Shown: in pieces, positions 1 to 64,000 of the stretch
Position numbering within the stretch: position 1 is the first letter of the stretch
Layout: the number at the start of each line of letters is the position of its first letter
DNA from: Candidatus Poribacteria bacterium
GTDB taxonomy: Bacteria; Poribacteria; WGA-4E; WGA-3G
Direction of reading: 5' to 3'
Assembly: GCA_958295945.1 (NCBI GenBank)
Contig: OY282386.1
Coordinates: forward strand, 434,001 to 498,000
Length of the DNA stretch: 64,000 bases
The notes under the pieces: generated by a model
What the model saw: only the letters and a program-made list of their open reading frames with translations
What the model was told of the DNA's origin: nothing
The model's database searches: none
Translations under genes and position numbers: made by a program

Positions 1-72
1 TGTGAGTTTATATTCCTTATTGTATGAACCAGGATTTTCAGGTTTGGTAGATTTCCAGGAATAGAGTCTGAG

Positions 73-657
73 GGGTGTATAAAGTTCTTGGCACTAACTT
101 CTTATCATCCATTGTAGTGTGAAATCAAGTAATCAACGGTATGAACGCCTGTAGGCGTTCCCCGGGTATGAATTCGCTTAGACGAATACGCGTTTGGTAT
201 TCGCCATGATTCCCGGGTCTCTGTGCCCCGCAATTGTTGGGAGAAGAGATCGCGGGACACGGAGACCCCGCACTACAATGGATTGCGGTATTTTCCGCTA
301 AATTGATGCCTCTGGCGCGGTTAGGAAACCACACCTACCGGGTTTGGGAAAATGAGAATTACCCGATTAAGAAATAAATTGGGTAATTTGATTTCAAAGC
401 CTAGCGCGCTTACAAAGCACCAAATCAAGAAATCAACGGTATGAACGCCTTTTGGCGTTCCCCGGGTATGAATGCCTTTTGGCATTCCCCGCCTACGGGG
501 TTTGGTGTGATTATGATGACCCGTTTAATAAATTAATCTTCATACGGGACTGAAGAACGTATTACGAAAGTTAGAGTGGATATGACAACGGCTAAGTAGG
601 AACAGTAAGACATCCGACAATATCAACAGATTCTTTTGCCAAAAACTTTACACACCC
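73..657. mobile_element. MITE-like element with 21-bp inverted ends
   Basis: The 21 bases at 73-93 (GGGTGTATAAAGTTCTTGGCA) and the reverse complement of 637-657 match at 19 of 21 positions, so the region is bounded by terminal inverted repeats. It contains no transposase. An identical copy of the right end occurs alone at 26200-26220, and a shorter relative occupies 61532-61682. The left end is preceded by TGA, giving TGAGGGGTGT, the same first ten bases as the insertion sequence at 46965. I infer a non-autonomous element, possibly mobilised by a relative of that IS. No clear target duplication was identified. Confidence 0.5.
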
Positions 658-674
658 ATATATTACCTACGATG

Positions 675-703
675 TTGAATACCATATTGATGTGTGATAT
701 AAT
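675..703 (+). promoter_or_regulatory. Sigma70-type promoter for the amidohydrolase gene
   Basis: TTGAAT at 675-680 and TATAAT at 698-703 are separated by 17 bases, with a TG one base upstream of the -10 box. The start codon of the amidohydrolase gene follows about 45 bases later. Confidence 0.7.
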
Positions 704-747
704 TCGTCAAATCTAAATGGATATATTGACCGATTTTGGAGGACTAT

Positions 748-2295
748 GTGGAATTTGACACGATTATAACGAATGGTACGATCGTTGATGGTACAGGAAA
801 ACAGGAACCTTATGTAGCAGACATCGGAATACAAAATGATAAAATTATAGATATTGGTGACCTTAGTCATGTTGATTCATCTCACAGTATCTCTGCAGAT
901 GGACAAGTTGTTTGTCCAGGGTTTGTTGATGTTCATGTGCATTCTGAAATTTCATTGCTTGGTGGACGCGATCAGTATGCACCACTTATGCAAGGTATCA
1001 CAACACATCTCGCTGCTCCGGATGGATTTGGTTGGGCACCATTGTCACCACAACGCGCACAGGAATTCTGGCACTATACACAATTTGCTTATGGAGACGC
1101 GCAAGTAGCACTCAATTGGCAAACACCTGACGAATACCTCAGTATTTTTGACGGGAATATTCCTGCAAACCTATACCCGCAAGTACCACATTGTGCAGTG
1201 AGACTTCATGCGATGGGATGGGATGCACGACCCGCGACATCGGATGAGTTAAAACTAATGGAAAAAACCACTCGTGAATGGCTTGATGCGGGTGCATGCT
1301 GTCTCTGTTTAGGTCTAGACTATCAACCCTCTGCGAATGCGGATTTGAACGAGTTGGTTTATCTCTCTAAGGTTGCCATAAGTTACGATGCCATATACGC
1401 TGCACATATCCGATACCAACTCATCGGGCGGAAGGCTGCGTGGGAAGAAACTATAGAGATTGCACAGCAAGCAGAGATTCCCGTACATATTTCACATGAG
1501 AGAGTTGACGCTGAATCCGTAGAGGTGCTTGAACGGGTTGATCAAGAAGATATAGATTTGACCTTTGAATCTTACCTATATCCTGCAGGAATGACACACC
1601 TTGCTATGTTATTACCGATGGAATTTCAAACTGGCACGCCTGATGATATGTTAGCTAATTTGGAAAACAGTGATGTTAGAATAAAGTCATTACCTTATCT
1701 ACGTGAGAAGTTAGGACAAGGAAATCAAATTGTTGGTTACAACAAGTCCGGCAGATACATCGGCAAGTTACTATCAGAAGCAGCGGAAAGTGAAAGTAAA
1801 TCTTATGAAGAATTCGCGTATGATTTTATCCAAGATGAATTGGCAATTGAGACCTTTATGATGCCGTGGGTAACCCCTCCTGAGGAAAATGAAAAGGTAT
1901 TAAACCGAACTGCTTCCCATCCACGCATGATGATTGCAAGTGATGGTGTCTATAACATTCCACATCCACATCCCCGTAGTTATGGGTGTTTCGTACAATA
2001 TCTCGGTAAATTCGTCCGGGAACGAAAATTGGTTTCCATGAAAGAGGCAATATATAAGATGAGTGGTTTCCCCGCAGAAAGATTCCGTCTTTCTGATCGT
2101 GGTAAGATAGCAAAAGGTCTTGCTGCCGACATAGTCGTATTCGATCCTGATACCGTCGCAGATCGGTCCACGTGGTTTGATTCCGTGCAACCTCCTATTG
2201 GTGTCAACTGGGTATTTGTCAATGGCGTTTCAGTTATTGAAAATGGCAACGTTACGGGTGAACTTCCCGGTAAAGTTTTACGAAAAGGACGATAG
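748..2295 (+). CDS. N-acyl-D-amino-acid deacylase-like amidohydrolase
   Basis: This is a metal-dependent amidohydrolase of the D-aminoacylase/dihydroorotase-like family, which hydrolyses N-acyl-D-amino acids or related cyclic amides in the cytoplasm. The N-terminus has the usual small beta domain (TIITNGTIVDGTG), followed by PGFVDVHVHSE with the HxH metal pair. The C-terminal part has ASDGVYNIPHPHPRSYGCF, matching the family SDG...HPR.YG motif, and ends in a GLAADIVVFDPDTV strand. Length is about 515 residues, normal for the family. I chose GTG at 748 because GGAGGA lies just upstream at 738-743; the alternative TTG at 736 would overlap that site. The flavoprotein gene follows after 24 bases, so the two form an operon. 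The substrate cannot be told from sequence. Confidence 0.85.
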   Translation: MEFDTIITNGTIVDGTGKQEPYVADIGIQNDKIIDIGDLSHVDSSHSISADGQVVCPGFVDVHVHSEISLLGGRDQYAPLMQGITTHLAAPDGFGWAPLSPQRAQEFWHYTQFAYGDAQVALNWQTPDEYLSIFDGNIPANLYPQVPHCAVRLHAMGWDARPATSDELKLMEKTTREWLDAGACCLCLGLDYQPSANADLNELVYLSKVAISYDAIYAAHIRYQLIGRKAAWEETIEIAQQAEIPVHISHERVDAESVEVLERVDQEDIDLTFESYLYPAGMTHLAMLLPMEFQTGTPDDMLANLENSDVRIKSLPYLREKLGQGNQIVGYNKSGRYIGKLLSEAAESESKSYEEFAYDFIQDELAIETFMMPWVTPPEENEKVLNRTASHPRMMIASDGVYNIPHPHPRSYGCFVQYLGKFVRERKLVSMKEAIYKMSGFPAERFRLSDRGKIAKGLAADIVVFDPDTVADRSTWFDSVQPPIGVNWVFVNGVSVIENGNVTGELPGKVLRKGR

Positions 2296-2319
2296 AATCC
2301 CAATTGGGAGGATATTTCA

Positions 2320-3765
2320 GTGGAAAACTATGATTTGACGATTATTGGTGGCGGGAGTGCTGGACTTGTACTGGCAGTTGCTGGTGCAAAACTCGGAAAA
2401 AAAACCGCACTCGTTGAGAAACACCGAATCGGAGGAGATTGTCTTTGGACAGGATGTGTTCCTTCTAAAGCACTACTCAAAGCTGCGAAGGTAGCAAACT
2501 ACATACATAATGCAGATAAGTTTGGAATTAGTACTTATGAAACGAAATCAAATTGGCAGAGAGTTATGGACTATGTCCGAAGTACACAACATGTCATTGA
2601 AGATGAACATGATAACCCGGAACGGTTCAGAGAAATAGGGGTTGACATCATCTTTGGCGATGGACAATTTGAAGCAAACGATACCTTTGTTGTAGATGAT
2701 AGAGAAAATGGTCAGACAAGACAGTTAAAAAGCAAGAGATATGTAATATCCACCGGTTCTCGTCCACTGGCACCACCAATTCCAGGTTTGGATGAATGTG
2801 ATTATCTTGACAGTGAGAATGTTTGGGAATTAGAAGAACTGCCAGAAAAGTTGCTTGTGATTGGCGCAGGACCCATCGGGATAGAGTTGGGACAAGCATT
2901 TCATCGCCTCGGTTCTTATGTTACCATCGCACAACGAAGTGAACGTATCCTAACAAAAGAGGATGTAGATGTCTCAAAAAAGATGCAACAATACTTGTCT
3001 GACGAAGGTATCGACATACGTCTGAATATAGACATCACAAAGGTAGAAAAACATGAGAACGGTGTAAAAGTATCGTTATTAGACGGTACATCGACAGACT
3101 CCAATGAAAATAACATTGAGGTGTTTGACAAAATACTGGTTGCTGCAGGTCGGGCACCAAATATTGAAGGATTAGGACTTGATAGGATAGGGATTGAAGT
3201 TGGGCAAAATGGGATTGTTGTAAATGACCAACTTCAGACACATGTGAAAAACATATACGCAGCAGGTGATGTGATTGGACATTACCTATTTACACATGTT
3301 GCAGCTTTTCAAGCGCAGTTACTTGTGCGAAATTTCCTCTTACCATTTCAGAAAAAAATAGATTATTCAGTTGTTCCATGGACTACATTCTGTGATCCTG
3401 AGATTGCAAGATGTGGATTGACAGAGTTACAGGCACGCGCACAATATGGTGATGTTGATGTGTTTAGGTTAGATCAAAGTGATGTTGACAGAGCTGTTGC
3501 AGAGGGTGAAACACTGGGATTTTCAAAGGTGATCGCAACGAAATGGAGTGGGAAGATAGTAGGTGTGCACCTTGTCGGATCAAGTGCTGGAGAGGTTATA
3601 CACGAATATGTTCTGGCGATGCAAGAAGGAATCCCATTGAGGAAGTTGGGTGGAATGATGCATGTCTATCCTACATATTCTACAAGTGTATGGAGGGTCG
3701 GTGCAAAATGGTTGTCAGAGGGATCGTTGGTCAAATCTCTAAGGAAAATTGTTGGGGCTGGATAA
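2320..3765 (+). CDS. Pyridine nucleotide-disulfide oxidoreductase (mercuric reductase/lipoamide dehydrogenase-like)
   Basis: FAD- and NAD(P)-dependent disulfide oxidoreductase of class I. It begins with the FAD-binding motif GGGSAGLVLA and has the redox pair in GGDCLWTGCVPSKALL (CxxxxC). It continues with a second nucleotide-binding motif (VIGAGPIGIELGQAF), the IYAAGDV segment, and a C-terminal dimerisation domain ending near MMHVYPTYST, where the family carries its active-site His. The form is closer to stand-alone mercuric-reductase-like proteins without a heavy-metal domain than to a true E3 subunit, since no 2-oxoacid dehydrogenase genes are nearby. GTG start with GGGAGG about nine bases upstream. 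It is co-transcribed with the preceding amidohydrolase. The electron acceptor is unknown. Confidence 0.88.
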   Translation: MENYDLTIIGGGSAGLVLAVAGAKLGKKTALVEKHRIGGDCLWTGCVPSKALLKAAKVANYIHNADKFGISTYETKSNWQRVMDYVRSTQHVIEDEHDNPERFREIGVDIIFGDGQFEANDTFVVDDRENGQTRQLKSKRYVISTGSRPLAPPIPGLDECDYLDSENVWELEELPEKLLVIGAGPIGIELGQAFHRLGSYVTIAQRSERILTKEDVDVSKKMQQYLSDEGIDIRLNIDITKVEKHENGVKVSLLDGTSTDSNENNIEVFDKILVAAGRAPNIEGLGLDRIGIEVGQNGIVVNDQLQTHVKNIYAAGDVIGHYLFTHVAAFQAQLLVRNFLLPFQKKIDYSVVPWTTFCDPEIARCGLTELQARAQYGDVDVFRLDQSDVDRAVAEGETLGFSKVIATKWSGKIVGVHLVGSSAGEVIHEYVLAMQEGIPLRKLGGMMHVYPTYSTSVWRVGAKWLSEGSLVKSLRKIVGAG

Positions 3766-3788
3766 TTTTGTCTACTTATAAAATAAAT

Positions 3789-3888
3789 TGAGTCGGAAAT
3801 CTGCAGTCTGTTTAGAATTCTCAGGGTTTCTAACCTAACACAATGACAACTAAAGATTGTGTATAAATATGACTGCTATTCCGACTCA
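3789..3888. other. 100-base structured element with 10-bp inverted ends
   Basis: TGAGTCGGAA at 3789-3798 is the exact inverse of TTCCGACTCA at 3879-3888. Inside, ACACAAT (3838-3844) pairs with ATTGTGT (3856-3862). AAGGAGG follows at 3892-3898 but no start codon sits at a usable distance. It could be a structured RNA, a transcription-end element or a tiny mobile remnant; the sequence does not decide. Confidence 0.35.
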
Positions 3889-4015
3889 CCTAAGGAGGCA
3901 TATTCTATTATTAGCAATTTCTATGCCAACCAAAAGGATATGATTTTAATAAGTGTAGAAATGAAATGTCTAATTTTTACACAGTTATGATGAAAATTTA
4001 GACATTTTGTGTTCT

Positions 4016-4918
4016 TTATATATTTAGCAATTCTTCTCCGACAATTAGTCGATATGCTTCACGATATTTCTCACTTGTTTTGGTAATTACATTTTCAGGT
4101 AGATTTGGTGCTGGTGGCTCTTTGTTCCAACCTATTTCTGAGAGATAATCACGTACGAATTGCTTATCAAAACTTTGCTGAGGTTTGCCGGGTTCATACA
4201 AATCTGCAGGCCAAAAACGTGATGAATCCGGAGTAAATACTTCGTCAATTAGAATCAATTCACCATCGCATTGTCCGAATTCAAATTTAGTATCACACAA
4301 GATAATGCCGGAGTTTTCTGCGTGCTTACTTGCAGTTCTAAACAGAGCGAAACTGATGTCAATCAATGTATCCGTGAGCTCCGCTCCAACTTGATCCTTC
4401 ATTTCATCAATTGTTATCGGTTCATCATGTTCACCTTGTTCTGCCTTCGTCGTTGGCGTGAAAAGCAGTTCAGGTAACTTATCCGACTCGCGTAATCCCG
4501 ATGGGAGTTTTTGACCGCAAATTTCGCCAGATTTCTGATAGGATGACCATCCAGAGCCAGCGAGATAACCTCTCACAACACATTCAACATCAACCCTATC
4601 TGCTTTACGGACAAGCATTGAACGTCCGTTCAGAAGCTTCGCATCAGGTTGCAAAGATTCAGGATAATTTTCTACATCAGTTGAAATCACGTGGTTGTCA
4701 ACAACAGATTTGGTGTAGTCAAACCAAAATGTTGACAATCCAGTGAGAACACGACCTTTATCGGGGATACCATTCGGTAAAACGACATCAAATGCAGACA
4801 ATCTGTCAGTTGATATAATCAGAAATTCATCACCAAGATCATATAGATCCCTAACTTTACCGCTGTGGTGTGGTGTTAAGTTTGTTAATTCTGTTGAAGT
4901 AATAACGTGTTGAGACAT
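4016..4918 (-). CDS. purC: Phosphoribosylaminoimidazole-succinocarboxamide synthase
   Basis: SAICAR synthetase, which joins CAIR and L-aspartate with ATP in purine synthesis. The N-terminus HHSGKVRDLYDLGDEFLIISTDRLSAFD is the standard ATP-binding start of the family. Also present are ECVVRGYLAGSGW, LLFTPTTKAE, ILCDTKFEFG and LIDEVFTPDSSRFW, all conserved PurC blocks. It has 300 residues, the usual length for the longer (yeast-like) PurC form. AGGAGAGG precedes the ATG directly. It is the last gene of a minus-strand run; the TPR protein gene lies 31 bases upstream. No other purine genes are in the window. Confidence 0.97.
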   Translation of the reverse strand: MSQHVITSTELTNLTPHHSGKVRDLYDLGDEFLIISTDRLSAFDVVLPNGIPDKGRVLTGLSTFWFDYTKSVVDNHVISTDVENYPESLQPDAKLLNGRSMLVRKADRVDVECVVRGYLAGSGWSSYQKSGEICGQKLPSGLRESDKLPELLFTPTTKAEQGEHDEPITIDEMKDQVGAELTDTLIDISFALFRTASKHAENSGIILCDTKFEFGQCDGELILIDEVFTPDSSRFWPADLYEPGKPQQSFDKQFVRDYLSEIGWNKEPPAPNLPENVITKTSEKYREAYRLIVGEELLNI

Positions 4919-4949
4919 TTTCCTCTCCTATATTTTCTTAACATTTTGA

Positions 4950-5552
4950 CTATTCCTGTAATAAGTTCTGAAGTGCAATAACTGTTCTGTTTGCAGCATC
5001 AATTTGACGGGCGTTTTCAAACTCTTCTTTCGCAAGTTCTGTTTCACCGAGATAGAAAAAACATGCAGCTTTAAGCGTATAGATATTGGCTATGGATTGA
5101 TAGTCATGCCGATAGAGAAATGCATCATCAGCCGCTAATGCGTTATCAATCGCACGTATTGCAGATGTAAAATCAGAATTATCCTTGTTTCGCAGATATA
5201 ACACATTGGCAAGGCCAATCCAAGCATCCGCGTTAGAGGAATCGTAGCGAACAGCATTTTGAAATGATTCCAGTGCTAAAGTTAGTGTAAGCGAAAGACT
5301 CAGTTGACACCATCCGACGCCATTATATGCATCAGCATGTTCAGAATCACTGTTCAATGCCCTTTCAAAATTGAGAAGTGCTTGTGAATAATTCCCAGAA
5401 TTATATGAAATCCATCCCTGCTCTGTATGTCGAATAGCAGACGTTGAATCAATATCTATGTCGTCTGAACATCCAATCTGCATCAATATCAGCAGAATAG
5501 ATATTAGTATTGCACCTTGTATATAATAACGTCTCATCTGTTCATTAGACAC
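4950..5552 (-). CDS. TPR-repeat protein, probably membrane-anchored
   Basis: A 200-residue protein with an N-terminal hydrophobic segment (ILISILLILMQIGC) followed by acidic residues and then three to four tetratricopeptide repeats, for example AYNGVGWCQLSLSLTLTLAL and AWIGLANVLYLRNKD. The cysteine after the hydrophobic stretch could be a lipoprotein site, but the residues before it (MQIG) are a poor lipobox, so a simple signal anchor is equally possible. TPR proteins mediate protein-protein contacts. The start is uncertain: GTG at 5552 or ATG at 5537, neither with a clear ribosome site. It follows the large FtsX permease by 25 bases and probably shares its transcript. Confidence 0.75.
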   Translation of the reverse strand: MSNEQMRRYYIQGAILISILLILMQIGCSDDIDIDSTSAIRHTEQGWISYNSGNYSQALLNFERALNSDSEHADAYNGVGWCQLSLSLTLTLALESFQNAVRYDSSNADAWIGLANVLYLRNKDNSDFTSAIRAIDNALAADDAFLYRHDYQSIANIYTLKAACFFYLGETELAKEEFENARQIDAANRTVIALQNLLQE

Positions 5553-5577
5553 AGAATTAATAATGATTAATTCTATT

Positions 5578-8500
5578 CTACTCCGATTTTAATGTTGATA
5601 ACAATGGACTTCTAAGTGCAACTGAAACAGCAATACAATTTGAAATTATACCAAATAGAAATATCAATAACAAGGTAATCGTCAATGAAACCCAGGGAAA
5701 TGAAGGTATATGTCCCTGTGAACTGAAGATTGCTACAATACCTGCTGCAATACCGATTAGCATACCTACCGTCAGAATAAAGCAGCTTTCAAGAAGCAAC
5801 ATTTTAAATAGAAGCTGCATACGGAAACCGAACGCACGTAATGTTGCTAATTGCCCTCTCCGTTCAATGATATTTCTAAACAATACCAGACCGATACCTA
5901 AAGTTCCAATTAGTACGCCTAAACCACCAAGACTTTGAAACGTTGAGATATATGTATTCTCAACTGCCCGGAAGTTAGCAAGTCGTTCTGAAGCAGAAGT
6001 CACATCAAAACCGTATTCCTCTAATGTAGTCTCCAGGACTTGCTGTGTTTGTTCTTGCAATTCAACTGGTGTTTTGATGAGAAAAAACTGATACCCACTT
6101 TGACTTGGAAAGTTCTTTATGAAATCGGATTCGGAGATAATCAATTGGCTCTGAAAAAGGCTGTTCTTAATTGTGTTGAGTTGCAAGAATAACGAATCAC
6201 CGTTCTCATCTTGTATAATGAAATCATCATTTGGGTTGTGATGTAGAATCCATCTTAATGAATTTTCATCACCAATAGCGGACACTCTTTTATCGTTGGG
6301 ATGTTCTAAAAATATGAACCGCCAAGGTTCTTCGTATCTCATACTAATTGGTGCGCCTAAAATCTGTGGTTCCTTAGGTTTGTAAAGATTGAGACAACTC
6401 ACATCTTCTCCCGGTAATACACGAAATGGAAATATATCTGACTTTTCAATTAAAGCCGAATCTTCATCATTGAAACCGAGATCAAGTCTACCCTCATGTG
6501 AATTTAAATTTTGGTGTAATGGTAGTGACGCTTCTGCTACAAAAGCATATTCAGTTTCAGGTAGTGTATCATGTCTATTCACTCCTACTGCGACAATTAC
6601 ACAACAAGCCAAACTCATTATTGCTACAGAACTGTTACTATGCATCGGTTGCCATGCTGCATTTTTGAGTCCAAATCTCAGTCGGTTCAAACGTTTAGGA
6701 ACTCTTTGTGATCCTAACCATCTGTCAAACAGAAAAGTCCCTACTCCGAGAATAGCAATTGCAGAAACCAACAATCTGACAATGGGATGATTGAATATCG
6801 CTGCTACAGATTCATAAACCTGTGAACCTTCGAGAGAAAAAACTAATATCGCAGCAACAAAACCTACTATTGTTCCAATGACAATACCTATTAGTCCTGT
6901 CCAACCTTTTATTTTAAATCTGAATTGTATGTTACTTTGATGATGCATCGTAGGACTTAGGTTATTCATTATGGATGAAACAAACTTACTTCTAAGAATA
7001 AAATATAGTATAGAAATGAAAAATAGGCTAAAAATGAATCCGCCCCATCCCTCAGTATCTAAGAAATAGCCTGAAATAATACCGAAGAATATACCAAGAT
7101 ATAGTGATGTTTTCTTGTCTATTTCGGTCTGTAAACTCTGAGATTTGTTTTTTCGTGAAACTTCATCGAAATCTGTTTCACCAGAAAGCAGTGCTGCTAT
7201 AGAAACTTTACCAAGTCTTCTAACAACGTGCTGTATGAAATAAATAACAATGACAAGTGTTACAGATATACCGATAAGTAAGCTCCATCCGCTAACATAT
7301 AGATCAATGAAAGGTGTTCCTATAGCAGGTAACCACCAAGTTTTTAATCCAAATATCATCAATTGTGCATAGCCAATTGCGAGTAGACATCCAAATATAC
7401 TGCCGATGCAAGCGATTGTAATGCCTTCAAATAGAAAACGCCGACGGATTTTCCTAATTTTATATCCAACAGCATGTAATATGCCTATCTCACGCGAACG
7501 TTGAGAGACACCGATAGCGAAGATTGAACTGACAAGGGTTGCAGCAGCAAATATTATGAAAAAACTAAGACTACTAAATAACATTCCGAAATCTGTGGAT
7601 CCTTTAGAAGACTGCAATCCCTCTTCCCGAAGTGACATGAATTGGAATCCAATTTCTTCAGGTTTTATCAATTTCAGGAATTCTGATTCGAATAATGTCT
7701 GCGTTTCATCTATATCCAGATTTGGTGCACTTGCTATCCGAATTGATGTAAGGTCACCAAACCTGTTTTTCCATAGATTTTGTCCAGTACTCAATGGTAT
7801 AAACACCTTTGGCGTTGCTTTGTATTCATCCCAATAGACTTCGTCCTTATCACGGACTTGACTATAATCAAAAGGAAATGGAGGATCCCAATCTGCAAGA
7901 CCTGCGGTGTCATGAATTCCAGGAAATGTCGGTATTATGTTTGTATCAGCGGCAATGCCTTCTATTGGAACAATGCATTTCAACGTAAATGAAGCACTTC
8001 TTGTAATGTACTCTTCTTCAGCATTAACACTGAAATAAGTGATACTGATTTTATCACCTTCCTCAACGCCAAGATCATCCGCAGCCCATTCATTGAGAAA
8101 AATATCATTCTCTTCTATCTGTTCAGGATTATATTGGTCAAATGGTCTATCAATTTTCTTATTTCTAATCGGTAATGCTAATACTGTTGAATATGGGACA
8201 ATATTGGAGTCATTTCCATATTCTAAAGAGGTTATTGCATTTGCTAAGTAGGTAAACGTTGGGATTGTAGGAATGTTATATGTTGATGCAACAGTCAATG
8301 CTGTTTCAGATAGTTTAGGTTCAAGAAGGTACTGATTGCTCTGCAAATCAAAATAGTTCTCACCTGATTTGATCTTCAAACCAAATGTATTAAATGTAAG
8401 TTGTAGTGAAGCAGAGGAAATCGGTTCTGTATCAGCAGTAAACATAGCGTTTACTTTGCCAGCTTGTTCAAGGGTTTTTTGCAAAATAGAGCGTGAAATA

Positions 8501-9108
8501 TAAGCATTAAGTGGAAGGCTTTGATTGGGATGAATACTAAATCTGCCAGCATTTTCGGTTGATATAATCTCACTGACAATCACACGTAGACTTTGAATAA
8601 TATCATCTGCATCACGAGTTCCCAACAGAAATTCTGGATGTATTTCCGCAGCCTTTGGAAAATTGACGAGAATTGCATCACCTACCTGAACGTTTAGCTC
8701 TCTTTGAAGTGCTTCATTTATTACAATATTTGCGAATGGCGGATTTACTTGTTTATTCAAATTCGGTATAGAAGTTTGATCCCAAAAATCAAAGAAACTC
8801 TCCTCTACTCCGTAAATATTGACCTTTGACGCACGTGCATCAGTATCGGCAGCAACAACCGTCCCATTCAAAAGAATGGCTGCTTCCATATTTTGTTGTT
8901 TTATGATTTCTGGTGAAAAAAAATGATCCGCAATAACAGCATGTTGGATTCTGCCTAATCTATCTAAAGTGATATAGTGAAGACTACCCCGCATGGAGTC
9001 TCCAACTATCAATGCTCCGGCAAGTACTCCAGTTGCGATAGCAGTACACAACGCAACAAGAAGATGAATACGCCAATAGTGTTTTGCAGTTTTCAGAATA
9101 GAAGGCAT
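5578..9108 (-). CDS. Very large FtsX/MacB-type ABC transporter permease
   Basis: Membrane component of an ABC exporter of the lipoprotein-release/MacB type. The 1176-residue chain has an N-terminal membrane segment (HLLVALCTAIATGVLAGALIVGDSMRG), a long extracytoplasmic domain, a first FtsX domain around residues 510-640 (SREIGILHAVGYK is the typical cytoplasmic loop), a middle block of several membrane segments, a second outer domain, and a C-terminal FtsX domain with RRGQLATLRAFGFR. Two permease halves are therefore fused in one chain. The partner ATPase gene lies 28 bases upstream on the same strand. Family members extract lipoproteins or export peptides and macrolides; the substrate here is unknown. 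No HlyD-type adaptor gene is present nearby. Confidence 0.85.
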   Translation of the reverse strand: MPSILKTAKHYWRIHLLVALCTAIATGVLAGALIVGDSMRGSLHYITLDRLGRIQHAVIADHFFSPEIIKQQNMEAAILLNGTVVAADTDARASKVNIYGVEESFFDFWDQTSIPNLNKQVNPPFANIVINEALQRELNVQVGDAILVNFPKAAEIHPEFLLGTRDADDIIQSLRVIVSEIISTENAGRFSIHPNQSLPLNAYISRSILQKTLEQAGKVNAMFTADTEPISSASLQLTFNTFGLKIKSGENYFDLQSNQYLLEPKLSETALTVASTYNIPTIPTFTYLANAITSLEYGNDSNIVPYSTVLALPIRNKKIDRPFDQYNPEQIEENDIFLNEWAADDLGVEEGDKISITYFSVNAEEEYITRSASFTLKCIVPIEGIAADTNIIPTFPGIHDTAGLADWDPPFPFDYSQVRDKDEVYWDEYKATPKVFIPLSTGQNLWKNRFGDLTSIRIASAPNLDIDETQTLFESEFLKLIKPEEIGFQFMSLREEGLQSSKGSTDFGMLFSSLSFFIIFAAATLVSSIFAIGVSQRSREIGILHAVGYKIRKIRRRFLFEGITIACIGSIFGCLLAIGYAQLMIFGLKTWWLPAIGTPFIDLYVSGWSLLIGISVTLVIVIYFIQHVVRRLGKVSIAALLSGETDFDEVSRKNKSQSLQTEIDKKTSLYLGIFFGIISGYFLDTEGWGGFIFSLFFISILYFILRSKFVSSIMNNLSPTMHHQSNIQFRFKIKGWTGLIGIVIGTIVGFVAAILVFSLEGSQVYESVAAIFNHPIVRLLVSAIAILGVGTFLFDRWLGSQRVPKRLNRLRFGLKNAAWQPMHSNSSVAIMSLACCVIVAVGVNRHDTLPETEYAFVAEASLPLHQNLNSHEGRLDLGFNDEDSALIEKSDIFPFRVLPGEDVSCLNLYKPKEPQILGAPISMRYEEPWRFIFLEHPNDKRVSAIGDENSLRWILHHNPNDDFIIQDENGDSLFLQLNTIKNSLFQSQLIISESDFIKNFPSQSGYQFFLIKTPVELQEQTQQVLETTLEEYGFDVTSASERLANFRAVENTYISTFQSLGGLGVLIGTLGIGLVLFRNIIERRGQLATLRAFGFRMQLLFKMLLLESCFILTVGMLIGIAAGIVAIFSSQGHIPSFPWVSLTITLLLIFLFGIISNCIAVSVALRSPLLSTLKSE

Positions 9109-9136
9109 AGAAAATATCCTGTTAGAATGGATGTGC

Positions 9137-9841
9137 TTAAGAATTTTTGTTTGAAGACTCAGCTTCTATAGTACACACACCATCAACAAGTCGAAGATGG
9201 TTTTGGAAACGAGAAGCAAGTTCAAGATTGTGGGTAACTGCAATTAATATGTTGTTTTCTGACTTGTGCATCTCAAAAAGCAGATCTGCGATATTCTTTG
9301 AAGTAACGCTGTCTAAATTGCCAGTCGGTTCATCGCAGAGCAATATGCTGGGTCGATTGATGAGAGCGCGTGCAATTGCTACACGTTGACGTTCACCTCC
9401 AGAGAGTTCACCAGGACGATGTGACATCCGATCAATCAATCCAACCAGTCTAATGAGTTCTTGTGCTTGGTTTGTAGCATCGGGATCGGGTTTGAACGCA
9501 AGGGTGGGAATGAGAACATTTTCAAGAACGGAGTATTGTGGTAACAGATGATGATCTTGGAATACAAAACCTATTACACTGTTGCGATATTGAGCCACTT
9601 CAGGTTCAGAAAGATTGAAGGGATTCGTACCATTTATTTCAACATGTCCTTTTGTAGGTTTCTCTAATGTGCCAATGATGTGTAATAGTGTGCTTTTGCC
9701 AGAACCAGATGGACCGGTTATCACGATTGATTCTCCAGAACGAAAACCAAACGATACATTACGTAAAACTTCCACATTGCCAAAATCTTTAGATAAATTT
9801 GAAACTGTCAATTGTTGTGTCTTTTTATCATCTTCATGCAT
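9137..9841 (-). CDS. ABC transporter ATP-binding protein, LolD/MacB type
   Basis: A 234-residue ATPase that powers the FtsX permease encoded next to it. Walker A is GPSGSGKST (about residues 43-51), the signature is LSGGERQRVA (about 146-155), Walker B is ILLCDEPTGNLD (about 166-177), and the H-loop is AVTHN. The spacing and the EPTGNLD wording are typical of the LolD/FtsE/MacB subfamily. It is the first gene of a minus-strand operon (ATPase, permease, TPR protein, purC). The ATG at 9841 has only a weak ribosome site. The 230 bases upstream hold no gene. Confidence 0.92.
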   Translation of the reverse strand: MHEDDKKTQQLTVSNLSKDFGNVEVLRNVSFGFRSGESIVITGPSGSGKSTLLHIIGTLEKPTKGHVEINGTNPFNLSEPEVAQYRNSVIGFVFQDHHLLPQYSVLENVLIPTLAFKPDPDATNQAQELIRLVGLIDRMSHRPGELSGGERQRVAIARALINRPSILLCDEPTGNLDSVTSKNIADLLFEMHKSENNILIAVTHNLELASRFQNHLRLVDGVCTIEAESSNKNS

Positions 9842-10002
9842 AATTGTAATGTAACCATTCCTATAAATATGTTAAACAATCCACAAGAAGTTTATCCTAT
9901 TAATACTGTAATGTCAAGTTATTCAACATACCTAACATACCTCAATCAAAATAATCCATTGACGAATTAAATTAGTTATGATAAGGTGTTGATATATTAT
10001 TC

Positions 10003-10052
10003 AAGGAGGAATGCCGTTATCTCTAAATGAATATTTTTTTCTCAAGTATTAG
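10003..10052 (+). other. Strong ribosome-binding sequence with a 13-codon frame, possible leader
   Basis: AAGGAGGA at 10003-10010 is the best ribosome-binding sequence in this gap, but it abuts an ATG at 10011 that opens only a 13-codon frame ending at 10052. The alcohol dehydrogenase start at 10076 has no ribosome site of its own. The short frame may be a leader peptide or simply a leftover; direct contact between the site and the ATG argues against efficient translation. Confidence 0.2.
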
Positions 10053-10075
10053 AGAGTGTTGGCACACATACAAAT

Positions 10076-11092
10076 ATGAAAGTAGCAGCAATGTTTGGTG
10101 ATGGAAAGGGTGGCGTAGTTGATAAACCTGATCCGAAAGCAGGAGGAGATGTTGTCGTTGTAAAAATCCGTGCTATTCCGATGTGTACAGAGTACAAGGG
10201 ATTTAAATCTGGCGGGACCGGAGAACGTTTCGGACATGAAGCAGCAGGAGAGGTCGTTGAAGTTGCGCAACCTGGACGTGTAAAGGTTGGGGATCGCGTC
10301 GTCGTTCAACCACAAAATTCATGTGGTAAGTGTAACATGTGTGTTATTGGGGAACATATACATTGCACAGGTGGACGTAACATTCGAGAAATGGTTGGAT
10401 CAGATGTAGCAGGATCGACCTATGCTCAGTATATGCATAAAATGGAGGACCTGCTTTTCCCCATTCCTGATGACATGAGTTTCGCTCACGGCGGAATGGC
10501 GTGTTGTGGTTTAGGACCCACATTTGGTGCAATGGAACAGATGGAAGTAGATGCGTTGGATACTGTGATGGTAACAGGATTAGGACCTGTGGGTCTTGGT
10601 GGTATCATCAATGCGAGTTATCGTGGTGCACGGGTGTTTGGTGTTGAAAGTCATCCTTACAGAGCAGAACTTGCAAAAAAGTTAGGTGCTGAAGTAGTTC
10701 TAAATCCGAATGATGAAGATATCCTTGATCAAATTCGTGAATTGACAAACGGAATTGGTATAGACAAAGCAGTTGACTGTTCAGGTGCATCTGCAGCACA
10801 TCGACTGATGGTGGATGCAGCACGAAGAAAAGGACAAGTCACCTTCGTTGGAGAAGGGGGAGAGTTTCCACTTGCAGCAAGCAGGGATATGATTCGTAAA
10901 GGCCTAGTATTACGTGGGAATTGGCATTATAACCTTGGATTTTATCCGAAATTGATGAAGGTTATCAAGGAATCTCAAGATAAAATAGATACCTATATCA
11001 CCCACACTTTCCCAATGACTGAAGTTCAAAAGGCTTGGGAATTACAGGCGACTGGTGAATGTGGCAAGGTTATTTTAGATCCTTGGGAATAG
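10076..11092 (+). CDS. Zinc-dependent alcohol dehydrogenase, MDR family
   Basis: Medium-chain dehydrogenase/reductase of 338 residues that oxidises an alcohol or polyol using NAD(P). The catalytic zinc ligands appear as C37 and the H54-E55 pair in GHEAAGEV. The structural zinc site is complete with four cysteines at about 83, 86, 89 and 97 (CGKCNMC...C). The nucleotide-binding motif is GLGPVGLGG, near residue 165. The C-terminal part ends in TGECGKVILDPW, as usual for the threonine/sorbitol dehydrogenase-like branch. The gene stands alone, with a minus-strand operon behind it and a convergent gene ahead; a strong palindrome follows its stop. Substrate unknown. Confidence 0.9.
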   Translation: MKVAAMFGDGKGGVVDKPDPKAGGDVVVVKIRAIPMCTEYKGFKSGGTGERFGHEAAGEVVEVAQPGRVKVGDRVVVQPQNSCGKCNMCVIGEHIHCTGGRNIREMVGSDVAGSTYAQYMHKMEDLLFPIPDDMSFAHGGMACCGLGPTFGAMEQMEVDALDTVMVTGLGPVGLGGIINASYRGARVFGVESHPYRAELAKKLGAEVVLNPNDEDILDQIRELTNGIGIDKAVDCSGASAAHRLMVDAARRKGQVTFVGEGGEFPLAASRDMIRKGLVLRGNWHYNLGFYPKLMKVIKESQDKIDTYITHTFPMTEVQKAWELQATGECGKVILDPWE

Positions 11093-11098
11093 TAAACA

Positions 11099-11145
11099 CT
11101 ACGTAATTACAGGCGCGGTAGATAACCGCGCCTGTAATTACGTAG
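11099..11145. terminator. Perfect 21-bp palindrome between convergent genes
   Basis: Bases 11099-11119 pair perfectly with 11125-11145 across a 5-base loop (AGATA). The core is AGGCGCGGT / ACCGCGCCT. It lies 6 bases after the alcohol dehydrogenase stop and 37 bases past the end of the convergent gene. There is no T-run on either strand, so it may act as a bidirectional end-of-transcript structure or may be one of the dispersed GGCGCGGT-type repeats. Confidence 0.6.
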
Positions 11146-11161
11146 ACAGCGTAAGAAATAA

Positions 11162-11180
11162 GCAATGGCACCGCCACTGC
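11162..11180 (-). promoter_or_regulatory. Candidate bacterial SECIS hairpin after TGA 11199
   Basis: On the minus-strand transcript GCAGUGGC (11180-11173) pairs over 8 bp, with one G-U pair, with GCCAUUGC (11169-11162) around a GGU loop. The loop starts 25 nt after the TGA at 11199-11197, leaving 24 nt between them. This fits the described bacterial SECIS model: an apical loop of at least 3 nt with G in its first two positions, at 16-37 nt from the UGA. Confidence 0.5.
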
Positions 11181-11181
11181 A

Positions 11182-12192
11182 TTAACATCCGCAGCCTCAG
11201 CCACCTGATCGTTTCACAGGTTCTCGTATTTCTGGTTCAGATGGGGCAACCGTGCTATCCAGATCTCCGAAGCATAACACATAACCTCCTTCTCCGAGCC
11301 ACGAACCCAGTGTTATATGAAAATCATTGATTTCGTCGTGTGGTAGAAAATCTGTGCGTTTTGTATGGTCATGTCGTGCAAAGAAATAGTGACGGACCCC
11401 ACGCCAATGCAGTTCACCATTCATTGAGATACGATAAGATGTATTTGGTATCGGATCCATATCTTCTGGATTGACATATTCAAGTGGGATTTTGAGTGCC
11501 TTTATGAAGTCCTCTAACGATCCACCCGCTTCTTGGTAGGCAACAATGTCATTCCAATCTGCAAGCCGAACTCCGATACTCAACTTTTCCTTACATGCAG
11601 TCTTTAGATCGCCTCTTTCACTCAGATTGTGCGTAAATACATGGAATTTCTGGTAACTGGCTACATGTGTGAGTTTAGGTTCCGTGGTATCTGGTTCAAT
11701 CTTAGGAACAGACCGTTTCTCCGTTTCATTCTGAATAATCACCTTTGGTTCTGGTGGTGAACTTGAACTTTCTGGGTCACCATAGCAAAGTGCATATCCT
11801 CCTGCTCCGAACCATGAACCGAGTGTCAGATGATAATCATCAAGGTTACTATGTGGTAGAAAATCTGCGCGTTTTGTATGATCATGTCGCGCAAAGAAAT
11901 AGTGTCGATTCCCACGCCAATGTAGTTCACCATTCATTGAGATACGATAAGATGTATTTGGTATCGCATCCATATCTTCTGGATTGACATATTCAAGTGG
12001 GATTTTGAGTGCCTTTATGAAGTCCTCTAACGATCCACCCGCTTCTTGGTAGGCGACAATGTCGTTCCAATCTGCAAGTCGAACACCTTCTCCCAATTGC
12101 TTCTTACACTCAACTTTAAGATCTCCTGTTTCGTCCAGATCATGTTTAATGACATGGAACTGTTTGTAACTCGCAGCGATTTGTCTTTTCAT
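11182..12192 (-). CDS. Tandem-duplicated domain protein, possible C-terminal selenoprotein
   Basis: I do not recognise the domain. The protein consists of two nearly identical units of about 130 residues, repeating every 171 codons (513 bp). Each contains GVRLADWNDIVAYQEAGGS, SYRISMNGELHWRG and HYFFARHDHTKR, and ends in a Gly-rich G-Y-(A/V)-L-C segment; a Ser/Pro/Glu-rich linker joins them. Conventional reading stops at TGA 11199-11197 after 331 residues ending KRSGG. If that TGA is selenocysteine, translation continues Gly-Cys-Gly-Cys and ends at TAA 11184-11182, giving a GG-U-GCGC tail (336 residues). A hairpin fitting the bacterial SECIS model follows at 11180-11162, and another selenoprotein gene lies 5 kb away. 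If no selenocysteine is inserted, the gene ends at 11197. AAGGAG lies upstream of the ATG. There is no signal peptide. Confidence 0.65.
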
Positions 12193-12698
12193 GATTGAAA
12201 CTCCTTATTTTGTTTGATGTAGTGTTTAGAATCCTACTATGGTAATAGGATAAATTTTGAAAAAAAGGCACAGATTCACCTATACACATTTATGGATGCA
12301 CTTTTTTCAGCTCATACCAACACTGTCATATCATAGTGTGAGTTCGTTCAAACGATTCAGTATCCGTAGGCGGGGAATGCCAAATGGCATTCATACCGTT
12401 GATTTGGCACTTTGTAAGCGCGCTGGATGGTAGGGGTATAACTGACTAATTGACAGACATGTTTGTTGGTTCAAAGACTTACTGTGAATTCACAGATATG
12501 GCCAGCGCGCTTACAAAGCGTGCCTACAGCGGGTTGTGGTTGCTAAATTGACGGCTCTGATGCGGTTTCCTAACAGCATCTACCAGAGAATGAACAAACA
12601 CCGGTTCGGTTAGGAAACCGAACCTATCGTAGTGTGGGAATAATCATGGTTTTTACTATAACAACAAAAATATTGGAATTATATCAAACGTGAATGGA
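12193..12698. other. Repeat-rich intergenic region, no gene seen
   Basis: This 506-base gap holds members of the dispersed repeat families: GGCGGGGAATGCCAAATGGCATT with CATACCGTTGATT near 12371-12403, ACTTTGTAAGCGCGCTGG near 12407-12424, its inverse CCAGCGCGCTTACAAAGCG near 12501-12519, GATGCGGTTTCCTAACAGCATC near 12558-12579, and CGGTTCGGTTAGGAAACCGAACC near 12602-12625. The stretch just upstream of 12192 probably holds the promoter of the duplicated-domain gene, but I cannot assign -35/-10 boxes with confidence. Confidence 0.75.
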
Positions 12699-14261
12699 CT
12701 ATTGTATACGGAAGGAAAATAGTCGCGTATGATGTAAATTAAAACGGAATCGTAATGGTTGTATCGCATTTACCAACTGAGCCGATTTCCATTTTACGCG
12801 ATGGTGTATACAATCTTCTGTCAAAGGAATACAATCATCAAGTGAAAAGCCTGGTTGAACTTGTCCATCAGCTGTCAACACCTCAACTCTCATCTGACCA
12901 TCGCTTGCGTCAGCATTGATTTCAAGTGTGCCGTTGGGCATTTGTAAGGGAACAGTTTCAACAATACCTTCCACCGCATCAAGAGAAACGAACCCATCTA
13001 ATCTCCATTTAGCAAGACCAATTACTTTATGTCTATCATTCATTGCAGCACCATGTGTATGCTCTGTGCCAGTATAATACCAATGGATTTCATCATCTTT
13101 GATGATGGGTTGTGTTGCTGTTCCCATAATCATACCGGTGTCATAAGTGCCAGTTTCTCCGCGCGGGATAATAGGTGTCCGATCAGAATCTATGTAATCC
13201 CAGTTGAATCCATCAATACTACATACAAGCTGCGCATCAATCGGTCCATCAACAGGAATCTCATGCTCTGCGGCACCCGGTCCTGTTACATACAACACAC
13301 CAGCAATTCCTATGTATATATTATGATAAAGGAAGCCAGACATATTGTGTATTTCAGCGCGATCTGCACCGTATCTTTCTATTCCAACTTCATCATCCTG
13401 TTCCGTGGCTCTAAACATCGGTTCAAGTGGTTTCCAAGGTCCTTCTAACGTAGGACTTTCTGTGTATTCAATCATGCGGCGTGCATCTTTATCCTTATCA
13501 CGTGTAAGCGCATAGGCGCGAAACAGAGATGTCTTATTATCATAGATTACATTGAAACATCCTTCGTTATTTCGCTGTGCAACGGGTTCAAGATAGTCAG
13601 AGTCATGCCATCGTATTCCATCAGGAGATGTGAGAAAGAACACATTACGGTAACGTCTACAAAACCCTATTATTTTATACCGTTTCTGTGAATCTAATTC
13701 GTCGTCATCACGAAAGACACTTGCCCCGTGGAGATCCCATACGATGTTATTATTTGGATTTCCATTAAATTCAAAGATACCCAGATTCGGTTTTGTCCAT
13801 GTTAGTCCATCATGACTTTCTGCATAGCATGTGAGGTCTCCACGATCATTCTCAACAAACTTGCGTCCATATTTATCTTGTGTTTTTCCTCTATATGTTG
13901 ATGGATTTCTATCAGGACGTGGAACATAGAGTCCAGGAATCTCGTTTGCTTTGAATCGCCAATGGGGACCCATACGACACATATACCACATACGGTATTT
14001 ACCATACGCAGCATCATACATCGTGGTTCCATAAAGATGCACACGTCTGGATTGATCTGGACCACCGTGTTCCCAAGGATTGTTGGGGTCAGGTTCAAGC
14101 ACCGGAGCTTCATGCTTCACACATGGATGAAGAACTCGTTTCACGCCTTGTTTAGAAGCGATTAGTGCATCATCTATAAAAAGGTGTGTTCCAGAATTCA
14201 GTGTCTGTAAGTTGTTCAAATTATGTATAACCACAAATATATTATGCGCGTATAAGAACAC
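12699..14261 (-). CDS. Glycosyl-hydrolase-like five-bladed propeller protein
   Basis: A 520-residue protein resembling the GH32/GH43-like beta-propeller proteins common in planctomycetes and poribacteria. These often start with an LFIDDALIA segment and a basic HP.VKHE.PVLEPD.PWE stretch; both are visible here near the N-terminus. Repeated aromatic/acidic motifs follow (YDAAYGKYRMWYMCR, LTCYAESHDGLTWTKP, WHDSDYLEP). I did not identify catalytic acids with certainty, so activity on a glycan is an inference from family resemblance. The start is uncertain: GTG at 14261 gives a hydrophobic beginning (FLYAHNIFVV), but a later start before the conserved FIDD is possible. It lies 19 bases downstream of the LamG gene and is probably co-transcribed. 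Confidence 0.7.
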   Translation of the reverse strand: MFLYAHNIFVVIHNLNNLQTLNSGTHLFIDDALIASKQGVKRVLHPCVKHEAPVLEPDPNNPWEHGGPDQSRRVHLYGTTMYDAAYGKYRMWYMCRMGPHWRFKANEIPGLYVPRPDRNPSTYRGKTQDKYGRKFVENDRGDLTCYAESHDGLTWTKPNLGIFEFNGNPNNNIVWDLHGASVFRDDDELDSQKRYKIIGFCRRYRNVFFLTSPDGIRWHDSDYLEPVAQRNNEGCFNVIYDNKTSLFRAYALTRDKDKDARRMIEYTESPTLEGPWKPLEPMFRATEQDDEVGIERYGADRAEIHNMSGFLYHNIYIGIAGVLYVTGPGAAEHEIPVDGPIDAQLVCSIDGFNWDYIDSDRTPIIPRGETGTYDTGMIMGTATQPIIKDDEIHWYYTGTEHTHGAAMNDRHKVIGLAKWRLDGFVSLDAVEGIVETVPLQMPNGTLEINADASDGQMRVEVLTADGQVQPGFSLDDCIPLTEDCIHHRVKWKSAQLVNAIQPLRFRFNLHHTRLFSFRIQ

Positions 14262-14280
14262 GCCTTCAAGAAGACATTGA

Positions 14281-15063
14281 TTATTTCTTGATATTTCCCC
14301 AGATCGTTGCCAGTTTACCTAGCGGCTCAACATCCAGCGTATCTGCTTCCAAATTATTAATATCATCTTCACTGAGTACTGCATTGTAGATTCGTGCATC
14401 TTCAACGCGTGCTACCACCCAACCGTGAGCTGTTCCGGCAATGAGAGCACGTGGACCGAAAAGTGCTTCTACATCCCCTTCTGTCCAAGATTTAATTGGT
14501 CCCTTAGTATAATCACCAATTATTACGCCGTTACGGTATATCATAATCTTTGCATTGTTGTTATCATCTTCGTAGGAAATTGCCAATTGAATGAGTTTAC
14601 CGGTCTCTTTTTCAGGTGTTCCGTGTGGATCGTTATGTGTACGTCTAAAGAAACTGCTACCTGCCATCCAATGTTTCTGATGCTTTTCAGCATATACAAT
14701 AGCATCAAATGTGTCTTCACTGCTCTTATTTACTGCGATTGTCGCACCTTTTTTGACATTGAGATCATCCAAATATATCCAGGTCACTAAGGTTTTATCA
14801 GGTCCAATCTGTGGTCCTTTATATCCTGTTGTCAATCCCCATTCATTGTTACCTAGGTGTAATTTCCCATCATCAACTTTTGCACCCCTCAATTCAATAT
14901 CACCAAAATGACCTGTAAGGTCTTCTAATTCAACACCTTTTTCAAATGTCCAGTGACCAATCAGATCATCTTGCTTTTCTCCCTGACTCAATGCAGGCAA
15001 AGTTAATCCAGTTGTTAGAAATACGGTGAGGATATATGTGAAAAAATAACTGACGAATTTCAT
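14281..15063 (-). CDS. Secreted LamG/concanavalin-like lectin protein
   Basis: A 260-residue exported protein. A signal peptide (KFVSYFFTYILTVFLTTGLTLPALS) precedes a LamG-type jelly-roll domain starting at LIGHWTFEKG and including the strand AIVYAEKHQKHWMAGSSFF and the ending VARVEDARIYNAVLSEDDI. Such domains bind carbohydrates or act as surface adhesion modules. The C-terminal tail VEPLGKLATIWGNIKK closely resembles the tail of the other LamG protein in this window, ending at 52563. The start is ATG at 15063, with GGAGGAAG six to seven bases upstream; the longer frame from 15078 would place that site inside the gene. The propeller gene downstream (14261) is probably in the same operon. Confidence 0.85.
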   Translation of the reverse strand: MKFVSYFFTYILTVFLTTGLTLPALSQGEKQDDLIGHWTFEKGVELEDLTGHFGDIELRGAKVDDGKLHLGNNEWGLTTGYKGPQIGPDKTLVTWIYLDDLNVKKGATIAVNKSSEDTFDAIVYAEKHQKHWMAGSSFFRRTHNDPHGTPEKETGKLIQLAISYEDDNNNAKIMIYRNGVIIGDYTKGPIKSWTEGDVEALFGPRALIAGTAHGWVVARVEDARIYNAVLSEDDINNLEADTLDVEPLGKLATIWGNIKK

Positions 15064-15307
15064 TGTTACTTCCTCCATAGCGAATTAGGTCTTAAGTTCC
15101 TGACAATTATTTAGTAAGACTAAGCATAACACAAACAGCCATTAATGTCACCATTATTTGCAAATATTCTACAAAATCCAGGGCTATTTAGTTTTCGCTA
15201 TTTTGGTCGAACTTTATCACATTCGTTAACATTTATTATGGGTTTGTCCTCCTATTTGTCTGAACCAGGATTTTCAGGATTAGTAGATTTCCAGGATTTT
15301 GAACGGT

Positions 15308-15382
15308 CTTTAGTCCCGTAGGGACGATATGTTTATAGAAAACGTCAGAGTACACCTTCTTTAGTCCCGTAGGGACGATATG
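15308..15382. repeat. Two direct copies of a GTCCCGTAGGGAC repeat
   Basis: CTTTAGTCCCGTAGGGACGATATG occurs at about 15308-15331 and again at about 15359-15382, separated by 27 unrelated bases. The core GTCCCGTAGGGAC is itself palindromic. Only two units exist, with no cas genes, so this is a dispersed repeat pair rather than a CRISPR array. Confidence 0.7.
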
Positions 15383-15538
15383 TGTGTCCTAAAAACCTAA
15401 TATATGTGAAAACTTTAAAAATAAATAGTTAACTGGCACAAGTCGTTAACCTAAATAAGGACGACTCCTTAAAACTAAATATCCCTGATTAGAGTCCTAT
15501 CTGAACATGAACCCCATTGTCATGGGGTAACCTGACAT

Positions 15539-15569
15539 AAAAAAAGGCTGATAACTGAAGTTATCAGCC
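15539..15569 (-). terminator. Intrinsic terminator of the TolB-like gene
   Basis: On the minus strand a 10-11 bp stem (GGCTGATAACT / AGTTATCAGCC, 15546-15569) with a tiny loop is followed by seven T residues (15545-15539). It lies 55 bases after the stop at 15625. Confidence 0.9.
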
Positions 15570-15624
15570 CCGTGCTTAATGTGCTTTTGATTTTGTCGGC
15601 TCTACTGCTTGAGTTTTCCCCACG

Positions 15625-16611
15625 TTACTTTTTTTTGCCTTGTGGAGATACCGGTAGCACATCATCACTGATCCAGTCCAACGAGGCATCCGTGCCGGGG
15701 TGGTTTGTAAGTCGTGTCATTTTGTTCGTCCAGATATGATACTTATAGATATTGGCATTTGGGTCTTCAAAATCCTCCGGTAGTTTTACGTTTACAGGTA
15801 TGGGCGCACGCGCACTAAAAACGATGGATTCACCGTCATCCATCCAGCTAAGGCTAATCCCTTTCATGTCCTTCGGTATCCGGAGTTGTTTGATGTTCTC
15901 TCCGTTGCGATCACAGATTATATACCGAAATGCCTTGTAAAAAGACCCATCTACCCACTCTTGCTGGTGAAACACAATCCGTTGACCATTAGGTGACCAG
16001 CGCGGTCTTCCACGTTCAATCGTGAATTCCCCTTCCCCGCCTACAGGTGTCGGTATCAGTTTCCGGAGGTCATGCCCATCTGCATCCATGATCCAAATCG
16101 TGGTATGGACTCCGAACGTGCTCCATTCTGAGCAAATAATATGCTTACCGTCCGGCGACCAATCAGGATTGTTTAACATAACTTGCGGTGCGATTGCTTT
16201 CATCTCTAAGGTCCGTATATTTAGGACATATATGCCGTGTTCCGCCCCGTGGTTAAAAAGTCCCTCAAAAGCGATATTTTTGCCGTCTGGTGAAAATGAA
16301 CCTCTGCCGATAGAACCTCCAAAGCCCCTACCTATAAGTTTCCGAACATTTGTGCCATCTGCGTTCATCAAAGACAAACCGTAAGTCTGAATCAGTATCT
16401 GTGTGCCATCTGGTGACCAGCAATATGGGAATGGTACCTTCGGGTTCCATTCGTTCGCTTGCCTAATAAGTGTCTGATTGCTACCGTCATCGTCCATCAC
16501 GTAGATACCATCTCCTCCATCGCGTTCTGAACTAAAAACAATTCTGGCATGGGCTGCGGTTGAGAGTAGCAGTCCGACCCAACAGAGCAAAATAACGTGT
16601 CGTGTATTCAT
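15625..16611 (-). CDS. TolB-like beta-propeller periplasmic protein
   Basis: A 328-residue exported protein. A signal peptide (MNTRHVILLCWVGLLLSTAAHA) is followed by TolB/WD40-like PD40 repeats, each marked by a SPDG core: FSSERDGGDGIYVMDDDG, CWSPDGTQILIQ, SFSPDGKNIAFEG, DWSPDGKHIICSE and RWSPNGQRIVFHQ. Such propellers act as periplasmic scaffold proteins; no Pal or TolQRA gene is adjacent, so this is not a canonical TolB. I place the start at ATG 16611, preceded by AAGGAG nine bases upstream; the frame is open 23 codons further, but the signal peptide begins here. The gene looks richer in G+C than its neighbours, which may point to separate acquisition. It ends at a clear intrinsic terminator. 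Confidence 0.85.
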   Translation of the reverse strand: MNTRHVILLCWVGLLLSTAAHARIVFSSERDGGDGIYVMDDDGSNQTLIRQANEWNPKVPFPYCWSPDGTQILIQTYGLSLMNADGTNVRKLIGRGFGGSIGRGSFSPDGKNIAFEGLFNHGAEHGIYVLNIRTLEMKAIAPQVMLNNPDWSPDGKHIICSEWSTFGVHTTIWIMDADGHDLRKLIPTPVGGEGEFTIERGRPRWSPNGQRIVFHQQEWVDGSFYKAFRYIICDRNGENIKQLRIPKDMKGISLSWMDDGESIVFSARAPIPVNVKLPEDFEDPNANIYKYHIWTNKMTRLTNHPGTDASLDWISDDVLPVSPQGKKK

Positions 16612-17003
16612 AGTCCTGCTCCTTAAAAAGAGTGGCAGGGGAACGTGATCGAATCCCCCTATGAAATTGCATACTTTCACTTATTGGACATTATACCGAT
16701 TCAATTGTCCTATTAGGCATTATCCAAATGCCCCCACAATCATAAGGACAACACCATATACATGATACTCGATGTTACCAATCATGCCAAAATGATAATC
16801 ACTTTTCAACAAAATCAGTGAGTCTTGATTTTGTAAATTATTTTTTCATAACCTCGTCTAAACGCAGTACCCGTTTATTCTTGTGCATACAGTAGTTCGT
16901 TACTCTATCATTCCGTTATATATATCGTAATGAATAAAAAAGTGGGAGCGGTATTGAATGCGAAACTAAATAAACATGTTACAAGCTAACAAGCTTAAAA
17001 GAC
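16612..17003. other. Intergenic region between divergent genes
   Basis: Apart from the promoter and leader of the selW-like gene (from 17004) and the ribosome site of the TolB-like gene at its left edge, I see no gene, tRNA or repeat of the dispersed families here. Confidence 0.6.
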
Positions 17004-17032
17004 TTGAAAATTTCAATTAAATCTGGTACAAT
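17004..17032 (+). promoter_or_regulatory. Sigma70-type promoter of the selW-like gene
   Basis: TTGAAA (17004-17009) and TACAAT (17027-17032) are separated by exactly 17 bases. The ribosome site AAGGAGGA at 17055-17062 lies nine bases before the ATG at 17072, so a short leader of about 30 bases is expected. Confidence 0.8.
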
Positions 17033-17071
17033 TATGATGTATTCTCAGCACATTAAGGAGGAAAGGACTAA

Positions 17072-17302
17072 ATGGACATTAGAATAGAGTATTGCACTTC
17101 CTGAAACTATCAACCACGGGCAGCCAGTTTGGCAGAAGCCTTAGAAAAGAAATATAGTGGTCAGGTGAAGAAAGTGAAACTTGTGGAAAGTAGTGGTGGT
17201 GCTTTTGAAGTATATGTAAATGAAGAATTGCTTTTCTCCAAACTTGAGCAACGCAAATTCCCATCCGAAGACCAAATCACCACTTCAATCGACAAGTTAT
17301 AA
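17072..17302 (+). CDS. selW: SelW-like selenoprotein (Rdx family) with in-frame TGA
   Basis: A 76-residue thioredoxin-fold redox protein of the SelW/SelT/Rdx family, which carries a CxxU or CxxC motif in a short loop after the first strand. Translation from ATG 17072 gives MDIRIEYCTS, then TGA (17102-17104), then NYQPRAASLAEALEKKY. The TGA therefore falls exactly on the second redox position (C-T-S-U). The rest matches the family: a valine/lysine-rich second strand, GGAFEVYVNEELLFSK, and the KFPSEDQI helix start near the end. The frame stays open to TAA 17300-17302. Expression signals are excellent: a promoter at 17004, AAGGAGGA nine bases upstream, and a terminator after the stop. A stem-loop with a GUU loop begins 23 bases after the TGA. 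Ordinary gene finders would miss this gene, because TGA stops the frame at codon 11. The partner in the cell is unknown. Confidence 0.93.
17118..17141 (+). promoter_or_regulatory. Bacterial SECIS stem-loop in the selW-like gene
   Basis: GCCA (17123-17126) pairs with TGGC (17130-17133) around a GTT loop; below an internal loop, GGGC (17118-17121) pairs with GCCT (17138-17141) with one G-U pair. The loop begins 23 nt after the TGA and its first base is G, as in the bacterial SECIS model. The upper stem is short, so pairing strength is modest. Confidence 0.6.
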
Positions 17303-17309
17303 GTTTATG

Positions 17310-17346
17310 AAATGGGTATGATATTGAAAGTCATACCCATTTTTCT
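17310..17346 (+). terminator. Intrinsic terminator after the selW-like gene
   Basis: AAATGGGTATGA (17310-17321) pairs perfectly with TCATACCCATTT (17331-17342) over a 9-base loop and runs into TTTTTCTT. It sits 8 bases after the stop codon and may also serve the convergent lactonase gene. Confidence 0.9.
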
Positions 17347-17370
17347 TGTATATTATGTAGTCAGTTTTAC

Positions 17371-18432
17371 CTACAGAAATAGCACCCACATTGGATTTTT
17401 GCCTACCTCAATTATATCGATTTCAGATAGAATTCCCGTATCCCGATTGATCCGGTAAGTTGCCAATTTACCAGAACCTTGTCCACCAGCAAATAGAAAG
17501 TTACCTGTTTCATCAATGTTGAATACACGCGGCGTAGGTTCGGTAGGTTGATGTCCTTCTGAGGTCAATTCTCCATTCTCCTCATTGATAGAGAAAATCG
17601 CAATACTGTCATGCCCTCGATTTGAGACATAAAGGAACTTTGCATGTGGATCAATATGGATTTGAGCACAAGTATTGTTTTCAGTAAAATCGTCAGGAAG
17701 TGTGGAGAGTGTTTGAAATTCCCAGAGCAAGCCGGGGGCATCATGGACTGTATAATCAGGTGTTCCAGATTTTGGAATAGTGACATCTGGGTCACCTCTC
17801 TGAAGGTTGTAGGCAGATACACTTGATCCATTTTCATTTGAGAAGTAAAAGATCGGTTTGTTAGGATGTTCGCAGTAGTGGCGTGGACCTTCAGGATCAT
17901 CAGGATTAAAATTCCCAAAGAAATTTTGTGTTAGCATGCCGTTAGTTTCGTCAAAATGAAACTGATAGATTGCATTCCGTGGCACGGTGTGTGGCACAAA
18001 GGCAAATCTATTTGATACATCTGTTTCAATATAGTGTGCATGGGGAGCAGTTTCAATAGTTTGGATCGCTCCTTCTTGCACGGTTTTATCTTCACCAATT
18101 GCATGAACGGTAACTTTTCCTGCACCATAGTATGCAGAGAGTAGATATTTTCCCGTGTTGTCGGTCGCTATGTAGCATGTATCAGCATCAAGTTTGATAG
18201 TCCGTAATAGCGTCAGTTGTTTCGTTTCATCATCAATTTTGAAAGTTGCGATTTCTTGACTGGAACGGAGACCAGCGTACAGATAGTTTCCACATGGTGA
18301 ACGTGTCAATGGTCCAGGTGACCCGCTAACTTCAACATTCTCTTGTAATGCTATTGCCCCATTGTTGACATCAAAAGTATAAATTGCGATTCTGTTTTCT
18401 CCTGCAATAGAGAGATAAAGGTGTGTTTGCAT
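17371..18432 (-). CDS. Lactonase-family beta-propeller (6-phosphogluconolactonase-like)
   Basis: A 353-residue seven-bladed propeller of the YbhE/lactonase family, whose characterised members hydrolyse 6-phosphogluconolactone. Typical blocks are LYLSIAGENRIAIYTFD at the start, SPCGNYLYAG, TGKYLLSAYYGAGKVTVH, APHAHYIETDVSNRFAFVPH, IHIDPHAKFLYVSNRGHDSIAIF and RVFNIDETGNFLFAGGQGSGKLATYRI near the end; this last block is the usual conserved C-terminal strand pair. There is no signal peptide, so the protein is cytoplasmic. No other pentose phosphate gene lies nearby, so the exact lactone is unknown. It is transcribed towards the selW-like gene; the hairpin at 17310-17342 lies just past its end. 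Confidence 0.85.
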   Translation of the reverse strand: MQTHLYLSIAGENRIAIYTFDVNNGAIALQENVEVSGSPGPLTRSPCGNYLYAGLRSSQEIATFKIDDETKQLTLLRTIKLDADTCYIATDNTGKYLLSAYYGAGKVTVHAIGEDKTVQEGAIQTIETAPHAHYIETDVSNRFAFVPHTVPRNAIYQFHFDETNGMLTQNFFGNFNPDDPEGPRHYCEHPNKPIFYFSNENGSSVSAYNLQRGDPDVTIPKSGTPDYTVHDAPGLLWEFQTLSTLPDDFTENNTCAQIHIDPHAKFLYVSNRGHDSIAIFSINEENGELTSEGHQPTEPTPRVFNIDETGNFLFAGGQGSGKLATYRINRDTGILSEIDIIEVGKNPMWVLFL

Positions 18433-18488
18433 ATTTTCCTCTTATTTGAATAGAAACTCATTAGTCTACATAGACGGCACTGGCACTT

Positions 18489-19478
18489 TTATTTCTTTCC
18501 TTTTTTAAGTGTAGATTCAATCATAGCATGTGTTTTTTCTTCGCCACAGAGACTAAGAGCAATCTCGTGCTCAAGGTCATGTAGATACTGCCTCGTTACA
18601 TATTGTGGTTTAGGTAGCATTCCACCACAAAACACATAAGCTAATTTTTCAGCAAGATATAGCTCATATTCGTTTATGGTATCTATTTGATGTAATTGTT
18701 GAATGTGTTGCATAATTTGATTATAACCTTCTTCACCTAATACATACATCTGCTGTGATTGTGATGGCGAATATCCATCGCTCCACAGTGAAAGTGCTAA
18801 TTGTTTAGCATCACTCAGATGATTGTCCCTATTTGTAGAGATTTGGTCAGACCTTCGTAGATACCCATATTCTAATGCATCATCAGCGTCTTTAGATACC
18901 TTGTATTGACGAATTGTTTGATATGTAGAAATGACAGGTGAAATCAACTCTTCAATAGGATTAGATGTCTGTTGTCCATCTAAATTGCGTAATACCATCT
19001 CTGTCGTTCCACCACCACATGGAATGAGTCCAACACGCAACTCAACAAGTCCAAACTGACTGTTTTTTAATGCACAAACTGCATCTGCACCAAATGTAAG
19101 CTCACAACCACCACCTAACGCCATGCCATTTGTTGCTGCTACGACAGGTTTTTGTGACATACTTAGTCGAGTACATACATTTTGTAGATTCCTAACTGTG
19201 TTTGATATTGCATTCCAATTGTTGTTTTTGGCACGTTCCAACAATTGTATTATATTGAGACCGACAGAAAAATGGTCAGCTTGAGTGCCTAATATCATAC
19301 CTGAAAAATTGGTTTCTACCTCATCCAACGCAGTATTCAGAATATCTATTGTGGTATCATCAATAATGTTAAGTTTGCTATGTAGTTCAAAATATGCAAT
19401 ACCATCGTCTATATCGTAGAGACTTGCTTGGTCATTGCAAACAATTGGTTTTCTATCTAAATGTTTAATGGATGACAT
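18489..19478 (-). CDS. Enoyl-CoA hydratase/isomerase domain, FadN C-terminal type
   Basis: A 329-residue crotonase-fold protein. The opening ASLYDIDDGIAYFELHSKLNIIDD, and the segments DHFSVGLNIIQLLE, KPVVAATNGMALGGGCELTFGAD and FGLVELRVGLIPCGGGTTEM, correspond to the C-terminal hydratase half of FadN-type 3-hydroxyacyl-CoA dehydrogenases. In those proteins a dehydrogenase domain precedes it. Here that N-terminal half is absent: the gene starts directly with the hydratase part, and the upstream gene is a cupin. The oxyanion-hole GGG and the acidic residue in the GLVE segment are kept, so activity is plausible. It may act with a separately encoded dehydrogenase, or be a split or truncated descendant of a fusion. 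The start is ATG at 19478. Confidence 0.8.
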   Translation of the reverse strand: MSSIKHLDRKPIVCNDQASLYDIDDGIAYFELHSKLNIIDDTTIDILNTALDEVETNFSGMILGTQADHFSVGLNIIQLLERAKNNNWNAISNTVRNLQNVCTRLSMSQKPVVAATNGMALGGGCELTFGADAVCALKNSQFGLVELRVGLIPCGGGTTEMVLRNLDGQQTSNPIEELISPVISTYQTIRQYKVSKDADDALEYGYLRRSDQISTNRDNHLSDAKQLALSLWSDGYSPSQSQQMYVLGEEGYNQIMQHIQQLHQIDTINEYELYLAEKLAYVFCGGMLPKPQYVTRQYLHDLEHEIALSLCGEEKTHAMIESTLKKGKK

Positions 19479-19518
19479 ATTAATTTCCTAAGTTATGAAA
19501 AATCAAGATTTATATTGT

Positions 19519-19911
19519 TTAGGCATCAAAAATGTATTCTACTTGGTCAAAAGAATCACGAGCAAACGTGAATATGAAAACCAACGGTTCGGTTCCTGTG
19601 CAACTGACAGTATGCTTTGAATTGGGTGGAATGAAAACAGCTGTACCTGGTTCAAGTTGTCCTTCGCAATCGTCAATCTTCATATATCCCTTGCCACTAA
19701 TAACATAGTATGTTTCTTCAGGTTCATGGTGATGAAGTAATAGAGAAGTGTCAGGAGACACTTCTGCGATTCCAGTGACGATTCCGCTACTTTGACAGCG
19801 ATCACTTGAGATTAGCAGTTTCCAACGCACAGGACTTTTTGCTGCAATATTTGGGTCTTCCCAACTTTCCCATTCCAGTTCTGATTGATCAATTATGATC
19901 GGTTTCAACAT
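19519..19911 (-). CDS. Small cupin-domain protein
   Basis: A 130-residue single-domain cupin. Motif 1 appears as LLLHHHEPEETYYVISGKGYMKI, with the three His and the Glu that usually bind a metal, and motif 2 as PGTAVFIPPNSKHTVSCTG with the fourth ligand His. Function cannot be assigned beyond a metal-binding beta barrel; family members include isomerases, dioxygenases and sugar-binding regulators. It lies 40 bases upstream of the hydratase gene on the same strand and is probably transcribed with it. The divergent mazG-like gene starts 142 bases away. Confidence 0.85.
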   Translation of the reverse strand: MLKPIIIDQSELEWESWEDPNIAAKSPVRWKLLISSDRCQSSGIVTGIAEVSPDTSLLLHHHEPEETYYVISGKGYMKIDDCEGQLEPGTAVFIPPNSKHTVSCTGTEPLVFIFTFARDSFDQVEYIFDA

Positions 19912-20006
19912 GTAATGTGTTTCCTTGACATAGGATAATAGTTACGAATGCGAATAATTCCAACTGACTTTTTATCAGTATAAAGAATGTGGTAGAGACA
20001 ATTAAA

Positions 20007-20036
20007 TTGACATTCAAAAACCGATTGGGTTATTAT
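20007..20036 (+). promoter_or_regulatory. Sigma70-type promoter of the mazG-like gene
   Basis: TTGACA (20007-20012) and TATTAT (20031-20036) are separated by 18 bases, 17 bases before the start codon. The ribosome site AAGGAG precedes the ATG at 20054 by 4-5 bases. Confidence 0.65.
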
Positions 20037-20053
20037 ACTGAAAAAGGAGCGTT

Positions 20054-20338
20054 ATGACAATTCAAAAATTTCAACAACAGATTGAAGCAATCTATTTCAA
20101 AAAAGATGCTAAACGAGGTCTTCCATTAACATTCACCTGGTTTGTTGAAGAGGTAGGTGAATTAGCAAAGGAGATTCGTAAAGAACAGCACGATATAGAT
20201 CGATTACGCGAAGAGTTTGCTGATGTTTTCGCTTGGTTATCTACCTTAGCAAGCCTTCTCGGCATTTCGCTTGAGGATGCTGCAGAAATTTATGCTGAAG
20301 GATGTCCTAAATGCCATGCCACACCGTGTGAATGTTAA
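20054..20338 (+). CDS. MazG-like nucleotide pyrophosphohydrolase
   Basis: A 94-residue single-domain MazG-type NTP pyrophosphohydrolase, which cleaves nucleoside triphosphates (often abnormal dNTPs) to monophosphates. The EEVGELAKEIRKE and EEFADVFAWLSTLA helices carry the ExxE...ExxD magnesium-binding arrangement of the family. The C-terminal CPKCHATPCEC is a cysteine-rich tail that may bind zinc; such tails occur in archaeal and bacterial short MazG proteins. It has its own promoter and converges on the TIR gene. A housekeeping role in cleaning nucleotide pools is the simplest reading, but MazG proteins also occur near defence genes, as here. Confidence 0.88.
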   Translation: MTIQKFQQQIEAIYFKKDAKRGLPLTFTWFVEEVGELAKEIRKEQHDIDRLREEFADVFAWLSTLASLLGISLEDAAEIYAEGCPKCHATPCEC

Positions 20339-20364
20339 CAAAATAGATAAAATGCGATTATGTT

Positions 20365-21723
20365 TCAATCTGGTAGTGGACAAATACCCTCAAATTCTAT
20401 TATTGCAGGATCGTCATCTACAAAAACCCATGCTCGTCGTCCCTTAAATCTTACTTGTAATGCAGTTGGTTCTATTAGTTTTAAGTCTAACTGTATTACA
20501 TCTTCAACCGTAGTAGATAACTTTAAATGGAGAATTGAAATCAACCTCGCGAACTTTATAAATGTTTCTGGTCTTGTTTTGTAAAGTTTATAGATTTCTG
20601 GAATTGGAGAAGTAAGTACTTGAAGTCTGTTTCCATATTGCGATGAGAGTTCACCACGTATCTGTGTCTCTAACAACATTTTATCAAAAACAGACCTTTG
20701 TGTTGATGTGGAACTAATTGCATCAAATTTTTCGTTAAGAAGGAGTCGTCTCGCCCGTAGCATGGCAATCTGGTCTAATGAGATATTATCCAGATAGGAT
20801 TTCTCGGTATTATATTTATAGGTTTTGCCCATTGTATCCTCATTGAGAACAACTTCCCAAGTTGTTTTACCTTCACAAGAGACCTGTGTTATTTCCCGTG
20901 GTTTTACCCACATTGCATCATCCAAATGTGCGAATGCAAGAATATCCTGTCTTCCTTTTCTCATAGAACATAAAAATGCAGTTTGTTCTTTAGTATTAGG
21001 GGAGAGTATTAGAGAGATTTCCTCTGAGTTCCAACGTACTTCTTGAAATGGAATAAAATAGTGATGACCGTTTAATGCTCTGAATAAGACATAATCCTCA
21101 CACTCATTTTCTTCTCTAATTATTGAATTATATGATTCCGATGATTTCTGGGGTATAAGGTTTAGGATTTTTCTGATGCCTGTTTGCCAATCTTCATATA
21201 GGTTTATGTCTTGAAGCGATTGTAAAGTTTCACCATCTCCAATATTTATCTCTGGGATATGACATTCGTTCAATTTGAGTGGGATGAACCAAATCTTGTC
21301 GTAAGGTTTTTGTTTAAGCATATCAATTGCAATTGACAATTCTTCATTCATGTATGTTTTTTCACGAGAGTTATACTCTTTTGAAAAGCATGCGATAAAG
21401 AAATATCCTGTATTAATTACTTGTTTCCAAGGTATACCAGGAACTAAATTTTCCCAATCCACCCATACAACAAGATCATGTAATGAAAGAACTTCACACA
21501 GATCATTTACAGTGCCTTTATTTTCATAACAATAGGAGATAAAGACATGACGCATCTCTCTTGCCCGTTTAATCTCCATGTTATTATGATTGATTAACCG
21601 AGCTTGAAATGCTTCCCGTCTTCTTTTTATTTCTTCTGGACCACTCCGTATTTGGGAGGTGTCAGGAGCATTTAGACGCGTGTATTCCTCATAATCAAAT
21701 TCATATTCTTCTGTTGTATTCAT
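20365..21723 (-). CDS. TIR-domain protein with unknown C-terminal domain
   Basis: A 452-residue soluble protein. After a charged N-terminal segment, a TIR domain spans about residues 55-185: RHVFISYCYENKG is the first strand, LHDLVVWVDWENLVPG the BB-loop region, GYFFIACFSKEYNSRE the third strand, and YMNEELSIAID the helix with the candidate catalytic Glu. Many bacterial TIR domains are NAD-cleaving effectors or signalling enzymes. The C-terminal 260 residues match nothing I recognise. I chose ATG 21723, which has GGAGG seven bases upstream. It overlaps the end of the BrnT-like gene by 23 bases, suggesting translational coupling. A defence or toxin role is an inference from the domain and this pairing. 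Confidence 0.8.
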   Translation of the reverse strand: MNTTEEYEFDYEEYTRLNAPDTSQIRSGPEEIKRRREAFQARLINHNNMEIKRAREMRHVFISYCYENKGTVNDLCEVLSLHDLVVWVDWENLVPGIPWKQVINTGYFFIACFSKEYNSREKTYMNEELSIAIDMLKQKPYDKIWFIPLKLNECHIPEINIGDGETLQSLQDINLYEDWQTGIRKILNLIPQKSSESYNSIIREENECEDYVLFRALNGHHYFIPFQEVRWNSEEISLILSPNTKEQTAFLCSMRKGRQDILAFAHLDDAMWVKPREITQVSCEGKTTWEVVLNEDTMGKTYKYNTEKSYLDNISLDQIAMLRARRLLLNEKFDAISSTSTQRSVFDKMLLETQIRGELSSQYGNRLQVLTSPIPEIYKLYKTRPETFIKFARLISILHLKLSTTVEDVIQLDLKLIEPTALQVRFKGRRAWVFVDDDPAIIEFEGICPLPD

Positions 21724-21979
21724 CAATATACCTCCGTTCCGCATCATAAGCAGTAATTAAACGGTGCACTGGAGCATCCTCATCAGAACAGATAATTGAT
21801 AGTACACGTCCATTGAAAGTTCGTGCTACCAACATCCATCGGTTGTTATACCCTTGTGGATCAGGATTGAAATAACCATGTGGATCATCAAAAGCGGAGA
21901 CTACCTCATAAAACTGGATTTTGTGCTTTCTTTGCACCTCTTGATATTTTTCATTGTCCCATACAAACCCAATATCCAT
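21701..21979 (-). CDS. BrnT-like (DUF497) toxin-fold protein
   Basis: A 92-residue protein with the BrnT/DUF497 outline: FVWDNEKYQEVQRKHKIQFYEVVSAFDDP at the N-terminus, then RWMLVARTFNGRVLSIICSDED and a C-terminal ITAYDAERRYIDEYNRR. BrnT proteins are RelE-like ribonuclease toxins normally paired with a downstream BrnA antitoxin. Here the place of brnA is taken by the TIR gene, whose start lies inside this gene. Either the TIR protein's N-terminal segment supplies the antitoxin function, or this protein has another role. The start at 21979 has the sequence GGAGCGGATTGT just upstream. Confidence 0.75.
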   Translation of the reverse strand: MDIGFVWDNEKYQEVQRKHKIQFYEVVSAFDDPHGYFNPDPQGYNNRWMLVARTFNGRVLSIICSDEDAPVHRLITAYDAERRYIDEYNRRI

Positions 21980-22046
21980 ACAATCCGCTCCAAAAGGTTA
22001 CACAGTTATCTTTAATATAAGTTCACTCTTAGGTTGTCTCCTTCAG

Positions 22047-23315
22047 TTAGTTTCCACTCAAAAACCGTTCAAAATTACCGCCAAATAGGTTATTGACATC
22101 ACGTTCTATTTCTGCAGTTGAAAGAGTCCAGCTAACGTCTATCAGAGATTGATATTTTTCTACCAAGACATCTGTAATGATCTTACGTGAGTGTTTCCAT
22201 TTGTAGATCAGTTGATCTAATATTCTTGCGTCAGAATGTTGTGGAATCACACTCAATCCGAGTAACTCTATCCTCTCTCGTGTTATCTCTTCAATTATAC
22301 TGGGATTGTTCATAAACCACCAACATCCAAATATCATCAAGTTTTTGAATTTGCGTCCGATGACACACAGTTCATGTTGGTTTTCTCGTGATAAAAGCGT
22401 TACAAGAAATTTATTCTCTTGATTTTCCCTAAGAAGAGTTTCCAAACTAGTTAAATCTGCTTTCCCCGTTCCATCGCCTGCCATTCGGAGCTCAGGGTTC
22501 ACTGCTCTTTTCACACCAATCATCAAGGCAAATGGCACATTGAATTCACGCGAGATAGGTAATATGCAATTATCAAACAGACGACCCAGTACACCGTCAT
22601 CCGGATATTGAAAATCTGGAGGTAGTGAAACAGCCATGTATTTTGGATTCATCCTCTGGATCCACATCTCTAAGAACCTTCTAACTTCTTTATAGCCTTT
22701 CTCTGTAGAAAGATTCGGATCCACATCATAACCGAGTCCGCGGAGATGTTCATAAGCAGTTTCTTGAAAGTTGTTTATTAGAACATCCATACGTAGTGCC
22801 ACTTCAAATCGTGTATCACCAACGTCCCCTGAGTCCCATACTGGTGCTTCTAAAGGGTCGAATGGGTCATTCGTCATAACGACTTTCGTTACATTAGAAC
22901 TTTCAAATACTGTGTTGATGAATGCCTCTTCAGTTGTATCAGCAAAATATGTGCGATAGTCATTAAGGTTGCGTGAACTGACATCTAAACCTAATTCGTC
23001 CAATGTTGTTACAACACCACGACATGCTTCACTGATGGGTGAGTTTTCTATGAAGAGAGTTTGCCAAATTAAATCTGCTTGTTCTGTTTTTGTCATTGCC
23101 CAAAATTCAGGATATGTGACATCTGACTTGCGAAATACCTCTGCGATAAGATAATGGTAGGTAAGGAGTTCATCAATCCCCCATAACAGAAGTTCACCAA
23201 AGGGTGGACTGAATAGATGTGTATGGATATCGGTGATTTTTTGATAGTTGACAACATCTGAAATGACGGTTTTTAATTCATTTGATGTTTCTATATGATT
23301 AGGTGCGTTCATCAT
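22047..23315 (-). CDS. Uronate isomerase-like metal-dependent hydrolase
   Basis: A 422-residue amidohydrolase-superfamily protein resembling the glucuronate-isomerase-like branch. Near the N-terminus ITDIHTHLFSPPFGELLLWGIDELLTYHYL carries the HxH metal motif and the HYL segment typical of uronate isomerases. Later parts include KVVMTNDPFDPLE, NKFLVTLLSRENQHELCVIGRKFKNLMIFGCWWFMNNP and VIPQHSDARILDQLIYKW, where conserved His/Asp residues are expected. The reaction may be isomerisation of a uronate or hydrolysis; sugar-acid genes are not adjacent. The start overlaps the end of the membrane protein gene by 17 bases, with GGAG upstream of a double ATG. Confidence 0.75.
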   Translation of the reverse strand: MMNAPNHIETSNELKTVISDVVNYQKITDIHTHLFSPPFGELLLWGIDELLTYHYLIAEVFRKSDVTYPEFWAMTKTEQADLIWQTLFIENSPISEACRGVVTTLDELGLDVSSRNLNDYRTYFADTTEEAFINTVFESSNVTKVVMTNDPFDPLEAPVWDSGDVGDTRFEVALRMDVLINNFQETAYEHLRGLGYDVDPNLSTEKGYKEVRRFLEMWIQRMNPKYMAVSLPPDFQYPDDGVLGRLFDNCILPISREFNVPFALMIGVKRAVNPELRMAGDGTGKADLTSLETLLRENQENKFLVTLLSRENQHELCVIGRKFKNLMIFGCWWFMNNPSIIEEITRERIELLGLSVIPQHSDARILDQLIYKWKHSRKIITDVLVEKYQSLIDVSWTLSTAEIERDVNNLFGGNFERFLSGN

Positions 23316-23775
23316 TGGACTCCGAGTTAAGTTGATGTTGGATAAAGTTTACGATTTCTTCAGGAGGGTGTTTTCCGAATCTTACGTAAATGCCGCGGAA
23401 GTTTTCAAGACGCGTTGGTTTTGCAAAAGGACTGAGAAATACACCGTTTTTATCAATGTAATTGCTTCGGAATGAAGACCACGGACGTTCAAGATTATAG
23501 CAACACGCACTGATGACGAGTCTATCTTGTCTGCAATGGTAATGAAAAGGTAAGAAGTATTTGTAAAGAGGCCCAATTAACAGTAGTGCAGAAAGAAAGA
23601 CAATTACTACAGACTGGAATCCGATGTAGAGTATGACAAGGATTGAGGACAGAAATAGCATCAAAATCACTGTCCGTTTCCAATTTTCAACAAGAGGGTG
23701 AACACACCAAGAGATTTCTTCAATGTGTGCACGGTCAGACATAGATGAAGAAGAATCAAGTTCATCAACAACCAT
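23299..23775 (-). CDS. Small membrane protein with PH-like C-terminal part
   Basis: A 158-residue protein I cannot name. An N-terminal soluble part of about 35 residues is followed by two adjacent membrane segments (TVILMLFLSSILVILYIGF and VVIVFLSALLLIGPLYKYF). A cytoplasmic C-terminal part then has strands such as RQDRLVISACCYNLERPWSSF and FRGIYVRFG, resembling the bacterial PH-like domains found after paired membrane helices. It lies 17 bases after secG and overlaps the next gene, so it belongs to the gap-tpiA-secG transcript. Confidence 0.65.
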   Translation of the reverse strand: MVVDELDSSSSMSDRAHIEEISWCVHPLVENWKRTVILMLFLSSILVILYIGFQSVVIVFLSALLLIGPLYKYFLPFHYHCRQDRLVISACCYNLERPWSSFRSNYIDKNGVFLSPFAKPTRLENFRGIYVRFGKHPPEEIVNFIQHQLNSESNDERT

Positions 23776-23792
23776 GAGTTCTCATACCCTGC

Positions 23793-24242
23793 TTACTCAT
23801 CACCGGTTGTATCTTCAATTGTTCCTTTCGTATCATCTGCATTGGTATCATCTACTGGCTGTTCATTATCATCCTGTTTTACTTCAATTGATCCTTTAGG
23901 ATCTTCATCATTTGTTTCAATTTCTACTGCATCACCAGTATCTGCAGCATCTTGTTGCTGTTCGGCTTCTTCGTTGAGTGGTGTAAGTGTATCTGTGCCA
24001 GATTCACCGTAAAATTTCATTAAGAAGAGTGAAATTACCATAAAACCGACAGCTACCCAAGTTGTCAGCTTACTCAAAAAAGATGCAGCACCGTGTCCAC
24101 CAAGGACAGACTGCATTTCTGCTCCACCAAAAGCACTTGATGAAAGTCCTTCACCCTTGCTGTCTTGTAAAAGAATGATTAAAGTTAACACGATACAAAC
24201 TGGAACGAAAACAATTATTGCAATTGTAACAAAAACACCCAT
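23793..24242 (-). CDS. secG: Preprotein translocase subunit SecG
   Basis: Accessory subunit of the SecYEG channel. Two membrane segments are present (IAIIVFVPVCIVLTLIILLQ, and WVAVGFMVISLFLMKFY), joined by the conserved cytoplasmic loop QDSKGEGLSSSAFGGAEMQSVLGGHGAASFLSK. The 149 residues exceed the usual 75-110 because of a long acidic, Thr-rich C-terminal tail containing two similar pieces, DEDPKGSIE and ADDTKGTIE. It lies 40 bases after tpiA, the common arrangement of secG next to glycolytic genes. Confidence 0.95.
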   Translation of the reverse strand: MGVFVTIAIIVFVPVCIVLTLIILLQDSKGEGLSSSAFGGAEMQSVLGGHGAASFLSKLTTWVAVGFMVISLFLMKFYGESGTDTLTPLNEEAEQQQDAADTGDAVEIETNDEDPKGSIEVKQDDNEQPVDDTNADDTKGTIEDTTGDE

Positions 24243-24282
24243 TAGATAGACCTCTCTAATTTCCTAAAATGCTATTTAATTT

Positions 24283-25038
24283 CTATATTGCGTTTTTTAC
24301 GATTTGAGCGAAAGATTCAGCTTGAAGGCTTGCCCCTCCAACAAGTGCACCATCAACATCAGGTTGTGCCATGAGTTCAGCAGCATTCTCCGGTTTAACA
24401 CTTCCACCGTATTGAATACGTACTTGAGATGCTATCTCGTCAGAATAGGTTTCCTTCAGTATATTCCGTATATAATTATGTACTTCTTGTGCTTGTTCAG
24501 GAGTCGCAGTTTTTCCAGTGCCAATTGCCCAGACAGGTTCATACGCAATTATACAGGACAATAATGCATCCGATGTTAATTTTTCTACAGCACCAGAAAC
24601 ATGATTCTTTATAACACTTTCTGTGCGACCTGCTTCACGGTCATCAAGTAGTTCTCCGACACAGATTATCGGTTTCATGTCGTGTGATAACACTGCATTT
24701 GCCTTTAGGTTGACACTTTCGTTGGTCTCATTAAAAAATTGTCGTCTTTCTGAATGTCCTACGATAACATACTCACATCCAGCATCTTTCAACATGGGTA
24801 CTGACACTTCACCGGTGAATGCTCCGCTGTCTTCCCAATAGACATCTTGTGCAGCAAGTTCTATGTTGGTGTCTTTGACAACCTTGTTGACTGCATCAAG
24901 AGCGGTAAAAGGAGGCGCGACCACTATATCAACATTGTTAGTTGCGGTAACTAAATCCTTTAATTCTGTAGTGAGTTCAACTGCTTCTGAAATTGTTTTA
25001 TTTAGTTTCCAATTTCCCGCAATAATCGGTGTTCGCAT
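24283..25038 (-). CDS. tpiA: Triose-phosphate isomerase
   Basis: Interconverts dihydroxyacetone phosphate and glyceraldehyde 3-phosphate. The 251-residue chain has all the diagnostic parts: N-terminal IIAGNWKLNKT with the catalytic Lys, YVIVGHSERRQFF with the catalytic His, IIAYEPVWAIGTGKTATPEQAQEVH with the catalytic Glu and the mobile loop, and YGGSVKPENAAELMAQPDVDGALVGGASL, the phosphate-binding end. It starts 11 bases after gap, so the two are co-transcribed. Confidence 0.98.
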   Translation of the reverse strand: MRTPIIAGNWKLNKTISEAVELTTELKDLVTATNNVDIVVAPPFTALDAVNKVVKDTNIELAAQDVYWEDSGAFTGEVSVPMLKDAGCEYVIVGHSERRQFFNETNESVNLKANAVLSHDMKPIICVGELLDDREAGRTESVIKNHVSGAVEKLTSDALLSCIIAYEPVWAIGTGKTATPEQAQEVHNYIRNILKETYSDEIASQVRIQYGGSVKPENAAELMAQPDVDGALVGGASLQAESFAQIVKNAI

Positions 25039-25049
25039 AGTTCTTCCTA

Positions 25050-26072
<1,023 letters not shown>

Positions 26073-26155
26073 TCATACATTACGTCCATAAGTTATTCAT
26101 TTTCCTGATATAAAACTTCACATTCTTATATATAAAACCGTATAAATCCTTGTTA

Positions 26156-26184
26156 ATTATACTCTAAAATCTAAAAAATTGCAA
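26156..26184 (-). promoter_or_regulatory. Sigma70-type promoter of the gap operon
   Basis: Read on the minus strand, TTGCAA (26184-26179) and TATAAT (26161-26156) are separated by 17 bases, about 100 bases upstream of the gap start codon. Confidence 0.75.
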
Positions 26185-26199
26185 ATCTGTTGTATGTTA

Positions 26200-26220
26200 G
26201 GGTGTGTAAAGTTTTTGGCA
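26200..26220. repeat. Solo MITE-like end
   Basis: The 21 bases are identical to the reverse complement of 637-657, the right end of the element at 73-657. They continue as CTAACTTCTCACCAT and a GTAGGGGCGG stretch, as in the other copies. No matching opposite end was found within the next few hundred bases. Confidence 0.6.
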
Positions 26221-26607
26221 CTAACTTCTCACCATGAATTGTAGGGGCGGTGTCTCCATGCCCATAGGCATCAATCTAAGGAAAATTATACCATTTCTAA
26301 TAGAAAACGCCGCATTTTTGTACCACAAACTGCCAGTTTGTGCAGTCCTTCAAGACATTCTTAACAAATGCTAATGGGATATACATTTATAGAAATGGTA
26401 TTACGCTCAAACGACTCAGTATACGTAGGCGCGCTTTGTAAGCGCGCTCTTACGCGGCTCAAAACAATTCCAACCAAAGAAGCGCGCTTACAAAGCGCGC
26501 CTACGAAAATCGTGGTTGGAAAGCGTGCCAACAATGGCAGCCTGTCGGGGCACGGAGACCCCGACCTACAATCGCGGGTGGTATGAAAGTCCTACGAAAA
26601 TTTTATA

Positions 26608-26710
26608 TTTACTTGTTTTTTCTTGTTTTTGTGAAATGTGCTTCCGATTCTGTTGTGGTATGGGTTCATGGCGGCATTTTATTTTCTCTAAATTTGAAAA
26701 AACAAGTAAA
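26608..26710. other. Long-range 15-bp inverted repeat past a minus-strand gene
   Basis: TTTACTTGTTTTTTC at 26608-26622 is the exact inverse of GAAAAAACAAGTAAA at 26696-26710, with 73 bases between. It lies directly past the end of the hypothetical gene at 26736 and may form a transcript-end structure, or mark the ends of a small insertion. Confidence 0.4.
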
Positions 26711-26735
26711 TGGGGTATGTTTTTTCTATTATTGT

Positions 26736-27500
26736 TCATTTTCTGGACAGATCTTGACCTTGGTTGGTCGTAATCTGTTTTTGGTTTGTGGTAATACCGT
26801 TGAGTAGGTTTTGTGTGACGTTTTTGGGAGTGATTTCTTGTTTTAGGTTGGTGCCTGTGTTGCCTGTGAGTATGTTTATTGCGGCGATGGTTTGTAACTT
26901 TGCTTTATGGAGTCTCTCTATTTCCTTGCTTTCGAAGGCTGCTCTGAAGTGTGTCTCAAGCGTCTGATAGTGTTCAAATAGAGCATTGATTTGCTCCTTT
27001 ATGTGTGTGAGGGGAATGTCGTTTATAGTGTCTAAGTATGCTCTCCTTTCTTGTTCCCAGTATGCACCGTATTTTTTGTCAGGCCATCGTGGGTCTGTGG
27101 GCTTTAGGTAACTCACTCGCATGAGTAGGAAGTTTTTTATGTTGTCGTATCCACAGACGTTTGAGAATTTGAATACGTGGAAGGGTGTCACATCTTTTAG
27201 TGTTTCATCGGGTAGGATGAAGTCAATGGTTCGTGATGTAGTGAGTCCTCGTACGTGATGGATGATGACGAGTTTTCTGAAGTTGTCTGTGAGGCATTTT
27301 GCAAGACTTCCTGTACTGTGGAGTATGTCATGGGTTTGTTTTGTGAGTTCTGTTTTGTCGGCAGTGTCTTTGTGTTCAATACATTGGAGTGCGGTATCCC
27401 AAAGGTCATGGGCATAGTCAAATGCTGTTCCTTTGGTTTCCCAATTGTAGTGTCGTGCGTGGACTTTGCTGATGTGTTCCTTGATTTGTCCTTGTGTCAT
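26736..27500 (-). CDS. Hypothetical protein, unrecognised, A/C-rich coding strand
   Basis: About 254 residues from ATG 27500, which has AAGGAAGG eight to nine bases upstream; the frame is open 36 codons further. I do not recognise the family. The sequence is rich in Thr, Asn, Lys and His, has no signal peptide or membrane segment, and contains the motifs WETKGTAFDYAHDLWDTALQC, RKLVIIHHVRGLTTSRTIDFILPDE and a C-terminal TTNQKQITTNQG repeat-like tail. The coding strand is strikingly A/C-rich (the plus strand reads G/T-rich), unlike its neighbours, and repeat-rich gaps flank it on both sides. This suggests a transferred gene, perhaps from a phage or plasmid, but no mobile genes adjoin it. Confidence 0.6.
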   Translation of the reverse strand: MTQGQIKEHISKVHARHYNWETKGTAFDYAHDLWDTALQCIEHKDTADKTELTKQTHDILHSTGSLAKCLTDNFRKLVIIHHVRGLTTSRTIDFILPDETLKDVTPFHVFKFSNVCGYDNIKNFLLMRVSYLKPTDPRWPDKKYGAYWEQERRAYLDTINDIPLTHIKEQINALFEHYQTLETHFRAAFESKEIERLHKAKLQTIAAINILTGNTGTNLKQEITPKNVTQNLLNGITTNQKQITTNQGQDLSRK

Positions 27501-28301
27501 TCTGATGTTCCTTCCTTTTTTAGTGTTGTGTGCAATTTGTTTGAATTCAATCATAGTTTGAGTTCTATAATTTAACCCAAATGTATCCTTCGGCTGGTTG
27601 ATGTCCAAAACCTAAAATCTTGCTCAATAGATTTCATCATGTTGGAATTCGTTACTTAACCCAACCTACAGTAATTATTGAATTAAGAATCAAACTATTG
27701 ATAATTATAACTTATTTGAGTGTTGGGTATGGGTCTTTTTGGGTGTTGAGGACAATGGATTACATGGTGAATCTATTGGGATTCTATTGTCTTGCTTCTG
27801 GATCTTGAAAATTAAGAATAAACGTTATGAATACTTTTGAACAAAAACAATACTTCCATTCTACAGGGCTATTTAGTTTTAAGTATTTTCCAGAATAGAG
27901 ATTTATTGAAAGTTAATCCTCAAGACGGTAGGTGCGGTTTCCCAACCGCACCAGAACCTACAAGAATACTGGCTATGAAAGGTTTTAGCACAAATTCGGT
28001 GCGGTTAGGAAACCGCACCTACCGTCATGGGGAATTTAGCGTATGTGAAAGAAAATACAAGAAAAACCGAAAACTATAGTGGAATGGACAATTAATAGGA
28101 CACGTCTCAGAGGGCGAGGGAACCTCGCCCCTACGGGACTTGTGGTACTTGCAAGTGCATTGAAATGTCTTCTTAATTCTAAACTTTACTATAAATAACC
28201 CAGTCCATTCTAAATGTAATTGAACACAAGACCTGAATATGATAACATGTATGTGATAAGAAGATTGACTATAACATATAAATTATATTCAGGAGAATAA
28301 A
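27501..28301. other. Intergenic region with palindromic repeats
   Basis: About 800 bases without a recognisable gene. It contains GGTGCGGTTTCCCAACCGCACC near 27929-27950, the inverse copy GGTGCGGTTAGGAAACCGCACC near 27999-28020 and a GGGCGAGGGAACCTCGCCCC copy near 28112-28131. Just before the carboxypeptidase, a weak promoter-like pair TTGAAC/TAACAT lies near 28220-28248. Confidence 0.65.
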
Positions 28302-29810
28302 ATGCAAGCGAAATATAACGAGCTTAAGACTCGTCTACTTGAAGTAAATGACATCAGTTCAGCCGCAGGATTGCTACATTGGGATCAATCAACATATATG
28401 CCTCCAGGTGGTGCAGCTGCCCGTGCACGTCAATCTGCGACACTTAGCCGTTTGGCACATGAAAAATTCACTGATCCAAGAATTGGAAAACTGCTTGATA
28501 CCTTAGTTCCGTATGAACAAAGTCTGGATTACGATTCAGACGAAGCGGGTCTACTGCGAGTCACACGTAGAAAATATGAACGCGCCATTAAAATTCCTGC
28601 CAATTTCATGGCTGAAGTAACAACACATACATCAGAATCATATCAGGTTTGGACAGAAGCACGACCTGCGAATGACTTTGAGAGAGTTCGTCCATATCTT
28701 GAAAAAACACTTGAGTATAGTCGCAAATGTGCTAATTTTTACCCTGGATATGACCATATTGCTGACCCAATGATTGAACCAAGAGATTATGGCATGAAGG
28801 CTGCAGATGTCAGTCGTGTTTTTGCTGATCTGCGTAAAGAACTCGTTCCAATAGCTGCTGCAATTACTTCACAACCTACTGCCGATGATTCGTGTCTCCA
28901 CAAACATTTTCCTGAAGAACAGCAGTTGGAATTTGGCATGGAGGTAGCAAAGAAGTTTGGCTATGATCTCAACCGTGGACGGCAAGACAAAACGCACCAC
29001 CCATTTATGACTAAGTTCTCTCTCGGTGATGTTCGTATTACAACTCGTTCAAAGGAAGATAGCTTTGGCGAGGCACTTTTTTGCACGATGCATGAAACAG
29101 GTCATGCACTCTATGAACAAGGCATCCGTATGGATTTTGAGGGTACACCTTTGGCACGTGGAACGTCTGCTGGCGTTCATGAAAGTCAATCACGTCTCTG
29201 GGAGAATATTGTTGGTCGTAGTAAAGGATTCTGGAAATGCTTTTATCCGCAACTACAAGATATCTTCCCCGAACAACTTGGTTCTGTTGAACTTGATACT
29301 TTCCATCGTGCAATAAATAAGGTAGAACGTTCACTAATACGGACAGAAGCAGATGAGGTAACATATAACTTGCATGTCATGCTGCGTTTTGATTTTGAGT
29401 TGGCACTGCTTGAAGGAGAGATGGACATAAGAGAATTACCAAATGCTTGGCGAGAAAGATTTGAAGAGGATTTTGGTATTGTTCCACAAGATGACAAAGA
29501 TGGTGTCTTACAAGATGTGCACTGGTACTTTGGACTTATCGGGGGTTCTTTTCAAGGATACACATTGGGTAATATTTTAGGGGCACAATTCTATACAAGT
29601 GCGCTGGAAACGCATCCGGATATTCCAAGTGAGATAGAAGTTGGAGAATTCAACACATTACATAATTGGCTGATAAACAATGTATATCAACACGGATCAA
29701 AATATACAGCACCTGAAATCATAGAACGCGCAACGGGTCATTCTATGACAATTGAACCATATATCAACTATTTACGGACAAAATATGGTGAGTTGTATTC
29801 ACTAAACTAA
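28302..29810 (+). CDS. Metallocarboxypeptidase, M32 family
   Basis: A 502-residue cytoplasmic zinc carboxypeptidase of the thermostable carboxypeptidase 1 (M32) family, which removes C-terminal amino acids. The zinc motif is HETGH at about residues 264-268 within FCTMHETGHALYEQG. Other family blocks are LLHWDQSTYMPPGGAAARARQ at the start, the third-ligand region GVHESQSRLWENIVGRSKGFW, and HWYFGLIGGSFQGYTLGNILGAQFY near the end. The length equals the family norm. CAGGAG lies 8-9 bases before the ATG. The lipoprotein gene follows after 14 bases, making a two-gene unit. Confidence 0.95.
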   Translation: MQAKYNELKTRLLEVNDISSAAGLLHWDQSTYMPPGGAAARARQSATLSRLAHEKFTDPRIGKLLDTLVPYEQSLDYDSDEAGLLRVTRRKYERAIKIPANFMAEVTTHTSESYQVWTEARPANDFERVRPYLEKTLEYSRKCANFYPGYDHIADPMIEPRDYGMKAADVSRVFADLRKELVPIAAAITSQPTADDSCLHKHFPEEQQLEFGMEVAKKFGYDLNRGRQDKTHHPFMTKFSLGDVRITTRSKEDSFGEALFCTMHETGHALYEQGIRMDFEGTPLARGTSAGVHESQSRLWENIVGRSKGFWKCFYPQLQDIFPEQLGSVELDTFHRAINKVERSLIRTEADEVTYNLHVMLRFDFELALLEGEMDIRELPNAWRERFEEDFGIVPQDDKDGVLQDVHWYFGLIGGSFQGYTLGNILGAQFYTSALETHPDIPSEIEVGEFNTLHNWLINNVYQHGSKYTAPEIIERATGHSMTIEPYINYLRTKYGELYSLN

Positions 29811-29824
29811 AACAGGTATTTGCT

Positions 29825-30337
29825 TTGGATATTAGAAGGTTAATAACTCTTTTCACCTTATCCTTTTGCCTTTTAGGTTGTGGGGTCATAAAATTGGTTG
29901 ATATTCAGAAAAGTTCTGCTGAACTTCAACTGACGAGTAAACAGAAACAGACAATTGAACCGAAATTGAAACTGATTCGCGACATTGTTGATGATTACGA
30001 ATTTGAGAAAAGGCAGTTGGAAGGAGACCTAAGAGAATACCGAACACTTGTAAACGATAGAGCACTGTATAGATATGATGGTGGATTGAGTACGCAACAA
30101 AGACGGCGCGGATTATCAGAAATTAGAACAAAAGTACGAAAGTTCATGCTCCAACGGAATATATTAATGAAAGAAGTAGAAAAACTCTTACGTGAAACTC
30201 ATATTGAACTGACAGATGAACAACGGGTTAGATTCGCAAAACTCAAAAAACCAGAATTAGAAATACCACGTTCACTTAGACCCGACCCACATGCTGACCT
30301 TAGATATATTCCCAGACACTTGATTGGGGTACAGTAG
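29825..30337 (+). CDS. Small lipoprotein with CpxP-like LTxEQ motif
   Basis: A 170-residue exported protein. The start is a TTG at 29825. The signal sequence RLITLFTLSFCLLGC ends in a good lipobox (LLGC), predicting lipid attachment at Cys19. The mature part is helical and charged, with coiled-coil character (KQTIEPKLKLIRDIVDDYEFEKRQLEGDLREYR), and ends with ELTDEQRVRFAKLKKPELE. This last segment resembles the LTxEQ motif of CpxP/Spy-type periplasmic proteins. That similarity is short, so a chaperone-like role is only a suggestion. It sits directly behind the carboxypeptidase gene and converges on the nucleoside hydrolase gene with 6 bases between stops. Confidence 0.7.
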   Translation: MDIRRLITLFTLSFCLLGCGVIKLVDIQKSSAELQLTSKQKQTIEPKLKLIRDIVDDYEFEKRQLEGDLREYRTLVNDRALYRYDGGLSTQQRRRGLSEIRTKVRKFMLQRNILMKEVEKLLRETHIELTDEQRVRFAKLKKPELEIPRSLRPDPHADLRYIPRHLIGVQ

Positions 30338-30343
30338 CTGAAC

Positions 30344-31309
30344 TTAGCTGAGTATTCGTTGAAAAAAGGAATCTAAGAATTTGTCTGAATCTACATTGAT
30401 ATAAACATTTGCATTTGGATTCGTGTTAACACGATCACCCCTTAAGTCTGCAACAGTCATTCCACTCGTTAGATTACCTTCGGTTTCAACTTGTACATGA
30501 GCAGTTACGTTTTCAAATAGATGTGGATGTGTCAAGATACCGATAGGCAGTGCATCGTGAACATGAAAACCGTAGAAACCAACGTTTTCACGGTAAAATT
30601 CCATGCAGGCTTGTGTAGATTCAATTAAAAATTTTGACATTTTATCATTGAACGCTTTTGTTTCTGCAATTAACCGTTCACCAGTCAAGATTACCTGATG
30701 GGTTACATCCAACGGTACGATGTGAATTGGTACACCTGAATTGAATACTTCATGTGCAGCATGAGGATCAACATAGACATTAAATTCTGCTGTCGTAGTT
30801 ACGTTGCCATAATCACTAAAGACACCACCCATCATAATGACGCTATTTATTCTACGCATGCATTCAGGATCCTTTTGGATTGCAACTGATATGTTCGTCA
30901 AAGGACCCAATGCAACTATGACTAATTCATCTGGAAAACGTCTTACCATCTCAATGATTAGGTCAACACCAGAAATAGTTGAAATATCACAGTTCGCTAA
31001 AGGATAACGAGGGCTACCATCCGGATTTCGGAGTTCACTTATGTTTCCCAACCCATCGTTTCCGTGAACGTGTTCAGCCTTTACAAGCGGCTTTACAAGC
31101 GGTTTTGACTTACCTTTAGCAACAATCGGATATTCAGATAAATCAAGGAGTGCTAAGATTCTCAATAGGTTTTGGGTCGCTTGGTCAACATGGACGTTTC
31201 CACTCACAGTTGTAATTGCTTCTATATGTAATTCTGGAGATTTTAGTGCAAGTAACAACGCGAGTGCGTCATCTACACCAGGATCTGTATCTATCAGTAT
31301 TCGATTCAT
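30344..31309 (-). CDS. Inosine-uridine nucleoside N-ribohydrolase
   Basis: A 321-residue nucleoside hydrolase, which cleaves ribonucleosides into base and ribose. The N-terminal calcium-binding motif DTDPGVDDALALLLAL is complete. Also present are ITTVSGNV, IVALGPLTNISVAI, INSVIMMGGVF with the family GG, AEFNVYVDPHAAHEVF and the C-terminal HVHDALPI with conserved His and Asp. Active-site residues therefore appear intact. It is divergent from the DUF481 gene, with only 22 bases between start codons, so the two promoters must overlap each other's coding starts. Confidence 0.94.
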   Translation of the reverse strand: MNRILIDTDPGVDDALALLLALKSPELHIEAITTVSGNVHVDQATQNLLRILALLDLSEYPIVAKGKSKPLVKPLVKAEHVHGNDGLGNISELRNPDGSPRYPLANCDISTISGVDLIIEMVRRFPDELVIVALGPLTNISVAIQKDPECMRRINSVIMMGGVFSDYGNVTTTAEFNVYVDPHAAHEVFNSGVPIHIVPLDVTHQVILTGERLIAETKAFNDKMSKFLIESTQACMEFYRENVGFYGFHVHDALPIGILTHPHLFENVTAHVQVETEGNLTSGMTVADLRGDRVNTNPNANVYINVDSDKFLDSFFQRILS

Positions 31310-31331
31310 TGTTTCCTGACCATATTATCTT

Positions 31332-32156
31332 ATGTTGAAACCTTATCTCTATTTTACACGCAAACTAAAGATCTGTCCAATTTCTATTTTCTTTCTTGTA
31401 GTGTTCACCATGTTTCTCCTGTTCATTAGAACTCCTGTTTCTGCTCAGATTAATATATTTACTGGAGAAACGATGAAGCAGATTCATCGTAAAACCGGAT
31501 GGTACAACAACATAGATCTGGATTTAACCTACCGGACAGGAAATACAGAGTTACTCACTTTACAGACTCGTTATCGTATCGATTATCTGACGCCTCATTA
31601 CCACGGTTTTGTCATTGGTAGTATTCAGTATGGCAGAGAAGACGATTCATTTTTTACCAACAAAGGGATGGCACACGGACGTATCATTCGTAGTCTTGCT
31701 AATCACATTATGGTTGAATCTTTCGGACAGAAACAGTTCAACGAGTCAATTCAACTCAATGATCGAAATTTGGTAGGTGGAGGAATTCGCTTTGCTGTTC
31801 TGCCATCTATATTGAAATATAATCTGTATATCGGCATCGGGACAATGTGGGAACATGAAGATATCAATGACTCTGATGTCGGGGAAATCACGACATATAT
31901 TTTCCGCTCAACAAACTATGTCAATTGGACGGTACAATTTAATGAACGATTGTCTACAAGTGCCACTGGGTATTATCAAGTGCATGTGAGACGATTAGTT
32001 GACTATAGGATTTTGTTTGAAGGCAGTATTAAGTTCAATGTTACAAACACTTTAAGTTTTCCGCTAAAGATTAACTTCCGATATGATAACGAACCGCCAA
32101 CAGGAATTCGGAAACATGATATGGAAATTTTTAACGGGTTAAGTTATACTTTCTAA
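31332..32156 (+). CDS. DUF481-like outer-membrane barrel protein
   Basis: A 274-residue exported protein. The N-terminus has a basic stretch and a long hydrophobic segment ending TPVSAQ, a signal-peptide cleavage site. The mature protein is built of alternating amphipathic strands (IDLDLTYRTGNTELLTLQTRYRID, HIMVESFGQKQFNESIQLNDR) and ends with a terminal aromatic (NGLSYTF), as outer-membrane barrels do. The pattern and the GNTE element fit DUF481. Role unknown. The ATG at 31332 lacks a clear ribosome site and lies 22 bases from a divergent start, so a later start (for example 31410) is possible, though it would shorten the signal peptide. Confidence 0.75.
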   Translation: MLKPYLYFTRKLKICPISIFFLVVFTMFLLFIRTPVSAQINIFTGETMKQIHRKTGWYNNIDLDLTYRTGNTELLTLQTRYRIDYLTPHYHGFVIGSIQYGREDDSFFTNKGMAHGRIIRSLANHIMVESFGQKQFNESIQLNDRNLVGGGIRFAVLPSILKYNLYIGIGTMWEHEDINDSDVGEITTYIFRSTNYVNWTVQFNERLSTSATGYYQVHVRRLVDYRILFEGSIKFNVTNTLSFPLKINFRYDNEPPTGIRKHDMEIFNGLSYTF

Positions 32157-32191
32157 AATCTTTGTATTACAACATTTTAAGGGGATTTCTA

Positions 32192-33151
32192 ATGAAATAT
32201 ATATTTTACTTATGTTCGTTAATTCTTATTTTATGTATAGGTATTATGTTTATATCAAACTTTGCGTGGACTGACGGTCATATTGAAATTGTAGAGGAAG
32301 AGCAAAAAATAATATTGAAAGGTGAAATATCCAAGGCACTGGGTCAATATGATGATGACTTGAAAGGTGTAGTAGAATATATCGCTTGTGGTCCTACTGG
32401 AAAGGTGTATGAAAGTATAATTACGACAGAAGCATCAGCGAAAGATGTCTATGAAGCGATAAATAAGCTCAAGATAAAGCCAGGTACACCTCCGGACTAT
32501 GATGCGGAAAAAGGGGGACATGTTCCACCTACTGGAACTAAGTTTCTTCTTTCTGTGGAATGGGAGGAAGATGACAAAACAGTAAGTGTGCGTGCTGAAG
32601 AATTGATATACAATTTCAAGGCAGACAAACCGTTACCACCAGTAGACTGGATTTATTCAGGTTCGCGGGTTATTCCAGATTTAGATAGTGATGATGAAGA
32701 TGCCATGATACCACACGCTTTTATGGCAAATCACATTGTTGCCTTGAAACAAACGGATGGTTCAGCACTTTTTCAGAATCCATTACCAGAATCTGTTGAA
32801 GAAAATCTGTATAAAAAGAATGACGATATCATGCCAAAACTCGGCACACCAATTAGACTCGTTATTGAGGTTAACCGTAAAATGCAAATCTTTGTGTTAA
32901 TCAGTGGAAAGGTTCAAGGCGTTGGATTTCGGAATTTTACACGAACCAATGCTAAACAGATCGGTGTGTACGGCTATGCGAAGAATTTAGCAAATGGAAA
33001 AGTGGAGGTAGTTGCTGAAGGTGAAAAGTTAAAACTAAATGCATTAATTGAAAAACTACGACAAGGACCTCGTTCATCAAGGGTAGATGCCATTGAAATC
33101 GAAGAACGAAAATTCACTGGTGAATATGAAACATTCGGAGTCCGGTATTAG
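32192..33151 (+). CDS. YdjY-like domain fused to acylphosphatase
   Basis: A 319-residue fusion. The signal sequence MKYIFYLCSLILILCIGIMFISNFAW is followed by a YdjY-like domain (residues about 30-220: GVVEYIACGPTGKVYESIITTEASAKDVYEAI, FLLSVEWEE, AEELIYNFKADKPLPPVDWIYSGSRV). The C-terminal 90 residues are a complete acylphosphatase domain: LISGKVQGVGFRNFTRTNAKQIGVYGYAKNLANGKVEVVAEG, with the phosphate-binding VQGVGFR loop and the catalytic Asn in the YAKN segment, ending GEYETFGVRY. ATG 32192 is chosen for its AAGGGG site and signal peptide. Acylphosphatases are usually small cytosolic enzymes; fusion to an exported domain is unusual. An internal ATG before the second domain (near 32881) could give a separate product. 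The nucleotidyltransferase gene follows after 2 bases. Confidence 0.82.
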   Translation: MKYIFYLCSLILILCIGIMFISNFAWTDGHIEIVEEEQKIILKGEISKALGQYDDDLKGVVEYIACGPTGKVYESIITTEASAKDVYEAINKLKIKPGTPPDYDAEKGGHVPPTGTKFLLSVEWEEDDKTVSVRAEELIYNFKADKPLPPVDWIYSGSRVIPDLDSDDEDAMIPHAFMANHIVALKQTDGSALFQNPLPESVEENLYKKNDDIMPKLGTPIRLVIEVNRKMQIFVLISGKVQGVGFRNFTRTNAKQIGVYGYAKNLANGKVEVVAEGEKLKLNALIEKLRQGPRSSRVDAIEIEERKFTGEYETFGVRY

Positions 33152-33153
33152 GT

Positions 33154-33804
33154 ATGAACGACACGCAGCAACCCACTATTACAGGTATTCTGCTTGCAGC
33201 GGGACTTTCATCAAGAATGGGTCAACCCAAACAATTGCTCCCATTTGGTGAGAAAACAATTGTTGAAACTGTAGTAGACAATATGTTGAATTCTAAGTTT
33301 AGTACGGTTGTTGTCGTACTTGGACATTATGCGGATAAGCTTGAAGAGGTATTAGATGAATATCCTGTGACAACGGTGTATAATCCAGATTACCGTGAAG
33401 GTATGTTAACTTCTGCACAAGTAGGTATCAAATCGCTCAATCTTACAAAGGATAGTAAGCGTCTTGATGAACCAGAACATTACAAACGTGCTGCATTTTC
33501 TATCATGTTAGTTGATCAACCCTTCATCACTTCTACTCTAATTGATACTGTAATTGATGCTTATATACAAACTGATAAAGGAATTGTTCTTCCGAGTTAT
33601 CAATATAAGCGAGGACATCCTGTAGTATTTCATCAGAAATATGCAGACGACATTTTAGCATTAGATGCAGATAGTGATGGAGTACGTTCACTATATACAT
33701 TGCACAGTGCAGATATACAATACATCAATGTGGATACAGATGCTGTCTTACGCGACATAGATTATAAAGAAGATTATGAAAACGCACTTAATGATTACCC
33801 ATAA
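33154..33804 (+). CDS. MocA/MobA-like nucleotidyltransferase
   Basis: A 216-residue NTP transferase of the molybdenum-cofactor cytidylyltransferase (MocA) type, which attaches CMP or GMP to molybdopterin. The signature GILLAAGLSSRMGQPKQLLPFGEKTIVE contains the nucleotide-binding LAAGxSxRMGxxK loop. ILVDQ-like VDQPF and later RGHPVVF are family motifs, as is the magnesium-binding Asp in VDQP. It sits between the acylphosphatase fusion and a MoxR ATPase; the MocA-MoxR pairing recalls carbon monoxide dehydrogenase maturation clusters, but no coxSML genes are present. The target enzyme is unknown. Confidence 0.85.
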   Translation: MNDTQQPTITGILLAAGLSSRMGQPKQLLPFGEKTIVETVVDNMLNSKFSTVVVVLGHYADKLEEVLDEYPVTTVYNPDYREGMLTSAQVGIKSLNLTKDSKRLDEPEHYKRAAFSIMLVDQPFITSTLIDTVIDAYIQTDKGIVLPSYQYKRGHPVVFHQKYADDILALDADSDGVRSLYTLHSADIQYINVDTDAVLRDIDYKEDYENALNDYP

Positions 33805-33839
33805 AATCGAAGGAAATTAGTTTATTTCAGATTATTGTT

Positions 33840-34733
33840 ATGTTTGAATCAATAGAAAATGTCCAATCCTCCTGTGAAAAGCAGTCATACATCGCAGACA
33901 AAGGATTAGCAACAACGATCTATCTTTCACATCACCTCAAGAAACCGATCTTTTTAGAAGGAGAACCGGGTGTTGGGAAAACAGAGGTAGCAAAGGTGCT
34001 TGCTGATGCCACGGGTGGGAATTTAATCCGGTTGCAGTGTTATGAAGGTTTGGATGTCAACACTGCATTATACGAATGGAATTACACGCGGCAGATTCTA
34101 CAACTACGAATTGATGAAGCACAAGGACGCGATAAAAATGAAATTGGATCTGACCTATTCAGTGAGAAATTTCTTTTGAAACGACCACTCCTTGAAGCAA
34201 TTCAAAGCAACGGGAATGTCCCACCTGTCTTACTCATTGATGAAGTTGATCGGAGTGATAGTGAATTTGAAGCATTTCTGCTTGAAATTCTATCGGATTT
34301 TCAGATTACAATCCCAGAGATTGGAACAATACATGCGAAGCAGATTCCTTATGTCGTGTTGACTTCTAATCGCACGCGAGAGGTTCACGAAGCACTCAAG
34401 AGACGTTGTCTATATCAATGGATAGATTATCCAACGGTTGAAAAGGAATTGGCTATTCTTCAGGCGAAGTTGCCGCAGATAAATGAAAATCTTGCAAAGC
34501 AGTTATGTGACATGATGCAACGTTGGCGGCAAGATGACTATTACAAGAAACCTGGGATCTCTGAAACATTAGATTGGGGATTGGCAATCATGGCACTCGG
34601 AAAAACGCAATTAGATGACGACATAATTGCTGAAACATTGGGGTGTGTTTTCAAGTACCAAGACGATATTCAACGTGCACGAGTAGTTGATATGGGTGAG
34701 TTAGATAGACTTTCAAATGAAACTGAAAACTAA
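33840..34733 (+). CDS. MoxR-family AAA+ ATPase
   Basis: A 297-residue AAA+ ATPase of the MoxR type, close to CoxD-like proteins that help mature metalloenzymes. Walker A is EGEPGVGKTEVAK, Walker B is PVLLIDEVDRSD, sensor 1 is VLTSNRTRE and the arginine-finger region is EALKRRCLYQWIDYP. MoxR proteins normally work with a VWA-domain partner encoded downstream; here the next gene is an ABC permease whose start overlaps this gene by 17 bases, and no VWA gene is visible. The preceding MocA-like gene supports a role in cofactor insertion. Confidence 0.88.
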   Translation: MFESIENVQSSCEKQSYIADKGLATTIYLSHHLKKPIFLEGEPGVGKTEVAKVLADATGGNLIRLQCYEGLDVNTALYEWNYTRQILQLRIDEAQGRDKNEIGSDLFSEKFLLKRPLLEAIQSNGNVPPVLLIDEVDRSDSEFEAFLLEILSDFQITIPEIGTIHAKQIPYVVLTSNRTREVHEALKRRCLYQWIDYPTVEKELAILQAKLPQINENLAKQLCDMMQRWRQDDYYKKPGISETLDWGLAIMALGKTQLDDDIIAETLGCVFKYQDDIQRARVVDMGELDRLSNETEN

Positions 34734-36420
34734 ACACCGACCAATTCAAAGAAAAGTATTAATTGGAATAGTATATCCTCTTCTTGTCGTTGCAGCATTA
34801 TGTACTATGGTGCCTCTCTTATGGTTATTTAGCTCCTCATTCAAAAATGCAGATGAGATCTTTGCTGTTCCAATTCGCTGGTTACCCAAATTACCACCGC
34901 GAATTTCTTCTTCTCCTTATATCGTTTCAGATTCCTATCCTAAGATTAGAAAACCTAAGTCTGTTGACAAAGATATATGGAAAACACTTCAACCTGAGTT
35001 AGAAAATGTTATACGTGAAAAAGTTCAGCAACACATTGAAACTAAACCACTGTTCGTAGATTCAAACATTCTACAGGACTTACAAAGTGAAATGACAAAA
35101 GGTATTTGGAAACAAACCGCCACAACATTACCGATTGAAGTGTGGACTGAATCATCTGAGTCAGTTGTTTCACAAGCGGAAAAAGTGATCATTCCTGAAA
35201 CTCTTGATACAATCTGGAATAATGTATATCGGCAAATTGCAATAGAAACAATGGAGATTGAGGATAACGAGTTCAATCGGTATAAGATGGACCACATCAA
35301 ATGGGTTTCTACAACAGATACTATTCAACAAGTTCAAGAAACAACTGGTTCCACACCTATTGCCTATCTAAATAATGATTTTCAGGATGGAAACGATGCT
35401 ATTTTTACCACGTCAGTTGAATCTCCTATTCCAATTTCCAGAATTCGACGGATAATTTTACCTGTTCGCGGAAATGCATCCTATCACCATCTTTCCCTAT
35501 CAATATCTTCAATTGCCACTACCTATCTGCCTACACGTCCGTTTGTCTTAGATAATGCGTTACGAAAAGATTCTGTGTGGCGACTACATGGTATTCCAGG
35601 TGAGTTAGAATCATCACAAATCTCAATGCAGCAGTATGTTTCAAAACAGAAGTTGACAAAAAGTGTAGTTCCACAGACTGACCGAGAAAATAGGTTGATG
35701 CTAACAGTTACCATTCACCGTCCATCATATCTATCTATTGTGTGGAACAAACTCACCACCAACTATCGTAAACTATGGAAAGCAGTTCCTTTCAATCGTT
35801 ATTTTATCAATAGTGTTTTTATAGCGACTGCATCAACATTATTGGCTCTCTTTTTCTGTTCACTTGGTGGATTTGCATTTGCAAAATACCAATTCCGTGG
35901 CAAGACAATTTTATTCGGTATCATGCTTGCCTCAATGATGGTGCCCTTTCAGGTATTGCTTGTTCCACTTTTCGGATTGATGTATGACATCGGATGGCTT
36001 AATAGTTACAATGCGATTATCTTTCCATTTTCAGTCGGTGCATTTGGGGTGTTTCTAATGCGACAATTTATTGTTACAATTCCTTCGGAACTTCTTGATG
36101 CTGCAAGAATGGACGGATGTTCTGAATTTGGCATCTACTATCGCATTGTATTACCGATTATCAAACCCGCACTCGGTGCATTGACTATCTATACCTTCTT
36201 GAGTTCTTGGAACGGTTATCTGTGGCCACTTATAGTTTTACGCGATGAAGCAAAATACACGCTACCTATTGGTTTAGCAAATCTTATCGGTATCTATCGG
36301 CAGGATTACGGGATGTTAATGGCGGGAACGCTGCTATCACTCTTACCAATCGTAATTCTATTTTTAGCAATGCAACGTGAATTTGTTCAAGGTATGACAC
36401 TTGGAAGTGTAAAGGAGTAA
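34717..36420 (+). CDS. MalG-like sugar ABC permease with a large insertion
   Basis: A 567-residue inner-membrane permease of the carbohydrate (MalG) type. The first membrane segment VLIGIVYPLLVVAALCTMVPLLWLFSSSFKNADEIF is standard. The usual second segment only appears near residue 360 (FNRYFINSVFIATASTLLALFFCSLGG), so about 290 extra residues lie between them, predicted outside the membrane. The rest is normal: MLASMMVPFQVLLVPLFGLM, the EAA loop LLDAARMDGCSEFGIYYRIVLPIIKPAL, and SSWNGYLWPLIVL. Ordinary MalG proteins have about 280-300 residues. No MalF-type permease, binding protein or ATPase is nearby. The insert might replace part of the binding protein's role; that is inference. It overlaps the MoxR gene by 17 bases. 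Confidence 0.85.
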   Translation: MKLKTKHRPIQRKVLIGIVYPLLVVAALCTMVPLLWLFSSSFKNADEIFAVPIRWLPKLPPRISSSPYIVSDSYPKIRKPKSVDKDIWKTLQPELENVIREKVQQHIETKPLFVDSNILQDLQSEMTKGIWKQTATTLPIEVWTESSESVVSQAEKVIIPETLDTIWNNVYRQIAIETMEIEDNEFNRYKMDHIKWVSTTDTIQQVQETTGSTPIAYLNNDFQDGNDAIFTTSVESPIPISRIRRIILPVRGNASYHHLSLSISSIATTYLPTRPFVLDNALRKDSVWRLHGIPGELESSQISMQQYVSKQKLTKSVVPQTDRENRLMLTVTIHRPSYLSIVWNKLTTNYRKLWKAVPFNRYFINSVFIATASTLLALFFCSLGGFAFAKYQFRGKTILFGIMLASMMVPFQVLLVPLFGLMYDIGWLNSYNAIIFPFSVGAFGVFLMRQFIVTIPSELLDAARMDGCSEFGIYYRIVLPIIKPALGALTIYTFLSSWNGYLWPLIVLRDEAKYTLPIGLANLIGIYRQDYGMLMAGTLLSLLPIVILFLAMQREFVQGMTLGSVKE

Positions 36421-36423
36421 ACA

Positions 36424-36738
36424 ATGTCTGAATGGACAACGGTTACAAAAACTTCAAAAATTAAGGAAGGACGTGGAAAGTCCTTCACAGTCAATGGCAG
36501 AAGAATCGCAATTCTCAATGAAAATGGTAAGTTCTGTGCTGTGGATAACACGTGTCCACATGCAATGGGTTCACTCGGACGTGGACGGATACGGAATGGG
36601 ACGGTTGTTTGTCCGGTGCATGGATATACCTACAATACCGAGACTGGGGAGTGTCTGACAGACCCTCGGTTACGAATTAGAACATATCCCGTTATGGTTG
36701 AAGATGAGGAAATTAGAATCCTGACTGATCCGATATAA
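36424..36738 (+). CDS. Rieske [2Fe-2S] ferredoxin-like protein
   Basis: A 104-residue Rieske domain of the NirD/dioxygenase-ferredoxin type. The cluster ligands are in two blocks, NTCPHAMGSLGRG and VVCPVHGYTYN, giving C-x-H and C-xx-H. The protein carries no signal peptide and no linked oxidoreductase gene, so its electron partner is unknown. It begins 3 bases after the permease stop with AAGGAG close by, so it ends this long plus-strand run. Confidence 0.9.
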   Translation: MSEWTTVTKTSKIKEGRGKSFTVNGRRIAILNENGKFCAVDNTCPHAMGSLGRGRIRNGTVVCPVHGYTYNTETGECLTDPRLRIRTYPVMVEDEEIRILTDPI

Positions 36739-36954
36739 CACAAGCATACAATTAGATTTGATGTTTAGACTGAAATATAAAACTTGCTTTTTGGATTTAT
36801 ATTGAATAAAATAAATAGAGGTTCTTTTATCATTCTTGAATAGGGTTGTTTAGATTTCGGTTTTTTATCACAAAATGTTAACTCACGCTAAATACCCTGC
36901 ATAATCAAACTGTTGATTTACCAAAAAATAATTGTTATCATAGGAGGGACAATG

Positions 36955-37707
36955 ATGACTCAGACATTTAGACTTATTTCATTTTTCACACTTTTCATAG
37001 TATTTGTGGCTATTGCAGGATGTACGACAGTTAGAGACGTAGTAATGGATTCTGTTCAGACCGAAGATAGTATGGGAGAAGAGATTCCAGTAAAGTTGGT
37101 TTTGTTAATTGATTACCCAGAAAATGGAAAAGATGCATATATTGAATGGGTTATATCAGTTGTTGATACGCTACAAGCACCCGAAGAGGTTAATCGGATA
37201 AGGTCTTATGATAATCTAGACCAAACTATGAGTCCACATCGGCTTGTTGAGTATGAATTTGATAGTTTTCTTGATGCAGCAACTTACCTGAATCGTCCAG
37301 AAATAGCAAAAGTTATGGGTGACCTACCGAATTATACAAGCAATGTCACAGTGAACACATTTATCCAACGTTCCGATTACGCGAAAGAAGAGGAAGGCAA
37401 CTGGCCAGTTAAAGGTGTTTTGTTAATTGATTATCCACTTGGTGGAAAACAAGCATATCTGGATTGGGTTGAATCTGTTTCTTCTATAACAGTCGGACCG
37501 GATCAGTTGAAAACAATAGCCTCTTATGACAACTACTATGGTGAATCCCCACACCGGTTGGTTGACTTTGAGTTTGCTAATTCCGAAGATTCCACAGCAT
37601 ACGGGGAATTAGAAGATATAAAGGCAATTGAAACTGAGCTTGATGTGCGCACAGGCAGCTGGACACAACATACATTTGTGTTACGTTCAGATTATACCAA
37701 ACAGTAG
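36955..37707 (+). CDS. Lipoprotein with two tandem alpha-beta repeats
   Basis: A 250-residue protein. The signal sequence LISFFTLFIVFVAIAGC ends in a lipobox (AIAGC). Two homologous units of about 95 residues follow. The first runs from VKLVLLIDYPENGKDAYIEWV to TFIQRSDYAK, and the second from VKGVLLIDYPLGGKQAYLDWV to TFVLRSDYTK. Each contains a SYDN..SPHRLV(E/D)(Y/F)EF segment. The strand-helix pattern suggests a ferredoxin-like fold of the dimeric alpha-beta barrel kind, here made in one chain by duplication; this is a guess from pattern alone. GGAGGG precedes a double ATG (36952 and 36955); the second has better spacing. It stands alone, between a gap and a repeat-rich region. Confidence 0.7.
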   Translation: MTQTFRLISFFTLFIVFVAIAGCTTVRDVVMDSVQTEDSMGEEIPVKLVLLIDYPENGKDAYIEWVISVVDTLQAPEEVNRIRSYDNLDQTMSPHRLVEYEFDSFLDAATYLNRPEIAKVMGDLPNYTSNVTVNTFIQRSDYAKEEEGNWPVKGVLLIDYPLGGKQAYLDWVESVSSITVGPDQLKTIASYDNYYGESPHRLVDFEFANSEDSTAYGELEDIKAIETELDVRTGSWTQHTFVLRSDYTKQ

Positions 37708-37980
37708 TAGATCAATTTATAGAAGAATGGTTTTTACTAAAAATCATAATTATTTGCACACTACGGTAGGTTCGGTTTCCTAACCGAACAGGTGTGTGTT
37801 CAGATTCATAGATGCGGTTAGGAAACCGCATCTACCGGGGAGTGTGCACGTATTTTTACATTTCACTATAACCCATATAGTTCTATCGTAAATTCCTTTA
37901 TTTGTACTGACCATATTATTATTATTTGAGCAATACCAATCTTTGAAAACCTGCTGTCAAGTTGAGTTAAAGGAATTATT
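37708..37980. repeat. Intergenic palindromic repeat pair
   Basis: GGTTCGGTTTCCTAACCGAAC near 37767-37787 and GATGCGGTTAGGAAACCGCATC near 37812-37833 are two inverse copies of the same dispersed family, separated by about 25 bases. The rest of this 273-base gap shows nothing recognisable. Confidence 0.7.
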
Positions 37981-39620
37981 ATGCCAAATAAAAAACTATC
38001 AATAGGTCAGTATCTTCTCAAAAAACTAAAGAGCTACGAAATCAATCATATTTTTGGCATACCTGGCGATTATGTAGTGCAGTTCTTTGATTTGATTGAG
38101 CAAAGTCCTATCCAACAGATTGGTACAACGCGAGAAGAAACTGCTGGATTCGCAGCAGATGCTTATGCCAGAACAAATGGTATGGGTGCTGCGTGTGTTA
38201 CGTATGGTGTCGGTGGTTTATCTATGATAAATGCCGTAACCGCTGCATACGCTGAGAAATCTCCGCTTGTAGTAATTAGTGGCAGTCCAGGTATCAAGGA
38301 ACGTACCGAAGGAGCACTATTACACCATAAAGGCAAAGATTTTTTCACGCAACAACGTATCTATGAAGAGATTACTGTTGCATCAACACTACTTGACGAA
38401 CCTTTTACCGCCTTCAACGAAATAGACAGAGTGTTGGACGAAGTATATTGGCACAAACGTCCGGGTTATATTGAATTGCCCCGCGATATGGTAGCGGTAC
38501 AAGGATCCATCCATCAACGGCCTTCAACGGGTCGACACCACAGTGACACTGAAACGTTGGATGCAGCCTTATCTAATGCGATTGACTTTATCAATCAATC
38601 CAAAAATCCAGTCATTTTGGCAGGAGCTGAGCTGCATAGATACAGATTTCGTGAAAAATTGCTTCGTCTTGCCGAAGAAAAACAGATTCCTGTGGTAACA
38701 ACGTTGTTGGGAAAATCGGTGATGCCAGAGGCACATCCGCTCTATTTGGGTATTTATGGCGGTGCAATGGGTAGAACAGAGATCACATCGCTTGTTGAGA
38801 CCTCTGATTGTCTGCTCATTCTTGGCGCATTTATGACCGATGTCAACCTTGGGATTTACACGGCAAACCTCGCACGCAGTCGTAGTGTCTATGCATCTTC
38901 TGATAAAATAACCGTCTGTTACTCCACCTATGAAGATGTTACGTTAGAGGATTTTATGGATGGTTTGTGTTCACCACAACTCAACAAACTCCCCGAAGTG
39001 AATTTGGAATGGGTCTTGGAAGTAGCAGAACCCTTTGTTATGGAACCTGACCAAACATTAACTGTTAAGCGTCTGTTCCAACATCTCAATCAATTTCTGC
39101 GTGATGACTTGACAGTAATCCCGATGTTGGGGACTGCCTTTGGGGTGCATCGGATTTACGTCTGCCAGAACACACCGACTTTATCTCTCAGGCATACTAT
39201 ACCTCAATGGGATTTGCAATCCCTGCTGCTGTTGGAGCACAACTCAGTAAACCTGATTCCAGACCTCTTGTTATTGTTGGTGATGGTGCCTTCCAAATGA
39301 CAGGTACTGAACTCTCTACAGCCATTCGCTACGGTCTTAACCCCATCATCCTTGTTCTCAACAACCATGGATATGGAACTATCCGTCCTCTCGGTGAAGG
39401 TGCATTTAATGATATTGTAAATTGGCGTTACACTAATTTTCCTGAAATGTTAGGTGCAGGACGCGCGTTTGCTGTACGGACAGAAGGTGAATTTGACAGT
39501 GCTATGATGGCTGCACTTGCAGAAACGCAACATTTTGTCTTGATTGAGGCAGAACTGGAAAAAACTGACATGTCGCCTGCACTTATACGATTGGCTGAGA
39601 AAGTATCTCAACAAGTCTGA
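37981..39620 (+). pseudogene. TPP-dependent decarboxylase (indolepyruvate/pyruvate decarboxylase family), frameshifted
   Basis: Thiamine-diphosphate enzyme of the 2-oxoacid decarboxylase family, about 546 codons in all. The N-terminal part has IFGIPGDYVVQFFDLIEQ, the catalytic Glu in TTREETAGFAADAYAR, and YGVGGLSMINAVTAAYAEKSPLVVISGSPG. The middle domain (AGAELHRYRFREKLL, YLGIYGGAMG) follows. The frame then breaks near 39121-39123: one base is missing after GTAATCCC, since the +1 frame continues perfectly as DVGDCLWGASDLRLPEHTDF...YYTSMGFAIPAAVGAQL. The TPP-binding VGDGAFQMTG...NNHGYGT follows. Both halves look conserved, so this is a recent mutation or an assembly error rather than old decay. 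Without correction, two products of 439 and 137 residues result. ATG 37981 follows AAAGGAATT. Confidence 0.85.
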
Positions 39621-39767
39621 GTTTAAAATAATGCAAGAAATATATTCTATGGTTGTATTCCTTAACAGTTGACAAAAAAGACGAACATCGTTAAAATTGC
39701 ATGAAATCCTCAAGTCATAGGACAGAGGATAAATTATATAAATGTATAGCATTAGAAAGGAAAAATT

Positions 39768-40388
39768 ATGTTACAAACACCGCCAGAATCCGCTGTGATT
39801 CTCTTTGATGGAAAAGACCTTAGTAATTGGACAGGACGTGACGGTGAACCGAAATGGAAAGTTGAAGATGGTGCGATGATTGTTGAACCACGCACGGGTG
39901 ACATCTCAAGCAAAGAAACATTCACTGATCATTTCCTACATGTTGAATTTATGTGTCCCGATATGCCCGAAGCAAGTGGACAGGCAAAAGGAAATAGTGG
40001 CGTTTTTCTCCAAGGAAGGTATGAAATACAGGTCCTTGATTCCTACGGTATTGAAGTACCGGGTAAAGGCGATTGTGGTGCCATATACAATCAATTCGCT
40101 CCTCTTGTTAACGCTTGTAAACCACCACTTCATTGGCAAACTTACGACGTTATCTTTCGTGCTCCTCGCTTCAACGATGCTGGCGACATGATTGAAAACG
40201 TCAGAGTAACTGCGATTCAAAATGGATTGGTAATCCTTAATAACGTTCAGTTACCCGGCATAGGTGGAGGTAGTGATTCAGATGCTGCGAAACCTGGACC
40301 GCTACGTCTACAAGACCACGGAAATTTGGTTCGGTATCAGAATATTTGGGCAGTACCGCTTCCACAAGATGGATCAGATCAATACTAA
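39768..40388 (+). CDS. DUF1080 (3-keto-disaccharide hydrolase-like) protein
   Basis: A 206-residue jelly-roll protein of the DUF1080 family, recently associated with 3-keto-glycoside hydrolysis. It begins with the family core ESAVILFDGKDLSNWTGRDGEPKWKVEDGAMIVEPRTGDI. Other family parts are FLHVEFMCPD, GNSGVFLQGRYEIQVLDSYG, GAIYNQFAPLVNACKPPLHWQTYDVIFRAP and a final GPLRLQDHGNLVRYQNIWAVPL. Most relatives carry a signal peptide; this one does not, and seems cytoplasmic. It follows the decarboxylase by 147 bases and has its own ribosome site (AAAGGA). Confidence 0.9.
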   Translation: MLQTPPESAVILFDGKDLSNWTGRDGEPKWKVEDGAMIVEPRTGDISSKETFTDHFLHVEFMCPDMPEASGQAKGNSGVFLQGRYEIQVLDSYGIEVPGKGDCGAIYNQFAPLVNACKPPLHWQTYDVIFRAPRFNDAGDMIENVRVTAIQNGLVILNNVQLPGIGGGSDSDAAKPGPLRLQDHGNLVRYQNIWAVPLPQDGSDQY

Positions 40389-40706
40389 TGTTCTGTCTAC
40401 ACTAATCTTGTAGGTCGGATAGAGGCACGAAACCCGACATGTGTCCATTTATGGTGAAACATAGAATTATATCTATACTTTCTATCAACGGTAGGCGAGG
40501 TTTCCTAACCTCGCCTTAGCAATGTGTAAAATTAATTCAATAATTTACCATATCATCAACAAAGTCGGGTTTCGTGCCTCTACCCAACCTACAATGTAAG
40601 AATGGACACTCCGCTAACACTTGCCAAATTCCAAATTGTGTGAATTGATAAGTTTCAGTAGGCGAGGTCCAAAGCTCGCCTACTATAGGCAGATAATTAT
40701 CGCAGT
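40389..40706. other. Intergenic region with two repeat copies
   Basis: No gene seen. GGTAGGCGAGGTTTCCTAACCTCGCC near 40491-40516 and TAGGCGAGGTCCAAAGCTCGCCTA near 40660-40683 are palindromic repeats of the dispersed type. GTCGGATAGAGGCACGAAACCCGAC near 40413 and AAGTCGGGTTTCGTGCCTC near 40561 form a further long-range inverted pair. Confidence 0.65.
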
Positions 40707-40832
40707 CGAAGCCGTGCGGCACATTGGGATGGTAGAAATGTCAAGGGTGAACTTGTGGCAAGTAAGGTCTATTCCTATATTCTCACAGCAGGCGAATTTT
40801 CTGCCACGCGGAAGATGTTGATTCGGAAGTAA
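40707..40832 (+). pseudogene. Remnant of a FlgD-like C-terminal sorting domain
   Basis: The frame from 40707 to TAA 40830-40832 encodes about 41 residues: HWDGRNVKGELVASKVYSYI, then LTAGEFSATRKMLIRK. This closely resembles the end of the FlgD-type Ig-like domain (WDGRNxxGxxVASGVYxYxLxAGxFxATRKMLxxK) found at the C-terminus of many secreted proteins in this kind of bacterium. No start codon or upstream gene body is present, so it is the tail of a gene whose main part has been lost. The zeta-like gene begins 26 bases later. Confidence 0.65.
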
Positions 40833-40858
40833 TACTAAAAAAGTTAGAAGGTAATCCC

Positions 40859-41446
40859 TTGTCGAAAAATGTAATAATCATAGCCGGTCCAAACGGGTCC
40901 GGAAAAACGACTTTTGTGTCCGAATATCTCCGTGATTCAGAGATCTCTGTATATATCGGTGCCGATGCGATCGCAGAAAGACTGGTATCCAGACCGGAGG
41001 AGATGGACAGCGTTAAGATTCAAGCTGGAAGACTTTTTGTCCAAGAAATCCAGGGGCTTATCCAAGCGGGGACAGATTTTATTGTAGAGGTGACGCTTGC
41101 AGGTAAAGGATTTGCAAGAACTATCTCTCAATTAAAAAGTGCCGGCTACACAGTTACCATTGTTTTTATTTTTCTCAAATCGGCTGAGACAAGTGTTGAT
41201 CGTGTGCGGAATCGTGTACAGGCGGGCGGACACCATGTGCCAACGGAAGATGTCATCCGTAGGTTTTATCGGAGTAAGAACAACTTTTGGTATACGTATA
41301 GAAATTTGGTAGATCGGTGGAGTCTGTTCTATAATTCTACGGAACACTTTCAAAAAGTCGCTTCAGGTGAGGGTAACAAAGTTAAGGTGCTTAATGAAAC
41401 TTTCTTTGAAATATTTATGCGAGACATTCGCAATGGAGGTACATAA
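40859..41446 (+). CDS. Zeta-toxin-like P-loop kinase
   Basis: A 195-residue P-loop protein of the zeta-toxin/AAA_33 group. Walker A is AGPNGSGKTTF at the N-terminus. YIGADAIAERLV, with an acidic residue, follows as in zeta proteins, and DFIVEVTLAGKGFARTISQLKSAGYTVTIVFIFLKSAETSVDRVRNRVQAGGHHVPTEDVIRRFYRS contains the arginine-rich lid. Zeta toxins phosphorylate UDP-N-acetylglucosamine; chromosomal relatives like this one are common and mostly untested. TTG start with AGAAGG seven bases upstream. It overlaps the next small gene by one base, as toxin-antitoxin pairs do. Confidence 0.8.
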   Translation: MSKNVIIIAGPNGSGKTTFVSEYLRDSEISVYIGADAIAERLVSRPEEMDSVKIQAGRLFVQEIQGLIQAGTDFIVEVTLAGKGFARTISQLKSAGYTVTIVFIFLKSAETSVDRVRNRVQAGGHHVPTEDVIRRFYRSKNNFWYTYRNLVDRWSLFYNSTEHFQKVASGEGNKVKVLNETFFEIFMRDIRNGGT

Positions 41447-41682
41447 TGCGTAACGACAAATTAAGCCTTGAAACCCATGAGTGGGCAAGTGAGATGCTGC
41501 AGATTGGCAATCGGGCTGCGAAAAGGGCACAAGAGGAGAACCGCAAAAAAGGGATCCCGAATGTGTATGATATTAACGGGCATCGCTACTACGAACTCCC
41601 GAACGGTGAATTGACGAAGGAAGATCCGTACCCGTTATCAAAAGAAGATGAGACATATCCACTTGACAAGACAGAACGTTAA
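41446..41682 (+). CDS. Small charged partner protein of the zeta-like gene
   Basis: A 78-residue soluble protein, rich in Glu, Lys and Asn. It begins RNDKLSLETHEWASEMLQIGNRAAKRAQEENRKKG (a charged helix) and continues with a short strand pair, NVYDINGHRYYELPNGEL. I do not recognise a family with certainty. The one-base overlap with the kinase gene (TAATG) implies translational coupling and suggests a partner or antitoxin role; the toxin-first order is the reverse of the classic epsilon-zeta pair. Confidence 0.65.
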   Translation: MRNDKLSLETHEWASEMLQIGNRAAKRAQEENRKKGIPNVYDINGHRYYELPNGELTKEDPYPLSKEDETYPLDKTER

Positions 41683-41726
41683 ATAGTACAATGATTGCTA
41701 TTGAATATCAAAAGGGGGACGAAAGC

Positions 41727-42293
41727 ATGACACAACAAGAGCTTCACGAAGTCACGCCAGAGGCTCTCACACCTGAAAAAGTCTCCATAACATTGGCAGA
41801 ATTTCTTGAAAACGATATAGAGGGTTATGAATATGTTAAAGGAGAATTAGTGCCAATGTCACCAGCCACAAGAGCACATAGTAAGATTAGTGTTAACGTT
41901 ATCCGGTATTTGGATCGATATGTGGACGAGAATCAATTGGGAGAAGTACATGTAGAGGCAACTTTTCGGGTCGGTGAACGAGGACTGAAGCCCGATGTGG
42001 CGTTTGTTTCAAGTACCCGATTGGATGGAGACGAAAACAAAGGTTTTCCAGTTCCTCCCGACCTTGCGATTGAGGTTATTTCACCGACAGATGTTCAGGC
42101 ACGCGTTGTGGAAAAAGCGTTCGCCTATCTGAATGCTGGAACACGGCTCGTCTGGATTCTTGAACCCCATTCCCAAACGGTGACAGTTTATCGTTCTGAA
42201 AGAGATATTGCACTGCTCACGTACGAAGACACACTCACGGGTGAAAATGTTGTGCCGGGATTTACCTGTCCAGTCTCACAACTCTTTCAGTAG
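41727..42293 (+). CDS. Uma2-family putative endonuclease (DUF820)
   Basis: A 188-residue protein of the Uma2/DUF820 family, predicted restriction-endonuclease-like fold. It starts with EFLENDIEGYEYVKGELVPMSPATRAHSKISVNVIRYL, then GLKPDVAFVS, DLAIEVISPTD (the PD...ExK-like acidic residues) and EKAFAYLNAGTRLVWILEPHSQTVTVYRS. These cover the usual catalytic pattern. ATG 41727 is chosen for its GGGGGAC site 8-13 bases upstream; the frame is open 12 codons further. The substrate is unknown. With the two preceding genes it forms a small island that looks richer in G+C than the surrounding genes. Confidence 0.88.
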   Translation: MTQQELHEVTPEALTPEKVSITLAEFLENDIEGYEYVKGELVPMSPATRAHSKISVNVIRYLDRYVDENQLGEVHVEATFRVGERGLKPDVAFVSSTRLDGDENKGFPVPPDLAIEVISPTDVQARVVEKAFAYLNAGTRLVWILEPHSQTVTVYRSERDIALLTYEDTLTGENVVPGFTCPVSQLFQ

Positions 42294-42444
42294 TTATGTC
42301 TTCTATTAATTTTTTAGATGTGAGAGGCATATAAAAAATAGGAACAAGAAACATTTTGCAAGATAAAATTGACTGGACAACTATTGCGTAATGTGTGGTA
42401 ACTGGTCATAATGCAATGCATTGCGCGCTTATCAGGAGATTATA

Positions 42445-43395
42445 ATGGCAAATCAATCATTACCAACTATACCACGACGACGATTAGGAAGAACTGAATT
42501 AAGTATCCCTGTTATTCCTTATGGCACACAAGGTTTCGGGAACAATTTTGGGCATGTATCAGATGAAGATGCAATTGACTTGATTAAGTACGCCGTCTCT
42601 ATCGGTAGCAACCATTTTGACTGTGCCCGGTGTTATGGAGATTCATTAAGGAAACTTGGATTAGCAATGAAGGAGATTCGGCGTGAAGATGTCATCATAA
42701 CAGCACGTCTCTGTTGCCATTCTGGGGCAGATTGGGGTAGTTATGGACAGGGAAGACCCAATTATTCCGCAGATCGCGCAATAGCCGATCTGGAAGATCA
42801 ACTCAAACTCCTCAACGTTGATTACCTTGATGGAATGTTGATACACGACCCTGGTGAAATTGATCCCACACTTGAAAAGGGTGGAACGCTTGAAGGTTTA
42901 CTCAAATGTAAAGAGCGTGGACTTGTCCGATTTGTCGGATATGGAATGCACCCGCACGATTTTCACTTAAAAGCTATCGCGACTGGGGACGTTGACCTAC
43001 TCTTGTGTTTCAACGATTACAATCTTGTCCGTCAATCTGTGAAGGACACAATCCTTCCCGCTGCGGCTGAAGCAGATATCGGTGTGATGAACGGTTGGTC
43101 AATTCTACGTGGTATCCTAACAGATGTTAACCTTGATGATGAAATTGAACGCGGGAGATGGAAAAAAGAGGGTGATGTTGCAGCAGCATATCCAATCTGG
43201 GAATGGTGTGTTGAAGAAGGTATTAGTATACTTCAACTTGCCATCCAGTTCTGTTTGCGAGAAGAAAGGATTCATGGCAATAACATTGGCAGTCTGAATA
43301 AAGAACAATTAAATGCCAATGTAATCGCAGCAAGTACTCCAATACCAGATGATGTTTGGGAAAAATACGAGGCAAAATTCGGTTCTCTAAATTAA
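42445..43395 (+). CDS. Aldo/keto reductase
   Basis: A 316-residue aldo/keto reductase, which reduces carbonyl compounds using NADPH. The N-terminus RRRLGRTELSIPVIPYGTQGFG is typical. The barrel continues with AVSIGSNHFDCARCYGDSLRKLGLAMKEIRREDVIITARL, where the catalytic Asp and Tyr (D and Y in FDCARCYG) are seen; the Lys lies near the following strand. YLDGMLIHDPGEID contains the conserved His. It ends GSLNKEQLNANVIAASTPIPDDVW. ATG 42445 has AGGAG about eight bases upstream. Its stop overlaps the end of convergent mutY by 9 bases. Substrate unknown. Confidence 0.88.
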   Translation: MANQSLPTIPRRRLGRTELSIPVIPYGTQGFGNNFGHVSDEDAIDLIKYAVSIGSNHFDCARCYGDSLRKLGLAMKEIRREDVIITARLCCHSGADWGSYGQGRPNYSADRAIADLEDQLKLLNVDYLDGMLIHDPGEIDPTLEKGGTLEGLLKCKERGLVRFVGYGMHPHDFHLKAIATGDVDLLLCFNDYNLVRQSVKDTILPAAAEADIGVMNGWSILRGILTDVNLDDEIERGRWKKEGDVAAAYPIWEWCVEEGISILQLAIQFCLREERIHGNNIGSLNKEQLNANVIAASTPIPDDVWEKYEAKFGSLN

Positions 43396-44466
43396 TTCCT
43401 CTAATATTTTGTGGGTTGTACGCGGAAGTGGATAATCCTTCAATTCATTGAGTTTTATCCACTTCGCGTCAATCGGTCCATTCAGATCTACCTCACCCGA
43501 TTGATAATCGCATGTATACACATCCACAACGATTTTAAAATGTGTGAATGCATGTCTAACTCGAGTGATGTATTTTATTTTGGATACTGAGAGATTGACT
43601 ACATCACTAATATGGCGAATACATGCTTGTTCTGCGTTTTCTGATTCTTCAACATTCCCGTTAGGAAATTCCCATAGACCACCCAGCAATCCATCAAGTG
43701 GACGTTGTACGATAAGTGCTTTTGATCCTTTGTAGATTACGCCTGCAATCATGTGATGTTCTGGTACTTTCTCACGTTTCAGTCTAATAGGAAATTCATC
43801 TTGTCGTGCAGTTTGAAACGCACTACAAAACTGATTCACAGGACAAACAAGACAAGTAGGAGACTGAGGACGACATACAATTGCACCCAATTCCATCATC
43901 GCTTGATTGAATTGCCCTGGTTCTTTTTGATCTAATAGTTTGTCTGCACTCTGCTGAAATAGTTTTGCTGACGACGTATCGTTGATAGGAGTATCAATTA
44001 GCAATAATCTTGCTAAAACGCGTTTTATGTTCCCATCAACTGCAGCATAGGGTTCGTTAAAAGCAATACTATGAACTGCTGCAGCACTATAATCCCCTAT
44101 TCCCGGTAATTTACGAAAGGTTGCATAGTCATTCGGTATTTTACCAGCATATTCCTTAGTGATAATTTGTGCTGCTTTATGTAAGTTCCGTGCCCTTGCA
44201 TAATAACCGAGACCTTCCCATACTTTTAAAACATCTTGTAAAGGGGCATCGGCAAGGTGTTGAACATCGGGAAACTTCGCAATAAATCTTTCATAATATG
44301 AAACTACCTTCTTTACCTGTGTCTGCTGAAGCATCACCTCAGAAACCCAAATCTTGTATGGGTCATCAATCCCACGCCACGGCATTTCACGTTGATGTTT
44401 CTCAAACCATTTCAACAAGGCATTACGGAACTCTTGATAGGATTTAGGTGAAGATAGTTTTGTCAT
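43387..44466 (-). CDS. mutY: A/G-specific adenine DNA glycosylase
   Basis: Removes adenine mispaired with 8-oxoguanine. The 359 residues contain the helix-hairpin-helix LPGIGDYSAAAVHSIAF, the catalytic Asp region AAVDGNIKRVLARLL, and the [4Fe-4S] cluster ligands in CRPQSPTCLVCPVNQFC (C-x6-C-x2-C-x5-C, complete). The early MPWRGIDDPYKIWVSEVMLQQTQVKKV block holds the catalytic Glu. A C-terminal NUDIX-like domain (LIVQRPLDGLLGGLWEFPNGNVEE) recognises the oxidised base. The FGE-like gene ends 3 bases upstream of the start; the two are co-transcribed. Confidence 0.97.
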   Translation of the reverse strand: MTKLSSPKSYQEFRNALLKWFEKHQREMPWRGIDDPYKIWVSEVMLQQTQVKKVVSYYERFIAKFPDVQHLADAPLQDVLKVWEGLGYYARARNLHKAAQIITKEYAGKIPNDYATFRKLPGIGDYSAAAVHSIAFNEPYAAVDGNIKRVLARLLLIDTPINDTSSAKLFQQSADKLLDQKEPGQFNQAMMELGAIVCRPQSPTCLVCPVNQFCSAFQTARQDEFPIRLKREKVPEHHMIAGVIYKGSKALIVQRPLDGLLGGLWEFPNGNVEESENAEQACIRHISDVVNLSVSKIKYITRVRHAFTHFKIVVDVYTCDYQSGEVDLNGPIDAKWIKLNELKDYPLPRTTHKILEELI

Positions 44467-44468
44467 TG

Positions 44469-45188
44469 TTAAATATCTATTGCAATACGGAAACTCACAT
44501 TATGACTTGAATTTGCTGGTTCCTTTGCAGCACGATTTGCACAACGTGCTGCATATTCACCGCGTGGTTGCCACGAACCGCCGCGTATCACCTTTCGTCT
44601 TCCATCAACTGCCCCCATAGGATTGTCAGCGGGTGCATGTTTGTATGTTTCAATGTGAAACCAATCGCTGCACCAATCATAAGCGTTTCCTGCCATATCA
44701 TAACATCCAAAAGGGCTAATACCCTCTGGATAACTACCAACTGAGACTAATTTCTTTAAACCAGATTCTGCAGTGTTTGTTCTATCTGCATCCCAGACAT
44801 TGCCCCAAGGATACTCTCTCCCATCTGTGCCGCGCGCTGCTTTCTCCCATTCGGCTTCTGTCGGCAAACGATAGTTAGCATCTATCAGATTGTTGAGCCA
44901 TTCCATAAAATTGTTAGCATCATACCAACTTACACCTACAACAGGACAATCTTGCAAGTTAAAACGATCATCTCCCCAATACATAGGTTGTTGGTAGTCT
45001 GTCTCCTGCACAAATTGAGCATACTGCATATTCGTTACATGATAGATGCCAATGGCATAAGAATCCAGTGTGACACTACGCTGTGGTTCTTCAGGGTCGG
45101 TTTTCCGCATTCCCGTCGGATATGTACCCATCGTGAAAGGTCCAGCAAGGATCTCAGTCAATGGATAATTAAGGTTTTCTATTTGCAT
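44469..45188 (-). CDS. Formylglycine-generating-enzyme-fold (SUMF1) protein
   Basis: A protein of about 239 residues in the FGE/SUMF1 fold: EILAGPFTMGTYPTGMRKTDPEEPQRSVTLDSYAIGIYHVTNMQYAQF, PVVGVSWYDANNFMEWL, RLPTEAEWEKAARGTDGREYPWG, CYDMAGNAYDWCSDWFHIETY and VIRGGSWQPRGEYAARCANR..SHNVSFRIA. Genuine sulfatase-activating FGEs have a cysteine pair just after the GGS segment; here the positions appear to be Pro and Ala, so oxidase activity is doubtful. Related folds serve in ergothioneine-type synthesis or as binding domains. ATG 45188 is preferred, but a longer N-terminal form from 45257 cannot be excluded. It precedes mutY closely. Confidence 0.8.
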   Translation of the reverse strand: MQIENLNYPLTEILAGPFTMGTYPTGMRKTDPEEPQRSVTLDSYAIGIYHVTNMQYAQFVQETDYQQPMYWGDDRFNLQDCPVVGVSWYDANNFMEWLNNLIDANYRLPTEAEWEKAARGTDGREYPWGNVWDADRTNTAESGLKKLVSVGSYPEGISPFGCYDMAGNAYDWCSDWFHIETYKHAPADNPMGAVDGRRKVIRGGSWQPRGEYAARCANRAAKEPANSSHNVSFRIAIDI

Positions 45189-45288
45189 ATCTTTAATGAG
45201 TTGTAAGAAGTAATGAATGATGTCCTTTAGTATACCATATCTAAGTAAGTGTTGCAATTATCCGAAAGACATATTTGGAGAATTCATT

Positions 45289-45318
45289 TTGACACATCAT
45301 AAATTGAGCTGCTATAAT
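45289..45318 (+). promoter_or_regulatory. Sigma70-type promoter of the first PhyH gene
   Basis: TTGACA (45289-45294) and TATAAT (45313-45318) are separated by 18 bases, a near-consensus promoter with a leader of roughly 90 bases before the ATG at 45413. Confidence 0.8.
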
Positions 45319-45412
45319 CAATTGCTAAGAAGACATTGTATTTAGGGTTGCAGAAGTTGCTGGATAATCTTTTTAAAACATAGATCTCAAAGAAAGAGAG
45401 GAAATTCCAAAT

Positions 45413-46147
45413 ATGACAGGTGAAGAGAGATTTCAGGTAGACCTTGATGGTTATCTCGTAATTAAGAATGTCCTAACTCAGGATGAAGTGGATGAGATGA
45501 ACGCTTTTATTGACAAGGGTGAAATGAAGGGTCGTCCAAGTCTGTGGTGTGAATCATTCAAAAATCTGATGGACCATCCCATAATATTACCTTACCTGAT
45601 TGAATTATTAGGTCCTCATGTCCGTTTAGATCACGACTATGCAATCATCATGAATAAAGGTGAAAAAAGAGGAGGATTGCATGGTGGAGAAGATGGGGGA
45701 CATGCACGTGGAAACGTAGGAGACCATTGGTATAAGTATCGCGATGGTGTTATACGAAACGGATTGTGCGTGATGACCTACAATCTTGCCGATGCACCAG
45801 AAGGGACAGGAGGATTTGCATGTATACCAGCAAGTCACAAAAGCAACTTCGCACCAGAAATACCGAGAGATGTACGAAGTTTTGAACGTTCTGCTCATTA
45901 TGTCGTCCAACCAGCACTTGAAGCAGGTGATGTTCTGTTTTTCACTGAAGCACTCATACACGGCACAATGCCTTGGAAAGCAGACTACCAAAGACGTGCT
46001 ATACTATATAAATATAGTCCGGGGCATTCTGCTTGGTCAAGTAATTACTACGATATCAGCAAATATGATGGATTGAGTGCTCAACAAAAACGTTTGCTCT
46101 TACCTCCATCCATCGGTAGAAGACCGCGCGTTGTTGACTCAAATTGA
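45413..46147 (+). CDS. Phytanoyl-CoA dioxygenase-family protein, tandem copy 1
   Basis: A 244-residue Fe(II)/2-oxoglutarate-dependent oxygenase of the PhyH type, which hydroxylates small molecules. It opens FQVDLDGYLVIKNVLTQDEVDEMNAFID. The metal site is likely formed by the GLHGGEDGGHARG segment, with its His and Asp, and by the distal His in FTEALIHGTMPW; the arginine that binds 2-oxoglutarate is probably in YQRRAILYKYSPGHSAW. The next gene is a close copy (roughly two thirds or more identical by eye), so the pair arose by recent duplication. GAGGAAATTCC lies upstream. Substrate unknown. Confidence 0.88.
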   Translation: MTGEERFQVDLDGYLVIKNVLTQDEVDEMNAFIDKGEMKGRPSLWCESFKNLMDHPIILPYLIELLGPHVRLDHDYAIIMNKGEKRGGLHGGEDGGHARGNVGDHWYKYRDGVIRNGLCVMTYNLADAPEGTGGFACIPASHKSNFAPEIPRDVRSFERSAHYVVQPALEAGDVLFFTEALIHGTMPWKADYQRRAILYKYSPGHSAWSSNYYDISKYDGLSAQQKRLLLPPSIGRRPRVVDSN

Positions 46148-46228
46148 AAATAAACATTTTTCAAAAGAGATCTCTGGTAAAAACTTATGAATTCTGTAGA
46201 AAGAAACAATGAAAGGTAGATATATCTC

Positions 46229-46963
46229 ATGACAGGTGAAGAAAAATTTATGGTTGACCTTGAGGGTTATCTGATTATCAAGAATGTATTGACTGACGAT
46301 GAAGTGTCAGAAATGAACAACTTTATTGACACAGGTGGAATGCAAGGTCCACCAAGTGCTTGGGGTGAACCGTTCAAGCAACTCATTGACCATCCTAAAA
46401 TTTTACCATATTTAATAGATTTGTTAGGTCCAAATGTCCGACTTGATCACGATTATCCAATCTTTATGAGTGGTGGCGAAAATCGTGGAGGTCTCCACGG
46501 TGGGGAAGATGGTGGTCGTCCGGGTGGTCCTGAAGGTGACCATTGGTATAAATATCGGGACGGTATAATGCGAAATGGATTATGTGTAATGACATATAAT
46601 CTTGCAGATGCCCCTGAGGGTGCCGGCGGATTTGCCTGTATTCCTGGAAGTCACAAAAGTAATTTTTTGAGAGAAATCCCATCTGAAGTCCGAAACTTTT
46701 CACGTCCCGCACACTATGTTCTCCAACCAGCACTTGAAGCAGGTGATGTGCTGTTTTTCACTGAAGCACTCGTGCATGGAACTATGCCATGGAAAGCCGG
46801 ACATCAACGGCGTGCACTTCTCTACAAATATAGTCCAGGTCATTCGGCATGGTCAGGAAATTATTATGACATTTGCAAATACGGAGAATTAACTGAACAA
46901 CAAAAGCGTATGCTTTTGCCTCCATCTATCGGTGGTAGACCGCGCGTTGTTGATAACAATTAA
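46229..46963 (+). CDS. Phytanoyl-CoA dioxygenase-family protein, tandem copy 2
   Basis: Same length (244 residues) and outline as its upstream neighbour: FMVDLEGYLIIKNVLTDDEVSEMNNFID, GLHGGEDGGRPGGPEGDHWYKYRDG, FTEALVHGTMPWKAGHQRRALLYKYSPGHSAW. Metal-binding and cosubstrate residues are retained, so both copies may be active with different substrates. It follows copy 1 by 81 bases. Its stop codon lies within the 6-base target duplication of the insertion sequence that follows, so the IS landed exactly at the end of the gene without changing its product. Confidence 0.88.
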   Translation: MTGEEKFMVDLEGYLIIKNVLTDDEVSEMNNFIDTGGMQGPPSAWGEPFKQLIDHPKILPYLIDLLGPNVRLDHDYPIFMSGGENRGGLHGGEDGGRPGGPEGDHWYKYRDGIMRNGLCVMTYNLADAPEGAGGFACIPGSHKSNFLREIPSEVRNFSRPAHYVLQPALEAGDVLFFTEALVHGTMPWKAGHQRRALLYKYSPGHSAWSGNYYDICKYGELTEQQKRMLLPPSIGGRPRVVDNN

Positions 46964-46964
46964 C
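46959..46964 (+). repeat. Left target-site duplication of the IS
   Basis: ATTAAC directly precedes the left inverted repeat and is repeated at 48098-48103 after the right one. Confidence 0.85.
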
Positions 46965-48097
46965 TGAGGGGTGTGCATAATTGAATTTAGTCAGGATATA
47001 GGTTAGACTCTTTTAAAAATACAACCTAAAAGGAGTATTAACCATGAGTTATCCTGACCAAAGATATTATATCACATTTTTCTCTAAACGCTACAAAGAT
47101 TTTGAAAAGTCTATCAACGCCAATCAATCCAAACCGAAAGGAAGACCTAAAGTGCATCCTGATAGTTCACTGATTATCTTCTTTGCGATTATGCTGATGA
47201 AAGGCATAAATCAGTTTAGAGCACAGCACACTTTTCTTTGTGAACATCCAGCCTGGGTAAAAAAACTCAAGTTCAAAAGCATTCCGGATCGGACAACTTT
47301 ATCCCGTCGCTATAAACAACTTGCCCCCAGGATTGAGCAGTTCGTTGACTATCTCGGTGACTTAGGTGTCGCATTAGACACCGATACGCCTCGAGATGTT
47401 GTCTTTGTTGACAAAAGCCTCTATAAAGCAGAAGGCAGTGTGTGGCATCAAAAAGACCGAAAAGAAAATCACATTCCCGAAGGTTTGCGCAACCTTGATA
47501 CCGATGCAAGTTGGTCAACAAGCAAGTATCGTGGATGGGTTTATGGCTATGGACTGCATCTGACAACAACAGCGAAAGGTTTTCCGATGTTCGCAAATGT
47601 TTGGACCGCTTCTGTAAGCGAAAAAACAGGACTTGATCAAAGGACTGACGCACTGCTATCGAGAAATATCCAATATGTCGTTGCGGATGCTGGCTATACC
47701 GACTTTACTCGCACTCAGACACTTGCAAAAGATGGACTTTTCCTTTTGACACCAATAACAGGTGCTAAAGCTACTGAAAAGGTAGCTTATCTAAAAGCGA
47801 TTGAAACATCACCGCAGCTTGAAACTTATCAAAAACAACGCAAAACTGCGATTGAACCGGTTTTCAATCTGTTGACCGATCTGACAGGAACAAAGAACAA
47901 TCAGAAACAACTGCCAATATCTCGTCTTGAAAATGTGAGAACCTTTCTGATGTTGGCAATCGTCTTGCTACAAATAGCAATGTTGGTCAACTCAATATGG
48001 AACAGACCTCACAGAGAGGTATCAAGAATGAAAACATTATTTCAATAAACGGAGTGAAAAGGACTATTTTGTTATCAATATTTATGCACACCCCTCA
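46965..48097 (+). mobile_element. Complete insertion sequence (DDE, IS4/IS5-like), 1133 bp
   Basis: Both ends carry the 16-bp inverted repeat TGAGGGGTGTGCATAA (46965-46980, and its inverse at 48082-48097). The flanks show a 6-bp direct duplication, ATTAAC. The single transposase gene fills the element. The intact frame, perfect ends and exact duplication suggest recent movement. It sits between the second PhyH gene and the ankyrin gene. Confidence 0.92.
47044..48048 (+). CDS. DDE transposase of the IS4/IS5-like group
   Basis: A 334-residue transposase. A helical N-terminal domain (KPKGRPKVHPDSSLIIFFAIMLMKGINQFRAQHTFLCEHPAWVKKL, then PDRTTLSRRYK) precedes the RNase H-like core. The likely catalytic acids are the Asp in DVVFVDKSLYK, the Asp in YVVADAGYTDF and the Glu in KTAIEPVFNLLTD. 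It ends ENVRTFLMLAIVLLQIAMLVNSIW. The frame is intact, with AAGGAG upstream of the ATG. I cannot fix the family below this level by eye. Confidence 0.9.
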   Translation: MSYPDQRYYITFFSKRYKDFEKSINANQSKPKGRPKVHPDSSLIIFFAIMLMKGINQFRAQHTFLCEHPAWVKKLKFKSIPDRTTLSRRYKQLAPRIEQFVDYLGDLGVALDTDTPRDVVFVDKSLYKAEGSVWHQKDRKENHIPEGLRNLDTDASWSTSKYRGWVYGYGLHLTTTAKGFPMFANVWTASVSEKTGLDQRTDALLSRNIQYVVADAGYTDFTRTQTLAKDGLFLLTPITGAKATEKVAYLKAIETSPQLETYQKQRKTAIEPVFNLLTDLTGTKNNQKQLPISRLENVRTFLMLAIVLLQIAMLVNSIWNRPHREVSRMKTLFQ

Positions 48098-48103
48098 ATT
48101 AAC
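48098..48103 (+). repeat. Right target-site duplication of the IS
   Basis: ATTAAC directly follows the right inverted repeat and matches 46959-46964. Confidence 0.85.
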
Positions 48104-48146
48104 TAGTGCTTGTAATGCAATATAAACATTGAGTTCAGACAAATTT

Positions 48147-49325
48147 ATGGAATTGTCAATGCCAAAAACACAACTCACTGGGAAAGAAAGCGATTTTCTA
48201 AAGATTGTTGTAGCTGCCGCAGGACGTGGTGACCTTGATGCAGTGAAACATTTCTTGAAGGACAAACCTGAATGGCTTCATACGATTGGCTCCCACGGAC
48301 GAACTATGCTTTGGGAAGCAGCGTATCGTGGAAAATTAGAGGTGGTTAGATATTTGGTAGAACAAGGTGCGAATATGAATCTACCCGGTTGCCATCTGAG
48401 TCAACACGCACTTGAAATCACACCATACTGTGTTGCACGACACGAAGGACGCGATGATGTTGCAGATTACCTGAAACAACAAGGTGCAGTTATTGATCTC
48501 CATACAGCAGCATATCTGGGTGATTATAATACTGCACAAGTACTACTTGATACCGATATTAATCTTGTAAACATGGGTTATCTTGACTCCGTAATGCTTC
48601 CTTCTGGTGAACAGCATTCAGTTGAGCATAGGTTTTCAGAATCTGCAACGCCTATCTCTTATGCTATCGTTGGTGGAAATATTCGCATAGTTAAACTTCT
48701 GATTTCAATGGGTGCTGAAATCGAAAAATATAGCAAAGAATTGCTTGATCATGCTGTTTCAGTAGGTAGAGTTGACATCGTGAAGTTGTTATTTGAAAAC
48801 GGTGCAGATTCGACTCAAGCTCCCCGGGTATACGACGACAAATCGGATATGAGTGAACTTCTAAAATCACACGGTGTACCACCTGATGACATAAATGCTT
48901 TAGACCACATGGGATGGCCGGAACTACCTTATTCATGTCGTGGTGACAAAGGCGAACATCCTGAAAAAGTTCTGAAATTGCTTGAACTCGGTGCGGAGAT
49001 TGATGTCAAAAGTAGTAAAGGTAAAACAGCATTACATTGTGCAGCGAAGGCAGGTTTCATCAAGGTCATTGATGTTCTCATTGAAAATGGCGCGACTATT
49101 GATGCAACAGATAATAAAGGTGAAACCCCTTTAATTGAAGCTATTCGTTCAACAATTAAGGATGGAAAAAAGCAACGTGGAGCAATAGAGAAGTTACTTC
49201 TCAATGGAGCAAATCCTAATTTTGAGACTAACAGAGGGACAACCCCACTACAAATAGCAACACAAAAACGGAGAATAGGGACGGAAGAAATAGTTAAACT
49301 GTTAAAAAAACACGGTGCAGTTTAA
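48147..49325 (+). CDS. Ankyrin-repeat protein
   Basis: About 392 residues, largely ankyrin repeats: GRTMLWEAAYRGKLEVVRYLVEQGANMN, ITPYCVARHEGRDDVADYLKQQGAV, TPISYAIVGGNIRIVKLLISMGAEIE, GKTALHCAAKAGFIKVIDVLIENGATID and GETPLIEAIRSTIKDGKKQRGAIEKLLLNGANPN. These repeats mediate protein-protein binding. No enzymatic domain or signal peptide is visible. The start is uncertain: TTG 48129, ATG 48147 and ATG 48159 all lack a good ribosome site. The insertion sequence ends only about 50 bases upstream and may have displaced the original promoter and leader. Confidence 0.82.
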   Translation: MELSMPKTQLTGKESDFLKIVVAAAGRGDLDAVKHFLKDKPEWLHTIGSHGRTMLWEAAYRGKLEVVRYLVEQGANMNLPGCHLSQHALEITPYCVARHEGRDDVADYLKQQGAVIDLHTAAYLGDYNTAQVLLDTDINLVNMGYLDSVMLPSGEQHSVEHRFSESATPISYAIVGGNIRIVKLLISMGAEIEKYSKELLDHAVSVGRVDIVKLLFENGADSTQAPRVYDDKSDMSELLKSHGVPPDDINALDHMGWPELPYSCRGDKGEHPEKVLKLLELGAEIDVKSSKGKTALHCAAKAGFIKVIDVLIENGATIDATDNKGETPLIEAIRSTIKDGKKQRGAIEKLLLNGANPNFETNRGTTPLQIATQKRRIGTEEIVKLLKKHGAV

Positions 49326-49369
49326 CACTCTTATTTCTTTTTAACTGTTGTGATTCCAATACTTCAAGA

Positions 49370-50101
49370 ATGAAACTCTCATACACATGCGAAAAACTCA
49401 TCACAGACTTCACCGATCTCGGTGTAGAAAAATCAGACATTCTATTTATTCATTCTTCATTTAAGAGTTTAGGAGATGTTGAAGGTAGAGCAGGGACAGT
49501 AGTTAGTGCACTTGAAAATGTCGTTGGAGAAAAGGGATTGATACTAATGCCATCGTTCAATCTATTACCGAGTAGAGAGGAACGTGCGTATTCTTGGGAT
49601 GTTGAAAAGTGTCCATCTACAGTGGGATGGTTAACGGAGTATTTTCGTCAGATGAATGGAACATATCGATCTGACCACTACTCTCATTCCGTTGCTGCAC
49701 GTGGTAAAGATGCAGAATCATTTGTCGCAGACCATCTTAGGTCTGAAGGGTACAGATCGCCCTGGGATTACTCACCTTGGGGAAAAACTTACGGCACTCA
49801 TTCTCCTATGTTTCGTGCATACCAGAGAAATGGAAAGATTCTTATGCTCGGAGTTGATTACAACACATCAACCTATATCCATCTCGTTGAGGTAATTCAT
49901 TGGAACAAACTGCTTATAGAGAATTCAAGAGCCAATTATATTGGATTAAATCGTCCAAAACTTGGTGAATATTGGGATTCACTTGGATATTTGAGACAAG
50001 GTAGAATAGGGGATTCACCCTCTCGACTGTTCCATATAAGTACTTATGTTGATACATTACTTGCTGAAGTGGAACGGAATCCAAATCTGTATATTTCATA
50101 A
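49370..50101 (+). CDS. Aminoglycoside N3-acetyltransferase-family protein
   Basis: A 243-residue protein of the AAC(3)/YokD family, which acetylates an amine using acetyl-CoA. It begins EKLITDFTDLGVEKSDILFIHSSFKSLGDVEGRAGTVVSALENVVGEKGLILMPSFN, the usual CoA-binding start. Other family blocks are VGWLTEYFRQM, RSDHYSHSVAARGKDAESFV, SPWDYSPWGKTYGTHSPMFRAY and GKILMLGVDYNTSTYIHLVEVIHWN. Many chromosomal members act on metabolites rather than antibiotics. The nucleotidyltransferase gene starts at the base after its stop, so it leads a tight three-gene operon. Confidence 0.88.
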   Translation: MKLSYTCEKLITDFTDLGVEKSDILFIHSSFKSLGDVEGRAGTVVSALENVVGEKGLILMPSFNLLPSREERAYSWDVEKCPSTVGWLTEYFRQMNGTYRSDHYSHSVAARGKDAESFVADHLRSEGYRSPWDYSPWGKTYGTHSPMFRAYQRNGKILMLGVDYNTSTYIHLVEVIHWNKLLIENSRANYIGLNRPKLGEYWDSLGYLRQGRIGDSPSRLFHISTYVDTLLAEVERNPNLYIS

Positions 50102-50722
50102 ATGAATCCATCACCAAATATGGTTGTCATGAAAGATAAAGAAATACTTGCCCATTCACGATTGCTACGCGAAGAAGCAAGCAATCTACTGAACAATGAA
50201 GGTTTGCTGACACTGCTTAAGAGTTATGGCACAACGCGTGTTATCGGGAGTTACACCTTAGATACAATGACATGGCGAGATATTGACATTAGTATGATAT
50301 TGCCAAATGCGCATGATGTTGACTTGTTCTTTGAAATCGGCACAAAAATTGCCAAGAAGTTTCAAGTTACAAAGATGTCATTTTCTAGCCATTATATTCG
50401 TAATTTACCCGGATTTGACCATGGACTATATTGGGGTATTTTACTTCTCTTCAATGAACAAGAATGGAAGATAGACCTCTGGGGATATGGTGAAACAGAT
50501 TTTAGCTCACACATGGAAGAATTTGATACATTACACAAGGACATTCAAAATGCTGACCGAACATCCATCCTACGCATTAAGCACACAATATCTCAACGTC
50601 TGGATTATCGTGGTGATGTCTACAATAGTATGGCTGTCTATCGCGCAGTAATTTCTGATAATGTCACAACTTTAGAAGAATTCAACCGATGGATAGAAAG
50701 GAATTCCAGTGTTAACACCTGA
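50102..50722 (+). CDS. Nucleotidyltransferase-superfamily protein (pol beta fold)
   Basis: A 206-residue protein with the minimal nucleotidyltransferase motif: VIGSYTLDTMTWRDIDISMIL (the GS followed by DxD) and a third acidic residue in EWKIDLWGYGE. The rest is helical (SSHMEEFDTLHKDIQNADRTSILRIKHTISQ). Such proteins transfer nucleotides to antibiotics, proteins or other small molecules. It abuts the acetyltransferase gene with no gap and overlaps the following PhyH gene by 14 bases, so the three are translated together. Confidence 0.78.
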   Translation: MNPSPNMVVMKDKEILAHSRLLREEASNLLNNEGLLTLLKSYGTTRVIGSYTLDTMTWRDIDISMILPNAHDVDLFFEIGTKIAKKFQVTKMSFSSHYIRNLPGFDHGLYWGILLLFNEQEWKIDLWGYGETDFSSHMEEFDTLHKDIQNADRTSILRIKHTISQRLDYRGDVYNSMAVYRAVISDNVTTLEEFNRWIERNSSVNT

Positions 50723-51509
50723 AGAAAAATGGTTTTTTGACCACCACGGATTCATTATTTTACGCAAGGTTGTCCCTCTTGATGATATTCAGTTGATGAT
50801 TGAATTGGGAAATCGTTGGCATGATATGACATTAGAGGAATTGCCTCCTCCATTGTCTTCAACATCACGGACAAACGATTATGATTCAACAATAGCACAT
50901 TGGATTAACAATATACAATACGGTGATGCAGCCTTTCAACGCCTCGTGCTAAATATTGACATCATGCGAATCGTCATTGCACTCACGCGTGGAGCACCTT
51001 GTCTCATAGATTGTGCATTGACAAAAAACTTTAAAATATCGGATGATATTCATTTTCATGGATCTGGAAAGGATTACGGTGTGGAAGATGGAGAACCTTA
51101 TGCAGGATTTATCAATGCAGGTACTTCATTAGTTGATGTGCCTGAAGGAACAGGTTTTGTTTGCCTTCCCGGCAGCCACAAACGTAACTTTGACCCACCT
51201 GAAAATCTCTCTATTTACGATGGTCCTCCTACCGTAATAAATGTTCCAGTCAATGCAGGCGACTGTGTCATCTTCACTGAAGCTCTCTATCATGGAGCAA
51301 GAAGATGGACTGAGGACTATCCCCGCTTCACCGTTTTCAACAGATACATAGATAACGGTTCGCATGGTGGTTTGCCTAAAGAAGATCACAAACACCTGAT
51401 AACCGATGAAGTGTATGAATTGGAACAACCTGCTGAACGCGGACATCAAAAAGAAGTGGTTCAACGTATTCTAAAAGACTTACAATTAGAATATACTATC
51501 CAATCATAG
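50709..51509 (+). CDS. Phytanoyl-CoA dioxygenase-family protein, third copy
   Basis: A 266-residue PhyH-type oxygenase, more distant from the two tandem copies. It starts KWFFDHHGFIILRKVVPLDDIQLMIELGNRWHDM. The metal site is not as obvious as in the other two. DDIHFHGSGKDYGVEDGEPYAGF supplies His and Asp candidates, and FTEALYHGARRWTEDYPRFTVFNRY holds the distal His and an Arg. GTGFVCLPGSHKRNF is typical of the family. GTG start at 50709 with AAAGGA about six bases upstream. It is the last gene of the AAC(3)-nucleotidyltransferase unit and ends in a strong terminator. Confidence 0.85.
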   Translation: MLTPEEKWFFDHHGFIILRKVVPLDDIQLMIELGNRWHDMTLEELPPPLSSTSRTNDYDSTIAHWINNIQYGDAAFQRLVLNIDIMRIVIALTRGAPCLIDCALTKNFKISDDIHFHGSGKDYGVEDGEPYAGFINAGTSLVDVPEGTGFVCLPGSHKRNFDPPENLSIYDGPPTVINVPVNAGDCVIFTEALYHGARRWTEDYPRFTVFNRYIDNGSHGGLPKEDHKHLITDEVYELEQPAERGHQKEVVQRILKDLQLEYTIQS

Positions 51510-51539
51510 ATAATTTCCAAGATTTATTACCGAACGCAC

Positions 51540-51593
51540 AATGCACAAAATTGTTCACTTCTTGACTATAGTGTTCATTTTTGTGCATTTTTT
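51540..51593 (+). terminator. Intrinsic terminator of the AAC(3)-NTase-PhyH operon
   Basis: AATGCACAAAA (51540-51550) pairs perfectly with TTTTGTGCATT (51579-51589), followed by a run of T to 51593. The inner CACT/AGTG can pair as well. Confidence 0.85.
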
Positions 51594-51720
51594 CCACTTA
51601 CCTAACCAAGAATCTGTATATATCAAGTTTTTAGTTTTGGCATATTTATTGCTATACCTGTCAGTAAATGAGTTTAGACCATAAATTGAATATAAATAAT
51701 TCATTACAATAGGTGGAGCA

Positions 51721-52563
51721 ATGACAAACCGAACCTTTTCCTTCCTATGCACAGTAATAATTTCTATTTTGTGTTTCCAAGTTCCATTAAATGCAATTGT
51801 AACTGATGGTCTTGTGAGTTATTGGACATTTGACAAGTCACATATCAGAAACAACAAACTAAAAGATGTATGGGGTGATAATGACGGAATTAGTTTTGGA
51901 AAACCCAAAATTGTCCAGGGCAAAATAGGTGATGGATTAGAATTTGATGGCGATGAAAATTATCTCAATATGACTAATCTTGGGAAATTTGGTAGTCAAC
52001 TCGGTTCATCTACATTTGAAGCATGGATCATTATTGGTCATAAGAATGATAGTATGATCCTTTTTACTGTACGTGACAGATGTATGGAATGGGAAATAAG
52101 TATAAAAAATGGTGATAGGGCAGCACTTGATACTATATTTGACAGCATTTCTTATAAATTCGGAAATAGTTGTCATGGTATCCATGGAGCACATAAACCT
52201 ATAAAAATATCTGATGGTAACTGGCATCACTTTGTCTTTACAAATAATATTATAAATGTTGATAATACAAAAAAACTACAAAGCCTTGTCTATATTGATG
52301 GTGATCCGATAAATTCTGGTGCACATCAGTTAAGACAACCAGCAACATTTTTGCCTTTCGAAAATCCACTTTATCTCGGTGGTGGAGGACGACTCGGCGC
52401 ACGGACACGGTTTTTCAAAGGCGTTATAGATGAAGTGCGTATTTACAATCGTGCCCTTACACACGAAGAAGTAATTAAGAACTATGAAACAAGAACGATC
52501 TATAGTGTTGAACCTACAAGAAAATTACCAGTCATCTGGGGAATTTTAAAGTCAAAGCAATAG
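51721..52563 (+). CDS. Secreted LamG-domain protein
   Basis: A 280-residue exported protein. The signal peptide FSFLCTVIISILCFQVPLNA precedes a LamG-like domain: GLVSYWTFDKSHIRNNKLKDVWGDNDGI, GDGLEFDGDENYLNMTNL, STFEAWIIIGHKNDSMILF, DGNWHHFVFTNN, YIDGDPI and GVIDEVRIYNRALTHEEV, the last being the diagnostic end of LamG domains. The tail VEPTRKLPVIWGILKSKQ resembles that of the LamG protein at 14281-15063. GGTGGAGC lies directly before the ATG. The region upstream ends in the previous operon's terminator, so it has its own promoter. Confidence 0.86.
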   Translation: MTNRTFSFLCTVIISILCFQVPLNAIVTDGLVSYWTFDKSHIRNNKLKDVWGDNDGISFGKPKIVQGKIGDGLEFDGDENYLNMTNLGKFGSQLGSSTFEAWIIIGHKNDSMILFTVRDRCMEWEISIKNGDRAALDTIFDSISYKFGNSCHGIHGAHKPIKISDGNWHHFVFTNNIINVDNTKKLQSLVYIDGDPINSGAHQLRQPATFLPFENPLYLGGGGRLGARTRFFKGVIDEVRIYNRALTHEEVIKNYETRTIYSVEPTRKLPVIWGILKSKQ

Positions 52564-52594
52564 GATGCCAGCAAATGTGCATTAGAAAACTTGT

Positions 52595-53608
52595 CTACCG
52601 AATCCTATATTTTTCAACAGCATCCATATCCAATTGAATACCCAATCCTGGTTCATCTGATAGATGGATTGCACCGTTCTTTAGATTCATACTACCACCT
52701 GACAGATCATCAACACGAATATGTGGTAGTTCATCAATAGGCATTGAGCAGTTTGGTATGGTAGAAACCACGTGTGCAACAAAGGTTGAAGCAACGCAAC
52801 AACCGAAAGCGAAACATTGCACCCAAATAGGAATTTCCACAGCTTCTGCAATAGCTGCACTCTTACGAAGTCCAGATAAATTGCCATGTGTGTTTATCGC
52901 ATCCACAGCATCAGCCCGTATGTTCCGCAAAATCTCTTGTAGTCCGCCAATATGTCTGGCAACAGGGACATCAGTCCGTTTCCTAAGTTCAGCATACCAT
53001 GACAAGTCTTCAAATTGAATAGGGTCTTCATAGACTTCAATATTATATGGCACTAATTCTTCTGCTAATCGGATACCCATTTCCAAATCACCAAATTCTG
53101 TGTTTGGGTCAACACGAAGTTGAAAATCGGGTCCACATGCTTCTTTAACTAACCTTGCTGTTTCAACAATAGTTGCTTTTCTTGCTTTGAGTTTATGAAC
53201 ACGGAAACCTAAGTTGGCAGCACGTTCTGCCTCTGCAGCAGTGGCTTCAGGTGGCATCGGAGGTGACCAATAGGCAAGTTCAACACTGTCTCTATGTTGA
53301 CGACCCATTAACTTATGTGCAGGGACACCTAATGCTTGTCCGGCAATATCATAGAATGCTGATTGGAATGTGATGCCTTCATCGGCAATATCAAATTCCC
53401 AAAAGTTTTTACCAACATATCTATCTGCAATCTGTTCTGCTTGCTCAGTTATATCGCTATGAACAGCATTAGATTCACCTAAACCTGTAATACCTTCATC
53501 GGTGTGTACCCAAACCAGTGTTGTCGGATACACCATACCTGAATGTTCCTCAATCGCAGGTATAAAGGGGATTGAAACCGTGCGATATTCAATCTTTGTA
53601 ATTTTCAT
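52595..53608 (-). CDS. Enolase-superfamily (mandelate racemase/muconate lactonizing) enzyme
   Basis: A 337-residue enzyme of the MR/MLE group, which abstracts a proton alpha to a carboxylate. The N-terminal capping domain (PTTLVWVHTDEGITGLGESNAV) leads to HKLKARKATIVETARLVKEACGPDFQLRVDPNTEF, holding the KxK pair and the first metal-binding Asp, and VYEDPIQFEDLSWYAELRKR, the second ligand. The third ligand, usually a Glu or Asp in a PIA.(D/E)E segment, appears as VARHIGGL, and the later IPIWVQCFAFGC lacks the usual acid. Either the metal site is altered or the alignment is shifted. Substrate unknown. It converges on the LamG gene. Confidence 0.82.
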   Translation of the reverse strand: MKITKIEYRTVSIPFIPAIEEHSGMVYPTTLVWVHTDEGITGLGESNAVHSDITEQAEQIADRYVGKNFWEFDIADEGITFQSAFYDIAGQALGVPAHKLMGRQHRDSVELAYWSPPMPPEATAAEAERAANLGFRVHKLKARKATIVETARLVKEACGPDFQLRVDPNTEFGDLEMGIRLAEELVPYNIEVYEDPIQFEDLSWYAELRKRTDVPVARHIGGLQEILRNIRADAVDAINTHGNLSGLRKSAAIAEAVEIPIWVQCFAFGCCVASTFVAHVVSTIPNCSMPIDELPHIRVDDLSGGSMNLKNGAIHLSDEPGLGIQLDMDAVEKYRIR

Positions 53609-53751
53609 GAATATTCATCTCCTATAATGTGTTGAAAGGAAATCTAATAGTTTCAAATACAGCCAACAAGCGTAACTACTTTTTGTAATAGGTGTTTATA
53701 TCCTTAATCTTAGACTACATTATACAGTTTTTCCTGAATATTGATAGAAAA

Positions 53752-54264
53752 ATGAGATCCTTACTTCTAATTCTTATCGCATTTTCATTATTATTACCTG
53801 TCGGTTGGACAGACGATTATCGGCAGTGGGATCTACCCGAAGGTGCGACTATGCGTCTTGGCAAAGGTAGTATAATAGAAATTGCATATTCTCCAGCCAG
53901 TAAATATTTGGCAGTTACAAGTACAATTGGCATCTGGTTATATGACATTCAGACCCTTAAAGAAGCCAAATTGTTGACAGCGGTAGAGAATCGTATTTCC
54001 TCCAGAATATTCCATAGAATAGCATTCTCACCAGATGGGAAAACATTAGTTAGCAAAGTAAATTATCATTCACTTCATTTATGGGATCTGAATTCAGGAA
54101 AACTTCAAGCTACAATTGAAGGTGATGAAGCACAGATAGATGCCTATGAGTTTTTACCAAGTGGCAACAGTTTAATAACCACAGATGCTCAAACACGCTG
54201 GTTACATAAATGGAGTGTTGAAACTGGAAAACTGCTAATGAAAATTAAGACACGACCAGATTAG
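53752..54264 (+). CDS. Short exported WD40-repeat protein
   Basis: A 170-residue protein from ATG 53752. The signal peptide MRSLLLILIAFSLLLPVGWTD is followed by about three WD40-like blades: IIEIAYSPASKYLAVTSTIGIWLYD, FHRIAFSPDGKTLVSKVNYHSLHLWDLNSGKLQATIEG and DAYEFLPSGNSLITTDAQTRWLHKWSVETGKLL. Propellers normally need six to eight blades, so this looks like a shortened member of the large secreted WD40 family typical of these bacteria, or half of one that pairs with itself. Its end overlaps the convergent membrane gene by 4 bases. The ribosome site is weak. Confidence 0.7.
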   Translation: MRSLLLILIAFSLLLPVGWTDDYRQWDLPEGATMRLGKGSIIEIAYSPASKYLAVTSTIGIWLYDIQTLKEAKLLTAVENRISSRIFHRIAFSPDGKTLVSKVNYHSLHLWDLNSGKLQATIEGDEAQIDAYEFLPSGNSLITTDAQTRWLHKWSVETGKLLMKIKTRPD

Positions 54265-56189
54265 ATGAATATCTTGTAGGTACGTAACCCAGTAGCCGGT
54301 CCAATAATTGCCCATATACTGCCAATGACATAATCACCCAAAATCAGTCCTAAAAAGAGCGGTGCCACTTTACGATGTAACTTCAAACCACCATGACGTA
54401 AAATCAAATACTTCAAAAACCAAGCAACGAAAAACGCAAACCAGAAATAATCCATCGCAAAACTTATCGCAAGAGCATAACCAGCGGGATGGAAGGGCCA
54501 CCACAAGAAATGCATCCGCATATACATCATGACAAACGTCAACAACGCACCGATCCCCATAAAACCGATACCAACAACATTCGGTTCAGATGGATTGTGC
54601 AACCACCGTTGAAGTCTACCGAAGGATTCTCTACCAACCCACCCTTTGAAGCCACCCGCTTTTGCTACTGCGCCATTTCGAAAGGTGATGTCAAGATTTG
54701 CCCAAAATGTCGCTATAATACCGACAACAATTGCAATTAGCATCGCAACCCATAATCGTCTATTTCCCATACCTGTCGATTCCGCAAGTTTAAACGCTTC
54801 AATCTGATTCGGCATCGGATGATTACGATAACCTCTATTAAACCAATAGAATAGAGACATAATCGTAAGGCTGCTTGAGTCAAACTGACGTGTGCCACCT
54901 ACTGTCGCCAACATATCATGCGGGTTGACATAATAGATTTCATGGGGGGTACCAAGTTCAGCGCGAACACGAGTGATTGCGAACGAAAGCAGGAAGTATA
55001 CCCCGAAAAAAATACCTGCAATCCATAATGCCATCCCTGCGATATTCGCAAAAATACCAAGAATGATGAGCGAACCGATAATACCCAATAATGCAGCACG
55101 GTATGACATCGGTTCTTTTGAATCATCTATATCAGTTCTGAAACCGAGTGCCTTTTTCAATACCTCTATCAGATGACGACGGGTTACCCATACTGCAAGT
55201 ATGAATAACGCAACCCACGCACCGTATGCTTGTTCATTCAAAGCAGGAAAATATCGCGTTCCAAGAGCAGCTGCTATTACAAATTCTGCCAACCGCACAA
55301 CAAAGAAAAACCAGCACGAAAATGAAAGGTCTAATGGAAGAAAAAACGCTAACCCTACAGCAAATGGATATATGGAGATGCGCGTCCCTCGTATCGCACT
55401 CCAAGGCCGTTCTGTAAAGATGTCTTGAAACACTGCTGTCCGTTTGATGTAGGGTATAAGTGGAAACTGTGGAAACAGATAGTTAATACCGTTTATGATA
55501 CCAATGACCACCGCTATCGTAAATCCTACCCACATCATTCTATTCTTCAACAAACTACTTCCCCCTGCTTCAGATAGATGTAAAGGGAGTTGTATGATCG
55601 GATAAGCCAATTTCTCCTGTTCAGTCCATCGTTTACGAACAAGTGTGTTGATGCATAGCATCATAAACATCATTGTAAGAAAAAAGAGTCCCCAAAAAAG
55701 TAACGGTTTTAACCACACAAAGAAGTTATGTTTGTTATAGAAACTGGTGTCACCTTCATAAAACCCCTGTAGACTTAGTGGGTCAGACACGGTAAGCCAT
55801 GCAGGAAGATACCTAAAAAACAGTGTTTGCCATTCATTCTCATCTGTAGCAAAACGGAATGGATGTGCAATGCTACCAAACATATTCTGCATGGTGTCGT
55901 GACCAGCGAATGTGCAGGAGATTGCAACCATAATATAAATAGTCAGTAACTCACCTTGACGCAGCATGTATTGAGGTGCAATACGTTTTAGTGACACATT
56001 TGCGACTGTACACACAAACATTATGAATACAGGTTGAATAAACAGAGGAAGGCAAGATCCGTCAAGAGAGTAGTATTTCACCTCAACGATTGTCATCCAA
56101 TAGACATTGATAGGAATAAGAAGAACACCTATGAGAAGGGAACGTCCTGTGATGTGCTTCGTTGAGGTATGATGACCATTTGTTGTCAT
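54261..56189 (-). CDS. Large integral membrane protein (DUF6785/DUF6784-like)
   Basis: A 642-residue protein with about a dozen or more membrane segments, for example SLLIGVLLIPINVYWMTIVEVKYY, PLFIQPVFIMFVCTVANVSLK, LLTIYIMVAISCTFAGHDTMQNMFGSIAHPFRFATDENEW and PLLFWGLFFLTMMFMMLCINTL. WTEQEKLAYPIIQLPLHLS and VRAELGTPHEIYYVNPHDMLATVGG are characteristic hydrophilic loops. This composition matches membrane proteins of the DUF6785/6784 type, frequent in planctomycetes and poribacteria and of unknown function, sometimes compared with oligopeptide transporters. It starts 12 bases after the homocysteine methyltransferase gene and is probably co-transcribed. Confidence 0.7.
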   Translation of the reverse strand: MTTNGHHTSTKHITGRSLLIGVLLIPINVYWMTIVEVKYYSLDGSCLPLFIQPVFIMFVCTVANVSLKRIAPQYMLRQGELLTIYIMVAISCTFAGHDTMQNMFGSIAHPFRFATDENEWQTLFFRYLPAWLTVSDPLSLQGFYEGDTSFYNKHNFFVWLKPLLFWGLFFLTMMFMMLCINTLVRKRWTEQEKLAYPIIQLPLHLSEAGGSSLLKNRMMWVGFTIAVVIGIINGINYLFPQFPLIPYIKRTAVFQDIFTERPWSAIRGTRISIYPFAVGLAFFLPLDLSFSCWFFFVVRLAEFVIAAALGTRYFPALNEQAYGAWVALFILAVWVTRRHLIEVLKKALGFRTDIDDSKEPMSYRAALLGIIGSLIILGIFANIAGMALWIAGIFFGVYFLLSFAITRVRAELGTPHEIYYVNPHDMLATVGGTRQFDSSSLTIMSLFYWFNRGYRNHPMPNQIEAFKLAESTGMGNRRLWVAMLIAIVVGIIATFWANLDITFRNGAVAKAGGFKGWVGRESFGRLQRWLHNPSEPNVVGIGFMGIGALLTFVMMYMRMHFLWWPFHPAGYALAISFAMDYFWFAFFVAWFLKYLILRHGGLKLHRKVAPLFLGLILGDYVIGSIWAIIGPATGLRTYKIFI

Positions 56190-56201
56190 TGAATAGAGTG
56201 G

Positions 56202-58082
56202 CTAACGGTAGGCTTTCACGATTTCGGAGATGACACCACGTCTGTTTTTCCAGTTCAAACGCGCAGGTGGAATAAGATAGATCCCATCAATCTGAACAGT
56301 GTCTTGATTTCGTATTTCACGAACAAGATCAAGCGTCAATTTCATACCGAGTTCGTTTCCTGCGGTATCTCCAAGGTCACGAAATTTGTCCACAATTAAT
56401 TGTGGAATGTATAGACCTAAATTATCACGTAGATAGGAAGCACTGCGGAAACTCGTCAATGGTAGAATTCCATATAGTATCTTAATGCCGATACGCTCTG
56501 TAGCCTTCTGAGATCGCACGATGTCCTCAAAAGTCCACACTGGTTGCGTATAAGCAAATTTCGCGCCTGCTGCTACCTTATTCCGTAAATGCTTGACATG
56601 TGGATCAACGTTCTCCGCAATTGTGAAACCACCACCCATGTAAAACCCACACGGGTCACCGATTGACGAACCGTCAGCAAGTTCACCTTGATTAAGTCTG
56701 GTGATGAGTTTCATCAATTGGACTGCTCCACGCACATCTGGTACGAGACTTGCTGATTCAAAAGGACCTGCCTTCGGATGATCACCCGATAGTGCGACTA
56801 TCCCCCGTATTCCCAATGCCTCTGCTTCCAATAGATGTGATTGCATGCTGATAAGATTTCGAGATCTAGTTGTCCAATGAATAAGCGTTGGAATATGCGT
56901 CGCTTGTTGTAACCGAAATGCTGTGCCAACTGCACCGATGTTGACTGCTGCACCTGAGTTGTCTGTTACGTCAAAGAGATCAACCCCCATCGCTGCCAAT
57001 ACTTTTGCTTCTTTCAGTAATGCACGTAATTGTGGGAATGTATTTGCACGTGCTTCCACACTCACAATTCGTTGACGCGTTTCAAATACCTGCTGAACAG
57101 GATTGTCTGTGCGTGCTTTGATAGATGGCGAACTTTTGGGAAGCACAAAAATACGTGGAACCCGTTTCACAGGTTTTTGTTTTCCGACTGCTGCCCGAAT
57201 TCTTGCAATATATTCAGGTGTAGTGCCACAACACCCACCTATCATATTTACACCAAGTCTTATCAACTTCTGAACATAATCTGTAAAAACATCCGCATCA
57301 ACGGTGTATGAAACAGCAATTTCCCCCTGTTCAACCCTCGGATTTCCAGCATTGGGCTGCACAACAAGTGGCACACTGATTACAGGAGCAAGCAGTTCCA
57401 TCGCTTGAACAAGGTCGTGTGGTCCTCTACAATTGATACCGACTACATGAGCACCGAGTTGCTCCAGTTCCTGAGCAAACACTCTCACATCTAAACCTGA
57501 ACCGACTGTACCTCCAGATATGCCACTAATCTCTACGATTACAGGCACATCATAAGTAAGAGCTTGTTTCGTGGCAATCTGAGCCTGTTTCTGTGATACA
57601 AACGTTTCCAACAATAACAGATCAACACCTTCATCCACAAGTGCATCCATCTGTTCTTGAAATAGATGTCGTATCCTTTTGGTTGATGGTTCAATATCTA
57701 AGTCAGTAGTATCTTCAGAGTTGAAGGATATTTCGCCAACCGAACCAGCTACAAACTGTGTATCTCCTACAGAACTTCGTGCTAATCTCACACCAGCACG
57801 GTTAATCTCATCTACATGCTCTCCAAATCCATGTATTGCCAATGCTTCTCTATTTGCTTGATATGTGTTGGTTTGTATTACATCAGCACCCGCATTGACA
57901 TAAGCAGTATGAACATTGGACACTTCATCAACAAATTCTTCAATGATATTACAAGCATCCACACAAGGTAGAAATGCATTTATCCGTTTCCGAAGTTCTG
58001 TGCCTATTGCGCCATCACAAACTAACACTCGGTTTGACAAGGAATCAAGGAAACTCTTGTATGATTTAGGATTTGTGGACAT
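56202..58082 (-). CDS. Homocysteine S-methyltransferase fused to methylenetetrahydrofolate reductase
   Basis: A 626-residue bifunctional enzyme like YitJ. The N-terminal half is a cobalamin-independent homocysteine methyltransferase-type barrel: RVLVCDGAIGTELRKR, NTYQANREAL, GINCRGPHDLVQ with the first zinc cysteine, and GGCCGTTPEYIARI with the paired cysteines. The C-terminal half, from about residue 340, is MetF-type: SVEARANTFPQLRALLKEAKVLAAMGVDLFDVTDNS, ALSGDHPKAG, GGGFTIAENVDPHVKHLRNKVAAGAKFAYTQPVW and ILPLTSFRSASYLRDN. It supplies methyl-THF and methylates homocysteine or a related thiol. There is no B12 domain. Confidence 0.92.
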   Translation of the reverse strand: MSTNPKSYKSFLDSLSNRVLVCDGAIGTELRKRINAFLPCVDACNIIEEFVDEVSNVHTAYVNAGADVIQTNTYQANREALAIHGFGEHVDEINRAGVRLARSSVGDTQFVAGSVGEISFNSEDTTDLDIEPSTKRIRHLFQEQMDALVDEGVDLLLLETFVSQKQAQIATKQALTYDVPVIVEISGISGGTVGSGLDVRVFAQELEQLGAHVVGINCRGPHDLVQAMELLAPVISVPLVVQPNAGNPRVEQGEIAVSYTVDADVFTDYVQKLIRLGVNMIGGCCGTTPEYIARIRAAVGKQKPVKRVPRIFVLPKSSPSIKARTDNPVQQVFETRQRIVSVEARANTFPQLRALLKEAKVLAAMGVDLFDVTDNSGAAVNIGAVGTAFRLQQATHIPTLIHWTTRSRNLISMQSHLLEAEALGIRGIVALSGDHPKAGPFESASLVPDVRGAVQLMKLITRLNQGELADGSSIGDPCGFYMGGGFTIAENVDPHVKHLRNKVAAGAKFAYTQPVWTFEDIVRSQKATERIGIKILYGILPLTSFRSASYLRDNLGLYIPQLIVDKFRDLGDTAGNELGMKLTLDLVREIRNQDTVQIDGIYLIPPARLNWKNRRGVISEIVKAYR

Positions 58083-58118
58083 AGCGTAAACAACCGTGTC
58101 TGAAGACGTTACATGAAA

Positions 58119-58144
58119 CCCGTGCCTACTTGTGCAGACACGGG
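58119..58144 (-). terminator. Weak hairpin after the dockerin/monooxygenase gene
   Basis: CCCGTG (58119-58124) pairs with CACGGG (58139-58144) around a 14-base loop, 45 bases past the stop at 58189 on the minus strand. It has no T-run and is short, so termination here is only possible. Confidence 0.35.
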
Positions 58145-58188
58145 CATGTTAGGTAGGTAATAGAATTTACTGATTGCAGGAATAGACT

Positions 58189-59808
58189 CTATCTTATCGT
58201 CTCTCCAGCTTTTTCAATTGGGATAAAGTAATATCCGAAGATGATGCACATCTCATCTTCGGAGGTAAGTCCGAATTGGAGTGGACCATCTTTATCGTAA
58301 TTGTTATGGGTACACTGGAATTTGATACCGTCGTCCACACCTAAAACTAGTGGCGTGTCAAACAGTGTAATTGGTGCATCGTCATAAGCAATACTACGGT
58401 GTAACAGATCACCGGTTGAATCTTGGAAAATCTCAAACAATTCACCGTGTCTATGCATGTGTGATGTAAGTAGAAATACATGCAATTCCGTGTCCGGATC
58501 ATGTCCACGACGTTCCAATTCATCTTCAACATACCAAGTTAATTTTGCAACACGCGTCGTATTGGGAGGAACGTTGATTGATCGATTGGAAACAAAAATC
58601 TCAATTGCTTCGTATTTTACCTCTTCTTCAGGTATGGTATAGATATTGACATAGGTTTCACCGAGCAATGTCTCATCACCAAGAAGGTTGATATAGTGAG
58701 AATTCAGGTCAAAAACCGTATTCCCAGGCAGTCGCAATGCGACACCTTCAGGAAAAGCAAAATTTGTATCATCTGTCTGCGTTCCAACTACAAACAATCT
58801 ATCAATACCAAAATTACCTAAGACTTGTGGATCATCAGGATCAAGTTCTCTGAATTCGTGTTCTGGATCAACACCAATGCTTGTGTCTATGCCTCTACCC
58901 TGAATACCATTTGCAAGTCCTTCCTCTGTCAACCGATATATGATGAAGTGATGACTACCCGATGGATAGAAGATTTCAACTCTATTGATGAAAATGTCTT
59001 CTTCTATCGGCATACCGTTATCATCCAGAATTTGTGTCGCAAAGTAGACTTCTCGTTCTGTGCCAGGTTCAATTTTGAAGGGAGGTAGATAGAGTTGATA
59101 TCCTTCACCAGGAGCAGGTGGTGGTGGTGGGTTGAATACCTCTTCTGGATCGCGAAGTACACCTAAGTCACCCACACCAGCGACTTTACCCTCACGGGGG
59201 GCACCCGCACTAATCCATGTCCGTAACGCTTCTATTTTTCCATTATGTAGGGGTCCCATTTGAAATGGCATACGATTTCCGAAGTCTGGATTTTCAGATG
59301 CCATTAACTTTGTCAGTAGGAAACTGTTATCAGGATTACTGGGGTCAATTAGTTTCATACCCGCTGCTGCAGCAGCAGAATTACGTGGAATTCTATTCAC
59401 TAAATCCTGATATGACTGTCCGTACGTTAGGTTTAGATTTGCAGCGTTCGCTGGAGGAGCATGACAAGCCCCATTTGCACAACTTTTGTCAAAAATGTTA
59501 TCCTGAATGTCATGATATGTAGAGTTGTCTCCCTGTTCAGTCTCACCGAATCGGTTTGCCACGCGAACAAGGTCAAGTATATCCACAACTCCATCACGAT
59601 TGACATCAGGATTCTTGGCAGAAGTACGATCACCAGGTTGTCCAAATGCATTTGCTACAAGCACAAGATCCTGAATGTTGACTGTTCCATCCCTATTAAT
59701 ATCTTCTAAAAGTGTGGAACCATCTCCGTGTCCAGACGCGGAAACGATCAATCCCACTATGAGCAAAACAGAGAACATAAAAACAAACAAATTTTTGTAC
59801 ACTTTCAA
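58189..59808 (-). CDS. Dockerin-like/cytochrome c-like/copper monooxygenase-like fusion
   Basis: An exported protein of about 539 residues. After the signal sequence (KVYKNLFVFMFSVLLIVGLIVSASG) come two dockerin-like calcium repeats, DINRDGTVNIQDLVLVANAFG and DVNRDGVVDILDLVRVANRFG. Next is a heme-type segment, SCANGACHAPP (Cx4CH, not the usual CxxCH), with a distal Met candidate in NRMPFQMGPL. The last 300 residues resemble copper type II ascorbate-dependent monooxygenase domains: a His pair in SGSHHFIIY, HxH in LTSHMHRHGEL and a Met in SEDEMCIIFGYYF are the expected copper ligands. TTG 59808 is chosen because GGAG lies eight bases upstream. Function is unknown, probably oxidative and on the cell surface. 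Confidence 0.8.
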   Translation of the reverse strand: MKVYKNLFVFMFSVLLIVGLIVSASGHGDGSTLLEDINRDGTVNIQDLVLVANAFGQPGDRTSAKNPDVNRDGVVDILDLVRVANRFGETEQGDNSTYHDIQDNIFDKSCANGACHAPPANAANLNLTYGQSYQDLVNRIPRNSAAAAAGMKLIDPSNPDNSFLLTKLMASENPDFGNRMPFQMGPLHNGKIEALRTWISAGAPREGKVAGVGDLGVLRDPEEVFNPPPPPAPGEGYQLYLPPFKIEPGTEREVYFATQILDDNGMPIEEDIFINRVEIFYPSGSHHFIIYRLTEEGLANGIQGRGIDTSIGVDPEHEFRELDPDDPQVLGNFGIDRLFVVGTQTDDTNFAFPEGVALRLPGNTVFDLNSHYINLLGDETLLGETYVNIYTIPEEEVKYEAIEIFVSNRSINVPPNTTRVAKLTWYVEDELERRGHDPDTELHVFLLTSHMHRHGELFEIFQDSTGDLLHRSIAYDDAPITLFDTPLVLGVDDGIKFQCTHNNYDKDGPLQFGLTSEDEMCIIFGYYFIPIEKAGETIR

Positions 59809-59831
59809 AAATATATCTCCAAATGTATATG

Positions 59832-60542
59832 TCAAGAATTGTTCTTGAAAATCTTATTCCTTGAAATAAAACGATACTTCAGCAATGTCCAGGCAGCAAA
59901 AAAACCATCCGTGAAAAACCGAAGTTTTTTACCTTCCTTCTTGGTACGCGGAAAATACGATACTGGCACCTCAAGAATTGTATAACCACCACGTAATATC
60001 TTTGCTGTTACTTCTGGACAAAATTCAAATCCTTCACATGTTAAATTGAGCTTCTTAATCAAATTCGTAGAAAACGCTTTATATCCAGTAGACTCATCCG
60101 TGATTCGGCATCCATAGAGTACATTTGTATAGATCGCTAATATCCTATTCGCAATATAGTTGTGGAGACTCGCGTTGCCTCTCCCTTTTAGAAACCTTGA
60201 ACCGTAAACGACTTCCACACTTTCATTTTCTAAAAGTTCAACTAACTGCAATATATCATTCGGATAGAGTTCCAAATCTGCATCTTGTATAACAACAGAA
60301 TTCCCGCAGACATGTGGAATTCCGCTTCGTATGGCATATCCTTTGCCTTTATTCTCTTCATGATGAATAACGGTTATCTCAGGATCATCGCTCACTTTCT
60401 CAAGAATTTTGTATGTGTTATCAGTAGATCCATCATTGACAACGATGATCTGTTTTTGAATAGGTAATGCTTGCACATTTTCTAGTACCTGAAGGATAGT
60501 TTGTTCTTCGTTATATGCAGGTATGATCACAGATACTAACAT
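59832..60542 (-). CDS. Family 2 glycosyltransferase (DPM1-like)
   Basis: A 236-residue GT2 enzyme that transfers a sugar, in close relatives onto a polyprenyl phosphate. The N-terminus VSVIIPAYNEEQTILQVLENV and IIVVNDGSTDNT, with ENKGKGYAIRSGI and VVIQDADLELYPNDI (the DxD metal motif), define the family. VVYGSRFLKGRGN and the C-terminal GFEFCPEVTAKILRGGYTILEVPVSYFPRTKKEGKKLRF complete the domain. It has no clear C-terminal membrane segments. The dockerin-type gene follows 23 bases downstream. Confidence 0.9.
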   Translation of the reverse strand: MLVSVIIPAYNEEQTILQVLENVQALPIQKQIIVVNDGSTDNTYKILEKVSDDPEITVIHHEENKGKGYAIRSGIPHVCGNSVVIQDADLELYPNDILQLVELLENESVEVVYGSRFLKGRGNASLHNYIANRILAIYTNVLYGCRITDESTGYKAFSTNLIKKLNLTCEGFEFCPEVTAKILRGGYTILEVPVSYFPRTKKEGKKLRFFTDGFFAAWTLLKYRFISRNKIFKNNS

Positions 60543-60627
60543 TATGCATTTCTTGATGTCTATTGTTTGTTGACATTCGTTATTCAGAATTAGATGTGTA
60601 TAATTTATTGTAAAGGTTTATATAGAA

Positions 60628-61446
60628 TTAGAGCAGAGATCTAACCATACCTCCATCAACTTGAATTGTCGTGCCTGTAATGTAACTCGCGCGTTCAGAA
60701 GCAAGAAATACGACTAAGTTAGCGAATTCTTCTGGATCTCCGATTCTTCCAAGTGGAATATCTGCGGTCATTTTATCAAGTGCTGCATCAAAAGAAATTC
60801 CTGCTTCTTCCGCTCGCACGGTGGCTAATTGCTTTATCCTATCTGTGTAAATTATTCCGGGACAAACGTTGTTGACGAGGATTTCATCAGAGGCAAGTTC
60901 AGTGGCGAGAGTTTTTGCAAATCCAATCACTCCAGTTCGTGCCATATTTGATAACATAAGACCTTCTACAGGTTGTTTGACAGATACTGATGTAAGATTG
61001 ATAATACGTCCACCACCACGTTCACGCATCGTCGGAACAACTGCTCGACACAGATTTATTGTGCTCATCAAATTCAGTTGAACAGCACTCAAGTAATCTT
61101 CTGCTGAAAGGTCATCAAATCTACCGGCTCTTGGACCTCCAGCATTGTTGACCAAAATATCAATCCCTCCAAAATGTGATACTGTTTTTTCAATAAGGGA
61201 TTCTACTTGTTTTGGTTGACTTACATCAGTTGGTACTGCTAAGACTTTAGAACCTGCATCTTTTCTTATTTCTTCAGCTGTTTCTTCCAAGGTGTCGCTG
61301 TTTCTGGCACAAATTGTAACTTTTGCACCTTCTTGTGCTAAACCGAGTGCGATTGCTTTTCCAAGTCCTTTACTTGACGCACCTATAACTGCAATTTTGT
61401 CTGTGAGTCCGAGGTTCATAAGATATGTTAATGGCGAGAAATCCAT
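60628..61446 (-). CDS. Short-chain dehydrogenase/reductase, divergent active site
   Basis: A 272-residue SDR with NAD(P)-binding GASSKGLGKAIALGLAQEG and LVNNAGGPRAGRF. The active-site serine is seen in NLTSVSVKQP, but the usual YxxxK is replaced: MLSNMARTGVIGFAKTLATELA has Ser and Arg at the Tyr and Lys positions. A subgroup of SDRs has this LSNxxRxG wording and conserved other features (NNVCPGIIYTDR, ASYITGTTIQVDGGMVRS). The catalytic mechanism is therefore unclear. ATG 61446 is preceded by AAAGG; a further ATG at 61419 just before the fold is also possible. Confidence 0.82.
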   Translation of the reverse strand: MDFSPLTYLMNLGLTDKIAVIGASSKGLGKAIALGLAQEGAKVTICARNSDTLEETAEEIRKDAGSKVLAVPTDVSQPKQVESLIEKTVSHFGGIDILVNNAGGPRAGRFDDLSAEDYLSAVQLNLMSTINLCRAVVPTMRERGGGRIINLTSVSVKQPVEGLMLSNMARTGVIGFAKTLATELASDEILVNNVCPGIIYTDRIKQLATVRAEEAGISFDAALDKMTADIPLGRIGDPEEFANLVVFLASERASYITGTTIQVDGGMVRSLL

Positions 61447-61531
61447 TGATCCTTTCAATTTGCGGTATGCTTTTCTTCATTCATTAAGTATATCTTTTAT
61501 TCAAAATTATGTCAAGATTATTCCATTAAAC

Positions 61532-61682
61532 GAGTGCGTAAAGTTTTTGACAAAATATCCCAGTCACCATTGTAGTGCGGGGTCTCCGTGCCCCGCAATC
61601 TCTCCTCTCAACAATAGCGGGGCACGGAGACCCCGCACTACAATGGTTCGTGAGAAGTTAGTGACAAAATCTTTATACACCC
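61532..61682. mobile_element. Short palindromic MITE-like element
   Basis: The element starts GAGTGCGTAAAGTTTTTGACA at 61532 and ends with CTTTATACACCC at 61671-61682, whose inverse GGGTGTATAAAG matches the ends of the 73-657 element. Its centre is the perfect 31-bp inverted repeat at 61566-61647. It lies in the gap between divergent genes and contains no coding sequence. Confidence 0.5.
61566..61647. repeat. Perfect 31-bp inverted repeat with 20-base loop
   Basis: Bases 61566-61596 are the exact inverse of 61617-61647; the arms begin ACCATTGTAGTGCGGGG and the loop is AT-rich. Diverged single copies of the arm occur at 214-285 and 26546-26563. Confidence 0.9.
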
Positions 61683-61718
61683 GTGTAATACTTTTTACAT
61701 TCCACAGAACAAGGATTG

Positions 61719-61727
61719 TGATATAAT
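61719..61727 (+). promoter_or_regulatory. Extended -10 promoter element of the PfkB kinase gene
   Basis: TG at 61719-61720 and TATAAT at 61722-61727 form an extended -10 box, 38 bases before the TTG start at 61766. No good -35 box is visible. Confidence 0.5.
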
Positions 61728-61765
61728 AAAAGTTAGATTGATAATGCAATGATTTGGAGTGCAAT

Positions 61766-62812
61766 TTGTTAACAGTTGAGGAACTACAAACTATATTGTC
61801 AGGACTGAAAGATGTTAGAATCCTTGTAATCGGTGATTTCTATCTGGATGCCTACTGGTATATAGATAAAACCCGTTCAACCCTATCATTAGAAACACCA
61901 TGGCATACAAATCCTGTGGTTGACCAACAATATTGTCCTGGTGCAGCAGGTACTGTAACAAACAACTTGAAAGCATTGGGAGTAGGGACAGTTTATACAG
62001 TTGGTGTCATTGGTGAAGACGGTTTTGGTCAAACACTGTTAAATCGTTTAAATGAAAGTGGTTGTATTACGGATTATATGATTACTACACAAAATTGCGT
62101 AACACCGACATATCTGAAACCGATCCACCGTGGCTATGAAAATATAGAAAACGAAGGTGCACGTTTTGATATTGAAAACAGAATGCCGATGTCTGAAAAG
62201 GTTGAAAAAGAGATACTAAATGCTTTTTATGAATGTATCCCAAATGTTCATGGCATCATTATTGGGGACCAAATGCCACATGAGAATTACGGGGTTATTA
62301 CTGAACATGTCCGTGAAGAGTTGTGTAAGGTTGCTACATCATATCCTGAGAAAATCTTTCTCGCAGACTCACGGAAACGTATAGGAAAATATAGAGACGT
62401 AATCATCAAGCCGAATCGTTTTGAAGCACAACGAGCACTTAATCAACATTGGGATGGAAAAACTGTGGACATTAAAACTGCAAAAAACTGTGCGAAAATA
62501 CTTGCTAAAAAAACTCAAAACACGTTATATATTACCCTCGGTGAAAGTGGAGTTCTTGTCCATCATAACGACCAACTTACACATATTCCAGGTATAGAAA
62601 TAGATGAACAGATAGATCCAGTGGGTGCTGGAGATAGTGTCTCAGCAGGAATAGTATCGACACTTTGTAGTAAGGGCAAAGAGAATGCAGTTGAAGCTGC
62701 TTATGTTGGAAACTTGGTTGCATCAATAACAATAACAAAAATTGGAACAACGGGAGTTGCCAATCCAGAGGAGATTCTGGAAAGACATAAAAATCAGAAT
62801 GAACGTATTTGA
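61766..62812 (+). CDS. PfkB-family carbohydrate kinase
   Basis: A 348-residue sugar kinase of the ribokinase fold, close in layout to the kinase domain of RfaE/HldE. The N-terminal part LKDVRILVIGDFYLDAYWYIDK and CPGAAGTVTNNLKALGVGTVYTVGVIGEDGFGQTL is typical. The C-terminal active-site motif IDPVGAGDSVSAGIVSTL contains the catalytic Asp and the anion hole. NTLYITLGESGVLVHHNDQLTHIPGIEI precedes it. The start is taken as TTG 61766, six bases after GGAG (61756-61759). It overlaps the nitroreductase gene by 14 bases. The sugar substrate is unknown; no heptose cluster is nearby. Confidence 0.85.
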   Translation: MLTVEELQTILSGLKDVRILVIGDFYLDAYWYIDKTRSTLSLETPWHTNPVVDQQYCPGAAGTVTNNLKALGVGTVYTVGVIGEDGFGQTLLNRLNESGCITDYMITTQNCVTPTYLKPIHRGYENIENEGARFDIENRMPMSEKVEKEILNAFYECIPNVHGIIIGDQMPHENYGVITEHVREELCKVATSYPEKIFLADSRKRIGKYRDVIIKPNRFEAQRALNQHWDGKTVDIKTAKNCAKILAKKTQNTLYITLGESGVLVHHNDQLTHIPGIEIDEQIDPVGAGDSVSAGIVSTLCSKGKENAVEAAYVGNLVASITITKIGTTGVANPEEILERHKNQNERI

Positions 62813-63581
62813 AGCTATCATGCAACGCAGAAGTCATCGTGGAGAATACGTGGATCGTCCAATTGATGATACTGACTTGAATCGTATTATTGAGGCAGCA
62901 CGTTGGACTCCTTCTCCCTTTAATGTACAACCATGGGAATTACTAATTATCAAGGAATCTAAGGGAAAAGATGTACTCGCAATTATGACTGAAAAAGCCA
63001 TTGTCCAACAGTTCAAAGATTCTCAGTTTTTGGAGGACAATAGTAATTGGATGAGTACAGATGAGAGAGAATGGAAAGAACGTGGAGATGGTGTTCTATT
63101 GACTGACCATGTTACATTACCAAATATGTTACAGAATGCACCCAAAAAACTAACTGGTAGATTTCTAAAAGCATTGTTAAAGAGTGCTAAATCTTTGACA
63201 ATATTAGGACATTTAGGTGCAGGAAAGATGCCAGCAAATGAGATAGCAACACAAGTTCGTGAAGCACCTTTGTTGATATTGATTACTATGAACAGGGATA
63301 GAAAACCACCTGGAGAAGGAGCAAACAGATGGATGTGGTTGAGTATAGGTATGTTGATACAAAATATCCTACTGGCTGCCACATCATTGGGAATTGGTGT
63401 GCAATTTGTCAGTGCTCCATTAGAAAGTGAAACAGATCGAGATAATATCCGCAAACACTTTAATGTTCCTGACAATAATGAAGTTATGACTTTATTAAGA
63501 TTGGGATATATGGATACAGAGAAAGGGGATTCAGTAAGATTGGAAAAGACAGAATTTGTCCATTATGAAGAAATATCTTGA
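62799..63581 (+). CDS. Nitroreductase-family flavoprotein
   Basis: A 260-residue FMN-dependent oxidoreductase. NVFEAIMQRRSHRGEYVDRPIDDTDLNRIIEAARWTPSPFNVQPWELLII is the standard N-terminus, where the RRS motif contacts FMN. The later part MLIQNILLAATSLGIGVQFVSAPLESETDRDNIRKHF and VMTLLRLGYMD follows the family. The central 110 residues (about 70-175) are longer than usual. ATG 62799 overlaps the end of the PfkB gene by 14 bases, so the two genes are translationally coupled. A role in reducing a quinone or nitro compound is possible, but no substrate can be named. Confidence 0.87.
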   Translation: MNVFEAIMQRRSHRGEYVDRPIDDTDLNRIIEAARWTPSPFNVQPWELLIIKESKGKDVLAIMTEKAIVQQFKDSQFLEDNSNWMSTDEREWKERGDGVLLTDHVTLPNMLQNAPKKLTGRFLKALLKSAKSLTILGHLGAGKMPANEIATQVREAPLLILITMNRDRKPPGEGANRWMWLSIGMLIQNILLAATSLGIGVQFVSAPLESETDRDNIRKHFNVPDNNEVMTLLRLGYMDTEKGDSVRLEKTEFVHYEEIS

Positions 63582-63657
63582 TACTGTCTATTATAACCTA
63601 AGTTGCTACCTATTAGTTGTAGGAGGGGTTTCTAATCCCAATGGAAATATTGGGATA

Positions 63658-64000
63658 TTATAGATGACTATCATCATATAGTTCATTATTATATGCAAAG
63701 AGTGCTGGTGTTCCTCCTGTATGTAGAAAGATTATAGTATCGTTCTTGTCAAATCTGTTCTGCTTGATATGATCAATTAAACATGCCATTGCCTTAGCAG
63801 TATAGACCGGATCAAGTATAATTCCTTCTGTCCTTGCGACCAATTTGAGAGCTGAGATACATTCTTCTGTGAGGTAACCGTATCCTTCTCCGATATAATC
63901 ATCACTGTTATGTATATCTGTATTCAAAATGTTTATATCAATGTTCAATAGGGACGCAGCTGAATTCGCAGCATTGCTTATACGGTCATATTTACCCTCC
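63658..64000 (-). CDS. D-cysteine desulfhydrase/ACC deaminase family, C-terminal part (cut by window edge)
   Basis: PLP-dependent enzyme of the ACC deaminase/D-cysteine desulfhydrase group; only the C-terminal 113 codons lie in the window and the gene runs off the right edge. The visible part is [21 protein letters not shown], then [42 protein letters not shown] and [18 protein letters not shown], which match the family's end. [12 protein letters not shown] is diagnostic. The frame stays open to 63999. It converges on the nitroreductase gene. Confidence 0.9.

Follow-up and report, generated by a model that had tools for sequence, protein, structure and literature searches.

The window, that is the whole stretch of 64,000 nucleotides analyzed here, corresponds to bases 434001–498000 of a single-contig 5.34-Mb genome of a Candidatus Poribacteria bacterium. 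One short plus-strand gene in it, together with its surrounding signals, is described by the following features (window positions):

17004–17032, plus strand: putative sigma-70-like promoter, TTGAAA-17-TACAAT (10/12 consensus positions, TG before the -10 box)
17055–17062, plus strand: ribosome-binding site AAGGAGGA, read directly, 9 nt 5′ of the ATG
17072–17302, plus strand: SelW-like (Rdx) selenoprotein gene, 76 codons, predicted Sec as codon 11, stop TAA
17102–17104, plus strand: in-frame TGA, predicted Sec codon (C8-x-x-U11)
17118–17141, plus strand: bacterial SECIS hairpin, core stem 17122–17126 with 17130–17134, loop GUU at 17127–17129
17309–17343, plus strand: intrinsic terminator, a hairpin with a 14-pair stem, followed by a T run (T-rich tail)

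The original prediction expected standard annotation to miss the gene altogether; plain gene callers would stop this frame after 10 codons, although NCBIfam models for such proteins exist (below). With TGA translated as U, positions 17072–17302 encode MDIRIEYCTSUNYQPRAASLAEALEKKYSGQVKKVKLVESSGGAFEVYVNEELLFSKLEQRKFPSEDQITTSIDKL, carrying a CxxU redox motif (C8-T-S-U11) at the N-terminal end of an Rdx domain. The Pfam Rdx profile (PF10262) matches residues 3–74 over profile positions 2–73/74 with an E-value of 1.2e-24, so that the SelW/Rdx core expected under the Sec reading in the original prediction is recovered far beyond chance. NCBIfam already holds models for this type of (seleno)protein, and the product passes two curated cut-offs over its whole length: TIGR02174 comfortably (80 bits, cut-off 34.2) and NF041051 (SelT/SelW/SelH family (seleno)protein), whose label refers to Campylobacter-type members, only narrowly (89.5 bits, cut-off 88). 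Rdx sequence relatives of solved structure, C17orf37 (2ljk) and the bacterial 3dex, 2fa8 and 2p0g, align over nearly the whole length with the CxxC/CxxU motif at the same position; the solved Rdx structures shown in the alignments carry Cys at the position of the predicted Sec. Membership in the Rdx/SelW family is thus confirmed by Pfam, NCBIfam and structural relatives alike. Among 30 aligned SelW genes of the same GTDB family, C and U are invariant, and position 10 is either S or A.

In 30/30 aligned relatives of the gene, a site of the GGAGG type occupies roughly the same position, showing that the ribosome-binding site is real; the terminator hairpin with its T tail is present as well. The predicted promoter is present as described, but the match by itself is not above chance, the number of promoter-like matches in this stretch hardly departing from random expectation (6 versus 3.9 ± 2.1). 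The minus-strand gene at 17371–18432, convergent with the SelW gene, encodes a seven-bladed beta-propeller lactonase-type protein (PF10282, 9.6e-68) and is conserved beside SelW within the genus. Also on the minus strand, at 12699–14261, lies a 520-aa ORF with 82–86% identity across the genus and no Pfam match at 0.001. Neighbor genes of SelW are kept within the genus and, at the threshold used, were not found beside SelW in the loci of other genera; since, in addition, the downstream neighbor is convergent, the SelW gene is probably expressed alone. This arrangement bears on an alternative that accepts Sec at the UGA but assigns it a mainly regulatory, selenium-responsive role, the 10-residue peptide being the low-selenium product of early termination. 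Bacterial Sec codons do compete with termination, which lends that reading some plausibility. Yet a terminator of its own closes the gene, the downstream neighbor is convergent, there is no sign of a regulatory partner, and the main explanation would not be replaced even so; we consider a chiefly regulatory role very improbable.

The TGA codon is strikingly constant. The SelW gene is found in 57/59 genomes of its GTDB family, and every copy contains a single in-frame TGA. Among named genomes, a scan turned up 75 SelW loci, 38 from Poribacteria and 37 from about ten other lineages, including Bacillaceae (cultured members among them), Binatia, Gemmatimonadetes, Acidobacteria and Planctomycetes, and all 75 have TGA at codon 11; the two sets partly overlap, as several of the named Poribacteria contigs come from assemblies that are also counted among the family genomes. 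By protein identity, the named relatives closest to this gene are Candidatus Poribacteria, at 96% for the nearest. In codons 25–74, which lie outside the hairpin, mean pN is 0.15 against a pS of 0.63 (beyond the TGA, dN is far lower than dS), indicating that the part downstream of the TGA is under protein-level purifying selection. TGA is one base away from either Cys codon, and Cys forms of the SelW family exist (Table in PMC2398784), so one may ask whether the triplet simply stands for TGT or TGC through a sequencing error, or whether the gene is dead. An invariant TGA at the equivalent codon in 57/57 family genomes with the gene and 75/75 named loci, drawn from many assemblies and phyla, and strong selection on the downstream codons leave this a negligible probability, and we reject it. 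The sequencing error named as a refutation in the original prediction is excluded by the same counts.

The hairpin downstream of the TGA folds at -8.0 kcal/mol, and its stability alone does not exceed that of shuffled sequence (z = -0.23). Comparative data, however, show that it is real, so that the hairpin claimed at this place stands although its thermodynamics are unremarkable. Synonymous variation collapses over codons 12–24 (pS 0.17 versus 0.63 in codons 25–74), and codon diversity at conserved residues falls to 0.12 in these hairpin codons from 0.41 elsewhere (P = 0.0002). In an ungapped alignment of 53 SelW loci, from which the covariation counts were taken, stem columns 19–25 paired with 29–35 contain 31 cells changed on both sides, compared with 7.5 ± 2.3 in shuffles, and the stem covariation score is 0.307 versus 0.04–0.08 for slid versions. 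Four stem pairs show compensatory change, some of the changes being purely synonymous third-position pairs (e.g., GCC-AGT-TTG versus GCG-AGT-CTC); RNAalifold recovers the 5-pair core unaided, and compensatory changes maintain this small hairpin, with its G-U loop, across phyla. As a point on the other side, most Poribacteria have an A-A mismatch in the stem beneath a 4-pair upper stem. The published bSECIS model describes a loop of 3–9 nt with G in its first two positions, an upper stem of 4–16 bp, a distance of 16–37 nt from the UGA and an MFE of -7.5 or lower (PMC13188914). Applied by hand, it accommodates the SelW hairpin throughout: a GUU loop separated from the UGA by 22 nt, a GCCA/UGGC upper stem and -8.0 kcal/mol. 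Scanned against Rfam, neither the window nor 17000–17350 matched a SECIS or any other RNA family of relevance.

The original prediction supposed that the organism makes selenocysteine, and the same genome indeed carries selA, selB, selD and a tRNA-Sec with anticodon UCA (genome coordinates):

513641–514999: selA, 612 bits, about 15.6 kb past the window end
1975016–1975942, plus strand: selD, 361 bits, carrying an in-frame TGA of its own
2627765–2627854: tRNA-Sec, 78.1 bits (over the cut-off), anticodon UCA
2627907–2629802: selB, 362 bits, about 50 bases from tRNA-Sec

A selB match over the cut-off is present in 54/59 genomes of the GTDB family. The gene selD is itself a selenoprotein gene, its in-frame TGA giving KCAGUA, with a family check in support. 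A genome-wide reassignment of TGA to Trp, Gly or Cys, making it an ordinary sense codon here, would likewise place TGA inside a conserved frame. Such a reassignment is contradicted by the complete Sec pathway and by the in-frame TGAs examined, which occupy catalytic Cys sites in redox proteins and in SelD. Moreover, TGA terminates 11 of the window's 59 main ORFs (10 of them have another stop within the next 17 codons), from which we conclude that the code is not reassigned; with TGA in use as a terminator, we dismiss this reading as having next to no chance of being correct. The intergenic space of the window was also scanned for further TGA-containing frames and, judged by eye, contained no second convincing selenoprotein.

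We therefore regard 17072–17302 as almost certainly a stand-alone SelW-like selenoprotein gene, in which UGA codon 11 would be decoded as Sec under SECIS direction by the organism's own SelA, SelB, SelD and tRNA-Sec. The gene itself, the conservation of its codon and hairpin, and the pathway are established by sequence analysis; actual Sec insertion is predicted from the family and the pathway. SelB with Sec-tRNA-Sec would bind the hairpin, whose loop starts 22 nt past the UGA, and would deliver Sec at that codon. Judged from family and pathway, the product is most likely a small thiol/selenol oxidoreductase of the thioredoxin fold; when it reacts with its redox partners, C8 and U11 would form a selenenylsulphide.

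Bacterial SelW-like proteins are well-known selenoproteins, as the original prediction stated, and are plentiful in the sea. Members with a CxxU motif were described from Sargasso Sea bacteria (PMC1088965), the family outnumbered all others in the GOS set, where it had 427 Sec and 56 Cys forms (PMC2398784), and a 2026 review lists SelW-like selenoproteins as predicted with high confidence (PMC13188914). The gene described here shares with them the PF10262 domain, CxxU, a single Sec, a SECIS right after the UGA and a marine source, and nothing essential differs from the published accounts (PMC1088965, PMC2398784, PMC13188914) except for the host phylum, Poribacteria, which is unreported in the literature searched. 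It is thus an established bacterial selenoprotein type newly placed in Poribacteria. SelA and SelB have been found enriched in sponge symbionts (PMC5649159); the literature searched contained no paper with both Poribacteria and selenoprotein.

Further candidate selenoproteins occur elsewhere in the genome. In-frame TGA is present in 8 of 22 AhpC-TSA matches (7 genes), which points to a selenoprotein-rich genome. On reading, these codons fall on or close to the catalytic position, most of them within motifs of the TxxU or UxxC type. Several of these TGAs precede a 7-pair hairpin, GCAACTC-G[GT]T-GAGTTGC, with the same G-[GU]-U loop type as in SelW. One of the genes has an unusual architecture:

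4143279–4144286, minus strand (genome coordinates): tandem two-domain peroxiredoxin (AhpC-TSA-type), with a TGA at the catalytic position in each domain (FTGGU ... GRGU)

It has an apparent N-terminal signal segment. Among 58 family genomes sampled, 51 have a match, 49 of them with two TGAs; the remaining two are partial matches with one TGA. The TGA positions were verified in seven loci. A review table credits Prx of the TxxU type with one Sec and Prx-like proteins with as many as two (UxxU) (PMC13188914), so that the tandem double-Sec peroxiredoxin may be unreported, as far as the literature searched extends. A thioredoxin-like frame at 3990245–3990583 on the minus strand of the same genome contains a TGA within WUACRG, a motif whose active-site residues are unusually spaced.

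We propose that SelW is very probably one piece of an unreported, family-wide thiol-oxidoreductase selenoproteome of Poribacteria, comprising in this genome SelW, SelD and at least seven peroxiredoxin or Prx-like genes, one of them the tandem double-Sec protein kept in 49/58 sampled genomes of the family. The genomes of these uncultured sponge symbionts thus encode a complete Sec system and several predicted selenoproteins that plain gene calling shortens or misses, and the redox and peroxide defence of Poribacteria is consequently under-described.
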